Assembly: GCA_026391075.1 (NCBI GenBank) | Contig: JAPLES010000021.1 | Span: 62,001-126,000 of the forward strand | Direction: 5' to 3' | Length of the DNA: 64,000 bases | Source: Bacteroidota bacterium | GTDB lineage: Bacteria > Bacteroidota > Bacteroidia > Chitinophagales > LD1 | Part shown: positions 1 through 64,000 of the stretch, one piece after another | Layout of the letters: every line of letters begins with the position of its first letter | How positions within the stretch are numbered: the stretch's first letter is position 1 | Position numbers and translations under genes: made by a program | The notes under the pieces: model-generated | Told to the model about the DNA's origin: nothing | What the model saw: only the letters and a program-made list of their open reading frames with translations | The model's database searches: none

Positions 1-96
1 CTCAACTACACTTTGTTTGGTGCTAGCTATAACTGTACGCACACTTTTTATTGAAATTAAAAACGGTGCAACTTTTCTAACAATAGTTTAAGAAAA

Positions 97-639
97 TTAT
101 TTTCCTAAAAATCCTCCCAGCAAATCGCCAATTCCGCCTTTGTTTCCTCCAAGAAACTGGCCCGCTAATCCGGCTAAATCTACTCCACCACCATTTTGCA
201 TTTGTTGAACTACATGACCAAAGTCAACACCTTTAGTTCCTCCTCCTCCCGAAAGATGACTCATAATATCGTTCACATTAAAACTTGAATCGTTAGGGTC
301 ATTCGTTTTGCTGGATAGTTTTCCAAGCACTTGAGGAATAAGTTGCGAAGCAATATTTTGTGCATCGCCACCGCCTACTCCAAATTTACTCCCTAAACTT
401 CCGGCTAACTGCGAAATAATATTTCCTACTAACGGGTTGCTCGTTAGATTTTGCGCATTACCAAAAAGGCCTAACACATCTTGCAAATTTCCATTGCTTA
501 CTGCTTGCGAAAGTTGATCATGGATAGCATTTGTTGCTTCGCCAATGGCCGCATCGTTGTGTTGGTTTGGAATACTGTTGTTGTTTACAATTGTGTCTTG
601 TGCGTTTTCTTTTACGAGGTTGATGAGTTGTTCGAGCAT
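97..639 (-). CDS. DUF937-like small Gly/Asn-rich protein
   Basis: 180-aa ORF with LINLVKEN start, repeated GLFG/GGGD/LLGGFLGK motifs typical of DUF937-like proteins. Confidence 0.6.
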   Translation of the reverse strand: MLEQLINLVKENAQDTIVNNNSIPNQHNDAAIGEATNAIHDQLSQAVSNGNLQDVLGLFGNAQNLTSNPLVGNIISQLAGSLGSKFGVGGGDAQNIASQLIPQVLGKLSSKTNDPNDSSFNVNDIMSHLSGGGGTKGVDFGHVVQQMQNGGGVDLAGLAGQFLGGNKGGIGDLLGGFLGK

Positions 640-647
640 GATTAGAT

Positions 648-753
648 TTTTAGATGATAGACTAGGGATGTTAGACTGAAACCCAAGAATACAAATTCAA
701 CAGATACATTTCAGTCTGTTGTCTAAAATCTATCGTCTCTTGTCTGTTATTCT
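648..753. repeat. Pair of inverted degenerate GTCTA-type repeats with AGACTGAAA/TTTCAGTCT arms
   Basis: tagatgatagactagggatgttagactgaaa ... tttcagtctgttgtctaaaatctatcgtctcttgtctg; right arm is an approximate reverse complement of the left. Confidence 0.6.
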
Positions 754-778
754 CTTTTCAATTCTATATTTGGCGAAG

Positions 779-1783
779 ATGAAGATTGACATCCACACCC
801 ACATTATTCCCGAACATCTTCCGCGTTGGAGCGAAAAATTTGGCTATGGCGGCTTCATTCATCTCGACCACCACAAACCCTGCTGCGCGCGCATGATGAA
901 GGACGATGAGTTCTTCCGCGAAATAGAAAACAACTGCTGGGATGCCGAGGCGCGATTGAAAGATTGCAAACACACGCATGTAGATGTGCAGGTGCTTTCT
1001 ACTATTCCTATCCTGTTTAATTATTGGGCCAAGCCGGAACACTGCTATGAAATTTCACGCTTCTTAAACGATCATATTGCTGAAGTGGTGGAACGCTATC
1101 CAAAAAAATTTATCGGCCTAGGAACAATCCCTATGCAGAATGCTGACATCGCGATTAAAGAGTTGGAGCGTTGCAAAAAAATAGGATTGGTAGGAATTGA
1201 AATTGGCAGCAATATCAACGATGTAAACTTAAATGAGCCGCAGTTCTTTCCCATTTATGAGGCGGCACAGGAATTAGATTTAGCGATGTTTGTTCATCCA
1301 TGGAATATGATGGGAACTAAACAAATGAGCAAATATTGGTTGCCGTGGTTAGTAGGAATGCCTGCTGAAACTTCTCGCGCTATTTGTTCTATGATTTTTG
1401 GCGGTGTGTTTGAAAAATTTCCAAAACTGCGAATTGCGTTTGCGCATGGTGGTGGTTCTTTCCCAAGCACCATTGGTAGAATTGAACAAGGATTTAAAGT
1501 GCGACCAGATTTAACTGCTCTCGACAACAACGTAAACCCGCGCGATTACCTCGGGCATTTTTACGTGGACTCGCTTATTCACGACACCAAATTTTTGCAG
1601 TACGTAATTGATTTAATAGGCGAAGACAAAATTTGCTGTGGCAGCGATTATCCTTTTCCATTAGGCGAAGCAATTCCCGGTGAAGAAATTGAAGCACTTG
1701 ATGTTTCGAAAAAAATAAAAGACAAATTGCTTTTTAAGAATGCGTTGAATTGGTTGAACCTCGATAAGAAAAAATTTGCATGA
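779..1783 (+). CDS. 2-amino-3-carboxymuconate-6-semialdehyde decarboxylase (ACMSD-like amidohydrolase)
   Basis: MKIDIHTHIIPEHLPRW..FGYGGF, NYWAKPE, KYWLPWLVGMPAETSRAICSMIFGGVFEKFPKLRIAFAHGGG, GSDYPFPLGE are ACMSD hallmarks. The upstream Met at 719 lies in repeat sequence; start at 779 preferred. Confidence 0.92.
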   Translation: MKIDIHTHIIPEHLPRWSEKFGYGGFIHLDHHKPCCARMMKDDEFFREIENNCWDAEARLKDCKHTHVDVQVLSTIPILFNYWAKPEHCYEISRFLNDHIAEVVERYPKKFIGLGTIPMQNADIAIKELERCKKIGLVGIEIGSNINDVNLNEPQFFPIYEAAQELDLAMFVHPWNMMGTKQMSKYWLPWLVGMPAETSRAICSMIFGGVFEKFPKLRIAFAHGGGSFPSTIGRIEQGFKVRPDLTALDNNVNPRDYLGHFYVDSLIHDTKFLQYVIDLIGEDKICCGSDYPFPLGEAIPGEEIEALDVSKKIKDKLLFKNALNWLNLDKKKFA

Positions 1784-1784
1784 A

Positions 1785-1838
1785 GATGATGGCATGACTA
1801 AGCACGGGTAGAGCCAAGCAAGTCATGCGATCATTAAT
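1785..1838 (+). repeat. REP-like imperfect palindrome (left copy flanking RAYT)
   Basis: gatgatggcatgactaagca...gcaagtcatgcgatcattaat; arms ATGATgGCATGACT / AGTCATGCgATCAT; inverted copy at 2475-2528. Confidence 0.85.
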
Positions 1839-1893
1839 AGGCTAACCTAAATTTTAAAAAAGGCGTTTAAAAAACTTTAAAGCTGCAGACCAA

Positions 1894-2469
1894 ATGGAGC
1901 TAACAGACGGCAACGTTTTTCATATCTACAACAGAGGAAACCAACGGCAACAAATATTTTTTACAGAAGCCAATTACCAATACTTTCTTCAAAAAATGGC
2001 GAATGCGCTTTTGCCTCACGCAGATTTATTGGCGTACTGTTTAATGCCGAATCATTTTCATTGGTTAGTTCAAATCAAATCGGATAGTGAGGGCTCAAAT
2101 ATCTATGCTGCAAATTTCTCTAAAGCAATGGCGATTTTACTTCGTTCCTACGCTCGAGCCATGCAAAGACAGCAAGGATTTACCGGTTCGTTGTTTCAGC
2201 AAAATTCGAAATCAAAAATTTTGACAACAGAAAACGATGTGTTGACTTGTTTCAACTATATCCATCAAAATCCTGTGAAGGCGAGTTTGGTGCAAAAAGC
2301 AAATGCTTGGGAGTATTCATCCATCGGAGAATATTTGAAACTTTCGGGAATAAATTTTTGTAACAACCCTTTGCTTTACAATCTTGCTTTGATAGATGAT
2401 GAGTATAATTTCATTGAGGCTTGTGATAAAGATATTGATGATGAAAAAATTAAAAGAATATTTGCCTGA
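1894..2469 (+). mobile_element. REP-associated tyrosine transposase (RAYT / Y1_Tnp, IS200-like)
   Basis: YHxYNRGN-type start (FHIYNRGNQRQQIFF), HUH motif in CLMPNHFHWLVQ, catalytic Tyr in YIHQNPVKA; 191 aa. Confidence 0.93.
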
Positions 2470-2474
2470 TAGTC

Positions 2475-2528
2475 ATTAATGATAGCATGACTTGCCAACC
2501 GAAACCTTTGCTTAGTCATGCCATCATC
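2475..2528 (-). repeat. REP-like imperfect palindrome (right, inverted copy flanking RAYT)
   Basis: attaatgatagcatgacttgcc...gcttagtcatgccatcatc is the reverse complement of 1785-1838 with a divergent loop; same 54-bp length. Confidence 0.85.
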
Positions 2529-2545
2529 GCTCTTAAACGTTCACT

Positions 2546-3814
2546 ATGAAATTTGAAAACTCCCTCGCATTTGCGCGTTCGCTTGATAAGCAAGATTCTC
2601 TAAAAGATTATCGGAAGCTCTTTCACATTCCAAAAGCAAACGGTAAGGAAGCGATTTATCTCTGCGGAAACTCACTGGGTCTTCAGCCAAAATCGGTTGG
2701 GCAACATTTAAAAGTAGAATTAGAAGACTGGAAAAATCTTGGAGTGGAGGGACATTTGCATGGAAAGAATCCCTGGCTTTACTACCATCATTTTTTCTCT
2801 AAATCAATTTCAAAATTAGTTGGGGCGAAGGAAAATGAAGTAGTAGTGATGAACCAACTCACGGTGAATTTAAATCTAATGTTGATTTCATTTTATCGCC
2901 CTATAGGAAAGCGAAATAAAATTCTGATTCAGGCTAATGAATTTCCGAGCGACTATTATGCTTTTGAGCAACAAGTAAAACTGCATGGCTTAAATCCGAA
3001 AGATTGCATAGTGGAAGTACTGCCGCGCAAAGGAGAAGTAACACTCAGAACCGAAGATATCGTTGCAAAAATTGAAGAACATAGAGATGAACTCGCACTT
3101 GTAATGTTCAGTGCAGTGAACTATTACACAGGGCAATTTTTCGAAATCAAAAAAATTGCCGATGCCTGTTGCAAACACAAAATCATTTTTGGTGTTGACC
3201 TTGCACACGCTATCGGCAATGTTGAATTGAAACTGCACGAATGGAATATTGATTTCGCTACATGGTGTTCTTACAAATATTTGAATAGCGGTCCTGGCGG
3301 AGTGAGTGGAGTTTTTGTAAATAATTATCACGCTAAAAACTTTTCTCTTCCGCGTTTAGCAGGATGGTGGGGTAACGATGAAAAAACAAGATTCAAAATG
3401 CTTAAGCATTTTGTTCCGCAAGCGGGCGCAGCTGGTTGGCAAATTTCTAATGCGCCTGTTTTATCAATGGCAGCACATAAAGCATCGCTCGAAATTTTCG
3501 ATAAAGCAGGAATGAGAGCGTTGAGAAAAAAGAGTGAATTGCTTACAGGATATTTGGAGTTTCTATTAAAGTCCGAAGTCCGAAGTCCGAGGTCCGAAGA
3601 AAATTTCAAGATAATTACTCCTGAAAATTCTAAGCATCGCGGTTGCCAGCTTTCTATTCAAACAAAAAAGAACGGCAAAAAATTATTTGAAAAAATTACG
3701 AAAGCCGGAGTAATTGCCGACTGGCGCGAACCCGATGTAATTCGAGTGGCACCTGTACCGCTTTACAACATATTTGAAGAAGTGTGGAAATTTGCAAATC
3801 TGTTAAGGGATTAA
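2546..3814 (+). CDS. kynU: kynureninase
   Basis: YLCGNSLGLQPK, VGVDLAHAIGNVELKLHEWNIDFATWCSYKYLNSGPGG, RLAGWWGND, FEKITKAGVIADWREPDVIRVAPVPLYN. Confidence 0.93.
   Translation: MKFENSLAFARSLDKQDSLKDYRKLFHIPKANGKEAIYLCGNSLGLQPKSVGQHLKVELEDWKNLGVEGHLHGKNPWLYYHHFFSKSISKLVGAKENEVVVMNQLTVNLNLMLISFYRPIGKRNKILIQANEFPSDYYAFEQQVKLHGLNPKDCIVEVLPRKGEVTLRTEDIVAKIEEHRDELALVMFSAVNYYTGQFFEIKKIADACCKHKIIFGVDLAHAIGNVELKLHEWNIDFATWCSYKYLNSGPGGVSGVFVNNYHAKNFSLPRLAGWWGNDEKTRFKMLKHFVPQAGAAGWQISNAPVLSMAAHKASLEIFDKAGMRALRKKSELLTGYLEFLLKSEVRSPRSEENFKIITPENSKHRGCQLSIQTKKNGKKLFEKITKAGVIADWREPDVIRVAPVPLYNIFEEVWKFANLLRD
3571..3598. repeat. Heptanucleotide tandem repeat GTCCGAA x4 inside kynU
   Basis: gtccgaa gtccgaa gtccgag gtccgaa read directly. 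Confidence 0.95.
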
Positions 3815-5130
3815 ATCTTCTCTCTGCTCAGAAAAATTTTCACTCCGTAGGCAATACATCCTGTTGCAATTACACCCAAAGCTCCTGCTATATAAATTGG
3901 TTCTGCACTAAAGAAAATAAATAGCCAGACTGAAATTCCAATTATCACAGGCAGCGGGTACAACTTCATCCGAAAAGGAAATATTTCAGCTTTATTTTTT
4001 TGATGGTAAAGAAGAAGACCAACACTTTGCCCGATAAACTGAATGATAATTCGCATAACGATAATGGCTGTGATTACTTCTTTCATCTTAAACAGCAAAC
4101 TGAAAACAAAAGCAAGCGAAGCGAGAATCAGCAACGAAGCATGGGGGAAATTTTTGGTGGGATGGAGTTTTGCAAATACAGAAAAGAAATTACCGTCAAC
4201 CGCTGCAGCGTAAGGCACACGCGAATAACCAAGCAACACCGCAAAGAGAGAAGTAATAGCAATGAACAAAACCAAAGCCGTAGCCACTTGCGCGGCAACA
4301 CTTCCGTAAATTCTTTCAAAGTATAAACTCACAATAAATGGAGAGTCTTTTGCTTCCTGCCACGGAATAATTCCGAGAACAGAAATCTGCATCAGCAGAT
4401 ACAACACTGCAATTATGGCGATAGAAATAAAAATGCTGCGCGGAATATTTTTTTCGGGCGAAGTAATTTCACCACCCAAATGACAAACGTTGTAATAGCC
4501 AAGAAAAGAATAAACAGTTTTAATGCTCGCCTGCCCCAAACCAAAAAAGAAAATGGAAGTGAGATTGAAATCGTGTTCACCGAAATTAAATGCCAGCGAT
4601 GAATCAAATTTAGGAACAGCACTGGCAATGAGCCAGAGAATAGTTCCGCCAACTATCATTCCCATCACTACCGAAATTTTTCCAATGTCGCCAATCTTTC
4701 GATACAACAAAAAGGTGATGAACACCACTAAACTTCCCGAAACAATTTTTTGTTCAATGGTTGAAAGCGGAATTAAATAAGTGAGATATAGCGAAAAACC
4801 AATCGCGCCTGATGCCACTACCAAAGGCGCCTGAATCATAGTTTGCCACACATACAGAAACGACATGAGTCGTCCATATTTTTTGCCATAAAGTTTTTGT
4901 AGAAACTGATAGCTGCCACCTGCCTCACTCCACTTTGCACCAAGTTCCGACCACACACATCCATCGGCAAAAGACAACACTGCACCAAGCACCCAAGCGA
5001 AGATGCACGAGGGACCATTCATAGCTCCTATGATGAATGGAATAGTAATGAAAGGACCGATGCCCACCATGTCGATGGTGTTGATAGCGACCGCCTGAGG
5101 CAGACTTAAAGCGCGCGTGAGCTTGTTCAT
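3811..5130 (-). CDS. APC-family amino acid permease
   Basis: VAINTIDMVGIGPFITIPFIIGAMNG; ~12 hydrophobic segments; EITSPEKNIPRSIF. Confidence 0.85.
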   Translation of the reverse strand: MNKLTRALSLPQAVAINTIDMVGIGPFITIPFIIGAMNGPSCIFAWVLGAVLSFADGCVWSELGAKWSEAGGSYQFLQKLYGKKYGRLMSFLYVWQTMIQAPLVVASGAIGFSLYLTYLIPLSTIEQKIVSGSLVVFITFLLYRKIGDIGKISVVMGMIVGGTILWLIASAVPKFDSSLAFNFGEHDFNLTSIFFFGLGQASIKTVYSFLGYYNVCHLGGEITSPEKNIPRSIFISIAIIAVLYLLMQISVLGIIPWQEAKDSPFIVSLYFERIYGSVAAQVATALVLFIAITSLFAVLLGYSRVPYAAAVDGNFFSVFAKLHPTKNFPHASLLILASLAFVFSLLFKMKEVITAIIVMRIIIQFIGQSVGLLLYHQKNKAEIFPFRMKLYPLPVIIGISVWLFIFFSAEPIYIAGALGVIATGCIAYGVKIFLSREKI

Positions 5131-5161
5131 GAAGTAAATTTATGATTGCTAAGTTTACCGC

Positions 5162-6055
5162 ATGAAAAACTTTTTTCTCCTCTTGTGTGTGGCTGTTTGC
5201 TTTCAAACACTAGCGCAAAAAACGGGTCCTAAAATTTTAGTAGTTACAGCGCATCCAGATGATGAAACAGCAATGGCTGCAACAATTTACAAAGTAACGC
5301 ACGAGTTGAATGGTGTGGTTGACCAGTGCGTTATTACCAATGGCGAAGGTGGTTACAAATATTCGACCTTGTCTGAAGCATATTACAATCTTGAACTGAC
5401 CGATGAAAAAATTGGAAGAGAAAATTTGCCACGCATTCGCAAACAGGAACTCATCAATGCAGGAAAAATTATTGGTACGAACAATATTTTTTTTCTCGAC
5501 CAAAAAGATGCGCATTACGGTTTAGATGAACACGAACCACTCGACACAACTTGGAATGTAAATTGGGTGACCACACGTTTGAAAGAAATTATGACGAACA
5601 CGAAATACGATTTTGTGTTTTGTCTCTTGCCTGTATCAGAAACTCACGCGCACCACAAAGCAGCTACGATGCTCGCGTTGAGAACGGTTCAGTCTCTTCC
5701 TCAAAATCAACGACCGATTATACTTGGCTGCACGGGGTCAAATTTGAAAGACACAATGAGTATTTCATTTGAGCAGTTGAAAAATTATTCGGAAACTAAA
5801 GTGGAAACAAAATCTGCTTCTTACTTTTTTAATAAGACAGTTCCGTTTGGCTACAAAAACAAATTGACCTATAAGATTATTGTGAACTGGGAAATTGCTG
5901 AACACAAATCGCAAGGCACTATGCAATTAGCTATGAATGGTGGTGACCTTGAAAATTATTGGTACTTCGCTATCAATCCTATTGATGGAAAAGAAAAATG
6001 CAAAGCATTTTTTGAATCGTTGAAGAAGGTTCCTTACAAACAGAAGGAATATTAA
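5162..6055 (+). CDS. PIG-L family deacetylase (secreted)
   Basis: Signal peptide; VVTAHPDDETAMAATIYK (AHPDDE motif); HAHHKAATMLAL. Confidence 0.88.
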   Translation: MKNFFLLLCVAVCFQTLAQKTGPKILVVTAHPDDETAMAATIYKVTHELNGVVDQCVITNGEGGYKYSTLSEAYYNLELTDEKIGRENLPRIRKQELINAGKIIGTNNIFFLDQKDAHYGLDEHEPLDTTWNVNWVTTRLKEIMTNTKYDFVFCLLPVSETHAHHKAATMLALRTVQSLPQNQRPIILGCTGSNLKDTMSISFEQLKNYSETKVETKSASYFFNKTVPFGYKNKLTYKIIVNWEIAEHKSQGTMQLAMNGGDLENYWYFAINPIDGKEKCKAFFESLKKVPYKQKEY

Positions 6056-6816
6056 GCGTATTTAAGTTTTAGGGCGTAATAATATTTCAAAAAGACTTCG
6101 CTGCTTTGGTAGTAACAAATAGTGAAACCTAAAGCTCCTTCTGTAAAGCCAAGTTTGAAAAAATAATTGCGAATGAATTTAAACAGCGCGCTGAAAAGCA
6201 TTTTTGCCAATAAGTAAAAAATATTTTTCTCTTTCAATGTTTTGGCGGCAAGCGCAGCAAATCTATCGGATTGACAAACCAAATCTTCATTTGTTTGGTA
6301 GGTGTAATGCAACAAATCTCCGTTTAGCTTCTCAATTACTCCATCTTTTTTTGAATCCAGAAAACTCCATGCTTCATGAACTAGTCCGCCTTTCCATCCA
6401 GCTAAATCTTTATTCCACAGCCTTACTTTAGTATCAGGATAACAGCCACATGTTTTTATTGCGCGTGTTCCGAAAAAATTCAATCGATTCATTTCATAAG
6501 CATCTGCCGGAAAATCTTTTTGCTTTTCTATTTGAATGCTACGCAACAATTCTTCGCTCACCACTTCATCAGCATCTATCGAAAAAACGTATTGGCTGCT
6601 ACTGTAGCTAATCACTAAATTTTTTTGCGCAGTGAATCCCTGAAATTTTTCTTTAATAATTTTTGCGCCTTTCTCTTTTGCTATGGCAACCGTTTTATCA
6701 GTCGAAAAAGAATCGAGCACAATAATTTCATCGGCAATTGCACGAACAGAATCAATGCACCTTGCAATGGTGTCTTCTTCGTTGTAAGTAATTATAACTA
6801 CCGATAGCTGATTCAT
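6052..6816 (-). CDS. Glycosyltransferase family 2 (WaaE/KdtX-like)
   Basis: LSVVIITYNEEDTIARCIDSV, DEIIVLDSFSTDKT, FSIDADEVVS. Confidence 0.88.
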   Translation of the reverse strand: MNQLSVVIITYNEEDTIARCIDSVRAIADEIIVLDSFSTDKTVAIAKEKGAKIIKEKFQGFTAQKNLVISYSSSQYVFSIDADEVVSEELLRSIQIEKQKDFPADAYEMNRLNFFGTRAIKTCGCYPDTKVRLWNKDLAGWKGGLVHEAWSFLDSKKDGVIEKLNGDLLHYTYQTNEDLVCQSDRFAALAAKTLKEKNIFYLLAKMLFSALFKFIRNYFFKLGFTEGALGFTICYYQSSEVFLKYYYALKLKYA

Positions 6817-8057
6817 TCTTTTTGCGACTGGTTAATGAAAAGCAAAAGAAAAGTGAGATAAAATCCTGTGCCCATTTGTTCTTCGAGAGTTGCTTCAGTT
6901 AAGAAGGAAGAAAAAATAATGAGGTACAGAATTACTGCTAAAGAGTTTCTGAAAATACCGCTCTTGAAAAACGGAAAGAAAAATGCGAAGAGAAAAACTG
7001 CTAAACCAATTACACCAAACGAAGCCAAAACCCAAACTAATTGACTATGCGGAAGTTTGAAGTCGTTCGCTTCGAGTGTTGGATATTGTTCTTTGTAAAA
7101 ACTTTCCATTTCATTTCTTATGTCACCAGCACCTACACCGAACCAAAGATTTTTCTTCGCTATTTCTAATCCAGCTTTTATGGAAGTAAGTCGCATGCCG
7201 TCAGAAAGATTATTGATATTGCCACTGCTAAACTCACCGTTGTCATAGCGCATGTAGCTGAGTTTGTTTTTCAAACTCGGAATAGTTTGCTGTGCTGTAT
7301 AGGGAATAGCAAAAAGCAAAATCAAAAACAAAATGCCCTTTGCAAAATTTCTTTTTTGGAAAATGTAACGGCATAACAGAAAAAACAAACCAATATAAAG
7401 TGCAAGTAGACTGCTTCGAACAGAAAGAATATGTAGCGCAACAAATGAAAACACAAGAAGAAAAACCTGAAACCATTTTTCGTTGTTGGAGAATAATTGT
7501 TTTCCATTCTCATATAGATATGCCGTGCAGAAAAACGAAAACGCCAACATGAGTGTGAAGCGAATACGGCTGTAAGGCATAGGTATTCCACCACCCAGGC
7601 TGAATGATTCTGTAATAGTTTCGTAATTCAGGAAATACCGCGCAAGTACTGTTGTAGTGGCTATAAACAGAATGACGATGTAGCCATAAAGAAGGAGCAG
7701 AAATTTTTTCTCTTCTAGTTTTTTGAGTGCTGCAAATGCCATGGGTAAGGCGAGGTAAGGAAGTTTTATGCGCACCCAATTTGTCCAGCCGGCTTTATCT
7801 TCGCTATAAAAACCCGAAACGAAAACGAGCCAAAAGAAAAGTGAAATGGCAAGCAAGTCTTTTCTTTGAAAATAATTTTTGAGAGTGCTCCATGGATTTG
7901 AAAAAAGCAATGCGGCAATCAACATACTTATCATACCTATGCTGGCGAGTGCGCGGGAACAAACAAAGCCGGTAAAAAGAAGGAGACAGCAAATAACTAT
8001 GAGCCATTGCAAATTTTCACCAGTAAAAATTTTTCTCCACGAAATTTCTTTGCTCAC
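6813..8057 (-). CDS. O-antigen ligase family membrane protein
   Basis: Polytopic protein; WaaL-like loop GVGAGDIRNEMESFYKEQYP...KLPHSQLVWVLASFG; 4-bp overlap with the glycosyltransferase. Confidence 0.78.
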   Translation of the reverse strand: MSKEISWRKIFTGENLQWLIVICCLLLFTGFVCSRALASIGMISMLIAALLFSNPWSTLKNYFQRKDLLAISLFFWLVFVSGFYSEDKAGWTNWVRIKLPYLALPMAFAALKKLEEKKFLLLLYGYIVILFIATTTVLARYFLNYETITESFSLGGGIPMPYSRIRFTLMLAFSFFCTAYLYENGKQLFSNNEKWFQVFLLVFSFVALHILSVRSSLLALYIGLFFLLCRYIFQKRNFAKGILFLILLFAIPYTAQQTIPSLKNKLSYMRYDNGEFSSGNINNLSDGMRLTSIKAGLEIAKKNLWFGVGAGDIRNEMESFYKEQYPTLEANDFKLPHSQLVWVLASFGVIGLAVFLFAFFFPFFKSGIFRNSLAVILYLIIFSSFLTEATLEEQMGTGFYLTFLLLFINQSQKE

Positions 8058-8107
8058 AACAGGGCTTTGAAAAAGGATTTTAATTTTAAATCGTAAACAT
8101 AAAACTC

Positions 8108-8980
8108 TTGCCTAACAAAAAATCCATTACTGATTTTAAAACTTTAGCCCGAACCATTTCGTTGGTAGAAAATGAAGCGGACGGTTTTGAGTTAATCTTA
8201 GAGCAACTACAGCCGAATAATATTCCTGTGATTGGTTTTACCGGTCCACCAGGTGCAGGCAAAAGCACACTCTTAAACGCAGTGATAGGAATTTTATTGG
8301 GGGAAGGAAAAAAAATCGGCTTGGTATTGATTGACCCTTCCTCACCATTTAATCTCGGAGCGTTACTGGGTGACCGCCTGCGCATGAGTGCTCATTTTAC
8401 CAACGAAAATTTGTTTATCCGTTCGCTTGCCACGCGAGGATCGCTTGGTGGATTGAGCGATAAAATAATGGAAGTGATTGAAGTGATGCGCGCATTTGCG
8501 TTCGATTATATTTTTATTGAAACAGTTGGCGTAGGTCAAAGCGAAGTGGAAATTGCGGGGCTTGCAGATACTACGGTGGTAGTTTTGGTTCCCGAAGCAG
8601 GCGATAGCGTACAAGCGATGAAAGCGGGACTGATGGAAATTGCCGATGTGTTTGTGATTAATAAAGCTGACCGTGCCGATGCCGAAGCATTAGCCAATTC
8701 GCTTTTGCATCAGCTACAGATTAACGGAAGAGAAAATATTCCGGTTCTGAAAACAGTGGCAGTAGAATCGAAAGGAGTGAAAGAACTGCTCGATAAAATT
8801 TCTTCGACAGAAAAAACAGAAGAGAATGCGAAGCGCAGAAAAATACTGCTTGCCGAAAAAGCACTGCGAGTAATTTCGAAAAACAGAATGAAAAATTTTG
8901 ACGTAGAGAAAATGAAAGCTGAACTGAATGAACAGAAAGACAATTTTAATCTCTATCGCTTCGTGAAAAAATTTCTTTAG
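8108..8980 (+). CDS. meaB: Methylmalonyl-CoA mutase-associated GTPase MeaB (ArgK family); TTG start
   Basis: IGFTGPPGAGKSTLLNAV, VLIDPSSPFNLGALLGDRLRM, FIRSLATRGSLGGLS, IETVGVGQSEVEIAGLADTTVVVLVPEAGDSVQAMKAGLMEIADVFVINKAD. Confidence 0.93.
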   Translation: MPNKKSITDFKTLARTISLVENEADGFELILEQLQPNNIPVIGFTGPPGAGKSTLLNAVIGILLGEGKKIGLVLIDPSSPFNLGALLGDRLRMSAHFTNENLFIRSLATRGSLGGLSDKIMEVIEVMRAFAFDYIFIETVGVGQSEVEIAGLADTTVVVLVPEAGDSVQAMKAGLMEIADVFVINKADRADAEALANSLLHQLQINGRENIPVLKTVAVESKGVKELLDKISSTEKTEENAKRRKILLAEKALRVISKNRMKNFDVEKMKAELNEQKDNFNLYRFVKKFL

Positions 8981-8983
8981 CAG

Positions 8984-9060
8984 TTTGTCATCCTGATGGT
9001 TCGACAGGCTCAGCATAAGAAAACAGTTTGTCACCTTGAGCTTGTCGAAAGGTCATTGAC
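8984..9060. repeat. Dispersed TCATCCTGA/CTTGTCGAAGG-type palindromic repeat (two adjacent partial copies)
   Basis: gtcatcctgatggttcgacaggctcagcat and gtcaccttgagcttgtcgaaaggtcat; related copy at 57224-57275. Confidence 0.75.
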
Positions 9061-9090
9061 ATATTTTTTGACCCCCCCCTAATCACGAAA

Positions 9091-10137
9091 ATGATTCACC
9101 AATTATCTATAGACGAATTTCTCACTCAATCCAAAGAACACCTCACTCTCGATGTTCGCAGCGAAGGCGAATTTCAATACGGACACATCCTGCACGCCAC
9201 TAATTTGCCTTTGTTCAATAATGAGGAACGAAAAATTGTGGGCACAGCTTACAAACAACAAAACAGAAACGAAGCTATCTTGATAGGACTTGACTTGGTT
9301 GGTAAAAAGATGGCTGAGTTTATTCGGTTTGTTCAACCGCTGGTAAAAGAGAATAAAGTATTTGTGCATTGTTGGCGTGGTGGTATGCGAAGCGGTAGCA
9401 TGGCTTGGCTGCTAAATCTTTTTGGTTACGAAGTTTTTGTGTTGAATGGCGGTTACAAAGCTTACCGTCATTATGTATTGGATGTTATCAGCACAAAATT
9501 TTCTTACATCATTATTGGAGGCAAAACAGGAAGCGGAAAAACTTCTGTATTGCACGAACTCAAAAAAAATGGCGAACAGGTGATTGACCTAGAAGGACTA
9601 GCCAATCATAAGGGTTCTGCCTTTGGTGCATTAGGGCAAGAGGCACAACCTTCAACAGAACACTTTGAAAATTTGCTTGTAGAAGAACTGAAAATATTTG
9701 ACTTGCAGAAAAGAGTTTGGCTGGAAGATGAAAGCCGTAGCGTTGGAAAAGTTTTTCTGGATTTAAATTTTTGGAACAACCTTATTCAAGCTCCTTTGTT
9801 AGTAATTGATTTACCGCTTGCTTTTCGTATTAAAAAATTGGTTGCCGATTACGGAGTTTTTTCGCCTGATGATTTGAAAAAATCTTTCGAGCAAATCGTT
9901 CGAAGGTTGGGAAACGAACAATACAAAAATGCGTTGGCTGCTTTGGAGCAAAAAGATTTTGAAACGGCTGCAAGTATTGCACTCTACTATTACGACAAAG
10001 CCTACGAGAAAGGAATTGCCATGAAAGAAACAAAGGATGTGAAACGAATAGTTTTTGAAAATGATGATTATGCTTCTATTGCAAATGCGTTAATCAAAGA
10101 AGTGGAGAGCCAACGGCTCAAAAAAAAGCAGCAATAA
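9091..10137 (+). CDS. mnmH: tRNA 2-selenouridine synthase
   Basis: N-terminal rhodanese with VHCWRGGMRSGSMAWLL; P-loop GGKTGSGKTSVLHEL; LANHKGSAFG. Confidence 0.93.
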   Translation: MIHQLSIDEFLTQSKEHLTLDVRSEGEFQYGHILHATNLPLFNNEERKIVGTAYKQQNRNEAILIGLDLVGKKMAEFIRFVQPLVKENKVFVHCWRGGMRSGSMAWLLNLFGYEVFVLNGGYKAYRHYVLDVISTKFSYIIIGGKTGSGKTSVLHELKKNGEQVIDLEGLANHKGSAFGALGQEAQPSTEHFENLLVEELKIFDLQKRVWLEDESRSVGKVFLDLNFWNNLIQAPLLVIDLPLAFRIKKLVADYGVFSPDDLKKSFEQIVRRLGNEQYKNALAALEQKDFETAASIALYYYDKAYEKGIAMKETKDVKRIVFENDDYASIANALIKEVESQRLKKKQQ

Positions 10138-10160
10138 CAATTTGTTACTGCTGCTTTTTT
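10122..10160. terminator. Bidirectional intrinsic terminator between convergent mnmH and SprB-repeat gene
   Basis: aaaaaagcagcaataacaa / tttgttactgctgctttttt hairpin; the mnmH stop codon lies in the stem. Confidence 0.8.
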
Positions 10161-10177
10161 GATAGTGGCAAGAATAT

Positions 10178-13100
10178 TTACTCGCGCGTTACACGCGTAT
10201 AAATAGTTCCTGCCTGTGTCTTCAATTCAAGAACATAAACTCCCGCAGCTAAATCGCGCATGTTCATTTCAATCGTATTGTCTCCGTTGCTGATTCCGAA
10301 TTTTTGAATGGCAACAAGTTTTCCTGCTACATCAAACATTCGCACATCCATTTTATCATCGGCAGGTGATTGAATTAAAATCCACAGACGGTCGCTGAAC
10401 GGATTAGGGAAAATCTTTTTCACTTTCCACGGCTCACTAGTGTTTGGCGCTAAACCACTGAAATCATTTTTGAAACTGATATGCGTAGTATCAATTATCA
10501 CAGTTGTGTCGCAGGTTTCTGAAACGAAATAGTATGCTGAGTTCAAACAACCATAGGCATCATAAACCGTTACCGAATAATTTCCTGATAAAAGTGCTGT
10601 AGCATTTTGGGAAGAAGAGGCATCGCTCCACGAATAAGAGTATGGTTCATTTCCTCCGGTAACAGAAATATTAATGCTACCTGAACTTGTATTGCATGAA
10701 TCGTTATGAAGTGCGGTGAGCGAAATAATTGGAGAAACAGAATTGTCTGCCACAACAAATGTTGCAAGCGTAGAACAGCCATTTACCTCTGTAACCACAA
10801 TCGTATAACTGCCGTCACACAAACCACTTATCTGCGGATCGTCTGTTGCGGTGTAACCATTACTACCATACCAGTTATAAGTATACGAACCGCTTCCCGT
10901 CACTGAAGTGCTTACTGCACCATTGCAAATTGTGCAACCTGTATTCGCTGTGCTAAAACCTGTAATGGTTGCGGCAACTCCAGGTATAATTCCTCCTACA
11001 TCACCACTTGCAATTGCTGAACATCCGTTTGCATCAGTTACAGTAACGCTGTAAGTTGCCGGACACAATCCTGATTGATAGTAAGTGTTCCCTCCATTGC
11101 TCCATGAATAAGTAAACGGTGCAACTCCTCCACTCACATTCGCACCAACTGCACCGTTACAAGGCTCAGAACAATTTGTATTGTTTCCTCCAAGACCAAC
11201 AGAGACTGAAAGATTAGATGGAGGATTTCCTCCAACATCTCCACTTGCAATTGCTGAACATCCGTTTGCATCAGTTACAGTAACTGAATATGTTGCGGGA
11301 CATAAACCTGTTTGGTAATAAGTGTTTCCGCCATTGCTCCATGCATAAGTAAACGGTGCAACTCCACCACTTACATTTGCGGCAACTGCACCGTTACATG
11401 GTTCAGAGCAATTCGTGTTGTTTCCACCAAGACCAACAGTTACAGAAAGATTAGAAGGAAGATTTCCTCCAACATCACCACTTGCATTTGCTGAACATCC
11501 GTTCGCATCAGTTACGGTTACACTGTAAGTTGCCGGACACAAACCTGTTTGGTAATAAGTGTTTCCGCCATTGCTCCATGCATAAGTAAACGGTGCAACT
11601 CCTCCACTTACATTTGCGGCAACTGCACCGTTACATGGCTCGGAACAATTTGTATTGTTTCCACCAAGACCAACAGTGACAGAAAGATTTGACAAAGCAG
11701 TTCCACCAACTGTCGCTGATGAAGTTGCTGTGCATCCTGAATTATCAGTAATAGTAACTGTGTAAACTCCCGGACACAAACCAAATGGATTCATAGAGGT
11801 AGAACCACTGCTCCACGCGTATGTTTGTATTGGTTCATTGCCGCCTGTTACATTTACGGTAGCAGAGCCATCACAAGTATTTCCGCAAGCAGATGAATTG
11901 TCGGACGCTTGTGCCGAAGCAGAAAGTGTTGCAAGTATTCCCCCCACTGTTGTCGAAGCTTCAGCTGTGCAACCGGTGTTATCGGTTACGGTTACTGTGT
12001 ACGTTCCTATACAAAGTTCTGAAGCAGTTTCTCCATTCGCACCATTGCTCCATGCATAAGATTGTATCGGTAAGTTTGCTCCGGTAGTAGTTACGATTGC
12101 AGAACCATTGCATGGCGCAGCACAACTACTATTATCTGTTGCATCAGCAGAAGCTGCAATACCAGGATTTGCACCGCCTATAATAACCGAACACAAACCA
12201 AATGGATTCATTGAAGTAGAACCGCTACTCCATGCATATGTTTGAATGTATCCGTTTCCTCCTGCTGTGTTTACTGTTGCCGAACCATTGCAAGGCAATT
12301 GACAATTCTGATTATTGAATCCGATAGTAGTAGCTGATAAATCTGTTTTAATTCCGCCAACAGTTCTTGTCATTGCAAAAGTACATCCTGTAGCATCAGT
12401 AATAGTTACAGAATAATTTCCCGGACAAAGAGATGAAGCAGTTGCACCTGTTGCACCATTACTCCACGCATAAGTGTAAGGCGAAGTACCTCCGCTTGCC
12501 GATGCCGTTAAACTTCCGTTGCAATTATTTGCATTGCAGTTGGTGTTGTTAGTTATAGCAACTGTTGCAGTAAGTGTGTTTGCATTTATCACATTCACCG
12601 TTGCAGTAGCAGTGCAAGTTGATGCATCGGTAACAGTCACATTGATTGCACCTGAACATAAATTAGAAGCAGTTGCCGTGTAAGCATGATAGGTACTCAC
12701 CGCTTTATACCAATGATAAGAGTAAGGTGAGTTGCCTCCTGTAACCGCTACCGAAGCAGAACCATTACAACTGTTATTGCACGAGGAGTTAGGAGTGCTT
12801 GATGTAGTTAATGCCATCGCATTGCCCGCGTTGTTGACTAAATCAACATAGTACGAAGCTGTGCAGGTTCCCTGGTCGGTGATGGTTACAAAATATCTTC
12901 CCCAACACAAACCTGTAATGTTTGCAGTGTTAGCAGAATAACCACCCGATGCACTCCAATTGTAAGTATACCCCGGAGTTCCGCCAACAGCAGTTACATT
13001 AATAGAGCCATTGCAGTTTCCGATACAAACTGTATTAGAAACAGAAGTGTAACTCGCACGCAGTGTATCCTGTGCTACATTAAATATTCGGGTTACCGAA

Positions 13101-15925
13101 CAACCGCTGTTATCTCTTACCGTTACATTGTATGTTCCCGTTTTTAACGCGGTAATATTTTTTACGGTTGAAGTATAACTGTTTGGTCCGCTCCATAAAT
13201 AAGTATAAGGCGTGGTTCCTCCAGTTACGGTTAAAGTAACAGAGCCGTTTGCAGTTGCTCCGCAAAGTTTGTTAGCAGTAGTAACTCCTGTAACTGCAAG
13301 TGCAGTAGCAGAAAGCTTAACTGTATCTGCCGCTGTAGCCGTACATCCTTTGCTATCTGTTACCGTTACTACATAAGTGCCGATACAGAGATTAATTCTG
13401 TTCTTAGAATTCAACGCAGTATCGCTCCAAGCGTAAGTATATGGTGCGGTGCCTCCGGTTGCAGTAGCCGTAATTTTTCCGGTACAAGTATTCGGACAAA
13501 TAACAGCAGTAACCGCAAGTGAAACATTTAACTGAGTGGGTTGAGTTACCTGGAACGAATCCACTCTTGTGCAAAGATTATTATCAGTAATAGTTACCCG
13601 ATACCAACCCGCACATAGATTAGTCCGCGTTCTTCCCACATCAGTTGAGCCTGCCCATGCATACGTATATGGAGCGGTTCCACCTGTGGCGGTAATGGTT
13701 ATTGCACCATTACAACCACCAAAACAATTTGGCTTAGTAATAACTGCTGTGGTGTGCAATGCTGTTGGTTGTGTAATTTTTACGCTGTCATATTTCACAC
13801 ATCCGTTGCTATCGGTAATGGTAACATAATAGGTTCGGGCGCAAAGTCCTGTTCTTATTGTATCAACGGCAGCCGTGTCAGACCAATACACATTGTAAGG
13901 TTTGTTCCCTCCAGAAATACTGATTCGTAAACTTCCATTACAAGTGCCGTTACAAGTAGCGTTGACAATTGTTTTCAGTACCTTTATGGAGTCAGGTCCA
14001 ATCTTTACAGTATCTAATTTCGATTGACAACTATCAGCACCAATCAAATAAATTTGATAACGACCGGGTTTCAATCCGCAAATGGTAGTGTCGCGACCGG
14101 CATGAATAAATGTTTTGTTATAGCTGTTTCCAATTCCTTTTATGCGAAGTGTAAAAGGTGCTTTAGCCCCAGTTACTGTATCGCGAATGCAACCGTTTGA
14201 ATCGGTAGAGCAAGTAGCGTTGGTTACCTTGAGGCTAACTTTCAGCGAATCGAAACCAATTATACTTCTGCCTCTGTTACCACCGGGAACAGTTGAATCT
14301 TTTGTATCTACAGTATTATCTACTCTTGGGTCAGTCCACAAACTATCGCGGTCAAAGTCGAGCACTATGTCGTATCCTTTATCAGGAAAACTATTCGGTT
14401 CATAAGCATTCCAAATTTTTATCGGAAGAATTCTTCCGCTAGGATCGGCCGTTACGCGTGTAGCAGAAATGCGCGAAGGTTGCGCGCGCAGCGACATGCC
14501 ATCGTTCAACGCAGTATCTTTAAAAAGATAAACCCAATACGATTGCCCGGCCGGATAACCATTGCCTTTTATGTAAACCGGTTTGCCTACACAAAAAGTA
14601 TCTTTCAGTTTTCCTCCCGAATCGCACGAGAAAATAAATTCATTGAAGTTATTGACGAAAATAGTATCGCGTTTAGTAACTCGGTCAGCAGCGCTGTTAC
14701 CATAACCGGTGGCTTCCACTTCATTAATGTAAAGCCCATCGGGAAATTTAGCTATCGCATTGCTGTCTGCCTGTTGATCAGCATAGGTATTGTTCCAAAG
14801 TACATTGGCACCAATTTTTGCTTTTGTATCCCAGTAGAAATTTACGTTGTTAATCTTCACCCGGTTAATGTTGGTTGTTTTGGTGTATACCGTATCTACG
14901 TTTGTAAGTATGGTATAAAACCTTCGTGCGGTATCGCCCGAATTTGGTGTTAAAACCCGGAAAGAAGCTGCGCATGTATTATCGTTTTCGTAAACCGGCT
15001 GCACTAACGCAAAAGTATTTCTCAATTTATTGAAAGAAGTTCTGTTAGCATCCAATGAAGTTTCTGCATCTAAATACCTTCCCGAAAAATCAATGGCGGT
15101 TACATAAGGATGCGCAGCCAAATTGTTAATGGTTAATAACTGGTGTCGTAATTTCAGATAATTAAGAAGGTATCTGCGGGGGAAATTTCCAAAGTAATCG
15201 CCACCCTCCACTATTTTATCAACTCCGTCTTTCACTACTTTTCTTCGCGATGCGGTACTGTCGGTATAATATCTGGCGGCTTGCACACCCTCGTCCTGCC
15301 CATAGCGGTAGAAAAATTTTCTTATCACCGGTTTAGTCGTATCGGCATGGCGTGTCATCAACATGGCAGGATTAGAATCTTCGTCAAAAATCACCCCCGG
15401 TGCTACCCACGATGCGAAAGGTCCATGGCTCAGGTATTCAAAATGCAAATGCGATGAATTGCTGTCGCCAGGGTTTATTAAAGTAGGGAAAAAATACGGA
15501 GCCACGGTTCCTAATCTATCGGCAAGAAATGCGGTGTCCCCCACCATCCATGCTCTCCCTCTTCTTATATTATTTGAATGATTAAGATGCAAATAACCAA
15601 AGCCACTATTGGTATCAGCAGCAGCCAGCGAAGGACTAACAATTAACTGTCCGTAGTAACCGTTACTCCATGCCAATACGTCTATTTGTTTTCTCAACAC
15701 GCGCCCTGTTCTTACACTCAAGACAGCACTATTAGAACGCCCTAACAAATCGATGCCTTCGTGAAAATATTCGTTACCGGCACCCACTTTTTCATGCATA
15801 CCATAGCCACCAAAAATGTAACTGAAACTATCCTGCGGCACAATAGGCCAGCGGGTTTGTGCTTGTAAATAAAAACAGGAAAGAAGCAGGATAAAGAAAA
15901 CCGGGAGTGTATATATTTTGTTCAT
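10178..15925 (-). CDS. Giant secreted M23 (LytM)-like peptidase with SprB-type repeats and T9SS type A sorting domain
   Basis: Signal peptide; HEGIDL and HLHFEY (M23 metal-ligand motifs); >15 repeats of GGxxPYTYxWSxG...LCxGxYxVTVTDxxGC; C-terminus KIFPNPFSDRLWI...LAAGVYVLELKTQAGTIYTRVTRE. Confidence 0.88.
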   Translation of the reverse strand: MNKIYTLPVFFILLLSCFYLQAQTRWPIVPQDSFSYIFGGYGMHEKVGAGNEYFHEGIDLLGRSNSAVLSVRTGRVLRKQIDVLAWSNGYYGQLIVSPSLAAADTNSGFGYLHLNHSNNIRRGRAWMVGDTAFLADRLGTVAPYFFPTLINPGDSNSSHLHFEYLSHGPFASWVAPGVIFDEDSNPAMLMTRHADTTKPVIRKFFYRYGQDEGVQAARYYTDSTASRRKVVKDGVDKIVEGGDYFGNFPRRYLLNYLKLRHQLLTINNLAAHPYVTAIDFSGRYLDAETSLDANRTSFNKLRNTFALVQPVYENDNTCAASFRVLTPNSGDTARRFYTILTNVDTVYTKTTNINRVKINNVNFYWDTKAKIGANVLWNNTYADQQADSNAIAKFPDGLYINEVEATGYGNSAADRVTKRDTIFVNNFNEFIFSCDSGGKLKDTFCVGKPVYIKGNGYPAGQSYWVYLFKDTALNDGMSLRAQPSRISATRVTADPSGRILPIKIWNAYEPNSFPDKGYDIVLDFDRDSLWTDPRVDNTVDTKDSTVPGGNRGRSIIGFDSLKVSLKVTNATCSTDSNGCIRDTVTGAKAPFTLRIKGIGNSYNKTFIHAGRDTTICGLKPGRYQIYLIGADSCQSKLDTVKIGPDSIKVLKTIVNATCNGTCNGSLRISISGGNKPYNVYWSDTAAVDTIRTGLCARTYYVTITDSNGCVKYDSVKITQPTALHTTAVITKPNCFGGCNGAITITATGGTAPYTYAWAGSTDVGRTRTNLCAGWYRVTITDNNLCTRVDSFQVTQPTQLNVSLAVTAVICPNTCTGKITATATGGTAPYTYAWSDTALNSKNRINLCIGTYVVTVTDSKGCTATAADTVKLSATALAVTGVTTANKLCGATANGSVTLTVTGGTTPYTYLWSGPNSYTSTVKNITALKTGTYNVTVRDNSGCSVTRIFNVAQDTLRASYTSVSNTVCIGNCNGSINVTAVGGTPGYTYNWSASGGYSANTANITGLCWGRYFVTITDQGTCTASYYVDLVNNAGNAMALTTSSTPNSSCNNSCNGSASVAVTGGNSPYSYHWYKAVSTYHAYTATASNLCSGAINVTVTDASTCTATATVNVINANTLTATVAITNNTNCNANNCNGSLTASASGGTSPYTYAWSNGATGATASSLCPGNYSVTITDATGCTFAMTRTVGGIKTDLSATTIGFNNQNCQLPCNGSATVNTAGGNGYIQTYAWSSGSTSMNPFGLCSVIIGGANPGIAASADATDNSSCAAPCNGSAIVTTTGANLPIQSYAWSNGANGETASELCIGTYTVTVTDNTGCTAEASTTVGGILATLSASAQASDNSSACGNTCDGSATVNVTGGNEPIQTYAWSSGSTSMNPFGLCPGVYTVTITDNSGCTATSSATVGGTALSNLSVTVGLGGNNTNCSEPCNGAVAANVSGGVAPFTYAWSNGGNTYYQTGLCPATYSVTVTDANGCSANASGDVGGNLPSNLSVTVGLGGNNTNCSEPCNGAVAANVSGGVAPFTYAWSNGGNTYYQTGLCPATYSVTVTDANGCSAIASGDVGGNPPSNLSVSVGLGGNNTNCSEPCNGAVGANVSGGVAPFTYSWSNGGNTYYQSGLCPATYSVTVTDANGCSAIASGDVGGIIPGVAATITGFSTANTGCTICNGAVSTSVTGSGSYTYNWYGSNGYTATDDPQISGLCDGSYTIVVTEVNGCSTLATFVVADNSVSPIISLTALHNDSCNTSSGSINISVTGGNEPYSYSWSDASSSQNATALLSGNYSVTVYDAYGCLNSAYYFVSETCDTTVIIDTTHISFKNDFSGLAPNTSEPWKVKKIFPNPFSDRLWILIQSPADDKMDVRMFDVAGKLVAIQKFGISNGDNTIEMNMRDLAAGVYVLELKTQAGTIYTRVTRE
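10985..11696 (-). repeat. 237-bp tandem repeat, ~3 near-identical copies in the SprB-like array
   Basis: catccgtt(t/c)gcatcagttac at 11022, 11259 and 11496 (exact 237-bp spacing); 79-aa protein period NLSVTVGLGGNNTNCSEPCNGAV... Confidence 0.93.
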
Positions 15926-15948
15926 GGCAATATTTTTAAAGGGGTGAA

Positions 15949-17061
15949 TTATTTGTTAGTAGGCATTTCGTAATCGGTATGATTAATCGTAATCATGAAC
16001 CGCGAATGGGATTCATCGTACATCACCCCATCTGTGTTGTAGTCTACCTGCAGCCTGCCTATCTCTTTGTAATCAACTTTTCCGGTGATAACATTCCAGT
16101 TTCCGAGCACCACTTTGTTCATTTCATCTCCTTTAATTTCTGGAACGTTCATAAGAAAACAAACTGATGAAGAACCATTGAACGCTGCACTAAATGGATT
16201 GCCGTCTATACTTTTTATTTCATACCAAGTAGAGAGATTAGTCAAGTTGCGAACGGTTAAATCCCATTTGTAAGTTTCACCGCTCGGGAACCCGTGAGTG
16301 GTTATAAATATGGATTGTTTAGAGGAAGCTGCTATTACATTGACATAATCTGCGCTTCTGTCTTTCAGAGTTTGAATAATTTTTCCGTTGTATAAATCAA
16401 GAAGTGTAAAAGTGTACTCGTCTTTTTGGTTGTTCCAGGAATAACCTGAAATAAAACCATTCAAGAATTTATATCCGTCAAAAGAAACAGGTAAAGAGTA
16501 TAATTTCTCAAGAGCCGTATTGTATACTTCTATTTTATCGGCATTCACCAAACATAAATTTCCGTTTTGAAGATATCGGGTTTCCTTAATATCCGGAGCA
16601 AGGATTTTTGCTTTTTCATTTCCGCTGAAATCGTAAACTGTTACGTTTTCAAAAGGAGCGGGAACATCGGGGTCAACATATCCTTCATTAAATTCTTTGC
16701 CCAACACAGCTATTCCGCTGTTATCTTCTGAAACACTGATGGCATAAGAAGCCATTTTTTTACGCCAAAGCATTTTATCGGTCGCATCTGTCATCATCAA
16801 CTCAAGGGCTAGCGTTTTTCTATCACCCAGTAGATAGGCATTGTAGTTTGAGTTGTTTTCAGCAATCGGCTGTACCGCAAAATTGTTTTCATCAATGTTG
16901 TTAATTCGCTGCGCATGAGTTGCAGAAGTTTTTTGCGGTTCATGTTGTTTTAGAATGAGGAGATTTTGTGCTGATCCAAAAAACGGAACAATGAATAGGG
17001 AAAGTGCAAATGTCCAGTACCATAGATTTGTTTTCATAGGGAAGTGTTTTTGTTTGGCCAT
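15949..17061 (-). CDS. Secreted protein of unknown function, possible beta-propeller-like; upstream of the M23/SprB gene
   Basis: 370-aa ORF with signal peptide; stop lies 23 bp upstream of the 15925 start; repeated short beta-like segments. Confidence 0.6.
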   Translation of the reverse strand: MAKQKHFPMKTNLWYWTFALSLFIVPFFGSAQNLLILKQHEPQKTSATHAQRINNIDENNFAVQPIAENNSNYNAYLLGDRKTLALELMMTDATDKMLWRKKMASYAISVSEDNSGIAVLGKEFNEGYVDPDVPAPFENVTVYDFSGNEKAKILAPDIKETRYLQNGNLCLVNADKIEVYNTALEKLYSLPVSFDGYKFLNGFISGYSWNNQKDEYTFTLLDLYNGKIIQTLKDRSADYVNVIAASSKQSIFITTHGFPSGETYKWDLTVRNLTNLSTWYEIKSIDGNPFSAAFNGSSSVCFLMNVPEIKGDEMNKVVLGNWNVITGKVDYKEIGRLQVDYNTDGVMYDESHSRFMITINHTDYEMPTNK

Positions 17062-17538
17062 AAAAATTTTTTGTGTTTTAGAAATTTTTTTTACGCTGCT
17101 TTTTGTACTTAGTTGTGCTAATGTAATGGCTGGAACAGCCGCTGTGTTGTCGAATTCAAATTTCGATTAGGGAGATAAATCGAAAGGTGGAATCAATGAT
17201 TTCAAAATCAACGAAATGCAACTTGCTTGTTACAGGTTTGACTATGGCGCTACAAGTTTGCGTAAGTCTTTGGGAGTTCAATAAACCAATCTTGTTCAAG
17301 GTTTTGGTTTTCAGCGTTATGCAACTTGGGTTTAGAAAAAGTTGTTTTGTCGAGCTAAAAAATAGAGGATAGAAATTTGCAAGCCAGAAGCAGAAACCAA
17401 TTTGATAATGACTTGTTTCTAAATCTGCGAATAACTAATTCATGTGTAATTTAAACTCACATCATTACAATCACAACGCGGGCGTTGTAAGTAAAGACAG
17501 ATTATGAGTAACAGCATTTTTACATATGGCGTAAAAGA

Positions 17539-17937
17539 ATGAAAACGCACAACATGAAAAACATTATTACAACTGTCGCTACATTACTTACAGCAGGTTT
17601 CAGCTTTGCCCATACTCCCTTTGTAACAACGAACAGCACTTACCGGTCGCCAGATGATAAAGTGGCAATGGATATTCAACGAAGCAAGGGTGATGTGCAA
17701 TTGCATATTCAACTTAACGAAGCCGCTCAGTATGACCAATTAATTATTGAAAGGAGTACTGATGCGCTGAATTATTTTGCAAGCTGCAAACAGCTTTCGG
17801 CTTCGCAAATAAAAGGTGATAACATTCAAGTAGATAAATATGCTACTGCAAAAGACATTTACTATCGTGTAAAAACAATTAGCAAGGATGGCGTAACGCG
17901 CGCTTACCCGGCCATACTGCTTTCTGCTACAAAATGA
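17539..17937 (+). CDS. Small secreted hypothetical protein
   Basis: Signal peptide MKNIITTVATLLTAGFSFAHT; beta-rich domain QYDQLIIERSTDALNY typical of secreted Bacteroidota proteins. Confidence 0.6.
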   Translation: MKTHNMKNIITTVATLLTAGFSFAHTPFVTTNSTYRSPDDKVAMDIQRSKGDVQLHIQLNEAAQYDQLIIERSTDALNYFASCKQLSASQIKGDNIQVDKYATAKDIYYRVKTISKDGVTRAYPAILLSATK

Positions 17938-17966
17938 TAAACTATTTTTTTACCCGGACAAAAAAG

Positions 17967-17993
17967 GCAGCCCCGTGGGCTGCTTATTTTTTG
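17967..17993 (+). terminator. Intrinsic terminator
   Basis: gcagccc cgt gggctgc ttatttttt. Confidence 0.85.
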
Positions 17994-18110
17994 TAAAATC
18001 TATCCATGATAAGACTCGCCTCAAATAAAAATAGTAGAGGTGTGAATTCTTCAAATGTGAGATTTGTTAATCAATTCAATTCTTTTACTTTAGCCGCAAT
18101 AACTACCATC

Positions 18111-18509
18111 GTGAAATCAATCAAATTCGCTTCCAAGCCCGAGAACATTTCTATTGTTGAAAAATTTATTGATGAACTTAAAAGCGAAGTCAATATAGGT
18201 GACGAAGTGTTTGGCAATATTCTTATCTCGCTTACCGAAGGTGCTAACAACGCCATGATTCACGGAAATAAATGCGATGAAAAGAAGGATGTAGAAATTT
18301 CTTGGAGTGTTGATGATCGCGGAAAAAATTTGACGTTTATTATTAAAGACCAGGGTCCCGGTTTTGATTATAGCCATTTGCCGGATCCTACTGCTCCTGA
18401 AAATTTGGAGAAGACGCACGGTCGCGGAGTATTTCTGATGATGCAACTTGCCGACATGATTGTGTTCAGCGACAAGGGTGCAACTGTTGAAATGAGTTTT
18501 AAAATCTAA
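18111..18509 (+). CDS. Anti-sigma factor-type serine kinase / ATP-binding HATPase_c_2 protein (RsbW-like); probable GTG start
   Basis: SLTEGANNAMIHGNK (N box), IKDQGPGFDYSHLPDP, GRGVFLMMQLAD; GTG at 18111 fits the domain start. Confidence 0.83.
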   Translation: MKSIKFASKPENISIVEKFIDELKSEVNIGDEVFGNILISLTEGANNAMIHGNKCDEKKDVEISWSVDDRGKNLTFIIKDQGPGFDYSHLPDPTAPENLEKTHGRGVFLMMQLADMIVFSDKGATVEMSFKI

Positions 18510-18530
18510 TTTTTTATTTCAAGTAAGCTT

Positions 18531-20189
18531 TTACTTGTGAGCTGTAAGCAAATCTGAATATTCGGTGGGGTTTCCAATTATTTCAATTGCCTTGGCTACT
18601 TCTGCATCGTTCTGATAGCTCTTCTTCACTTTGCCATAAGCGTAGTAATATCTTCCTGCAATTTCGTTTTCAAGAACGGTAACAATTTCTTTTTTGTTCT
18701 TGATAATGTCCTGCTCTTTATCGTGCTCTAATTTTTTGGCAATGGCATCGTAGTGAACTTTCACCGCATCAAAATATTTTTCCTCGGCAGCAGCCTCTTT
18801 CAATGCAGCAAGTTTGTCTTCGCTTTCTGTTTTGTAGCTGCAATCTTTTGTTTTTACATAAGCTACAAAATTGTTGAAGTCATCATCGGTTAATTTGAAA
18901 ACAGCCGCATCGGGAATAGTGTCGTGTGTAAGTTTATAATCGGAACAAAAATTGAACATGTAGTGTCGCAAGAAAAGTGTTTCCGCCAGTTTAGTGTGTT
19001 CTACTTTCGTAAGTTTCACATCGGGGTCAACTCCACCGCCATCCCAAACTTCTCTGCCGCCTTTTGTTTTGAAAGCAACTTTTAATGAATCAGGAATACG
19101 CTTCACGCTTCCATCTGCGTTTTTCTCAGCATAATTCAATGCCTGAATACATCTTCCCGTGGGGATATAATATTTAGCGGTAGTTACTTTCAACACGGTG
19201 TTATACGAAAGTGGTTTAGTTACCTGCACCAATCCTTTTCCATACGTGCGCTGACCAACTATCACAGCACGGTCGTAATCTTGCATGGTTCCTGAAACAA
19301 TTTCAGAAGCTGAAGCGCTGGAAGAGTTGGTGATTATCACTAACGGAATTTTTGTATCGCTCGGGTCGTTGAGTGTTTTGAAAGTGTTGTTCCACTCATC
19401 TACTTTTCCTTTTTTCGTAACTACCAATTGATTTTTTTCTACGAACACATTCACAATGTTCACCGCTTCGTTGAGCAAACCCCCTGGGTTGCCGCGTAAA
19501 TCAAGAACTATACCTTTCATATTCGGGTTAATGCGCTTCAAACTATCGAATGCTTCTTTTACATCCTTGCCCGCATTCTCATTAAATATTTTCAGTTTAA
19601 TACAGCCAATTTCAGGAGTAATCATTCCGTAAAACGGAACACTGTTCTCCTGAATTTCTTCGCGGGCAATATTGAATGAAAGCGGTTTTGAATCAAGTAA
19701 CGAAGTTCTGCGCTCAACAGTCAATGCAATTCTTGATTTGGGTTCGCCTACTAAAATTTTGTCCACGTCATCTTTCTTTTTGTCTTTGGTAGAAACCCCG
19801 CTGATGGTTTTGATGATGTCACCAACTTTCAAACCACTTACATCGGCAGGTTGATTTTGTGTAACCGAAATAATAACCGGATAGCCGTTCATCATTTCAA
19901 TTTCAATTCCCAAGCCTCCGAACTTTCCGCCCTGTTGAATCTTTGCTGTTTCTACCTGTGAACCAGAAAAATAATTAGTAAACGGGTCAAGGGTTTTGAG
20001 CATACCATCAATACAACTGCGCATGAGCTTCGATGGCTCCACATCATCTACGTAGTAAGTATTCACCTCTTTATACAAAGCCGAGAACACGTCAATGTTT
20101 TTCGATATTTCGAAATACTCATCGGCAAACGACATAGTGCCGAAGGCAAGGAGTATGAGGACGGATGCTTTTATGAGTTTGCTTTTCAT
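18531..20189 (-). CDS. S41 family C-terminal processing peptidase (paralogue 1)
   Basis: PDZ domain FGGLGIEIEMMNGYPVIISV; GIVLDLRGNPGGLLNEAV; NSSSASASEIVSG; GQRTYGKGLVQ. Confidence 0.92.
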   Translation of the reverse strand: MKSKLIKASVLILLAFGTMSFADEYFEISKNIDVFSALYKEVNTYYVDDVEPSKLMRSCIDGMLKTLDPFTNYFSGSQVETAKIQQGGKFGGLGIEIEMMNGYPVIISVTQNQPADVSGLKVGDIIKTISGVSTKDKKKDDVDKILVGEPKSRIALTVERRTSLLDSKPLSFNIAREEIQENSVPFYGMITPEIGCIKLKIFNENAGKDVKEAFDSLKRINPNMKGIVLDLRGNPGGLLNEAVNIVNVFVEKNQLVVTKKGKVDEWNNTFKTLNDPSDTKIPLVIITNSSSASASEIVSGTMQDYDRAVIVGQRTYGKGLVQVTKPLSYNTVLKVTTAKYYIPTGRCIQALNYAEKNADGSVKRIPDSLKVAFKTKGGREVWDGGGVDPDVKLTKVEHTKLAETLFLRHYMFNFCSDYKLTHDTIPDAAVFKLTDDDFNNFVAYVKTKDCSYKTESEDKLAALKEAAAEEKYFDAVKVHYDAIAKKLEHDKEQDIIKNKKEIVTVLENEIAGRYYYAYGKVKKSYQNDAEVAKAIEIIGNPTEYSDLLTAHK

Positions 20190-20221
20190 CTAATATCTAT
20201 TGTCTAACGTCTTTTATCTTT

Positions 20222-21895
20222 TTACTTCTTAGCTAAAATTTCTTTCATCTTCTTTTCATCCTTAATCACCTCAATAGCTTTTTTCAATTCGTTATCGCTT
20301 TTGAAAGAAGCTTCGGTGCGGCCGGTGTTCAGATAATAGCGGTCGGTTATTTCTTCTTCGAGCATACTTTTGATTTGCGATTTTTCTTTTTGCAAATCGA
20401 GTTGCTTATCGTGCATCATGGTTTTTTTCATTGCCTCAAAATCATCTTTGATAGCATCGTAGTATTTATCTTTTTCGGTAGCGGCTTTTAATTCGTCAAG
20501 AATCTTTTCGCTTTTGGTTGAGTAGTCGTAATCTTTCTTCGTAACCCAGTTTACAAAGTCGGTATAGTCAGCATCGGTTAATGTAAACGTGCGGGCATCA
20601 CCAATTTTTTCATGCTTGGCGCGATACTCATTAGCATAATCAAACAAATGATTTTTGGTAAGCAGGCTGATAGTAATGTTCGATAACTTCTCGGGCTCTG
20701 CAGGCACATCGGGGTCAATACCTCCGCCATCATACACGGTGCGTGCGCTGTATTTTGTTTTGAACGCCACTTTTAAGGAATCAGGAACACGCTTCACACT
20801 TCCGTCTTCGTTGCGCTCTGCATAATTAATTGCCTGAATACATCTGCCCGAAGGGATATAATATTTTGCAGTAGTCACTTTCAGTTTGGCGTTGAAAGGC
20901 AGCGAGCGTGTGCTTTGCACTAATCCTTTACCAAAAGTTTTTTGACCTACAATAACTGCGCGGTCTAAATCCTGCAACGAGCCCGAAACAATTTCAGCCG
21001 CAGAAGCCGAGCCGCCATCGGCTAAAACCACTACAGGAATTTTTAAATCAACGGGGTCGTTAATGGTAGGGAACGATTTATTCCACTCATCCATTTTTCC
21101 TTTGGTGGAAACAATTTCCAGATTCTTTTCTACAAAAACGTTGGCTACGTTAATAGCTTCGTTGAGTAAACCCCCGGGGTTACCGCGCAAATCAAAAATC
21201 AAACCTTTCAGTTTTCCTTTTGCTTCGAGAGTTTGCAAAGCATTTTTTACTTCGGCACCTGCGCGTTCGGTAAAACTGCTGAGGCGTATGAAACCAATTT
21301 TATCATCCACCATTCCGAAGTACGGAACGTTCTTCACTTTAATTTCTTCGCGCGTCATCTTCACCGTCATATCGCTTTCGCTGCCATCGGCTTGCAGGCG
21401 TTTGAACTTTACGTTTACATCGGTGCCCGGTTTACCTTTAAGCATGGCGCTTACCTGGTCGGTTTTATAATTCTTGGCGCTCTTACCATCTACTTCAATA
21501 ATTTTATCACCAGCCCGCAAACCTGCTTTTGCTGCAGGGAAACCTTCATACGGTTCAGTTACCATTACCCATTCGCCACGCGTGCCTATCACCGCGCCAA
21601 TGCCGCCATACTTGCCGGTGGTTTGCATGCGGTAGTCGTCCATATCTTCTTCAGGAATATAATCGGTGTAAGGGTCTAAGCCATCGAGCATTTGATTAAT
21701 GCCCGCGTGCATCAGCTTTTCGGGATTGAGTGTGTCCACATAATACGTGTTCAACTCTTTGTAGAGCGTGGTGAAGATGTCGAGGTTCTTGGTTATTTCG
21801 AAGTAACTCGGGGTATTGGTTAAAGCAATTCCTGCGAATGCAACAAACGCAATCATTGCGATAACAAAATATTTTCTGATTGATTTCATCGGCAT
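20222..21895 (-). CDS. S41 family C-terminal processing peptidase (paralogue 2)
   Basis: GLIFDLRGNPGGLLNEAINVANVFV; DGGSASAAEIVSGSLQDLDRAVIVGQKTFGKGLVQ; the ORF-track N-terminus upstream is repeat-derived. Confidence 0.92.
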   Translation of the reverse strand: MPMKSIRKYFVIAMIAFVAFAGIALTNTPSYFEITKNLDIFTTLYKELNTYYVDTLNPEKLMHAGINQMLDGLDPYTDYIPEEDMDDYRMQTTGKYGGIGAVIGTRGEWVMVTEPYEGFPAAKAGLRAGDKIIEVDGKSAKNYKTDQVSAMLKGKPGTDVNVKFKRLQADGSESDMTVKMTREEIKVKNVPYFGMVDDKIGFIRLSSFTERAGAEVKNALQTLEAKGKLKGLIFDLRGNPGGLLNEAINVANVFVEKNLEIVSTKGKMDEWNKSFPTINDPVDLKIPVVVLADGGSASAAEIVSGSLQDLDRAVIVGQKTFGKGLVQSTRSLPFNAKLKVTTAKYYIPSGRCIQAINYAERNEDGSVKRVPDSLKVAFKTKYSARTVYDGGGIDPDVPAEPEKLSNITISLLTKNHLFDYANEYRAKHEKIGDARTFTLTDADYTDFVNWVTKKDYDYSTKSEKILDELKAATEKDKYYDAIKDDFEAMKKTMMHDKQLDLQKEKSQIKSMLEEEITDRYYLNTGRTEASFKSDNELKKAIEVIKDEKKMKEILAKK

Positions 21896-22105
21896 AATAT
21901 AAAGGGACGAGAGCGAGGGACGAGGGGCGAGTAAATTCATCCCGATGTTTCGTTTCAGTTCTCTTCCGTTGTAAACATAAATTTAAACGCCAACACATTT
22001 GAATTGTTGCTGACGTTGAATTGTGATTTATAAACTTTTAAGACAGTGGAAAAATTTGAGAATTCGGAAATTCGAGAATTTGAAAATGAAACAGCCAATA
22101 CAAAT

Positions 22106-22330
22106 TCACGGCAAGGGGTCGTAGCCGTGACCGCCCCAGGGGTGGCAACTCGAAATTCTTTTAATGGTTAACCAACCGCCTTTGAACGGACCGTTTTTTT
22201 TTATTGCCTGCACGCCATAGTCGGAACAAGTGGGCGAGTAGCGGCAACTTGGAGCGAGCAATGGCGAAATGAAAAACTTGTATCCCTTAATGAGCAGAAT
22301 GAAAACGAAGGAAAAGAATTTTGAAATCAT
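22106..22330 (-). CDS. yidD: Membrane protein insertion efficiency factor
   Basis: [60 protein letters not shown]; start trimmed to 22330 to avoid overlap. Confidence 0.93.
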
Positions 22331-22337
22331 TGCTCTT

Positions 22338-22733
22338 CTATAAAGCGTTTTGAAAAAAAACGGCAGGTGAAATAATTTCTGTTTTCTTGAAAAACTTAAG
22401 GTCGAGCAAATCATGGTCACCGGTAATGATAAAATCGGCATGAATAAATTTTGCGAGATGGAGAATGTTGTTGTCATCTTTATCTCTGCAAATTTCGGGT
22501 ATTGTTCCGCTGGGGACAACCATTTCAAAATCGGAATCTGTTCGTGTCTTTATATCCTCAAGACTTGTTTCGTCTAACGAAAATTTTCCTTCCAGCTTTT
22601 CAAATAATTCATCATAAAGGAATTTTGAAATGTAGAGGTCGGTATATAACACGCAATAGCTATGAACCGACTGCGCTTTACCTTTAAAGATGAAGGAAGA
22701 GATTAAAATATTTGTATCCAGAATTATTTTCAC
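22338..22733 (-). CDS. PIN-domain toxin (VapC-like, COG1569 type)
   Basis: [58 protein letters not shown]. Confidence 0.87.
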
Positions 22734-22942
22734 GATATATCTCTGAAAATATCTTCTTCTGATTTGTATCCGGCTTTTGCCGCCACGCCTTTTAATTTTA
22801 CCCGTATGCGGTTTAAGTCTTCAAGAGCAAGTGTTCTTTTTACTATTTGCAACACATACTCCTGCTTAGAAAGTTTCTTTCGGGCTGCTGCCGATTTCAA
22901 TTTCTGAAGGGTAGCATCGTCAATGTTTATTTCAATACTCAT
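22730..22942 (-). CDS. Antitoxin of the PIN-domain TA module
   Basis: 70-aa RHH-like MSIEINIDDATLQKLKSAAARKKLSKQEYVLQIVKRTL; 4-bp overlap with the toxin ORF. Confidence 0.78.
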   Translation of the reverse strand: MSIEINIDDATLQKLKSAAARKKLSKQEYVLQIVKRTLALEDLNRIRVKLKGVAAKAGYKSEEDIFRDIS

Positions 22943-22956
22943 ACCTCAAATATAAT

Positions 22957-23457
22957 TCAAGCATTCAGTTTATTCAAACAAGCCAATATGGCTTTGGTAA
23001 CAGCTTCATACTTGGGCAGTGCCTTCCCTTTGTAGACGAACATAAGCGCGAGTTGTTTTTGCTGCCCGGCTAATTTTTCGTAGAAAAGAAGTTTGTTTAA
23101 ACGATAGGCTTCGCGCATGAGGCGCTTGATGCGGTTGCGGTCAACGGCATGTTTAAAGTTTCGCTTAGGTACCGAGAAACCCGCCTGCGCGGGATAGAAG
23201 GTGCGCAGGGGCTGCACCAAATAAACAAGGGTAAATCCGTTTATGGAAACAGATTTACCCTCTTTAAAAAGTTGTTCAATCAGTTTTTTGCTTTTGAGTT
23301 TTTCTTCTGCGGTAAAAGTGAATTTACCCTGCAGTTGAGCACTGTCAAAACCGGCAAACGATTTAGCAGCGGAAGTACTATTTAAGTCGCTTCTCGTCTG
23401 AAACCGTAAGTTTCTTTCTGCCTCTGGCTCTTCTGCGTGCAAGAACTTTTCTTCCAT
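22957..23457 (-). CDS. rnpA: Ribonuclease P protein component, with N-terminal extension
   Basis: [52 protein letters not shown]. Confidence 0.9.
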
Positions 23458-23655
23458 TTTTTGTGCTCATTCTTTCTCTAAAGCCGTGTTTGTTTGCTCT
23501 CTTTCTGCGGCTTGGCTGGAATGTCCGTTTCATATTTTATTGGTATTTAAAATTATCCCTTTTCTACAAAAGGACGGCAAAAATAAAAACTCTTTCAACT
23601 TATCAAAGGAGATGGAGAGAATAGGTGAGAGGGAGAGGGGGAAAATAGAGGGAAC

Positions 23656-23689
23656 AAAAAAGCTCTTCCCCTTTGTGAAGAACTTTTTT
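23656..23689. terminator. Bidirectional hairpin terminator
   Basis: aaaaaagctcttcccctttgtgaagaactttttt. Confidence 0.7.
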
Positions 23690-23705
23690 GTTTATTGGGT
23701 TTTGA

Positions 23706-24137
23706 CTATTGTTTAGTTCCGATATAACCAATCGCATCACCTACTCCTGTTCCTGCAGTTACATGAATTAAAAAAGCTAATTGCTTAGAAGAGGTATTAT
23801 ATGCCTGGTAACCTGTAACCCCTTCCCATGTACTTCCTTGGTCTATAAAGGAAGTTATAGAAAAGACTCCATTGCTTTCGTAAACAGTTGCATTCATGGA
23901 TGTAAAATAACCTCCAGTTGTTTCTGAAATTTGTACATGCGTATTATCTACTTTGGTAACAATAATGGTAACACCAGTGTGGGGATTCTGTCCTACGGTT
24001 CCAGCTGTTGTGTCTGTTGCAGTGCCAAGGAATGTTCCAACGATATCAGTTGTTAGATCTTTCGTTTCCGTTTTAGTACACGAAGAAATAAGTAGTGCTG
24101 ATGCAATGATTGTAGTGAGTAAGAAATTTGTTTTCAT
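23706..24137 (-). CDS. Small lipoprotein of unknown function
   Basis: MKTNFLLTTIIASALLISSCTKTETKD lipobox. Confidence 0.7.
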   Translation of the reverse strand: MKTNFLLTTIIASALLISSCTKTETKDLTTDIVGTFLGTATDTTAGTVGQNPHTGVTIIVTKVDNTHVQISETTGGYFTSMNATVYESNGVFSITSFIDQGSTWEGVTGYQAYNTSSKQLAFLIHVTAGTGVGDAIGYIGTKQ

Positions 24138-24271
24138 AAGGATAGTTTTTAAATGATTTAATCCCTCAAACATAAAATATTTTTTAAAAAGTAAATTTTA
24201 AATTGACCATAGTAAATTTATAAAGACCTTTTGGCGTATGTTCTTTACTCTGCCTTGTCGAACTTTGAAAC

Positions 24272-24655
24272 ATGAAAGTTCATATCGGAGAAAAAATAAG
24301 GAAGCGAGCAGAAGAATTAAAAACAGGCACTACGGAATTGGGCAGGATAATCAATACTTCAAAACAAAATGTGTATGGAATCTTTAAGCGGGCCTCAATA
24401 GACACTCAACTTCTCCTCGAAGTGTCTAAAGCACTTCGGTTCAACTTTTTTCAGTTCTATGATTCTCCTGAACTCGCAAAATTCGAGAGCAAGATCAATA
24501 AAGAATTAGAAACGCTTCGGAGAGAAAACGAAAAACTAAAATCGGAGCTTCGAGCTCTGAAAGAGAAAAATGAACTCTTACAAAAGATAAATAAACTACT
24601 CGACCGAAAAGAGAAATCAGAAAAAAGAAAAACCGCTACTCAAAGAAAAAAATAA
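24272..24655 (+). CDS. HTH (XRE-like) protein with C-terminal coiled coil
   Basis: MKVHIGEKIRKRAEELKTGTTELGRIINTSKQNVYGIFKRASIDTQLLLEVSKAL followed by heptad-rich E/K region. Confidence 0.68.
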   Translation: MKVHIGEKIRKRAEELKTGTTELGRIINTSKQNVYGIFKRASIDTQLLLEVSKALRFNFFQFYDSPELAKFESKINKELETLRRENEKLKSELRALKEKNELLQKINKLLDRKEKSEKRKTATQRKK

Positions 24656-24720
24656 TCCTTTTGCCGTTTGGTGTTTAGTCCCGCATCTTCTGCTGACGTA
24701 ACTCATAAAGGTACAAAAAC

Positions 24721-24751
24721 AAAAAAGGCGCGAAACCCTCGCGCCTTTTTT
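24721..24751. terminator. Bidirectional terminator between the HTH gene and rho
   Basis: aaaaaaggcgcga aaccc tcgcgcctttttt. Confidence 0.85.
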
Positions 24752-24772
24752 AATTATAGTAGTTATGTTTGC

Positions 24773-26362
24773 TTACGAATTCATAGCAATCAAAAACTCT
24801 TCATTGGTTTTAGTGCCTTTCATTTGCTGCATTAAAAAGTTCATGGCTTCCTGCGAATTCATTTCGGCAATGTGGTTTCTCAAAATCCACATGCGCTGCA
24901 ACACATCTTTATCGAGCAGCAAATCATCTCTGCGGGTTGAAGAAGAAACAATATCAATAGCAGGGTAAATTCTGCGGTTCGAAAGTTTGCGGTCGAGCTG
25001 CAACTCCATATTACCCGTTCCTTTAAACTCTTCAAAAATTACCTCATCCATTTTAGAGCCGGTATCAATCAAAGCGGTAGCCAGAATAGTCAGTGAGCCA
25101 CCGTTTTCAATTTTGCGTGCCGCACCAAAAAACTGTTTTGGTTTTTGCATGGCGTTAGCCTCAACACCGCCCGATAAAACTTTACCCGATGAAGGAGCCA
25201 CCGTGTTATACGCACGCGCCAAACGGGTAATTGAATCGAGTAATATCACCACATCGTGTCCGCACTCTACCAGTCGTTTTGCTTTTTGCAACACAATGCT
25301 CGAAATCTTCACGTGCTTTTCAGCGGGCTCGTCAAACGTAGAAGCAATTACTTCGGCATTTACGTTGCGCTCCATATCCGTTACTTCCTCGGGGCGTTCG
25401 TCAATCAACAACACAATCAAATAAACCTCGGGGTGATTCTTGGCAATAGCGTTGGCTATTTCTTTTAAGATAGTGGTCTTACCGGTTTTCGGTTGACTCA
25501 CAATCATTCCGCGCTGTCCTTTTCCAATTGGAGTAAACAGGTCAACAATACGCGTGGTTAATTCACTTGGCTTGGTAAACAGATTCAGTTTTTCCTGAGG
25601 GAAAAGAGGTGTCAAATAATCGAACGACACGCGGTCACGCACGGCTTCCGGTGAACGACCATTGAGCAAATCAACTTTCAATAAGGCAAAATATTTTTCA
25701 CCACTCTTTGGAGGGCGAATGTACCCGCGCACGGTATCACCGGTTTTTAAACCAAACAATTTTATTTGCGAAGGCGATACATAAATATCATCGGGCGAAG
25801 AAAGATAACTGTAGTCCGAAGAGCGAAGGAAACCATAACCATCGGGCATCATTTCCAAAACTCCTTCTCCTTCAATAATAGCATCGGCTTCCACGCTGAA
25901 AATATCGGCACCTTTCTTATGCTGCTCACCACCACTGCTGCGCTCGTAGTTCGAAGTGTTTTCGTACGTAGTATGCTCTTCGTGTTGGTTGTTAGCGTTG
26001 TTGCTGTTGTTGGTATTGCTGTTCTGTGTAGAAGTAGTGGTGTTTCCGTCCACCGCTTTTTCAACGGTGTCTTCAATTGGTTTCTGCTCACTTGCCGGGC
26101 GAAACAAATTGTCTTCGTCTTTTTCTGCCTTATCCTTTAAATCGGGGTCTATCGGCTTGCGCGCTCTTGGCGGACGTTTGGTTTTGTCCTTTGCGGGCTC
26201 AACAGTTTCTGTTGTGGCTGCCGGAGCAAGCGCCTGTGCATCGAGCACCTTTAAAATAAGCTCTTGCTTTTCGAGCTTGTCAGTTCCTTTGATTTTCAAC
26301 TTGTCTGCAATTTCTTTTAACTCGGGCAGAATCATGTCGTTCAACTGAAGAATATCGTACAT
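24773..26362 (-). CDS. rho: Transcription termination factor Rho with Asn-rich N-terminal insertion
   Basis: [79 protein letters not shown]. Confidence 0.97.
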
Positions 26363-26627
26363 ACTATTTGGTTTGATGGTAAAATTTTTATTGGATTGAT
26401 AAAAGCAGGGTAAACATTACGAAAAACATTCGCAGCAAATCACGTGGTTAAAATACTTTCCGAGATTTTTTATTTAGAACGAAACTTTAGTTGGAATGAA
26501 CTAAACGCTGCGAGAATTATTTCAGATAACAATGCAATGTTAGGCAAAGTTTCCGACTCACCAAATCTTTGTGTTCAAATAAGAACGAACCTTTTTTGCA
26601 CAATGAAATCATACAGCTTTTGCAAAC

Positions 26628-26665
26628 AAAAAATCCTTCCCGTTTTTTCGGGAAGGATTCTGTAT
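26628..26665. terminator. Intrinsic terminator downstream of dnaA
   Basis: aatccttcccg tttttt cgggaaggatt. Confidence 0.75.
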
Positions 26666-26670
26666 TTGTA

Positions 26671-26705
26671 TTGTCTCAATACTCAATACTAATTACTCAA
26701 TACTA
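26671..26705. repeat. Degenerate ACTCAAT tandem repeat at dnaA 3' end
   Basis: ttgtctcaatactcaatactaattactcaatacta. Confidence 0.75.
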
Positions 26706-26708
26706 TTT

Positions 26709-28154
26709 TTAAGAAATACTCATTTGAATTTTCTTCTGAATATCGGCTACTGCTTCTCTGAACTCCTGGTCAGTATCGATTAAATTCTGAACCGCCTGAC
26801 AAGAGTGAATAACAGTAGAGTGATCTCTTCCCCCAAAATGTTTTCCAATAACCTTCAAAGAATTTTTTGTATAGTTTTTAGCTAAGAACATAGACAACTG
26901 ACGCGCCTGAACAATCATACGCTTTCTGGTTTTCTCGCGGAGCATATCCACGTTTACACTAAAGTAATCGCAAACCGTTTTCTGAATGTAGTCAATAGAA
27001 ACCTCGCGCGAAATGCTCTTCACAAAGTTCTTGATAATCTTTTTGGCTAAATCCAAATCAACTTCTTTCTTATTTAATGATGCTTGTGCAAGAAGAGAAA
27101 TCAATGCTGCTTCCAGTTCACGAACGTTGGTGTTGATGTTGTAAGCAACAAACTCAACTACCTCACGCGGCAACTCAATTCCATCGGCATACATTTTCTT
27201 TTCAAGAATCGCAATACGTGTTTCAAAATCAGGAATCTGCAAATCTGCACTCAATCCCCATTTAAAACGGCTCAGCAATCTTTCTTCCATTCCTTCTAAA
27301 TCTCTTGGAGGACGGTCAGTAGTCAACACCAACTGTTTTCCGTTTTGATGTAAGTGATTAAAAATGTGGAAGAAAATATCCTGCGTTTTTTCTTTGTTAC
27401 CGAAGAACTGAATATCGTCCATCAACAACACATCAATCAGTTGATAGAAGTGAACAAAGTCATTCACCGAATTATTTTTTACCGCATCAAAAAACTGATT
27501 GGTAAATTTTTCACTCGATACATATAAGACTGTCTTGTTCGGAAAGTTTGCTTTCACTTCGTTACCTATAGCTTGTGCTAAGTGCGTTTTACCCAAACCA
27601 ACTCCTCCGTAAATAACCAAAGGATTGAAGGCAGTGCCTCCCGGTTTTTGTGCCACCGCATAACCCGCGCTGCGCGCTAAGCGATTGCAATCACCTTCCA
27701 CATACGAATCGAAATTGTAGTTCGCATTCAACTGCGGATCTACATTAATTTTTTTCAAACCCGGAATAATGAATGGGTTTTTAATTTGATTTCCATTGAG
27801 GAAATAAGGAAACCCAACTTCAGGGTTCTGATTGTTTCCTGAATTCTGGTTCGGATAATCCACAGTAGAAGGCGTGTTCGCGTTCGAAGAATTTTCTACC
27901 ACTATTCGGTATTCAAGCTGTGCGTTGCTGCCCAACTCGCGTTTAACTGTTTTGCGCAACAACGAAACATAATGCTCTTCCAGCCACTCGTAAAAAAATT
28001 GTGACGGTACTTGAATAGTGAGAACGGTTCCTTTTAATTCTACTGGTCTTATCGGTTCGAACCAGGTTTTAAAACTTTGTTGACTTACGTTGTCTTTGAT
28101 AATTTCGAGACAGCTGTTCCAAACGCTGCTAGCCGATTTTTCTTTCATGCTCAC
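26709..28154 (-). CDS. dnaA: Chromosomal replication initiator DnaA
   Basis: NPLVIYGGVGLGKTHLAQAIGNEV, LLMDDIQFFGNKEKTQDIFFHIFN, KHFGGRDHSTVIHSCQAV. Confidence 0.97.
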   Translation of the reverse strand: MSMKEKSASSVWNSCLEIIKDNVSQQSFKTWFEPIRPVELKGTVLTIQVPSQFFYEWLEEHYVSLLRKTVKRELGSNAQLEYRIVVENSSNANTPSTVDYPNQNSGNNQNPEVGFPYFLNGNQIKNPFIIPGLKKINVDPQLNANYNFDSYVEGDCNRLARSAGYAVAQKPGGTAFNPLVIYGGVGLGKTHLAQAIGNEVKANFPNKTVLYVSSEKFTNQFFDAVKNNSVNDFVHFYQLIDVLLMDDIQFFGNKEKTQDIFFHIFNHLHQNGKQLVLTTDRPPRDLEGMEERLLSRFKWGLSADLQIPDFETRIAILEKKMYADGIELPREVVEFVAYNINTNVRELEAALISLLAQASLNKKEVDLDLAKKIIKNFVKSISREVSIDYIQKTVCDYFSVNVDMLREKTRKRMIVQARQLSMFLAKNYTKNSLKVIGKHFGGRDHSTVIHSCQAVQNLIDTDQEFREAVADIQKKIQMSIS

Positions 28155-28344
28155 TGGGTCTTTAAAATGTGTAATAAATAATTGTGTGTGTCGTAAGGCA
28201 ACGTGAAAATGTAGAAAAGAAAGTTTACAAAAAAGTTTTTGCGTTTGTTTTTGTAATTTTTTTTTCAGGTGTGAGAAAAAATATTTTTTCGGAAAAAAGA
28301 TTTTGTTATCCTTCTTTTTTCAGTAAAATATTTTAGTTAGGCAC

Positions 28345-29262
28345 TCACTTCGAAATCAATTGCGGTGTTCTCGGCATCAAAATTCCCTTTCGTTTTTTCT
28401 CGAAATAAAAATCCAAACGTCCGAGATAAATTCCTGCCCAGCCCACCTGATTCACCAGAACCTTTGCTCCGTCTGCGTTTGCAAACTCATCGGGCTTTGT
28501 AAAAAATGTGTGCGTGTGTCCGCCTAAAATCAAATCAATATTTTTTGACCGATACGCCAGATCCATATCGCTCACTTTTTTTTCATCGTATTTGTAACCG
28601 ATATGCGAGAGACAAATTACCAAATCGCAATCTTGTTCATACTTTAAATGTTTAGCCATTTGATTTGCGTTCGCAATCGGGTCATTATAACGAACTCCTC
28701 CAAAAGATTCTTTCGGCACTAATCCCTGCAATTCAATTCCAATTCCAAACACACCAACTTTAATATCCTCGTACTTGAAAATTTTGTGCGTCTGAATTTT
28801 TCCTTCCATAGGTGTATCGGCAAAATCGTAGTTGCAATTCAAAAACGGAAATGATGCATGCGGCAATTGTTTTACAAATCCATCCAAGCCCGCATCAAAA
28901 TCGTGATTGCCGAGTGTTGAAGCATCATACTTCATTTCGCTCATCAATTTAAATTCTAATTCGCCACCGTATTTGTTGAAGTAAGGAGTGCCCTGCCAAA
29001 TATCGCCCACATCTAAAAGCAAAACATTTTTTTCCTGCTTACGAATTTCATTGAGCAAAACTGCGCGTTGAGCAAAACCGCCAAGCCCCTGAAACTTTCC
29101 GCCATCCATCGGAAAGGGTTCAATACGGCTGTGCTGGTCGTTGGTATGGAGAATCGTAATCTTTCGTGCAACACCTTTTGCAAAGACTTCATAAGGAAAT
29201 GAACTTGCAGCTAGCAATGCTCCTGCGGTAAAAGATTTTTGTATGAATGTTTTTCGTTTCAT
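28345..29262 (-). CDS. Metallophosphatase domain of 5'-nucleotidase (N-terminal half, separate gene)
   Basis: ITILHTNDQHSRIEPFP, LLDVGDIWQGTPYFN, LGNHDFDAGLDG, LSHIGYKYDE, LILGGHTHTF. Confidence 0.9.
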   Translation of the reverse strand: MKRKTFIQKSFTAGALLAASSFPYEVFAKGVARKITILHTNDQHSRIEPFPMDGGKFQGLGGFAQRAVLLNEIRKQEKNVLLLDVGDIWQGTPYFNKYGGELEFKLMSEMKYDASTLGNHDFDAGLDGFVKQLPHASFPFLNCNYDFADTPMEGKIQTHKIFKYEDIKVGVFGIGIELQGLVPKESFGGVRYNDPIANANQMAKHLKYEQDCDLVICLSHIGYKYDEKKVSDMDLAYRSKNIDLILGGHTHTFFTKPDEFANADGAKVLVNQVGWAGIYLGRLDFYFEKKRKGILMPRTPQLISK

Positions 29263-29265
29263 TTC

Positions 29266-30003
29266 TTAATCAAGTTTCTGAACTCTTCCGTCAATTACAC
29301 TTTTGATGTGTTCGCCTTTTGCATTCATTTCTTTCAATCCGTCAATAATGGCATCGCGCAAACTCTTCTTTAAAATTGTTTTCGGAAGATACGAAAGCAT
29401 AGAGCAGTTATCGCCACCCTGCGCCAAGTAATCTGAGACAGCGATGGTGTAATTTTTATTTACGTCAAGTGGCTCACCTTGTATAAAAACATCAAATGCT
29501 TTTTCTTTTTTGAATTTGTATCGTGCTCCGCTAATCTGCCAACCGCCTTTAAATGCCATGTAATTAAAAAGCGTGTCGAGTGTTTTCCCGCTTACGGTCA
29601 TTATATCAATCAGATTTTCAAACGGCATCAGCTCTATTATGTTTCCGAGTGTAATGTTTCCCTTATGCAAATTCGGCAAACGAATTCCTCCGTTGTTCAG
29701 AAAAGTAAAATCAACATTGCATTTGCAGTAGTCTTTACTTTTTTTCAAAACTAAATCGCACATCAAATTTCCTAAATCGCTTTCAGGAATTGATTTTGTA
29801 AGAATGGTATCTGAAACTGCGAGCAACACATTCATCTCCATATCGAGCGAGTCTTTGTAAGGACGAATGATGGCTGCAATTTTTTCATCGCTAGGAGAAT
29901 TCGGATTGAGCCTCTCTTCTTTGAATTTATATTCTGTAGCAACGTAGTGCTTGGTGCATGAGGACGAAGTGATGAGAAAAAGAAAGAAGAAAATATTTTT
30001 CAT
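29266..30003 (-). CDS. 5'-nucleotidase C-terminal domain lipoprotein (C-terminal half, separate gene)
   Basis: MKNIFFFLFLITSSSC lipobox; NNGGIRLPNLHKGNITLGNIIELMPFENLIDIMTVSG; DYLAQGGDNCSML; ORF-track start at 30108 replaced by 30003. Confidence 0.88.
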   Translation of the reverse strand: MKNIFFFLFLITSSSCTKHYVATEYKFKEERLNPNSPSDEKIAAIIRPYKDSLDMEMNVLLAVSDTILTKSIPESDLGNLMCDLVLKKSKDYCKCNVDFTFLNNGGIRLPNLHKGNITLGNIIELMPFENLIDIMTVSGKTLDTLFNYMAFKGGWQISGARYKFKKEKAFDVFIQGEPLDVNKNYTIAVSDYLAQGGDNCSMLSYLPKTILKKSLRDAIIDGLKEMNAKGEHIKSVIDGRVQKLD

Positions 30004-30046
30004 GGTCTGTATAAAATGGTCTGACCTTCGGTGCAGACCCAGGTGG

Positions 30047-31594
30047 TTATCCTTGATACTCTCCGTAAATCTCTCTGAGCGAATCGGCAATTTCTCCAAG
30101 CGTGGCATAATTCTCTACCGCCTCAATTACAAACGGCATTATATTTTTCTCTTCGCGACTTGCCTCTTGAATATTTATCAAACTCGCTTTCACTTTTTCA
30201 TTATCTCTTTTCGCCCGAAGTTTCGCCAATTTATCTGACTGAATTTTACGGATGGAATCATCAATGCGGAGCAGTCCTGTTGGAGTGGCTTCTTTTTCAG
30301 CAAATTGATTTACGCCTACAATTATTTTTTCTTTCGATTCAACTGCCTGCTGATATGTATAGGATGCGCGCGCAATTTCGTTTTGCATAAATCCTTGTTC
30401 AATTGCCGAAACACTTCCACCCATTTCATCAATGCGCTGAATATATTTCCATGCGGCTTCTTCAATTTGGTCGGTGAGTGTTTCAATAAAGTAAGAACCC
30501 GCCAGTGGGTCAACGGTTTCTGTTACACCACTTTCGTAACCGATAATTTGTTGGGTGCGAAGTGCAACTTTCGCTGCTTCTTCTGTAGGTAATGAAAGTG
30601 CTTCATCATATCCATTCGTATGCAGTGATTGTGTTCCGCCTAAAACTGCAGCCAATGCCTGAAGTGTAACGCGCGAAATATTATTTTTTGGTTGTTGTGC
30701 AGTAAGCGTGCTTCCACCGGTTTGTGTATGAAAGCGCAACATTTGCGCTTTTGCATCAGTAGCACCTAAGTCTGTTGTAATCTTCGCCCACATTCTGCGT
30801 GCCGCACGAAACTTAGCTACTTCTTCAAAAAAATTATTGTGTGCATTGAAGAAGAAAGAAAGCCGCTGACCAAACTGATTAATGTCCAACCCTTTTTTTT
30901 GCGCTGCTAGACAATAAGCTTTTCCGTTGCTGAGTGTAAATGCAATTTCCTGCACAGCCGTTGAACCTGCTTCGCGAATATGATAGCCCGAAATTGAAAT
31001 CGTGTTCCACTTCGTCACTTCGGTATTGCAGTATTCAAAAATATCGGTAATGATTTTCATGCTCGGCTTTGGTGGATAGATATAAGTGCCGCGTGCCGCA
31101 TACTCTTTCAGAATATCGTTTTGAATAGTGCCTGATATTTTTTTCAAATCGGCTCCCTGTTTTTTTGCGAGAGCTATATATAAGGACAGTAAAATGTAAG
31201 CAGTAGAGTTAATCGTCATTGAAGTGGAAACATCTTCCAGTGTAATTCCCTGAAAGAGCACTTCCATATCCTCCAGCGAATCAATGGCAACTCCTACTTT
31301 TCCTACTTCGCCTTCGGCAAGTGCATGGTCGCTGTCGTAACCTATTTGTGTAGGTAAATCAAAGGCAACACTTAAACCGCTAACACCTTGAGAAAGCAAA
31401 TAATGATAACGCTTGTTGCTTTCTTCTGCAGTAGAAAACCCTGCATACTGGCGCATGGTCCACAACTTGCTGCGATACATTTCTGAATGGACTCCGCGCG
31501 TGAAAGGGAATTTGCCGGGCTCGCCTGCTTCGCCTTTATATAGAGAGTAAACTCTTTGAATTTCTATTCCGCTATCGGTGGTAAATTTTTTCAT
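30047..31594 (-). CDS. Methylmalonyl-CoA mutase catalytic (TIM-barrel) subunit lacking the B12-binding domain
   Basis: [111 protein letters not shown]; 515 aa, no C-terminal DXHXXG domain. Confidence 0.92.
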
Positions 31595-31606
31595 GCTTTT
31601 GAAATC

Positions 31607-32140
31607 TTAAAACAATTGTCTGCATTCTGCTTTTAAAAATTCAAGGGCATGTTCGGTAGGTAAAGGCATGTTGGCACTTTGTATTCCGGTGAAGAGCGCA
31701 TTGATAAATTGACCCGCACTTGCTTCGGAAGGCAATTGTGTACCGAAAAGATTTGCCGTCTTCGCCATTTCTTCTTTAGCCTGCACAATTAAATTCCATG
31801 CATCGCTCGAAACATAAATCTGCTGCGAAAGATTGTGTTCAAATTCTTCGCGAATATTTTTTACGATGGCATATTGCAGTTCGCTCGCCAGCATATCGGG
31901 TGTGCGCACTCTTGAAATAACAGAAAGGAAATTGATGCGCTCTAAAAAAAAAGATAGACGTTCATACGCCTGTAAGCGCAGTTGCACAATATCTTTATCG
32001 CGGTTTAATTTCAACTCAATGGCTTTGGCAGTTATTTCGCGCTGCATATACCGCGTCAATAAAAAATAAGCGGTCACAAACACAATGAGTGCCGGCAAAG
32101 TGTATTTCAAAATTTCGAGAAGGGCGTTTGCGATTTCCAT
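31607..32140 (-). CDS. Membrane-anchored hypothetical protein
   Basis: N-terminal TM segment then basic/helical cytoplasmic domain; closely upstream of the mutase gene. Confidence 0.6.
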   Translation of the reverse strand: MEIANALLEILKYTLPALIVFVTAYFLLTRYMQREITAKAIELKLNRDKDIVQLRLQAYERLSFFLERINFLSVISRVRTPDMLASELQYAIVKNIREEFEHNLSQQIYVSSDAWNLIVQAKEEMAKTANLFGTQLPSEASAGQFINALFTGIQSANMPLPTEHALEFLKAECRQLF

Positions 32141-32215
32141 AAAACAGGTTTGCTATAATAACGAAGTGTCGTTTGCTTTTAGTGTGCCGAAATTAAAATA
32201 GTCTTCGGTATAGTT

Positions 32216-33448
32216 TCAATACAGCATTCTTACCTTGATGGTGCTCTTTACTTCCTTGAGCAAACCGAATGCTTCTTTTGATAAGGCAGTATCGACATCA
32301 AGAACCACGTAACCTATTTCATCGTTGGTTTTTAAATACTGACCGAGGATGTTGATGTTGTGCGAAGAAAGTTTGGAGTTGATTTCACCCAACACCCCCG
32401 GCACGTTTTTGTGAATGTGCAGGATGCGATGTGTTTTTGCCTGTAACTGCAAATTCAACTGCGGCACCGAATGCGAACCTGTTGTGCTTCCTCTTTCTAA
32501 ATAGTTCAGCAGTTTGGAAGTAACATCCAAACCAATATTCAACTGCGCTTCTTCGGTAGAGCCGCCAATGTGTGGTGTGAGAATTACATTCGGAAGATTT
32601 TGCAACACGGTAGAAAACTTTGCTCCGTTCTTTTCTGGCTCTTCCGGAAAAACATCAATAGCAGCTCCTGAAACTTGTCCGCTTTGCAAAGCATTCTTCA
32701 ACGCTTCCAAATCCACCACATCGCCACGACTATAATTAATGAGTATGCTTCCGCGTTTCATGAAAGCAAGCGTTTCTGCATTGAGCAAATTGCGGGTAGA
32801 TACTTCGCTTGGAATGTGCAGCGTTACAATATTCGCGCGCTTCAATAAATCTTTGAGTGAGCGAACCTGCTTGGCGTTTCCGTGAGGAAGTTTCGATTCC
32901 ACATCAAAATAAACTACGTCCATACCGAGGGCTTCTGCCATTACACTTACCTGTGAGCCAATGTTTCCGTAGCCAACAATGCCCAGCGTTTTTCCGCGAA
33001 GCTCAAAACTTCCTTTGGCATCTTTTTGCCAAATGCCTTCATGAGCCGCTTTGTTTTTATCGGTAATTCTGCGTATGAGCATTACTGAAAGTCCGATTAC
33101 TAATTCGGCAACGCTACGGGTGTTTGCATGTGGCGCATTGAAAACTGCAATTCCTTTTTCGGTAGCGGCTTTCATGTTTACCTGATTTACTCCAATGCAG
33201 TAACAACCTATGGCAAGCAACTTGTTGGCTTTGGTCAAAACTTTTTCAGTCACCAATGTTTTGCTTCGAATGCCGAGCAGATGCACATCTTTTATTTCGC
33301 GCATTAAATCAGCTTCGCTCAAAGCACCGCTGAGTTTGCGTACCGTTACATAGCCCGCTTCTTTAAATTCTTCTACCGAAACATCGCTGATGTTTTCGAG
33401 CAGAAGAATATTGATTTTATCTTTAGGGTAAGAAGTATGCTTCGACAT
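32216..33448 (-). CDS. serA: D-3-phosphoglycerate dehydrogenase (with ACT domain)
   Basis: LGIVGYGNIGSQVSVMAEALGMDVVYFDVE, GAAIDVFPEEPEKNG, LTPHIGGSTEEAQLNIG, C-terminal ACT-like HKNVPGVLGEINSKLSSHNINI. Confidence 0.95.
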   Translation of the reverse strand: MSKHTSYPKDKINILLLENISDVSVEEFKEAGYVTVRKLSGALSEADLMREIKDVHLLGIRSKTLVTEKVLTKANKLLAIGCYCIGVNQVNMKAATEKGIAVFNAPHANTRSVAELVIGLSVMLIRRITDKNKAAHEGIWQKDAKGSFELRGKTLGIVGYGNIGSQVSVMAEALGMDVVYFDVESKLPHGNAKQVRSLKDLLKRANIVTLHIPSEVSTRNLLNAETLAFMKRGSILINYSRGDVVDLEALKNALQSGQVSGAAIDVFPEEPEKNGAKFSTVLQNLPNVILTPHIGGSTEEAQLNIGLDVTSKLLNYLERGSTTGSHSVPQLNLQLQAKTHRILHIHKNVPGVLGEINSKLSSHNINILGQYLKTNDEIGYVVLDVDTALSKEAFGLLKEVKSTIKVRMLY

Positions 33449-33455
33449 GGTTATA

Positions 33456-33550
33456 AGTTGCGGGTTGAAGGTTGCGGGTTAATAAAAATACAAAGTTGCT
33501 TTCCCGTGAGGAGCAACAACCTGTAACCAGTAACTCGCAACACGTAACTA
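33456..33550. repeat. Inverted degenerate GTTGCGGGT / AACCTGTAAC repeats between serA and sod
   Basis: agttgcgggttgaaggttgcgggttaat ... caacctgtaaccagtaactcgcaacacgtaacta. Confidence 0.7.
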
Positions 33551-34156
33551 TTATTTCGCTTCAGCAAAACGTTTTGCTACTTCAGCCCAGTTAACTACGT
33601 TGAAGAAAGCGGTGATATAATCTGGTCTGCGGTTTTGGTAGTTGAGATAGTAAGCGTGTTCCCAAACATCCAACCCAAGAATCGGAGTGCCTTTGCATTC
33701 TGCAATATCCATTAACGGATTGTCCTGATTTGGTGTAGAGCAAACCGCGAGCTTGCCACCGCTTACACATAGCCAAGCCCAGCCCGAACCGAAACGCGTA
33801 GTAGCGGCTTTGGTAAATTCTGCTTTAAAATTATCGAACGATACAAATGAGTTATTGATGGCTTCTGCCAACGCGCCAGTTGGAGCACCGCCAGCATTTG
33901 GCGCCATAATTTGCCAGAAGAAAGAATGGTTCCAATGCCCGCCACCGTTGTTGCGAACAGCCGGAGCCAGTTTGGAAATATTCGCGAGAATTTCTTCGAG
34001 CGATTTGTTTTCCCATTCAGTGCCAGCAAGTGCAGCATTTAAATTAGTTACATAAGCATTGTGGTGTTTGCCATGGTGAATTTCCATAGTGCGCGCATCT
34101 ACATGCGGTTCAAGTGCATCGAACGAATAAGGCAAAGCCGGTAGTGTAAAAGCCAT
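33551..34156 (-). CDS. Superoxide dismutase (Fe/Mn family)
   Basis: [69 protein letters not shown]. Confidence 0.97.
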
Positions 34157-34246
34157 TGTATTTTGTTTTTAGTTTTTAGAAAATGATTGTTGCGGGTGCG
34201 AAAGTAAAACTTGTATTTACATTTCCGCGTTATCGAAAACAAACTC

Positions 34247-34690
34247 TTACTTCTCTCTTTTCTCCTTAAAAAACTCCGTTAGCAAAAGCCCGCATTCGTC
34301 TTTTAATATGCCGTGAGTTACTTCTGTTTTAGGATGAAGCACTCTACCCTGCGTAAGAGTATAACCTGCTTTAGCATCGTAAGCACCAAAAACCAAACGG
34401 CTAACACGCGCCCACATAATAGCGCTGGCGCACATAAGACAGGGTTCGAGCGTAACGTAGATGGTGCAGTCTTCTAAAAATTTACTGCCTAGGTAATTGG
34501 CGGCAGCGGTAATGGCAATCATTTCGGCATGAGCCGTTACATCTTTCAGCTTTTCGGTTTGGTTATAACCCTTGCCTATAATTCGGTTGCCCGCCACCAC
34601 TATTGCACCCACAGGTATTTCGTCTTCTTCAAAAGCGTAAGTAGCTTCCTTCAAAGCCAGCTTCATAAAATATTCGTCACTGAAATTCAT
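34247..34690 (-). CDS. tadA: tRNA(adenine34) deaminase / nucleoside deaminase
   Basis: DVTAHAEMIAI, VTLEPCLMCASAIMWARVSRLVFGA. Confidence 0.92.
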   Translation of the reverse strand: MNFSDEYFMKLALKEATYAFEEDEIPVGAIVVAGNRIIGKGYNQTEKLKDVTAHAEMIAITAAANYLGSKFLEDCTIYVTLEPCLMCASAIMWARVSRLVFGAYDAKAGYTLTQGRVLHPKTEVTHGILKDECGLLLTEFFKEKREK

Positions 34691-34715
34691 GTTGAACTAT
34701 TATGATTTTTAAAAC

Positions 34716-34788
34716 AGACACTAATTGCACGGATTACACGGAAAAAAGCAAAAAACAATTCGTGTCAATTAGTGAAATCCGTGTCTGC
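34716..34788. repeat. Inverted CACGGATT/AATCCGTG-type dispersed repeat
   Basis: cagacactaattgcacggattacacggaa ... ttcgtgtcaattagtgaaatccgtgtctg. Confidence 0.75.
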
Positions 34789-35718
34789 CGTATGAAACGT
34801 TTTCTTTTTCAAAATAAAGAAATAACCAATCACTGCCGGCAAAACCAAATTGAGTAGCCAAACAAAAGTTACTCCACTCAATATACCAATGATGTTGTTT
34901 GAAAAGTTATTGAAAATAAAAAGCGCCAGACTTCCTCTATAACTGAAATCGAGAAAAGGCAACAAAGGCGAAAAAGTAAGTGCCACTAAAAAAACTCCAG
35001 TGTGAACCACCAGCGCAAAAAAATTATCGCTCACGCAAAAGAACATCAGCAACAAAACATACTGCAACAGATAAACTGCGAGGCGAACGAACGAGAACAG
35101 CAACACCTTGAGCTGCACGCTGATTTCGGGCAAGGCATCATTATCAATAACCAGATTATATTTTTGAAGAAACGGAATGGATGAAATAAAACGATTGAAA
35201 AAATCGAAGCGGAAGTAAACGAGCATGAAAGAAACACCCACTCCAATCGTCAAACCAATTAGCAGCGGGTCAGTGCGCCAAAGAGTTACAAAAAAAACGC
35301 CTGCCATCAACGTTGCCACACTCTGCGCTATACCGCCAATGGAGCTGAGGTAAAAAACTTTCGCTTTATCATCTTCATCTAAATACATTACTCTTCCTAT
35401 AAACTCTCCGCTCCGTGCAGGGGTTACAAAGCCGAGTGTAACGCCCGCAATAATTCCTTTCAATAAATTTCCGAAACTCGATTTTGATTGAATCAGGATT
35501 TTCCATTTAAGCGTTTCTAAAGTCCAGTTCAAAGGCATAAGCAACACCGCAAGCAGCAGCAAATAAAAATTTTGCGGCTTTATATTTTGAAGGAAAAAAC
35601 ACCACTGTGTTTTAAAATCGTTTCGTAAAAACAAGCGGTCGCCAATAAACCAGCAGAGCAGAATAAAAACCAATGCTTTTAAAAACGAAAGGAAAGAATG
35701 ATGGCGGAAAAAATTCAC
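34765..35718 (-). CDS. Lysylphosphatidylglycerol synthase TM-region (UPF0104) family protein
   Basis: Polytopic; GVTLGFVTPARSGEFIGRVMYL. Confidence 0.75.
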   Translation of the reverse strand: MNFFRHHSFLSFLKALVFILLCWFIGDRLFLRNDFKTQWCFFLQNIKPQNFYLLLLAVLLMPLNWTLETLKWKILIQSKSSFGNLLKGIIAGVTLGFVTPARSGEFIGRVMYLDEDDKAKVFYLSSIGGIAQSVATLMAGVFFVTLWRTDPLLIGLTIGVGVSFMLVYFRFDFFNRFISSIPFLQKYNLVIDNDALPEISVQLKVLLFSFVRLAVYLLQYVLLLMFFCVSDNFFALVVHTGVFLVALTFSPLLPFLDFSYRGSLALFIFNNFSNNIIGILSGVTFVWLLNLVLPAVIGYFFILKKKTFHTADTDFTN

Positions 35719-35767
35719 GAAGGCAAATAAAGCGAAACAACAGGCATATCTGTAAAGTCCTAAAGTC

Positions 35768-35983
35768 CTATTTCGTAAAATCGGTTTCTTTTAATTGCGA
35801 TTGTCCAACAATAGATTTGAAAGTGCCATAGGGTATTTCCTTTTTGTTAGCAGGTAAAATTACCGTGAGTGTTGGATTTCCCGCTTTTCGATATTTCTGA
35901 TGACTCCCTTTTTGTGAAATGAAATCAAATCCGTTTTTTAAAAGTACTTTCTCAATTTCCCTTGACGAATAAAGTTTAGGCAT
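35768..35983 (-). CDS. hicA: HicA-family mRNA interferase toxin
   Basis: REIEKVLLKNGFDFISQKGSHQKYRKAGNPTLTVILPANKKEIPYGTFKSIVGQ; start trimmed to 35983. Confidence 0.88.
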   Translation of the reverse strand: MPKLYSSREIEKVLLKNGFDFISQKGSHQKYRKAGNPTLTVILPANKKEIPYGTFKSIVGQSQLKETDFTK

Positions 35984-36194
35984 AATGAAAGTCTTGGGTA
36001 ACAATTTCAGGATTTGAGAACTCATTTACTTTTGACATAGTAGAATCTTCAAAATAAAGTTCGAGTGCTTCTTGCAACATTTTCAATGCTTCGCTTTTGG
36101 TATCTCCAAAACTTGAAACATTTACGTTAAGGCATTGCGCCACGAAATATTTACCTTCTTGCCAAACAGCTATAGAAAGTTTTAAATTTTTCAT
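35976..36194 (-). CDS. hicB: HicB-family antitoxin
   Basis: LSIAVWQEGKYFVAQCLNVNVSSFGDTKSEALKMLQEALELYFED; precedes and overlaps hicA. Confidence 0.85.
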   Translation of the reverse strand: MKNLKLSIAVWQEGKYFVAQCLNVNVSSFGDTKSEALKMLQEALELYFEDSTMSKVNEFSNPEIVTQDFHYA

Positions 36195-36351
36195 AGAAAT
36201 AAGTTTATGCATAAAAATACGAAAAATTAGAAATCGAATTTTCAGATGCTCGAATTACCGAACTTCACGTTTTTTTCGCTATGCAAATTTGCTATTTCTG
36301 ATTTCGCTTTTCAGTTTATACGCCTACATTCGCCACCCCAAACTTCAGTAA

Positions 36352-37713
36352 GTGGCAAAACCCCGCAATGTAATTTTAATAGTAGCCGACAGCTTACGCT
36401 ACGATGCTGTCTACCGCGATGGTGGTCCTGGAGTTCCGTATTTAGAGAACAACGGTATTCAGTTTTCGAACGCGCGCTCTGCAGCTTGTTGGACTTTGCC
36501 GGCTACTACTAGTATGTTCACGGGCATGATGCCGCACGAGCATGGCACTACTTCGCAAAGCCGCTGGTTTAAAGATGATGTGCCTTCACTGGCTGGTAAA
36601 CTCAAAACCGCGAACTACAAACCCATCATGGTTACTGCCAATAGCGTAACCACCGATATATTTAACGTGAGCAAAGATTTTGATGAGGTGCACAAAACCT
36701 GGCAGTTCACACCAACAAAACATCGTTGGCTTTTGCAAACCGTGTTGGCGCTTAACCGCCCGCGCGTTCGTAAATTAATTCTGAAACCCAAAGACCAGTT
36801 CTTCGATAAAGCAAGTGAAGATTTACGTCAGGGAATTATTTATGCGCAAAAAACTTCACACGATTCCTTTTTTAAGGCGAAGCAATTGATTGAAGAAAAC
36901 AACGCGAAAGGTCAGGGTGTTTTCATGTTTATCAATTTAATGGAAACGCATTATCCGTATCACATTGCCGATACGTTTACGCTGATGAACAAAACTTTGC
37001 TCGGCAAAATTCATGAATGGAAAATTCTGTTTCATTTTCTGTCGCAAAGTTTTTTGAAGAACGATAAAGGAGTAGTAAAGCAAGCCGATTTGGATTTGCT
37101 GCGCACCAAACAGCAGCTTGCCTGGAAACTGATTCGCGATGATGTAAATAATTTCTGTCGAGAAATGCACGAGGACAAAGACAACCTGATTGTTTTTTGC
37201 AGCGACCATGGCGATAACTTTGGCGACCAGGGCTGGCAATATCATTTCAGTAATGTAACCGATGGAGGAAATAAAGTTCCTCTTTTCTGGCTCGACCACG
37301 AAAACAAAAAAGCCGAAACAAAAGATTACAACGTAAGCTCTCGTTTCATGCATCATGAAATTTTGAATAGCTGTGGTTTAGATAACGAAGGCGGCACGCT
37401 GCTTCGCGAAGCAGAAAACAATTTACCTGTCTTGCAAAGCTTTTGGTATAACAACGAAGACCAGACTATGCAGAAGTATAAATACAATCAGGTAGCGTTT
37501 ATAGAAGGCGACAAACGGTTTGTGCAGCGCGCAGGCAACTGGATGTATGCACCCGTTACCAAAAACGGAAGCGAACCGACATTCGAATTTGTAGACAAAA
37601 ACTTCAATCCACTCGAAGAATTGAATTTACCTGCCGATAGAAAGAAGTACTTAGAGCGTTCGCTCAAAGACTTCGGCACATTTTCCGATAAGATTATGAG
37701 TAAAGGGAAATGA
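36352..37713 (+). CDS. Sulfatase / alkaline phosphatase superfamily; GTG start
   Basis: NVILIVADSLRYDAVY, NARSAACWTLPATTSMFTGMMPHEHG, CSDHGDNFGDQGW. Confidence 0.88.
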   Translation: MAKPRNVILIVADSLRYDAVYRDGGPGVPYLENNGIQFSNARSAACWTLPATTSMFTGMMPHEHGTTSQSRWFKDDVPSLAGKLKTANYKPIMVTANSVTTDIFNVSKDFDEVHKTWQFTPTKHRWLLQTVLALNRPRVRKLILKPKDQFFDKASEDLRQGIIYAQKTSHDSFFKAKQLIEENNAKGQGVFMFINLMETHYPYHIADTFTLMNKTLLGKIHEWKILFHFLSQSFLKNDKGVVKQADLDLLRTKQQLAWKLIRDDVNNFCREMHEDKDNLIVFCSDHGDNFGDQGWQYHFSNVTDGGNKVPLFWLDHENKKAETKDYNVSSRFMHHEILNSCGLDNEGGTLLREAENNLPVLQSFWYNNEDQTMQKYKYNQVAFIEGDKRFVQRAGNWMYAPVTKNGSEPTFEFVDKNFNPLEELNLPADRKKYLERSLKDFGTFSDKIMSKGK

Positions 37714-38069
37714 ACATCGAAGTAAGGGACTATTGCATTGCTAAAAAAGGAGTAACTGAAGGTTTTCCTTTTGGTGAAGGCGTATTGGTGTTCAAGGTAA
37801 TGGAGAAAATGTTTTTGCTCACGAGTTTGAACGAAACTCCTTTTCGTTGCAACTTAAAAATGAACATAGAACTGGTAGAAGAGTATCTTGAAAAGTACTT
37901 CGACATACAGCCAGGTAACCACATGAACAAAAAGATGTGGAATAGTGTTTACTTTGACACCGGAAATATTCCCCGCAAAGAACTGCTTTGGATGATTGAC
38001 CACAGTTACGATGAAGTAGTAAGCGGGTTGACTAAAAAAATTCAACAGGAACTAAAACAGATAATATGA
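37710..38069 (+). CDS. MmcQ/YjbR family protein
   Basis: VTEGFPFGEGVLVFKVMEKMFLLTSL; NKKMWNSVYFDTGNIPRKELLWMIDHSYDEVVSGL. Confidence 0.85.
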   Translation: MNIEVRDYCIAKKGVTEGFPFGEGVLVFKVMEKMFLLTSLNETPFRCNLKMNIELVEEYLEKYFDIQPGNHMNKKMWNSVYFDTGNIPRKELLWMIDHSYDEVVSGLTKKIQQELKQII

Positions 38070-38425
38070 TTGACTTAATTCTTGTCGCGCTTTTTTGCTA
38101 CCAAATAAACCGCATGGCGCATGAGCGCGGTTTGGCTTCTATGCCTTTTGTTTTAAACTATCTAGCTATTTTCTTCTTAGCCATGATTGCTTTTGTATCG
38201 CTTCTAATTTCATACATGGGCAAAAATGTTTTGCAAACTCCTGAAGGCATTAAAGCCGCTATGATGTTTGAACCGTTTGCCATTATGTTCGAAATATTCC
38301 TGTTCATTTATTTCCGCAAAAAAATACAGCGCGCAAAAGTTTTCAATGGCAACGAAGATGATTTTACTCCTCCGCCATCATCTCCAAATAACAAACCGAA
38401 AAAAGACCTCTCCTACTTCAGATAG
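38066..38425 (+). CDS. Small membrane protein, unknown function
   Basis: Hydrophobic segments; 4-bp overlap with upstream ORF. Confidence 0.6.
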   Translation: MIDLILVALFCYQINRMAHERGLASMPFVLNYLAIFFLAMIAFVSLLISYMGKNVLQTPEGIKAAMMFEPFAIMFEIFLFIYFRKKIQRAKVFNGNEDDFTPPPSSPNNKPKKDLSYFR

Positions 38426-38428
38426 TCC

Positions 38429-39265
38429 ATGAACAGAAATCAAATCATTGTTATTGCCGCCTGCGTTACGCTGGGTGTAGGTATTTATCTCTTTGCCGAT
38501 ACAAAAAAACCGAAGGATGAAAAAGTAGCGGATAGCGGGCACACCACCATGCCTCAACAGCAGGAACAAAAACCTGAATCGCTCAATATTGAAGAATACA
38601 TTATCGATGTAAATTCGAAGGTTACCGACAAAGCGACTAAGGACAAAATAGCCCAACTTCAGCAATCAAAATCATACAAGGATTTAATTCAGGAATATAA
38701 GAAGGCAGATAAACCATTGGCTATGGCTTATTACGCTGTGAAAATGGCAGAAGCTGAAAACAAAGCTGAGTCGTTTGTAGCGGCAGGAGATTTCAACTCT
38801 ATGCTTATGCAAACCGCTCCCGATGAAAAGGCGAAGAGCTTTTTGAGTGGCAATGCACTTTCCTGCTATCAAAAGGCGGTTGATTTAGATTCTTCGAATA
38901 CCGAAAACAAAATCCGTTTAGCGGGTGCTTACATGGAAAGTGGCGGTCCGCCAATGCAGGGGGTGGCAATTCTTCTAGACATTGTTCGAAAGGATTCTGC
39001 CAATATAGATGCGCTCTTAATGCTCGGCCGATTCGGAATAATTTCCGGGCAATATGAGAAAGCCATTGCGCGCTTAGAAAAAATTTTATATTTGCGCCCT
39101 CAAAATTCGGACGCGCTTTTATTACTTGCAGAAGCATATAATGCACAAGGGAATAAAACAAAGGCAATAGAATTGCTGGAACGTTGTAAAAAAACGCTCA
39201 GCAACCCGGAGGCGAAAAAGGAAATTGAGAATTATATAAAGAGTATAAGAAAGCCGAATGGCTGA
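38429..39265 (+). CDS. TPR-repeat protein with N-terminal anchor
   Basis: IDALLMLGRFGIISGQYEKAIARLEKILYLRPQNSDALLLLAEAYNAQGNKTKAIELLERCK. Confidence 0.83.
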   Translation: MNRNQIIVIAACVTLGVGIYLFADTKKPKDEKVADSGHTTMPQQQEQKPESLNIEEYIIDVNSKVTDKATKDKIAQLQQSKSYKDLIQEYKKADKPLAMAYYAVKMAEAENKAESFVAAGDFNSMLMQTAPDEKAKSFLSGNALSCYQKAVDLDSSNTENKIRLAGAYMESGGPPMQGVAILLDIVRKDSANIDALLMLGRFGIISGQYEKAIARLEKILYLRPQNSDALLLLAEAYNAQGNKTKAIELLERCKKTLSNPEAKKEIENYIKSIRKPNG

Positions 39266-39293
39266 TATTTAAGAAACAACAAAAACAAGAGAC

Positions 39294-39383
39294 ATGCCTT
39301 GCGGAAAAAAAAGAAAACGTCATAAGATTGCTACTCACAAACGCAAAAAGAGACTTAGAAAAAATCGTCATAAGAAGAAATAA
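39294..39383 (+). CDS. AURKAIP1/COX24-domain-like 29-aa basic protein (not in ORF track)
   Basis: ATG CCT TGC GGA ... TAA translates to MPCGKKRKRHKIATHKRKKRLRKNRHKKK; located between the TPR gene and rng. Confidence 0.88.
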   Translation: MPCGKKRKRHKIATHKRKKRLRKNRHKKK

Positions 39384-39394
39384 TTCTTCGCGTT

Positions 39395-39429
39395 GAAGAG
39401 CGGGTGCTTTCACTCACCCGCTCTTCATT
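39395..39429 (+). terminator. Intrinsic terminator after the 29-aa gene
   Basis: gaagagcgggtg ctttcact cacccgctcttc attt. Confidence 0.85.
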
Positions 39430-39514
39430 TAACGCCTTGCCCTTCGCTTTCCTTTACCGGCTACTCTGCAATTATTAACCCCCCGAAAAAAAGTCGGGGT
39501 AAAAACATTTTATT

Positions 39515-41065
39515 TTGAACAAAGAACTAATCATTAACTCAAGTGCTGAGGGCATTGATATTGCCCTGCTTGAAGACAAATACCTTACGGAACTTCATCA
39601 AGACAGGCACACCAACCAATTTACAGTAGGCGATATTTATCTCGGAAAAATTAAAAAAGTAATGCCCGGTTTGAATGCGGCATTTATTGAAGTAGGACAC
39701 GAAAAGGATGCGTTTCTACATTACACCGACCTTAGCCCCGATATTCGTTCGGTAATGAAATTTACAGGACAATGCGTGGCAGGAAATGTAAGCCCTGAGC
39801 AAATGCTCAACAATTTCGAAATGCAAAAAGAGATTGTAAAAACCGGAAACGTAAAAGAAGTGCTGCAAAACAAAAATCATTTGTTGGTGCAGATTTTAAA
39901 AGAACCGATTTCTACTAAAGGTCCTCGCCTTACCTGCGAAATTTCATTAGCAGGAAGATTTTTAGTGCTTACGCCTTTCAATGATTCTGTAGGCGTTTCT
40001 AAAAAAATTGATTCTGCAGAAGAAAGAAAACGGTTGAAGGTTTTGGTAGAAAGTTTGAAGCCCAAAAACTTTGGAGTGATTGTAAGAACCGTGGCTGCGG
40101 GTAAAAATGCCGCAGAACTTCATCAGGATTTGCTTACCCTGCAAAACAAATGGCAGGAGATGATGCGCAATTTAAAAGGCGCGGTTCCTGTAAAAAAGGT
40201 TTTGAGCGAAATGAATAAAACCACGGGCATTCTTCGCGATTTGCTTTCGCCTGAGTTCAACAAAATTGTAACCAATGATGTAAAGCTGGCGAAGGAGATT
40301 GAAGACTACATTACGCGCAACGCGCCTGAGAAAAAAGATATAGTGCAGCGGTATACAGGCAGCGTTCCCATTTACGACCACTACGGTATTACCAAACAAA
40401 TAAAAGCATCGTTTGGAAAAACGGTGAATATGCCAAACGGCAGTTACATTATTATAGAGAAGACAGAGGCTTGTCATGTTATTGATGTAAACAGCGGTCA
40501 CCGTTCTACTATGGATGGCAACCAGGAAGGCAATGCACTGAAAGTAAATATGGAAGCGGCAGAAGAAATAGGCAGACAACTGCGCCTGCGCGACCTGGGT
40601 GGAATTATTGTGATTGATTTTATTGACATGAAAAGTCAGGAGAACAAAAAGATTTTGCAGGATAAAATGAAACAGATAATGGATAGCGACAGAGCTACGC
40701 ACACCATCCTTCCGCTTTCAAAATTTAATTTAATGCAGATTACGCGCGAGCGTGTGCGCCCCGAAATAAATATTGCCACGGCAGAAAGTTGCCCTACCTG
40801 TGGCGGCTCGGGTGAAATAACTTCTTCGCTGTTGTTGTTAGATGAAATTGAAACTGATTTAACTCATCTGCTCACCACACATACCAAGCTCACACTTTAT
40901 TGCCACCCTATTGTAGGTGCTTATCTGCGCAAAGGGTTTCCATCGCTGCGCATGAAGTGGTTGATAAAACACAAGAAATGGATTGCCATCAATGCCAATG
41001 AAAACCTGGGCATTACCGACTACAAATTTTTTGATGATAACGATGAAGAAATAAAGCTGGATTAA
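39515..41065 (+). CDS. rng: Ribonuclease E/G family (RNase G); TTG start
   Basis: VGDIYLGKIKKVMPGLNAAFIEVGHEKDAFLH, RLTCEISLAGRFLVL, IIVIDFIDMKSQENKK, CPTCGGSG. Confidence 0.93.
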   Translation: MNKELIINSSAEGIDIALLEDKYLTELHQDRHTNQFTVGDIYLGKIKKVMPGLNAAFIEVGHEKDAFLHYTDLSPDIRSVMKFTGQCVAGNVSPEQMLNNFEMQKEIVKTGNVKEVLQNKNHLLVQILKEPISTKGPRLTCEISLAGRFLVLTPFNDSVGVSKKIDSAEERKRLKVLVESLKPKNFGVIVRTVAAGKNAAELHQDLLTLQNKWQEMMRNLKGAVPVKKVLSEMNKTTGILRDLLSPEFNKIVTNDVKLAKEIEDYITRNAPEKKDIVQRYTGSVPIYDHYGITKQIKASFGKTVNMPNGSYIIIEKTEACHVIDVNSGHRSTMDGNQEGNALKVNMEAAEEIGRQLRLRDLGGIIVIDFIDMKSQENKKILQDKMKQIMDSDRATHTILPLSKFNLMQITRERVRPEINIATAESCPTCGGSGEITSSLLLLDEIETDLTHLLTTHTKLTLYCHPIVGAYLRKGFPSLRMKWLIKHKKWIAINANENLGITDYKFFDDNDEEIKLD

Positions 41066-41184
41066 GTTATTTCGGAAACCATAAGAGTTGACTTGCGATT
41101 TTTTTGAACCTAAATTTCTAAATTCAGTTTCATTTTGGTATACGCAAAAGTGATTCAGCCAATTTTAGCCTGTGGGACGCTAAT

Positions 41185-41220
41185 AAAAAAGCCTCTTGCT
41201 AAAATTGCAAGAGGCTTTTA
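41185..41220. terminator. Bidirectional terminator between convergent genes
   Basis: aaaaaagcctcttgc taaaatt gcaagaggctttta. Confidence 0.88.
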
Positions 41221-41242
41221 TTTTGAAATCTTCAGCTACATT

Positions 41243-44200
41243 TTATTTCACTACCATTCTTCGCAAGCCCACACCTCGTTCGGTTTTGAGCTGTACGAAA
41301 TAAATGCCGGTAGCAAATGAATGGTTGGCGATGTAGAAGTATTGTTCGCCTGTATGCGTTTCGTAAGTTCTTCTATCTACCACCTCACCAATGGTGTTGG
41401 TTACTTTTAGTTCTACCGTTTCACCAACAGCAGAATTAATTTTTAGGGAGAACGCGCCTTCATTTGGATTTGGATAAATGTTCCAACTGCTCTCCGTTAA
41501 TTCAGCAATGCCGTTGTAAGTCATATCCACGCAAGCAGTATCGCTGCAATAAGCGTTACGATAAACTACCACACAATACAAACCGCTGGCAGTTGCATTA
41601 TAGAACTGATTGGTTTGACCGGCTAGCAATACAGCTCCAGGGAAACCACCCGAATACCACTGATAAGAATAACCTGAAGGGAAAGCAAAAAGGGTGTTTC
41701 CATTTTGCGTTATCGAAGCTACTGGCGGAGGCAATACACACATGGTATCTATACAATCTATCGTTCCGGGTAGATTGTTATTGATAATGCAAATAACCGG
41801 GAAACAACCCACCGTGTTGTAGGTAATATAATGAGGACCTGGACCAACCGCAGAACTAGGAATTCCATTGGTAAACTGCCAGTTGAATGTTAAGCCTGCA
41901 GGATTTCCGCCATAGTTAAATGAAGTAGTTTGACCCACACAAATGGAATCTTCAAAATGCATTAAGCATTGCGGCTGCGAAGGGCGAGCACAATGAAGGT
42001 TAATACAAATCATGGTGTCTTTACAATAAACACCTGCGTTGCCCATTACAAAAGTGATGCAAACAATTGTATCGCTAGGCGAAGAAGGTGTGTAAGAACC
42101 ACTAACAATAACCGTGTTGCCGGTCATAATTAAAGGGTTGCTACCAAAGATAGTGGTGTTAGGTCCGATTTGCATTTGCAAAGTACCACAGCCATTGATG
42201 CGCATTTGGAAATTGAAAACATTTCCTAATGGACCTTGAACACACCAACTCGAATCGCCCAAGTAATTAAAGTAACAGCAATTGGTGTCGGTCGGAATAC
42301 TATCGCAAGGTGGCAGTGTAACACATTGCGTATCGCTATAACAACAAATTAATTCGTGACCCATACTATCATAAGCCAAAATATGAGAGCGGAAACAAAG
42401 TGTGTCGCCCATATTTGCATTGTAAATAGTTGCAGTCAACGGTCCTGAACTTCCGCCACCACTTGGAATATTTACGAAAATCAAATTAGGTGCATACGCC
42501 ACATTTAAATGTGGAGGAAGTATTTCTAAGTTGACTTGGGTAACCGCAATTTGCGATTGATTCAAAACATGGTAATGCAAAATGTATTGACCGGAATCGC
42601 ACGCTACAGAATCAATAATTAAATCAGCACATAAGCTGTCAGGACAAGCATAAAGTGTAAGATTCAAATCGCCTGTAGTATCAACACAACCAAAACCGTT
42701 GGTGACAATCACCGCATAAATTCCACTGATGGTAGCCAGATAATTTTGGGTGGTTACACCTGTGCTTAATCCGTTCATGAGCCAGAGGTAAGTATAGCCC
42801 ACCCCATAAGGTCCACGAATTAAATAAGGTGAACAGGTATCGAAACATCCTTCGTAGAATGTGCAAATATCTGGTAGCGGATTTACTGTTACGCAAAGCT
42901 GCGCGCTGTTCTTACAGCCATTGGTATCCTTCACAGTTAAATTGTAGCAATCATTTTTAGTTACGAAAATGGTATCATTGATATCTCCTGTGCTCCACAG
43001 CATAGTAACGGTAGAATCTGGATGTGTTCCTATCAACGTAACGGTGTCACCAAAACAAATGGTGGTTGGTCCAAGTGCCGTAATAGTTGGTGGTACTGGA
43101 AGTGGATGAACAATAATGATATAAGGCAACGAAGTATCGGCACAACCAGTTGTGGTATCGGTAATAATTACTGAGTAAGTATAAGTGCCCGGTGGTGTGC
43201 TTCCAGGATAAACCGCATTTCCGGTTTGTCCGTTTGCATTAGGGTCGTTACTGCTCCAAGCATAAGTCCAGTTCATATTAAACGGAACAAACAAGGTGGT
43301 GTATTCGCCTAAACACAATTCATCTTTTCCGGTGTTTAGAATAATAGCAGGTGGACCGCTGTTGACAATAATACGAATGAAAGTAGAATATGGACAACCG
43401 CTTCCGTCATTCAGGGTTACGGAATAAATTCCTGTGGTGTTTACTGTAATGGAATCATTCGTCAAACTATTAAAGCTCCATAAGTAGGTACATGTTCCGC
43501 AGGTAGGTGCTACTAACAATACAGGAGTTCCTGCGCAAACTATGGTGTCTGGATACGCCATAATATTTCCGTAATTGACGGGTGCATTAATAGTAATTGC
43601 TTTTACTGCTGTATCATAACAGCCGCGGTCGTCATGCACTATTAATGTATCAAGATAAGTGCCAGGCAAGCCGTATGTATGTTGCGGATTTTGGTTGAGC
43701 GAAGTTCCACCATCGCCAAAATGCCAACTCCAATAGGTGATGAATGAACTTGAAAGGTCGGTGTATACCACCGGAATATTTACACAACTCGGATTGCTGA
43801 AACTAAACGCTGCGTTTGGTCTAGGGCGAATAACAACGGTGTCAATAATCGTATCGAAACAAATTCCGTTAGTGATAACAAGCGATACGAAATAAGTTCC
43901 ACCTATACCGTAGATGTGACAAGGATTTTGTGCCGGTGAATTATTGCCATCACCAAAATCCCAATACCAAGAGATAATGTTGTTACCTATTGTGTGCGTG
44001 CTCTTATCTTTAAAACAAACAGGGTCGTTGTAACAACCATACGTAAAATCGAAATTGGCTACAATAGGAATTTCAATTTGTGCGGTATCGCGCAACAAGC
44101 AAGAATCGGTATGCGCAGTATTGTAAACGAATGCCGAAAGTGTAACTACGTAATAACCAGCCTGTGCATACGAATGCGATGGATTAACGAGATTAGAAAA

Positions 44201-46936
44201 ACTGAGGTCGCCAAAATCCCATGAATAATTTCCGTTGGTGTTCACCGAAGTGTTAGTGAATGAAATTGGATTGCAGTTCGTGTGCGTGAAATCAACAAAG
44301 CCGTTAGAAGTACAAGTTCCAGGACCGCCACCATTGCAACTGTCAACGGTAACTGTAATACCATTAGAAACTGCGGTGCAGTTATTTGTTACATCGGTAA
44401 CCGTAACATTATAAGTTCCGGCAGCACTGTAATTTTTGCACTGCGTACTCGGACCGCCTCCGCTCCAAGCATAACTGTAATTTACATTACCCAGCGCACA
44501 AAGCGTAACCGTAAACGGTCCACCACCAATACAGAAATGCAGGCTACTTACTGTGCTGATGCTTGCTGTTGGGCCGCTCACATTCTGCACTAATATTTGC
44601 GAGAGTGCAGTGCAACCATTTATATCCATAGCTGTTACCGAATATAATCCGGCTAATAAAATTGTTGCAGGATTAGCACCCGATGTATAACCGCTAGGAC
44701 CACTCCATGAATAAGTATAACCCGCCACACTTCCTTGTAATTGTGCGCTTCCGCCCGGACATAAACTTCCTATTTGAGACACAGTAAACACGGGCACCGG
44801 ATTAAGTGTAAGCGTAACTGTTTTTGAGAGCAAGGTGTTACACGCATTCACCGTTAACTTAACCGAAACAATTTGCGGAGCGTTGTTGCCCCATTGCACC
44901 GTGCACGATGGAGTTCCCTGACCTGTAATAACTGCTCCTGCGTTTGTAGGAATAATACTCCAGGTATAAGTGGTTCCGCTTGGATAAAGTGTAGTGCAAA
45001 TAAAATTGCTGTTGCTATTGGCACAACCAGTTAGTGGAGCTATTACAGTCGGTATTCCTAATACAGCAGGATGTACATTTTGCACGGCTGTATCGCTCGA
45101 ACAAAATGGTGAAGTGTTATCGGTTTGATATGCTTTTACAATAAACGGTGGAGTGTTTCCCCAATTGACTGTAATGCAACTTCCGCTACCAGTAGTTGGC
45201 GTTCCTCCTGTAATTACCCAGCTAATAGTGTTGGTAGAAGTAGCGCAATATTGCACGGTGCTGTTCACGCAAATGATAGTGTCACCTACAATAACAGGTT
45301 TTATTGGCGGAGCAACCACGGTAATAATCATTTGAATAGAATCGTCACAAACTTGATTAAGTGGAACTGGTTTTACGGTTAGCACATAAGTGCCGGGTAA
45401 ATTATTCCAGTTGATGAACACGCTCGCTTGCGGACCACCGGGCGTAATGGTAGGACCCGAAGGCGATACTGACCATAAACAAGTATAGCCTCCAAACACA
45501 TTATAGTTCGTGCTTGAGTTAGCGCAAACAATGGTGTTACCTAAAACAGTTAGATGCGGACGAACACGAATTACTTTCATGCCGCTACCACCACAACCGA
45601 GGAAGGTATCGTAGTAAGAAACAAAAAGTGTGTCGTTGCAATTAGCAAAAGGAGGATAACAGATTTCTACTTTTTCGCAGCAAACCGTATCGCTTTGTGT
45701 TCCTCCGCAATTACTATTCAATGTCCAGGTATAACCTGCACCACTAAAACGAGGCAGCGTAAATTCAGCACATTCACCTGCACAAATTCTGCTCGGTCCG
45801 CTGATGACAGCGTTAGCGGGAACTATAGGAATAGAAATTAAAGTAGTGTCGCCACAAAGTGTACTGCACCCTGTGATGTATAAACCAAGAGTGCCCAACT
45901 GCCCTGCACCCCAAGCAACTGTAACCGTTGGCGTTCCTTGTCCCGCAATAATAGTTCCGCCAATGGCAAACCAATTGTAAATACATCCACCACTTGCTGC
46001 AGTGCTATAGGTAGCTGTATCGAAAGCGCAAAGTGTAGATGGACAAGTGATATCGGGACCCGGCAATGAATCAATATTGATAGTACGCTGAAAAGTATCA
46101 ACGCAATGGCAAGCGTTAGTTGCAATTAAAGTGATGGTGTAATTTCCTGCATTGCTGTATGAATGAACAGGACTTGCATTAGTGGAAGAACCTCCATCTC
46201 CAAAATACCATTGGTAAGCAGTAGCGTTGGTTGAAAAATTATTAAAAGGAACTGAAGTAAACTTACACGCGCTCGACTGGGAAGTAAAGAACGCCACAGG
46301 TAAATTAACTTTCTCAATGCAAATTTTGTTGGAGTCAACACAACCCCATTGATTGGTTTCAATAACCATAAGCGAACCGTAAGTTGTAGTATCCCAAGTA
46401 ACGGTAGCAGAATTATTATTGATGATAACATTTGAATGGCCACTTACTACCCATTGATAGGTGCTGCCTGCATTGAGCTGTGTGCTATAGACAACAGTAT
46501 TTCCTTTACAAACTTTTTGACAGTTGTTTCCGCCTTCATGTTGCGGTAAACTGCCGTTTGGATTGTTGCCCGATGCGCATGTAGGATAAGGCGGATGCGT
46601 AATGGCAGGAGTAGGGTTAGGTTGTATAGCAACAGTTAGCGTGTACACATTTGCCGGAACAGTAGTAGTAACGATAATAGTTCCCACTCCTGCATTGCCC
46701 CATGAAATGGTTGCAGAGTTTGTTGTTCCACCTGCAGTTACATTACCACCTGTTACACTCCAATTATAAGTTGCCGCTCCGCTAGGTACAGAGAAAACAA
46801 CTGACTGATGCGCACAAACAGAATCGGGACCGGTTACGATTAATGCATTTGCTTTAAAAGCAAAGAGCAAAAATAAAAGTGGAAGAAGTTTTCTTAGTGT
46901 TAAAAAACACTTCGTGTGGAGTAGGTTTGCAATCAT
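41243..46936 (-). CDS. Giant PKD/Ig-like repeat secreted protein with T9SS type A sorting domain
   Basis: Repeated YxWxFGDGxxSxxxxPxHxYxxxGxYxVxLxV PKD motifs; C-terminus NIYPNPNEGAFSLKI...FATGIYFVQLKTERGVGLRRMVVK. Confidence 0.9.
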   Translation of the reverse strand: MIANLLHTKCFLTLRKLLPLLFLLFAFKANALIVTGPDSVCAHQSVVFSVPSGAATYNWSVTGGNVTAGGTTNSATISWGNAGVGTIIVTTTVPANVYTLTVAIQPNPTPAITHPPYPTCASGNNPNGSLPQHEGGNNCQKVCKGNTVVYSTQLNAGSTYQWVVSGHSNVIINNNSATVTWDTTTYGSLMVIETNQWGCVDSNKICIEKVNLPVAFFTSQSSACKFTSVPFNNFSTNATAYQWYFGDGGSSTNASPVHSYSNAGNYTITLIATNACHCVDTFQRTINIDSLPGPDITCPSTLCAFDTATYSTAASGGCIYNWFAIGGTIIAGQGTPTVTVAWGAGQLGTLGLYITGCSTLCGDTTLISIPIVPANAVISGPSRICAGECAEFTLPRFSGAGYTWTLNSNCGGTQSDTVCCEKVEICYPPFANCNDTLFVSYYDTFLGCGGSGMKVIRVRPHLTVLGNTIVCANSSTNYNVFGGYTCLWSVSPSGPTITPGGPQASVFINWNNLPGTYVLTVKPVPLNQVCDDSIQMIITVVAPPIKPVIVGDTIICVNSTVQYCATSTNTISWVITGGTPTTGSGSCITVNWGNTPPFIVKAYQTDNTSPFCSSDTAVQNVHPAVLGIPTVIAPLTGCANSNSNFICTTLYPSGTTYTWSIIPTNAGAVITGQGTPSCTVQWGNNAPQIVSVKLTVNACNTLLSKTVTLTLNPVPVFTVSQIGSLCPGGSAQLQGSVAGYTYSWSGPSGYTSGANPATILLAGLYSVTAMDINGCTALSQILVQNVSGPTASISTVSSLHFCIGGGPFTVTLCALGNVNYSYAWSGGGPSTQCKNYSAAGTYNVTVTDVTNNCTAVSNGITVTVDSCNGGGPGTCTSNGFVDFTHTNCNPISFTNTSVNTNGNYSWDFGDLSFSNLVNPSHSYAQAGYYVVTLSAFVYNTAHTDSCLLRDTAQIEIPIVANFDFTYGCYNDPVCFKDKSTHTIGNNIISWYWDFGDGNNSPAQNPCHIYGIGGTYFVSLVITNGICFDTIIDTVVIRPRPNAAFSFSNPSCVNIPVVYTDLSSSFITYWSWHFGDGGTSLNQNPQHTYGLPGTYLDTLIVHDDRGCYDTAVKAITINAPVNYGNIMAYPDTIVCAGTPVLLVAPTCGTCTYLWSFNSLTNDSITVNTTGIYSVTLNDGSGCPYSTFIRIIVNSGPPAIILNTGKDELCLGEYTTLFVPFNMNWTYAWSSNDPNANGQTGNAVYPGSTPPGTYTYSVIITDTTTGCADTSLPYIIIVHPLPVPPTITALGPTTICFGDTVTLIGTHPDSTVTMLWSTGDINDTIFVTKNDCYNLTVKDTNGCKNSAQLCVTVNPLPDICTFYEGCFDTCSPYLIRGPYGVGYTYLWLMNGLSTGVTTQNYLATISGIYAVIVTNGFGCVDTTGDLNLTLYACPDSLCADLIIDSVACDSGQYILHYHVLNQSQIAVTQVNLEILPPHLNVAYAPNLIFVNIPSGGGSSGPLTATIYNANMGDTLCFRSHILAYDSMGHELICCYSDTQCVTLPPCDSIPTDTNCCYFNYLGDSSWCVQGPLGNVFNFQMRINGCGTLQMQIGPNTTIFGSNPLIMTGNTVIVSGSYTPSSPSDTIVCITFVMGNAGVYCKDTMICINLHCARPSQPQCLMHFEDSICVGQTTSFNYGGNPAGLTFNWQFTNGIPSSAVGPGPHYITYNTVGCFPVICIINNNLPGTIDCIDTMCVLPPPVASITQNGNTLFAFPSGYSYQWYSGGFPGAVLLAGQTNQFYNATASGLYCVVVYRNAYCSDTACVDMTYNGIAELTESSWNIYPNPNEGAFSLKINSAVGETVELKVTNTIGEVVDRRTYETHTGEQYFYIANHSFATGIYFVQLKTERGVGLRRMVVK

Positions 46937-47098
46937 AGCTAAATAGTTGCGTGTAGAAATGTGGCGTAAAATACAAAGAAGAATTCAGAATATGCCGGAT
47001 ACCTTACGGATTTTTGAAACCTATAAGGTTTGCGAGATGCAACAGAAGGATTGAATTCTTCTTCTATATTCATTTGCAGATTTCTTAACCAACACCTC

Positions 47099-49432
47099 AT
47101 GAAAAAAATCTACCCACTTCTTCATGCCTTTTTGTTTTCTTTTCTTTTTTCAAACAGTCAAAACATAATTGCTGATGATAATTTTCATCATTGCGGGCAG
47201 GAAGAAGTTTTAGCTCGTTTACTCAACAGCAACCCGCAGGCATTCGCAAGACATCTCGCTATAGATAATCGCATTTACAACGATATGCAGAACGGAATAA
47301 CTGTTTCGGGTTCGCGGAGCGGTGGTGTGCTTTATACTTTGCCTGTGGTGGTGCACATCATTCACAACAATGGAACAGAGAACATAAGCGATGCGCAGGT
47401 TATACAAGGAATTCAGGATTTGAATGATGCTTATGCCAACATAGGTTATTACGATTCTACCAGCGGAGTAAATACACAGGTTCAGTTTTGCCTGGCAAAA
47501 CGCGACCCAGCGGGGCAACTGACCACAGGCATTACCCGCAATGTTTCAACACTGACAAACGTTGACATTAACAACAGCGATGTGACGATGAAAAATATCA
47601 ATCGCTGGAATCCTCTTTGCTACATCAATATCTGGTTGGTGAAAGCTATCTGTTCGGGTGGAAGTTGTGGCTCTATTGCGGGTTACGCTTACTTCCCTTC
47701 ATCGCATGGCACAAGCGTTGACGGCCTTGTTTGTTTGGCAGCTTACTTTGGTTCTACTCAGGCAAAGTCAAGTGTGCAGATTCATGAAATGGGGCATTAC
47801 CTCGGGCTGTATCATACGTTTCAGGGAGGATGCACGAATAATAATTGTCTGAGTGATGGCGATAAAGTTTGTGACACACCACCCGATAACGCTACAGGAT
47901 ATTACACTTGCGGTGCGGTAGTCAACACCTGCACTACCGATGCGCTTTCGGGTTTTCTGACAGACCAAAATGATTTGTATCCTGCCTATATGGATTACGG
48001 CAATTTCAATTGTATGAGCGTGTTTACACAAGGGCAAGTAGACCGTATGCTTTGGAGCATAGCGAATATCCGTTCGAGTTTGTTGGGTTGTCAATCGTGT
48101 TTGAATCCCTGTGTAAATCCTGCGGTGGCTTCGTTCAGTTCAAGTGCTCAAACGATAAACTTAGGCGGTTCGGTTACGTTTACTAACGGTTCTTCGAATG
48201 CTACTTCTTATATCTGGTTTGAAAATGGGATTCAATTTTCTACGGCTAGTTCTCCTACACGCGTATTTAATTCAGCAGGTGTCTTTGTAATAAAACTTCG
48301 GGCTAATAACAGCGACCCGAATTGCTTTGATGAGTTTTTGGATACCATTACCGTTACCTGCCCTGTGAATGCAGGGTTTACACAAAGTGCTTTTCAGATT
48401 AGTCCCGGTCAGTCGGTTACGTTTACCAATAACAGCACGGGAGCAACTTCTTATACCTGGGTAATGGATGGTGTGGCAGTGGCTACGAGTACAAATTATT
48501 CTTACACCTTCAATCTCAGCGGAGATTACTCGGTGTATTTAATTGCAACCAATGGCGGATGTTCAGATACTTCTTCCATTTTTAATTTCATACACGTAGG
48601 CAACGGCTGCAATGCTTATTTTACTTACAATCCTGCCAATCCTTCTACCTGCAATCCCGTAACTTTTATTCCTGATACCACTTGTAACTATTCGAATTAC
48701 CACTGGTCGTTCTGCGATTTCGATTCGGTGGGTCTTCCCGCTATTACTTCGTGGTCGACTACACCTTATGGTTCAGGTTCTCCATCAGGTGCTACGCTTT
48801 ACCGCGATAGAAACGATAACTACCATTGCTTTTTTGCCGACTATAATAACACGATTGACTCGATGCGTTATTACCGTGCCGACTTTGGCAGCAGCATGGC
48901 GAACAATCCTGTTATTTCAAAATTGCACATCAGCGGCATAACCGATATTCGTAACCACAGCGTTTCAATTATTGAAGTAAATGGCGATTACTATGCGTTC
49001 TTTATGAACGATGTTACGCTCTACCGCGCCAAGCTGGGCACCGATATAACCAACAATACTTTTACCGCCACAGCAGTGGGCAACCTGACCGGTTTAGTTA
49101 ACTGGGGACATAAAGTAGTAGTGGTTAGAGAAACGAATAATTTTTGGGTGATGATGTGCGACCGTGCGCAGGGAAGAGTTATTGTATCGTACTTAGGAAG
49201 CAATATTGAAAACGACCCCATTCAAACTGTTTATCATAACGATGGATTGCCTAACGACCAGTACTTCGATTTTCAGTATGTAAGAATGAAAGGCAAGAGC
49301 TATATTTTTGCACCCGACCTGATTAATAATGCGCTTATCCGTTTCGACTTTGGCACATCGTTATCGAATACACCAACCATACAACCATACATAACCTCGG
49401 TGCTTATGGCAGCGGCTTGGTATTGGACTTGA
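47099..49432 (+). CDS. M43 (pappalysin-like) zinc metalloprotease with PKD domains, 5' portion before frameshift
   Basis: SVQIHEMGHYLGLYHTFQGGC (HEXXHXXGXXH); two PKD-like domains; ends in MAAAWYWT* while the -1 frame continues as GAYGSGLVLDLNLFQNCNG. Confidence 0.88.
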   Translation: MKKIYPLLHAFLFSFLFSNSQNIIADDNFHHCGQEEVLARLLNSNPQAFARHLAIDNRIYNDMQNGITVSGSRSGGVLYTLPVVVHIIHNNGTENISDAQVIQGIQDLNDAYANIGYYDSTSGVNTQVQFCLAKRDPAGQLTTGITRNVSTLTNVDINNSDVTMKNINRWNPLCYINIWLVKAICSGGSCGSIAGYAYFPSSHGTSVDGLVCLAAYFGSTQAKSSVQIHEMGHYLGLYHTFQGGCTNNNCLSDGDKVCDTPPDNATGYYTCGAVVNTCTTDALSGFLTDQNDLYPAYMDYGNFNCMSVFTQGQVDRMLWSIANIRSSLLGCQSCLNPCVNPAVASFSSSAQTINLGGSVTFTNGSSNATSYIWFENGIQFSTASSPTRVFNSAGVFVIKLRANNSDPNCFDEFLDTITVTCPVNAGFTQSAFQISPGQSVTFTNNSTGATSYTWVMDGVAVATSTNYSYTFNLSGDYSVYLIATNGGCSDTSSIFNFIHVGNGCNAYFTYNPANPSTCNPVTFIPDTTCNYSNYHWSFCDFDSVGLPAITSWSTTPYGSGSPSGATLYRDRNDNYHCFFADYNNTIDSMRYYRADFGSSMANNPVISKLHISGITDIRNHSVSIIEVNGDYYAFFMNDVTLYRAKLGTDITNNTFTATAVGNLTGLVNWGHKVVVVRETNNFWVMMCDRAQGRVIVSYLGSNIENDPIQTVYHNDGLPNDQYFDFQYVRMKGKSYIFAPDLINNALIRFDFGTSLSNTPTIQPYITSVLMAAAWYWT

Positions 49433-50535
49433 ATTTATTTCAAAACTGCAACGGTAGCTTTGATGGCTACATTGTAAAAGAAAACAGTGTTGACCACAAA
49501 CTGATTCATCTGGACTCTATTACTGCCACTCCGGTTATCAGAGGAACTTTCCCCACTTCGGTGGCGCGCATTGCGGGCTTGTCGAATTTCTTAGTGAGCG
49601 ATATAGGTGTTACCTGTATGGCTACTATGGCTTATTCGCAAAAACTGCTTCGGTTTAATTACGGCACCTGTAATTCTACCAATGCTTACAGCTTCGATAA
49701 ATTTCCGCCACCGGTTTCATTTACTACACCCGGATCGCGTTATGTGCGCCTGATTGTTGACCAGGGCTTGCCTACCGAATCTTCGTACTGCGAAGAAGTA
49801 AATGTGAGTGCGGTAAACAACAATGTTTTAAACTTAGGACCCGATACGATGAACTGTTATGAGTCGGCAGTGTCGCTTCATGCAGGACCGGGTTTTGCTT
49901 CGTATCATTGGCAGGATGGTTTTGCCGATTCGGTTTACACGGCTTTTGCTCCCGGTATTTACAGCGTAACGGTTACTAATTATTGCGGACAAACGTTTGT
50001 TGATTCGATGGAAGTGATGGTAGACAGCACTACGCAAATTGCGCTGCGCGACACTACCATTTGCGCTAAGGACAGTGTGTTGCTTACATCGCCTTCGGGT
50101 TTTACTTCGTATCAATGGACTCCTTCGAACTATTTAGGTTGCAGCACTTGTCAGAATACTTATGCCAAGCCGGGCACCACAATTATTTATACGCTGACTG
50201 CTTTAACTCCGAATGGCTGCATGAGTATAGGCACTGCAAAAATTACAGTTACGTCCTGCACGGGTGTAGATGAAATGAACCGAATGGATTGGCGGTATGT
50301 GCGACCTAACCCTGTGAAAGACCAATTGGAAATAGGATTGAGCGGAGCGGGCGGCAGGTATGCAGTTAAAATTTACAACGCGCTTGGTCAGGTTATTAAA
50401 AACCAGCAGGAATTTATTTCTACTGAAAATGCAGAACTGAGAGTTGATGTTTCTTCCCTCGCAACAGGGCTTTACTTTTTAGAAGTGAAGAATGATAAAG
50501 GCGCTTTGTTGATTACAAAGGTGGTGAAGGAATAA
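49417..50535 (+). CDS. Frame-shifted 3' portion of the M43 protease gene, T9SS type A sorting domain
   Basis: Continuation in the other frame; ends YVRPNPVKDQLEIGLSG...LATGLYFLEVKNDKGALLITKVVKE. Confidence 0.85.
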   Translation: MVLDLNLFQNCNGSFDGYIVKENSVDHKLIHLDSITATPVIRGTFPTSVARIAGLSNFLVSDIGVTCMATMAYSQKLLRFNYGTCNSTNAYSFDKFPPPVSFTTPGSRYVRLIVDQGLPTESSYCEEVNVSAVNNNVLNLGPDTMNCYESAVSLHAGPGFASYHWQDGFADSVYTAFAPGIYSVTVTNYCGQTFVDSMEVMVDSTTQIALRDTTICAKDSVLLTSPSGFTSYQWTPSNYLGCSTCQNTYAKPGTTIIYTLTALTPNGCMSIGTAKITVTSCTGVDEMNRMDWRYVRPNPVKDQLEIGLSGAGGRYAVKIYNALGQVIKNQQEFISTENAELRVDVSSLATGLYFLEVKNDKGALLITKVVKE

Positions 50536-50574
50536 ATGATTGGGCTTTTAATTATGGAGCAAGAAATTTTTTAA

Positions 50575-50617
50575 AACAACAATGCCATCTTTCAAAAAGA
50601 TGGCATTGTTGTTTTGT
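50575..50617 (+). terminator. Intrinsic terminator
   Basis: aacaacaatgccatcttt ca aaaagatggcattgttgtttt. Confidence 0.88.
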
Positions 50618-50653
50618 AGAGGAGATGGTTATTTTTAGAACCAATAAACTAAC

Positions 50654-51793
50654 ATGTTGAGAAAAAACATTGCACTACTGGCTGCTTGCCTTTTAACTGC
50701 AATCTCCTTTAATATAAATGCACAAGTCACTGATGATGTTTTGAGCATCGCTGAGCAGATGCCGGAATATCCTGGCGGTGAGGATTCATTAATGCGCGAG
50801 GTTACTGCAAATATTGTTTATCCTAAGCAATGCCTTGATTCTAATATTCAGGGAAAGGTATTCCTTCGATTTGTGGTAAATGAAGATGGAACCATTTCAA
50901 AGATTGAGGTTATGAAAAGCCCTCATAAGTTCTTGAACGAATCAGCTATTGATGCTTTACGTAAAATCAAAAAGTTTAATCCCGGTAAACAAAACGGCAA
51001 ACCGATAAAAGTGTACTATAGTATACCCGTAGGTTTTAGAATAGAAGACACCACAAAACAAAACAAGCATGTTGATATAATGCCGGAATTTCCCGGTGGC
51101 GATGCAGCACTAATTAAATTTTTGCAAGAGAATATTCAGTATCCTAAGTTTGAAAGAGATAATGGAATACAGGGTAAGGTAATAGTCAAGTTGGTAGTGA
51201 TGGAGGATGGGACTGTGCAAGACATTAGTTTGGCAAAAAGTGTAAGTGCGGGTTTAGACGAAGAGGCAATCAGAGTTGTAAGTATGTCACCTAAATGGAA
51301 ACCGGGTTCTCAGGATGGAAAACCGGTGAGAGTTAAGTACTTGCTTCCTGTAGTTTTCAAACTGACCGGTGGTTACAACAGTCAGACTGCCTTGCCCAAA
51401 ACAATCTATGATTACATGCCAGATGGCCGCGTTGGTATGGAACGGTTCGTTAATAAACACCTAATTTATCCACCATCAGCTCTTGCTGACAAAACAGAAG
51501 CAATTATGTGGGTTATGTGTACTTTGGGAGCCGACTTAAAACTCCATCCTGATTCAATAAAAAATAGTGACTCGTTGTTTGGTCCTGAGGCATTTCGTGT
51601 TATCAATGCTTTGCCGGCTTTGGATAGTGAAGCTAAAGTTTACAGTTCGTTTTTTAAGCAAACGTATATCATCGGAATCATTTTTACCTTAGATAAACGA
51701 CAACATAACTTGGGTAGCCTTGATTGGGATAAGTCTGTACTATTTATTGGTAAAAGAAGGAGTAGAATTTTTCAAAGATGGAAACTTCGATAA
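50654..51793 (+). CDS. Periplasmic protein with tandem TonB C-terminal domains (2 clear + 1 degenerate)
   Basis: Signal peptide; MPEYPGGEDSLMREV..NIQGKVFLRFVVNEDGTISKIEV and MPEFPGGDAALIKFL..GIQGKVIVKLVVMEDGTVQDI. Confidence 0.85.
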   Translation: MLRKNIALLAACLLTAISFNINAQVTDDVLSIAEQMPEYPGGEDSLMREVTANIVYPKQCLDSNIQGKVFLRFVVNEDGTISKIEVMKSPHKFLNESAIDALRKIKKFNPGKQNGKPIKVYYSIPVGFRIEDTTKQNKHVDIMPEFPGGDAALIKFLQENIQYPKFERDNGIQGKVIVKLVVMEDGTVQDISLAKSVSAGLDEEAIRVVSMSPKWKPGSQDGKPVRVKYLLPVVFKLTGGYNSQTALPKTIYDYMPDGRVGMERFVNKHLIYPPSALADKTEAIMWVMCTLGADLKLHPDSIKNSDSLFGPEAFRVINALPALDSEAKVYSSFFKQTYIIGIIFTLDKRQHNLGSLDWDKSVLFIGKRRSRIFQRWKLR

Positions 51794-51974
51794 AGCGTTG
51801 GAACGGTTCAATTCAGCTATTAACATTTACTCACTTAATGCAGATGCATTTCATAACCGAGCAGTAATTGAAATAAAAAGCAATAAGAAAACAGAAGCCT
51901 GCGATGATTTAAGAAGAGCATATCTGCTTGGCGATATAGATGCAATGAATGGAATAAAGCAAACTTGCAAGTAG
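51720..51974 (+). CDS. TPR module, probably the frame-shifted C-terminus of the preceding TonB-domain gene
   Basis: LLVKEGVEFFKDGNFDKALERFNSAINIYSLNADAFHNRAVIEIKSNKKTEACDDLRRA. Confidence 0.7.
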   Translation: MIGISLYYLLVKEGVEFFKDGNFDKALERFNSAINIYSLNADAFHNRAVIEIKSNKKTEACDDLRRAYLLGDIDAMNGIKQTCK

Positions 51975-52041
51975 GCTTCCATGCTAAAACCAAAGAAGGC
52001 AGCGTGAGAAAGAGATGGGTGAAGATGTAAAAGCATAAAAC

Positions 52042-52078
52042 AAAAAGCGTCCCGCAGAATTGCGGGACGCTTTTTTTA
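52042..52078. terminator. Bidirectional terminator
   Basis: aaaaagcgtcccgca gaat tgcgggacgcttttttt. Confidence 0.9.
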
Positions 52079-52094
52079 TGCTTGTAAAGTAATA

Positions 52095-53372
52095 CTACTT
52101 CAATCCAAATGCAGTCTTCACTTGTTTCAGGTAGTTCAATTCTTCCCAAGGGAACAACTTCACCGTAACTGTTTTTTCGTTCTTCTTTCCTTTGTTGAAA
52201 GTCTTCTTCACTATTTCTGTCTTGCGACCCACGTGTCCGTAAGAAGCAGTTTCGCTGTAAATAGGTGTGCGCAATTTGAAACGTTGTTCGATAGCATAAG
52301 GGCGCATGTCAAAAATCTTGGCTACGCGTTTCGAAATTTCACCATCGCTCAGGTTTACTTTCGATGTGCCGTAAGTGCTTACAAAAATACCAACGGGTGC
52401 GGCTACACCAATAGCATAAGCTACCTGCACCAACACTTCATCGCAAACACCTGCTGCAACTAAATTTTTTGCTGCATGGCGCGCTGCATACGCAGCCGAT
52501 CGGTCAACCTTGCTCGGGTCTTTTCCGCTGAATGCACCACCACCGTGTGCACCTTTGCCACCATAAGTGTCAACAATAATTTTTCTTCCTGTTAAACCGG
52601 TATCACCGTGCGGTCCGCCAATTACAAACTTGCCGGTAGGGTTAACGTGATATTTTATTTTGTCGTTAAACAAAGCCTGCACTCGTTTTGGCAATTTTGC
52701 TTTCACGCGCGGAATCAAAATTTTAATCACATCATCTTTAATCTTCTTCAACATAATGGCATCGGCAGCAAAATCATCATGCTGTGTAGAAATCACAATG
52801 GCATCAATGCGCACTGGTTTGTTGTTGTCATCATATTCAATTGTCACCTGGCTCTTGGCATCAGGGCGCAAATACTTCATCGTCTTTTCTTCTCTGCGAA
52901 TAGCCGACAACTCACGTAATAATGTATGTGCAAGCTCCAATGGAAGCGGCATATAGTTATCTGTCTCGCGCGTAGCGTAACCAAACATCATTCCCTGGTC
53001 GCCCGCACCTTGTGCATTTGCCTTCGATTCAAAATCAGTTTTCGTTTTGCGGTCAACACCACGGTTAATATCAGCACTCTGCTCGTGAATAGCCGAAAGA
53101 ATTCCGCAACTGTTTGCCTCGAACATGTATTCTGCTTTGGTATAACCAATCTTGCGAATTACCTCGCGTGCAATTTCCTGCACTTCGAGATACGCTTCTG
53201 ATTTTACTTCACCTGCCAACACCACCTGTCCGGTAGTAACAAGCGTTTCACACGCCACTTTACTCTGCGGGTCGTAAGCAAGAAAATGGTCAATAAGCGC
53301 GTCCGAAATTTGGTCGGCTACTTTGTCTGGATGTCCTTCAGAAACTGATTCGGAAGTAAAAAGATATGGCAT
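52095..53372 (-). CDS. metK: S-adenosylmethionine synthetase
   Basis: [75 protein letters not shown]. Confidence 0.97.
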
Positions 53373-53465
53373 GTTATTTTGTTTAAGAGCGGTGAAAATA
53401 GAAAAATGAAATAAAGCAACAACAGCAGAAATGGATGTGATGAATCAAAATACGAAATGCAAAAC

Positions 53466-53538
53466 TTACACGAAGACGCAAAGACACAAAGCGAATAGCA
53501 AATCATTTTTCTTTGCGACTTCGCGCCTTTGTGTAAAT
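53466..53538. repeat. Inverted ACGCAAAG-type degenerate repeat upstream of metK
   Basis: ttacacgaagacgcaaagacacaaagcga ... tctttgcgacttcgcgcctttgtgtaa. Confidence 0.8.
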
Positions 53539-53543
53539 GAATT

Positions 53544-54890
53544 TTACAATTCAATTTTCTTCAACACCATTCTGAACCTCACCATCTGCAACACGGCCGC
53601 TACCGTTAATCCAATTATAAATCCAATCCATATTCCTTTCAATCCAAAACCAAAATTGAAAGCAAGCAAGTAGCAAGCTGGAATCATAATCAACCAATAC
53701 GAAACAAAAGCAATTACCGCAGGAAATTTTACATCCTGCATTCCGCGCAATGCACCTGCGGCAGTAGCTTGTAATCCGTCACTAATTTGAAACACTGCTG
53801 CAAAAAATAACATCGAAGAAGCAATGGAAATTACTTCGGCATTGTCTGTATAAAGTTTTGGAAGAACAGCATGGCAAGCAAAAAAGAAAGCAGCAAAAAT
53901 TAATTCAATTGCGACCGTCAAAATAAAAGCGGTGTTACCTGCCACGCGAATGCCTTCTTTATCTTTTGCTCCGTATGCATAGCCAATCATAATAGTTCCC
54001 GATGCTGAAATTCCCGTAGCCACCATAAAAGTGATACTCGCCAAACCAATAGAAATCATGTGCGCTGCTTCGGCAGAAGTGCTTATCCACCCACTCATAA
54101 TTTGTCCAGCATTAAACGCTGCTACTTCCCAAAAAAACTGCAAGCCCGCAGGAATACCGATAATCAAAATAGGTTTCACATAACTCAAACTGGCATCAGC
54201 ATATTTTATAAACTCTCTACGCAACTCACGCACTTGTTCATCGCGCCAGATGTAAATAAGGATAGAAGTGGTCATCACCACGCGCGAAATTCCATTCGCA
54301 ATCGCTGCACCTTCAATACCCATTTGCGGCAAACCGAATCTGCCGTAAATCAAAACCCAGTTCAGAAAAAAATTAAGAACTAAACCACCAAGGGTAATGA
54401 GCATGCCTATTTTTGTTCTGCCCATGCCGTCTAAAAATTGTTTAGCCGCCATGAAAAAGAAAATGAAACCCGTAGAGTAATTGACTAAATGCAGAAACTT
54501 TCCTCCGAGTACTGTATCAGTTTCGCTGTGTTTAAACACAGCAAGATTACCGGCAATCACCCAAATAATTCCTGTGAACAAAACAGTCAGCACAGCCGAA
54601 ACTACCAAGCTTGAAATGAGCACGCCAATACTTTTATGTCCTTTGCCTTCACCAAATGCTTCACTTACTAATGGCGAAACGGCAAACAGAATTCCCATGC
54701 CCGCAAGAATCGTCATCCAGTAAATACCATTCGCAAAACCCGAAGCAGCTATATACTCATGACCCAGCCCGCCAATTTGAACGGTGTCAAAAAAGCCCAT
54801 CAACACTTGTCCCAACTGCCCTGCAATAATGGGCAGGGCCAGCGTAAGCGCTTCTTTAATTTTCTGTTTATATATGGCTGATAAAATCAT
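53544..54890 (-). CDS. MATE family efflux transporter
   Basis: ALPIIAGQLGQVLMGFFDTVQIGGLG; 12 TM; QATAAGALRGMQDVKFPAVIAFVSYWLIMIPACYLL. Confidence 0.92.
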   Translation of the reverse strand: MILSAIYKQKIKEALTLALPIIAGQLGQVLMGFFDTVQIGGLGHEYIAASGFANGIYWMTILAGMGILFAVSPLVSEAFGEGKGHKSIGVLISSLVVSAVLTVLFTGIIWVIAGNLAVFKHSETDTVLGGKFLHLVNYSTGFIFFFMAAKQFLDGMGRTKIGMLITLGGLVLNFFLNWVLIYGRFGLPQMGIEGAAIANGISRVVMTTSILIYIWRDEQVRELRREFIKYADASLSYVKPILIIGIPAGLQFFWEVAAFNAGQIMSGWISTSAEAAHMISIGLASITFMVATGISASGTIMIGYAYGAKDKEGIRVAGNTAFILTVAIELIFAAFFFACHAVLPKLYTDNAEVISIASSMLFFAAVFQISDGLQATAAGALRGMQDVKFPAVIAFVSYWLIMIPACYLLAFNFGFGLKGIWIGFIIGLTVAAVLQMVRFRMVLKKIEL

Positions 54891-55045
54891 TTTACTTATT
54901 TCTCCTTATCTGTATTTCAATTCCGCATTTGTTTCATCCCGTCTGTTTCAGCGGGGCCGAAATCTGCATTCTGCGTTAAAATAAAAAACCCCACCAGCCG
55001 AAGCCAATGGGGAAAAAAAATATCTTCCTCTAATTGATTTGCTGT

Positions 55046-55234
55046 TTACTTCTTGGTTTTTTCCAACACTACTTTTCCGCGATAGATAAGTTTGTCTTCG
55101 CTCCAGTGTGCGCGGTGCAATAAATGCGCTTCGCCTGTAGTTTGGTCAACACCTGTAGTAGGGGCTTCTGCCTTGTAGTGAGTTCTTCTTTTATCTCTTC
55201 TCTGTTTCGAGATTCTATGTTTTGGATTTGGCAT
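55046..55234 (-). CDS. rpmF: 50S ribosomal protein bL32
   Basis: [25 protein letters not shown]. Confidence 0.95.
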
Positions 55235-55275
55235 GGTCTGTAATTTTTAATTCTGATTTATTATTGATTAATGTC

Positions 55276-55797
55276 TTAGTTCTTTAAGTTCTTCAACGCT
55301 TCCCATCTAGGGTCGGCTTCTTCTTTCTTGGTTTCTTCACTCAGAAATTTTAAAACTTCCTTGTTGCATTGCGGCTCTTCGCCAGGTTTGTCGCAACCTA
55401 TAAGTTGCATTGGCAAACACAAATTGATGTATTCATAAGCCAGTTGCGAAACATCAATTACCGATTCTTCGCGACCTATATATATCACATCCGGTTCATC
55501 CTGCATGGCATTCGGGTCTTCGGCATATTTTACATAGCATGTATAATCGCCAAAAATCTCCTTGTCAAACGGAACGAGACATCTGTCGCATTCCACTTTA
55601 ACTGCACCGTCAACGAAGAAATTTAAAATAAAGAACGTTTCCTTTTTCTCGAACTCTAACCGCAAATTTACTTTGCAATCGTGTATCAGACTTTCCTCAA
55701 AATGAGCGAAAAACTGTTTGTCAATGTCATAGTTGAATTTGTGAACTCCTAACTTCAACCCCACATAAGCAATTTCAAACTCCCGTAACCCTTTCAC
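55276..55797 (-). CDS. DUF177 / YceD family protein
   Basis: VKVECDRCLVPFDKEIFGDYTCYV; directly upstream of rpmF. Confidence 0.85.
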   Translation of the reverse strand: MKGLREFEIAYVGLKLGVHKFNYDIDKQFFAHFEESLIHDCKVNLRLEFEKKETFFILNFFVDGAVKVECDRCLVPFDKEIFGDYTCYVKYAEDPNAMQDEPDVIYIGREESVIDVSQLAYEYINLCLPMQLIGCDKPGEEPQCNKEVLKFLSEETKKEEADPRWEALKNLKN

Positions 55798-55976
55798 AAT
55801 TCAATAATTTATGATGATGCTACGACTGATTTGCTACAATTTTTTCAAACAACTTTAATCAGCTTTCGCGAAAAGGACGGCAAATATAGCCGAATCACTC
55901 AAAAATCAAAACCGTTTACACAGCTCGTTTTTGAGTTGCGGAGCGGAGGTTTAACTTGCAAGCCATTATTGAAATC

Positions 55977-56465
55977 ATGAAGAAGCAATTTGTTACTTAT
56001 TATAACTCGCCTTTGGGCATTATGGAAATAAAAGGCGGTGATGCTTTTATTTGCGAAGTGAATTTTGTGCAGGAGGAGTATGAATCATCGGCAGATTTGC
56101 CCGAAAATATTCTTGAATGCAAGAAAGAACTCGAAGAATATTTTGCCGGCAAACGAAAAACGTTCTCGGTAAAAATAAAAGTTGAAGGAACGGTATTTCA
56201 AAAAAAGGTTTGGAAACAATTGCTCAAAATAAAATTTGGCGATACCACTTCTTACCTTAGTGTATCCAAAGATTTAGGAGATGTAAAAGCAATAAGAGCG
56301 GTAGGCACTGCCAATGGAAAAAATCCGATTGCCATTATTATTCCTTGCCATCGGGTAATTGGTTCCGATGGAAAACTAACAGGTTATGCAGGCGGTTTGT
56401 GGCGCAAACAATGGCTGCTGGAGCACGAAGGAAACATCTCGGGTAATAATCCAACACTGTTTTAA
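55977..56465 (+). CDS. ogt: Methylated-DNA--protein-cysteine methyltransferase
   Basis: VRAVG-type AIRAVGTANGKNPIAIIIPCHRVIGSDGKLTGYAGGLWRKQWLLEHE (PCHRV active site). Confidence 0.95.
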   Translation: MKKQFVTYYNSPLGIMEIKGGDAFICEVNFVQEEYESSADLPENILECKKELEEYFAGKRKTFSVKIKVEGTVFQKKVWKQLLKIKFGDTTSYLSVSKDLGDVKAIRAVGTANGKNPIAIIIPCHRVIGSDGKLTGYAGGLWRKQWLLEHEGNISGNNPTLF

Positions 56466-56483
56466 AATTGAGGAAATAAAAAA

Positions 56484-56512
56484 ACCGTTTCCGAAAAATC
56501 GGAAACGGCTTA
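56484..56512. terminator. Hairpin terminator
   Basis: ccgtttccga aaaa tcggaaacgg. Confidence 0.8.
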
Positions 56513-56533
56513 TATATAGATGTTCTAAGCAAA

Positions 56534-56950
56534 TTACGCTGTAGGAGCAGAATGAGTAGTAGGCGCTACGTGTTTTGCCGCAGGTCTTACTCTCTTCTTA
56601 GCTTTTTTTTTAGCAGCTGGCTTTGCAGCAGCTTTAGGAGCTGAAGCGCCTTTCACCTTTAACTGACCTTCGAGTTTTTCAATTCTCTTTTGAAGTTTAG
56701 ATACTTCAGAAGCACCCAGTTTCACAAATTTGTGAACGGCTTCGTTGTATTTAGCTTCAATTTCAGGTCTGCGGGCTTCTACTTTCTTAATCGCATCGCC
56801 TACTAGTTTCTTGCCGTCAGCTTCGCTAACTTTGCCTTTCTTTACTAATTCGTTTACGCCTTTTTGAACTACTTCAGCTGTGTGTGCTGCAAGTCCTACT
56901 CCTGAGTAGAAATATTTCTTCAGGTTTTCTTGGAGATTGTTGGTTGCCAT
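56534..56950 (-). CDS. Phasin-like protein with Ala/Lys/Pro-rich (histone H1-like) C-terminal tail
   Basis: YFYSGVGLAAHTAEVVQKGVNELVKKGKVSEADGKKLVGDAIKKVE...KAAAKPAAKKKAKKRVRPAAKH. Confidence 0.7.
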   Translation of the reverse strand: MATNNLQENLKKYFYSGVGLAAHTAEVVQKGVNELVKKGKVSEADGKKLVGDAIKKVEARRPEIEAKYNEAVHKFVKLGASEVSKLQKRIEKLEGQLKVKGASAPKAAAKPAAKKKAKKRVRPAAKHVAPTTHSAPTA

Positions 56951-57223
56951 TGTAATGGTTTTTTTGTTTAAGTTAATAATGGTTGCGTTGTAAACAGATT
57001 CAATGCCATTCATTTTTTTCCTTCAAAAAATAATTTGAATTGAAACGAAACGCCATCAAATTTATTTTGATGATGCAAATAAAACCCAATGCCAGCAAGG
57101 GTTTGCATGACTAAAGTCATTGCACAAAATAATTTTTATCAAACTTTTTCAAGCAAATGACGAAGCGCAATTGTGGCAGAACGAATTGTCAGATGCAAGA
57201 TTATTTGGCAGGAAAAGAAGCGC

Positions 57224-57275
57224 GTCATCCTGAGTTTGTCGAAGGATAAGGCGTAGACAAGCTCAGCGTCATAAA
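57224..57275. repeat. Dispersed TCATCCTGA/TTGTCGAAGGAT palindromic repeat
   Basis: gtcatcctgagtttgtcgaaggataaggcgtagacaagctcagcgtcataa; cf. 8984-9060. Confidence 0.75.
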
Positions 57276-57387
57276 GCTTTTTGTGCGGCTAACTTAAGGC
57301 TTCGCGTAACTCACAACCAAAATATTGTCGCTTACACATTTTCGGCACGGCACTAAATTTTACATTCGTATTCCTAAACCTTAACCC

Positions 57388-58089
57388 ATGCTTAAGCCAC
57401 TAGAATACCTTTACATTGTTATTGCCGCTATTGAAATTTTTGCTGAAATTACCGGTAACGAAATGGTTCGGTTTATTTCGAAACCATTGCTGATGGTAGC
57501 GTTGATTGCTTTTTATGTGCAATCAATAAACGGTAACTGGAGTAAGTTGCACAAGTTAATGGTAGCGGCATTTTTCTTTTCGTGGATTGGAGATGTGGCA
57601 CTGATGTTTGTGTTTAAGAACGAGAACTTCTTCTTAGTTGGTTTGGTAGGATTCCTTATCACACATATTCTTTACGCTGTTTCATTTGCCGATGTAACCA
57701 ATAAGAAAGCCGAAGCACTTCTTCCAAAAAAGTTTTGGGTAATTATTCCGTTGGTCATATATATGATAGCGTTGCTTTCCATGTTGGTTCCCGGAATCAC
57801 GGGCAATGAGAAGACACAACCGTTTTTAATTCCGGTGCTTGTGTATTCAACTGCTATTGCGACCATGACTATGTTTTCAATTAACCGTTACAAGCGCGTG
57901 AACGATGCTTCTTTTGCTTTGGTTTTTGGTGGGGCACTGTTGTTTATGTTTTCCGATTCCATTATTGCGACAAATAAATTTCTGCATCCGTTTGAAACGG
58001 CAAGCATCTTCATTATGGTTCTGTACACAGCCGGGCAATATTTTATTGCCAAAGGAATGTTAGCGCAATCTCCATCACCCAAAAATTAA
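57388..58089 (+). CDS. Lysoplasmalogenase (YhhN/TMEM86 family)
   Basis: Polytopic; FFFSWIGDVALMF, GFLITHILYAVSF, FGGALLFMFSDSIIATNKF. Confidence 0.85.
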   Translation: MLKPLEYLYIVIAAIEIFAEITGNEMVRFISKPLLMVALIAFYVQSINGNWSKLHKLMVAAFFFSWIGDVALMFVFKNENFFLVGLVGFLITHILYAVSFADVTNKKAEALLPKKFWVIIPLVIYMIALLSMLVPGITGNEKTQPFLIPVLVYSTAIATMTMFSINRYKRVNDASFALVFGGALLFMFSDSIIATNKFLHPFETASIFIMVLYTAGQYFIAKGMLAQSPSPKN

Positions 58090-58090
58090 A

Positions 58091-59062
58091 ATGAATACTA
58101 TGTATAAGAGTAACGGAAAAATGTTCCCGACACTGCATGAGTATTTCAATCATGTGGCCGATTCGGTTGGTACGCCAAGAGTGCATCAGCATTTTGAGTC
58201 AGATTCAGTTTTGTCTGATGGACTGAAACTGCACTTAGATGTATTGGAGTATTCGGCTGATGCGCCTACGATTGTTTTTATTCCAGGCACTGCCATTTAT
58301 GCCATGTGCTATGCTGAATTGCTTTATGCATTGGGTCAGCAGGGTTTTAATGTGGTTGGTTTTGACCCGCGTGGTCACGGTAGAAGTGAAGGCACACGAG
58401 GTGATTATACTATTCCTGAATTAATGACGGATACTCAAAATGTAATTACTTACGCCATTGAACGCTTCAATGACAAAGTGAGTGTTATGGGAAGTTCGCA
58501 AGGAGGTATTGTGGCGTTTTATTTGGCAGCAAAAGATAAGCGAATTGATTCTGTTATTTGTCAGTGCCTTGCTGATATGTCAATGCCGGAAACTGAAACA
58601 CTGGCTCGCTTTCCTTGGCTTATAAAATCTTTTAAGGCTGTTGCTTCTCGTGTAGGTAACTTAATTCCGAATATACAAATGCCCATTGAATCATACATTG
58701 ATCTAAGTGAAATTCCTCTTCGGCATTTCGGTAGCATCCGAAAATTTATTCAGCAAGACCCGTTGAGTTTGCAAACGGTTTCCATGCGCGCGCTTAAGTC
58801 ACTGGCATTTGAAGAGTTGTCAAAACCTATTGAAGAAATAAAAGTTCCTGTTTTGATTTTATTGGGAACTGATGACTCTATTTTTACGGGTCCATACACA
58901 CGGAGTATATATGATCGCATTCAGAGCGATAAAAAATTAGTTATGTATCATGGTAAAAGCCACGGCTTATTGATGGAAGCCTTAGACGAAGTTGTTCCTG
59001 AAATTACCTTGTGGATGGAAAACGTTTACGGAATGAGTTACCGCCATAAACTTCGCGCTTAA
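58091..59062 (+). CDS. Alpha/beta hydrolase (lysophospholipase-like)
   Basis: VVGFDPRGHGRSEGTRGDYT, VMGSSQGGIVAFYLA, HGKSHGLLMEA. Confidence 0.85.
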   Translation: MNTMYKSNGKMFPTLHEYFNHVADSVGTPRVHQHFESDSVLSDGLKLHLDVLEYSADAPTIVFIPGTAIYAMCYAELLYALGQQGFNVVGFDPRGHGRSEGTRGDYTIPELMTDTQNVITYAIERFNDKVSVMGSSQGGIVAFYLAAKDKRIDSVICQCLADMSMPETETLARFPWLIKSFKAVASRVGNLIPNIQMPIESYIDLSEIPLRHFGSIRKFIQQDPLSLQTVSMRALKSLAFEELSKPIEEIKVPVLILLGTDDSIFTGPYTRSIYDRIQSDKKLVMYHGKSHGLLMEALDEVVPEITLWMENVYGMSYRHKLRA

Positions 59063-59145
59063 TAAAACTGCAAACCTTTGTTGACTTGTGTTAATGCTAC
59101 AAGGCTTTCGCCTTTGCCTTTGCTTCTTCTTCCTATAATTGCATT

Positions 59146-60204
59146 ATGATTCTGAATTTCTTCGACCTCAAAATTTACAACAATCCCATTTACGATTGGT
59201 TGTTTTCGCTTGGTATCATCATCGTTTCCGTAGTTGCTGCAAGAGTTATTTATTGGCTCATTAGCAAAGTTCTCCGCCAATACTCTAAGCACACCAACAC
59301 AGAACTTGACGATTTAATTATCAAGCGAATTGACACTCCCATTGCACTCGGGATTGTGCTGATTGGAATGCGTTACGCCTTAAAACTTCTCGAATTTCCG
59401 CACCTGATAAATAGTTATGTGCATCGTGGATTTGTGTTGATGGCAACACTTACATTCACTTGGTTGCTTACACGTATTGTTCGAGCTCTGATTGAATTTT
59501 ATTTCCGTCAGCACACGCCAACGGAAGACAACAAAACAGGTCAGCAGGTAATGCTTGTTGCCAAACGCGCTTCAGTTATTTTGTTGTGGTCAATAGGTGC
59601 GGTGTTAGGTTTAAATAATGCAGGCTTTGATGTGGGCGCGTTGATTGCCGGTTTAGGAATAGGAGGATTAGCACTTGCACTTGCCGCACAGGACACGGTA
59701 AAAAATATTATCGGTGGCTTGATAATTTTTCTTGACAAACCGTTTTATGTAGGCGATATAATCAAAGTAAAAGAAACAGAAGGTACGGTGGTGTATACAG
59801 GTATTCGCAGTACCCGTATACGCACCGGAGCGGGAAGATTAATCACCATTCCTAACGCGCACTTTACCGATAATGCGATTGAAAACATTACACTTGAGCC
59901 GTCAAAAAGAATTGTCACTTATCTTTCGTTGCTTTACGAAACCCCAACAGAAAAAATTGATGAAGCCATTTCTATTCTGAAAGATATTGTGTTGCAATCG
60001 CCCGATGTAAATCATTACGACTGCATCATCTTTCTTGAAAAATTTTCTGCTTCATCGGTGGACATCAACTTCACTTATTTTATAAAGAAGGGAAGCGATA
60101 TACATACTACGCAAACTGATGTGAACAAAGAAGTCCTTCGTAAATTTAAGCAAGTGGGAATTGAATTCGCTTATCCTGCACAAGTGGTTATTGAAAGAAA
60201 ATAA
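59146..60204 (+). CDS. Mechanosensitive ion channel (MscS family)
   Basis: GLGIGGLALALAAQDTVKNIIGGLIIFLDKPFYVGDIIKVKETEGTVVYTGIRSTRIRT. Confidence 0.94.
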   Translation: MILNFFDLKIYNNPIYDWLFSLGIIIVSVVAARVIYWLISKVLRQYSKHTNTELDDLIIKRIDTPIALGIVLIGMRYALKLLEFPHLINSYVHRGFVLMATLTFTWLLTRIVRALIEFYFRQHTPTEDNKTGQQVMLVAKRASVILLWSIGAVLGLNNAGFDVGALIAGLGIGGLALALAAQDTVKNIIGGLIIFLDKPFYVGDIIKVKETEGTVVYTGIRSTRIRTGAGRLITIPNAHFTDNAIENITLEPSKRIVTYLSLLYETPTEKIDEAISILKDIVLQSPDVNHYDCIIFLEKFSASSVDINFTYFIKKGSDIHTTQTDVNKEVLRKFKQVGIEFAYPAQVVIERK

Positions 60205-60267
60205 AACAAGTTTTCTCTTCGACTTCGGACTTCCGTCTTCTAACTTCTAATTTTATCTTCGCGCCCT

Positions 60268-61251
60268 ATGCCAGTAAATTTTCATCAAGCAGAATTTGAC
60301 CAGCCGCATCCAGAGCGTACACGCGCCATTTTAAAAGCGCATCCAGAAGTACGTAAACTGATGGGTAAGAATCCTTACACAGCACTTATACTTTTGTTTG
60401 TGCTTACGCTTCAAACTTCCATTGCTTTTGGCATGGGCAAACTCGGTTTCAATTATTGGTGGCTAAGTTTAATTGTGGCTTACTGCGTTGGTGCTTTTGC
60501 CAATCACTGCGGTTATGTAATTATTCACGATGCTACACACAACCTTGTTTTCACCAGCAAAACGTGGAACCGTATGGTCGCTATATTTGCAGACCTGCCG
60601 AATTTGGTTCCGGGTGCTATAGGCTTCAATACGTATCATTTAAAACATCACGCGCATCAGGGCGATTATGAATTTGATGCTGACATTGCCAGCGATTGGG
60701 AAGCAAAATTCATAGGTAACAAATGGTATGGCAAAGCATTTTGGTTGTTGTTCTTTCCTGTGTTTCAGGTTACGCGACCACCGCGATTAAAAGCCATTAA
60801 GCTTTTTAACGGCTGGACATTCCTCAATTTATTTTTTGCCATTGCATACGACTCGGCCATTATTTATTTCTGTGGATGGGCGGGTTTGGTCTATCTGGTT
60901 TTCTCTTTTTTCTTTTCTATTGGTTTGCATCCTTGCGGGGCACGCTGGATTCAGGAACATTACACCTACGATATTGAACAAGAAACGGCAAGTTACTACG
61001 GACCTGTAAATATTTTATCGCTCAACGTGGGCTACCATAACGAGCATCACGATTTTCCTTCTATACCCTGGAACAATCTGCCGAAGCTAACTGCCATGGC
61101 TCCCGAATTTTACAACAATTTAAAATCGCATAATAGCTATGGAAAGTTGTTGTTCACTTTTTTATTTGATGAACGCTACAGTTTATTCTCGCGCGTAGAA
61201 AGAATAAAAGATGGCAAAGTGAGTTATGAAAGAGCGCAAAAAGCGGCATGA
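60268..61251 (+). CDS. Fatty acid desaturase, sphingolipid delta-4 desaturase (DEGS)-like
   Basis: QPHPERTRAILKAHPEVRKLMGKNP, HDATH, HLKHHAHQG, GLHPCGARWIQEHY, YYGPVNILSLNVGYHNEHHDFPSIPWNNLP. Confidence 0.88.
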   Translation: MPVNFHQAEFDQPHPERTRAILKAHPEVRKLMGKNPYTALILLFVLTLQTSIAFGMGKLGFNYWWLSLIVAYCVGAFANHCGYVIIHDATHNLVFTSKTWNRMVAIFADLPNLVPGAIGFNTYHLKHHAHQGDYEFDADIASDWEAKFIGNKWYGKAFWLLFFPVFQVTRPPRLKAIKLFNGWTFLNLFFAIAYDSAIIYFCGWAGLVYLVFSFFFSIGLHPCGARWIQEHYTYDIEQETASYYGPVNILSLNVGYHNEHHDFPSIPWNNLPKLTAMAPEFYNNLKSHNSYGKLLFTFLFDERYSLFSRVERIKDGKVSYERAQKAA

Positions 61252-61284
61252 GGAATTACTATTTTTAAAATTACTAATTACTAA

Positions 61285-61632
61285 TTGATGAAAAATTATT
61301 TCCAAGTTACTTTAGTGGCTCTCTTGTTTGCAGCTCCTGTATTTTCTCACGCGGGCGTAGGCGGTTACGCTACTATGCGCGTTTTTGACTGTAACAAAGC
61401 AGTGGGCATGGGCACAGGTTACATTTCTGCAAAAATTTTTATCATTTATGAAGATGGCAACACCGAAGAACTTCCGCTTTTGCCATACAGCGATAAAAAT
61501 GAATTAGATAATTTGAAAAAAGTGAACCAAACCATCAATGGTATGAAAGCCAAAGGGTATTTTCTTATTACTCAATATACCTGTGGCGAGCAGGGAAATC
61601 TGGTAAGTGATTATACTTTTTTGAAGCAGTAA
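61285..61632 (+). CDS. Small secreted hypothetical protein
   Basis: Signal peptide MMKNYFQVTLVALLFAAPVFSHA; 115 aa. Confidence 0.6.
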   Translation: MMKNYFQVTLVALLFAAPVFSHAGVGGYATMRVFDCNKAVGMGTGYISAKIFIIYEDGNTEELPLLPYSDKNELDNLKKVNQTINGMKAKGYFLITQYTCGEQGNLVSDYTFLKQ

Positions 61633-61645
61633 TACAAGGAGATCA

Positions 61646-61679
61646 TAAAAAAGGCGCGAATCAATCGCGCCTTTTTTGT
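61646..61679. terminator. Bidirectional terminator
   Basis: aaaaaaggcgcga atcaa tcgcgccttttttg. Confidence 0.88.
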
Positions 61680-61716
61680 TTGTATTATCTATCGTCTAAT
61701 ATCTCAAGTCTATTGT

Positions 61717-64000
61717 CTATCTCGTGCTTATCACAATCTGCTTCTGCAATTTCATATCCTCTTGTTTCACCTCAAGTATGTAAACACCCGCAGGTAAAGT
61801 TGAAACATTCAACTCAGCATGATTTACACGAAGTGAAATCTGTTGCGAAACGATCTTACCCAAAACATCGGTCAGTTTTATTTCGCTGATGAAAGATTGT
61901 TTGCTTTCTATCTTCAAAATTTCTTTAGCAGGATTTGGATAAACGCTGATGGAATTATCGGCATTCAACGAATTTATTCCCGTAACATTTTGTACAACCA
62001 CATTTGTTGCGAGCGTGCAACCGCTTGCATCGGTAATGGTAACACCGTAAGTTCCTGCGGTGAGATTGAAAATAGTTTGTGTAGTTCCGCCATTACTCCA
62101 GTTGTAAGTATAAGGCGAAGTTCCACCGGTAATATTATCAATAGAAGCATTGCCGTTGCTTTGTGTATTGGTAGAATTTGCCGAAGAAGTAACCACCTGA
62201 ATTTGGCTTGGCTGAGAAATATTTGCAATCGAAGACGTGCTGCATCCGTTAGCATCCGTCACCGTAACGGTGCAGGAGCCCGATGAAAGATTTGTAGCCG
62301 AAGGAGTAGTAGCTCCGTTACACCACAAATAAGAATAAGTAGAAGTTCCGCCTTCGGCCGTTACAGTTCCAGTGCCATTCTGCGCACCAAAGCAAAGTGC
62401 ATTGGTAGAGACTGATGATGCAGAAAGTGCTGCCGGTTCCATAATAGTAAAGTTAGAAACCGTACTGCAGTTATTGGCATCAGTCACGGTCAACGAATAA
62501 TTTCCGGCAACTAAATTAGATACAGAATTTCCGTTTGTGTTATCAAACCAATGTAACGTGTAGTTTGCTGTTCCTCCGCTCACGCTTGCACTTGCCGAGC
62601 CGGAATTGTTTCCGTTGCACAAAACGCTGGTAGGATTTACCTGTGCGTTTAATGCAGTTGGTGCAGTTATAGTAAATGAATCAACGTGTTGGCAGGTACT
62701 ACCATCCGTTACTGTTACGAAATAATTTCCCGCTGTAAGATTTGAAACCGAAGAAGAAGTGCCACCATTACTCCACAAATAAACATAAGGCAAGGTGCCG
62801 TTGCTCACCGTTACACTTGCTGTTCCATTATTGTTTCCAAAGCAGTTGATATCAGCTGATGATTTGATGGTATTGAAAGGCGAAGTGCTTCCGATATTTA
62901 CCGAAGAAACCGTAACACAATTTTGCGCGTCAGTTACTGTCAAAGAATAAATGGCCGCTGCCACATTCGATATAGAAGGCGTTGTGCTTCCGCTGCTCCA
63001 TAAATAATTGTAAGAAGAAGTTCCTCCGCTTGCAATAGCAGATGCGTTTCCATTCAATAAACCGCAACTTGCATTATTGCTGGTGACAGAAACATTTAGT
63101 GCCGTTGGTTGAGTTAATGTTTGCGATGTAGTAGCTGAACATCCTGTGTTATCAGTAATGGTAACGGTGTATGTTCCAGCAGCTACATTTGCAAGCGCAG
63201 GAGTGTTTGCTCCGTTACTCCAGGCATAAGAATACGGCTGTGCACCATTTGAAACCGCAACCGATGCGCTGCCCGTTAAAGCACCAAAGCAATTGATGTT
63301 GTTCGAAGAAGGAGTTATACTTAATGTTCCTGAGCTTATAACAGTCACCGATGCAGTAGTTGAACAGCTATGTGAATCATTTACCGTAACAGTATAAGTT
63401 CCTGCACCAAGATTTGAAATAGTAGAAGCCGTTCCACCATTACTCCATACATAAGTATACGAAGGAGTTCCGCTGGTTATATTTAAGGCAGCTGTTCCGG
63501 TATTTGAGCCGCAGCCTGCATTGGTAGAACTTATTGTTGCAGCCACCGCGGGGTTTATAGTTGCCACTACTGCCGTTCTGCTTGATGAACAATCGGCACC
63601 TTTCACAATCCAATCGTAGCTGAAGTAATAACGCGTATTGTCGTTTGCGGTATTGCTGGTTATGCTTACATAACCTCCTGCATCGGTATAGGGATAGGTA
63701 ACGCCCGAAGTATTGCGATATAAATTAATGGTGCCACCAGTTGGAATACCTAATTGATACCCAGTTCCAACTGTTAGAGGAAAATTAAGTGTAACACGAC
63801 TTCCACCAGTAGGCACGTTCACGGTTAAAGTAGATAGAACTGTACCGCCAGAATTTTTCAACTGAAAAATTCGGTTGCCTGCACCGTTTGCATACACATA
63901 CACCGATTGCAAAGTTCCGGCTTTAAGCACATTAAAAATTAAAGATTGCGAAGAAGTTAAGTATCCGCCACCTGCAGAATTATTTACTAAGCCAACATGG
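61717..64000 (-). CDS. SprB-repeat secreted protein with T9SS type A sorting domain; 5' end outside window
   Basis: Repeats GGTxPYTYxWSNG...NLxAGTYxVTVTDxxGC; C-terminus ISVYPNPAKEILKIES...LPAGVYILEVKQEDMKLQKQIVISTR; frame stays open from 63930 to the window edge. Confidence 0.9.
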   Translation of the reverse strand, partial: HVGLVNNSAGGGYLTSSQSLIFNVLKAGTLQSVYVYANGAGNRIFQLKNSGGTVLSTLTVNVPTGGSRVTLNFPLTVGTGYQLGIPTGGTINLYRNTSGVTYPYTDAGGYVSITSNTANDNTRYYFSYDWIVKGADCSSSRTAVVATINPAVAATISSTNAGCGSNTGTAALNITSGTPSYTYVWSNGGTASTISNLGAGTYTVTVNDSHSCSTTASVTVISSGTLSITPSSNNINCFGALTGSASVAVSNGAQPYSYAWSNGANTPALANVAAGTYTVTITDNTGCSATTSQTLTQPTALNVSVTSNNASCGLLNGNASAIASGGTSSYNYLWSSGSTTPSISNVAAAIYSLTVTDAQNCVTVSSVNIGSTSPFNTIKSSADINCFGNNNGTASVTVSNGTLPYVYLWSNGGTSSSVSNLTAGNYFVTVTDGSTCQHVDSFTITAPTALNAQVNPTSVLCNGNNSGSASASVSGGTANYTLHWFDNTNGNSVSNLVAGNYSLTVTDANNCSTVSNFTIMEPAALSASSVSTNALCFGAQNGTGTVTAEGGTSTYSYLWCNGATTPSATNLSSGSCTVTVTDANGCSTSSIANISQPSQIQVVTSSANSTNTQSNGNASIDNITGGTSPYTYNWSNGGTTQTIFNLTAGTYGVTITDASGCTLATNVVVQNVTGINSLNADNSISVYPNPAKEILKIESKQSFISEIKLTDVLGKIVSQQISLRVNHAELNVSTLPAGVYILEVKQEDMKLQKQIVISTR

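Follow-up and report, generated by a model that had tools for sequence, protein, structure and literature searches.

The window analysed here, a 64-kb (64,000-nucleotide) stretch of DNA from a Bacteroidota genome, raises the question of how a Y1 HUH enzyme gene framed by two inverted palindromes came to sit between two neighbouring genes, and whether it arrived there as a unit. The flanking genes, which we take to be ACMSD and kynU – the names come from an earlier, sequence-only reading and are consistent with the sequences – are both conserved across the order and often adjacent. The stretch between them is very probably a REPtron – that is, a TnpA-REP gene with an inverted pair of cognate hairpins – inserted as a unit at the ACMSD/kynU stop/start junction after the split from the sequenced congeners.

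The open reading frame is intact and carries the motifs MPNHFHW and YIHQNPVKA, the former containing the RAYT HUH motif (NHFH) and the latter the predicted catalytic tyrosine (in YIHQNP). The encoded protein matches Pfam Y1_Tnp (PF01797) at 7e-6, above the cut-off, and the NCBIfam model for REP-associated tyrosine transposases (RAYTs), NF047646, at 2.9e-21 and 75.9 bits, just below a cut-off of 80 that is a database convention rather than a biological definition. The top PDB match of its AlphaFold2 model (pLDDT 89.2) is 4er8_A (E=9.9e-8, TM-score 0.71 by target), the structure of E. coli TnpA-REP in complex with a REP hairpin; the IS200/IS605 transposases rank after it and well behind. An alignment of 11 sequences shows no variation at H54, H56, Y122, N126 or P127, and in a RAYT tree the protein groups with G009_C2 and G012_C17 (support 99/98). 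Plasmid and phage collections yielded only distant homologues, with a best listed identity of 36%.

Each palindrome spans 54 nt, and an independent inverted-repeat search recovered the two as arms that are 81% complementary and spaced 636 nt apart. The arms are identical at 44 of 54 positions; nine of the ten differences fall in the loop and one (position 45, G/T) in the stem. The left palindrome consists of a 14-pair stem with one mismatch, an AA/A internal loop, two GC pairs and a 14-nt loop. As DNA, the hairpins have fold energies of -12.9 and -12.3 kcal/mol (z about -5.4 and -6.0), and none of 200 shuffled arms was as stable. No comparable copy of the arms occurs elsewhere in the window, where the best ungapped non-self match is 28/54. 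The ACMSD stop lies at 1781-1783 and the kynU ATG at 2546, with 17 nt between the right arm and the latter. The description given in the sequence-only reading – a full-length Y1 HUH enzyme with both motifs, flanked by inverted imperfect palindromes, in a unit running from the ACMSD stop to 17 bp before kynU – is thus borne out, and its proposal of a REPtron architecture draws support from the gene, the fold and the hairpins as well as from the solo copies and empty sites described below. Separately, a 20-bp perfect hairpin (AAAACAACAATGCCATCTTTC...) with A/T runs on either side lies at 50573-50615 of the window and is probably a bidirectional terminator.

Table 1. Features of the unit in the window and of its relatives in the host assembly (G000).
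Feature	Position	Strand	Evidence
Whole inserted stretch	1784..2545	+	missing from ACMSD-kynU junction of seven congeners
Left REP-like palindrome	1785..1838	+	inverted-repeat search, hairpin folding, family comparison
RAYT/TnpA-REP-type Y1 HUH endonuclease, 191 aa	1894..2469	+	ORF, Pfam, NCBIfam, structure match
Right palindrome, an inverted repeat of the left	2475..2528	-	inverted-repeat search, folding, family comparison
Solo copy	C77:26701-26754		BLAST E=4.9e-12, independent of covariance model
Solo copy, 4 kb upstream of unit	C61:59812-59865		BLAST E=4.7e-9, independent of covariance model
Solo copy	C26:70623-70676		pattern search
Second REPtron, AGGTGTCAGACAC-type palindromes	C33:56953-57626 (L055:2454-3127)		

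Of the checks proposed along with that description, two were carried out, the first being a search of the host genome (3.6 Mb in 91 contigs) for solo copies of the palindrome. Three were found, on C77, C61 and C26, giving a total of five with the flanking pair; BLAST found no second copy of the whole unit in the same genome. Among congeners, G017 has three copies, G015 one clear and one weak, and G001 one. Only BLAST, longer-pattern or covariance-model matches with a matching second arm were accepted as copies, as the pattern GCATGACTNAGC with one mismatch gives 30 matches, mostly chance, against 16 for the reversed control. Pattern matches in G011, G006, G014, G019, G020 and G023, which have no second arm, were rejected, as was G036:C50, a compact unrelated palindrome. 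E-values that the covariance model (R1) gives to the eight sequences it was trained on are circular, hence were left aside as evidence; outside the training set it matches G015:C5 (2.8e-9) and G001:C125 (1e-4).

In all ten copies compared, the 5' arm reads ACTAAGC without exception; it contains the AA of the internal loop facing the single A. Compensatory changes are seen at four of the 16 stem pairs (covariation score 0.250 vs a shuffled mean of 0.113), from which it follows that the hairpin, and not the sequence alone, is or was maintained. The canonical GTAG REP signature (GT[AG]G at the 5' foot of the hairpin) is absent from the family, the feet reading GATGATGG, CATGATGG, AGTGATGG, ACTGATGG and the like. 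The three copies in G017 lie on C7, C9 and C26; two have an altered stem base (GCATAACT), in one case with a compensating AGTTATGC. As the G017 assembly, 99% complete, holds no close homologue of the window RAYT (the best is 37% identical and goes with another palindrome), its palindromes outlast or lack a cognate enzyme.

The second check, a comparison of the ACMSD-kynU junction in relatives, revealed that the arrangement is not conserved: ACMSD and kynU directly abut or overlap, with no insert, in seven congeners (G015, G010, G001, G017, G016, G007 and G009). Neither of the outcomes that the sequence-only reading had named as refuting it, a lack of further palindrome copies or a conserved arrangement, was therefore observed. 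In G015, for example, the empty site reads TTTGTGTG/ATGAAATTTG, and the junction AAAAAATTTGTGTG-ATGAAATTTGAAAAC corresponds to AAAAAATTTGCATGA-[unit]-ATGAAATTTGAAAAC in the host. Since all seven lack the insert, including the nearest, whose ACMSD is 97% identical to that of the host, the unit most likely arrived whole, and a gain of ~762 bp in the host lineage is the most economical reading. The left boundary of the insert is uncertain by about 1-2 nt and the right one is less certain; they are also asymmetric, lying 1-2 nt past the left hairpin and 17 nt past the right.

The same empty sites could instead reflect a domesticated, immobile RAYT whose ancestral unit was lost precisely in the seven relatives, or one that came from a donor via homologous recombination, and they would then be uninformative about its own mobility. 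Such a history would suit the description of RAYTs as single-copy, vertically inherited and housekeeping-like (PMC8049555, PMC8266576), as well as the finding that, in three congeners, one other RAYT type is followed by the same gene. We nonetheless consider it unlikely, given that loss calls for parallel precise events in seven relatives, that transfer by recombination still needs an earlier insertion in the donor, and that the closest homologues, G009_C2 and G012_C17, sit between different genes.

Solo copies, too, vary in presence. G001 and G016 each have a clean empty site for the one on G017:C7, and the one on C26 is missing in G010 and survives as a decayed remnant in G015, which implies that the palindrome family existed before the unit came to its present position. 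At the C77 site G015 has other sequence, and around the C61 copy the spacer is too diverged in relatives to reveal an empty site. No shared target sequence is evident among the insertion sites; in C77, G017:C7 and C33 the palindrome supplies the stop codon of the neighbouring gene.

The C33 locus holds the second RAYT of the host (C33:56987-57571), 41% identical to that of the window and framed by a different palindrome (AGGTGTCAGACAC...), which provides the last codons as well as the stop of its neighbour. Here again there is an empty site in G015, where 21 bp lie between flanks whose DNA is 91% identical on either side. Most RAYTs in the genus and family sit inside inverted palindromes, which vary with the type of RAYT; this correlative pairing is what one would expect were every enzyme specific for its own palindrome. 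A third Y1-type ORF of the host, at C47:23337-24049 (L056:1838-2550; MPNHFHAI, YIHLNP), lies between CGCAGGGTC...GACCCTGCG palindromes, of which the right-hand one extends to the contig end. In three congeners (L070, L060 and L061, that is, G009:C3, G016:C532 and G002:C122), a RAYT of the GGTCTGACC...GGTCAGAC type is found immediately upstream of one and the same gene, which appears to code for an aldehyde dehydrogenase, so that this type seems to have stayed in place; the palindrome encodes the RAYT C-terminus in two of the three.

Whole-unit empty sites for two units, one hairpin per end of the unit, and a fold superfamily common to the IS608 and ISDra2 transposases would all agree with a genuine self-mobile IS200-like insertion sequence with terminal hairpins, rather than a domesticated RAYT. 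That origin is nevertheless quite improbable for a unit present once in its genome, with solo hairpins dispersed without the gene, a Y---NP motif and RAYT model match in place of the Y---Q of IS200, and TnpA-REP, well ahead of the IS200 transposases, as the nearest solved structure. The notion that the palindromes have nothing to do with the RAYT and simply serve the operon as transcription terminators or as hairpins for mRNA processing can be all but dismissed: they do form hairpins at gene ends, but a terminator role was rejected for lack of a T-run after the stem, the same sequence is dispersed and varies in presence between species, and the same flanking architecture surrounds RAYTs at unrelated loci.

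The REPtron reading accommodates the HUH motif and single tyrosine in Y---NP, the TnpA-REP fold and the flanking inverted palindromes that recur in the genome. Counting against it are the missing GTAG/GTGG foot, the NF047646 score, the single copy of the unit, the asymmetric boundaries and the small number of palindromes, five in 3.6 Mb where classical REP genomes have hundreds. Judging by TnpA-REP and IS608 (PMC8266576, PMC6006769), the Y1 enzyme of such a REPtron would most likely recognise one hairpin strand as single-stranded DNA, the asymmetry of the AA/A internal loop together with the ACTAAGC arm most likely deciding which strand; most likely it would then cut single-stranded DNA beside the hairpin via its tyrosine and rejoin the ends. 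The outcome would be the spread of solo hairpins and, on rare occasions, of the complete unit, and insertions at stop/start junctions would be those tolerated. On this analogy we infer that the window enzyme recognises these hairpins, cuts next to them and mobilises the unit, and that the AA/A loop may have the same role as the conserved AA-GC bulge of E. coli REPs, which is required for cleavage (PMC8266576).

Whole-unit gain at two sites is of wider interest because the mobility of tnpA-REP has been described as lacking evidence (PMC8266576), and RAYTs as vertically inherited (PMC8049555). It is a real possibility, though somewhat less likely than not, that within the genus whole REPtrons, and not just REPs, are mobile, each relying on its Y1 enzyme as transposase to insert cleanly at the borders of genes; if true, this would contradict the idea that RAYTs are domesticated, immobile genes. 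With clean whole-unit empty sites for two of its units, this one genome provides a natural system in which to test REPtron self-movement, and the GTAG-less palindrome with its invariant AA-containing internal loop is a simple substrate for studying strand choice by Bacteroidota RAYTs without the GTAG guide.

Among known systems, IS200/IS605 elements (IS608, ISDra2) share the Y1 HUH fold, a hairpin at either end and the absence of target duplication, but have Y---Q where the window protein has Y---NP, and differ from this single-copy unit with its dispersed solo hairpins. TIRYT/TIRtrons (Di Nocera et al. 2013, PMC3733652) likewise place a Y1 enzyme inside inverted long repeats, with moderate-copy repeats elsewhere, whereas here each arm is itself a bulged hairpin and the GGGGWSAS motif is absent. 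With the E. coli REPtron (TnpA-REP subclass 2.2, group 2; PDB 4ER8) the unit has in common the fold, the HUH and Y---NP motifs, an imperfect palindrome broken by a conserved AA-containing bulge, and inverted REPs beside the gene; it differs in having no GTAG foot, AA/single A instead of AA/GC, a 14-nt loop, five copies rather than hundreds, and no REP doublets seen besides the pair around the gene. Bacteroidetes TnpA-REP proteins of subclass 2.6, with atypical flanking structures that lack GT[AG]G and have further genomic copies (Quentin et al. 2018, PMC6006769), resemble it in host, in the YIH[QN]NP motif (here YIHQNP) and the SS motif after it, in length (near 179 aa) and in the non-GTAG structures flanking the gene with copies elsewhere; by published motifs rather than HMMs, it deviates in NHFH (consensus NH[LIV]H) and in FQ in place of WQ at the W-motif position. 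The suggestion in the sequence-only reading that the palindrome family may be uncharacterised therefore stands for the sequence, which appears new, but not for Bacteroidetes RAYTs with atypical hairpins as such, which that subclass already represents. Also new are the solo copies in a genome with no cognate RAYT (G017) and the evidence, which suggests that whole REPtrons insert cleanly, though tnpA-REP genes are usually described as non-mobile.
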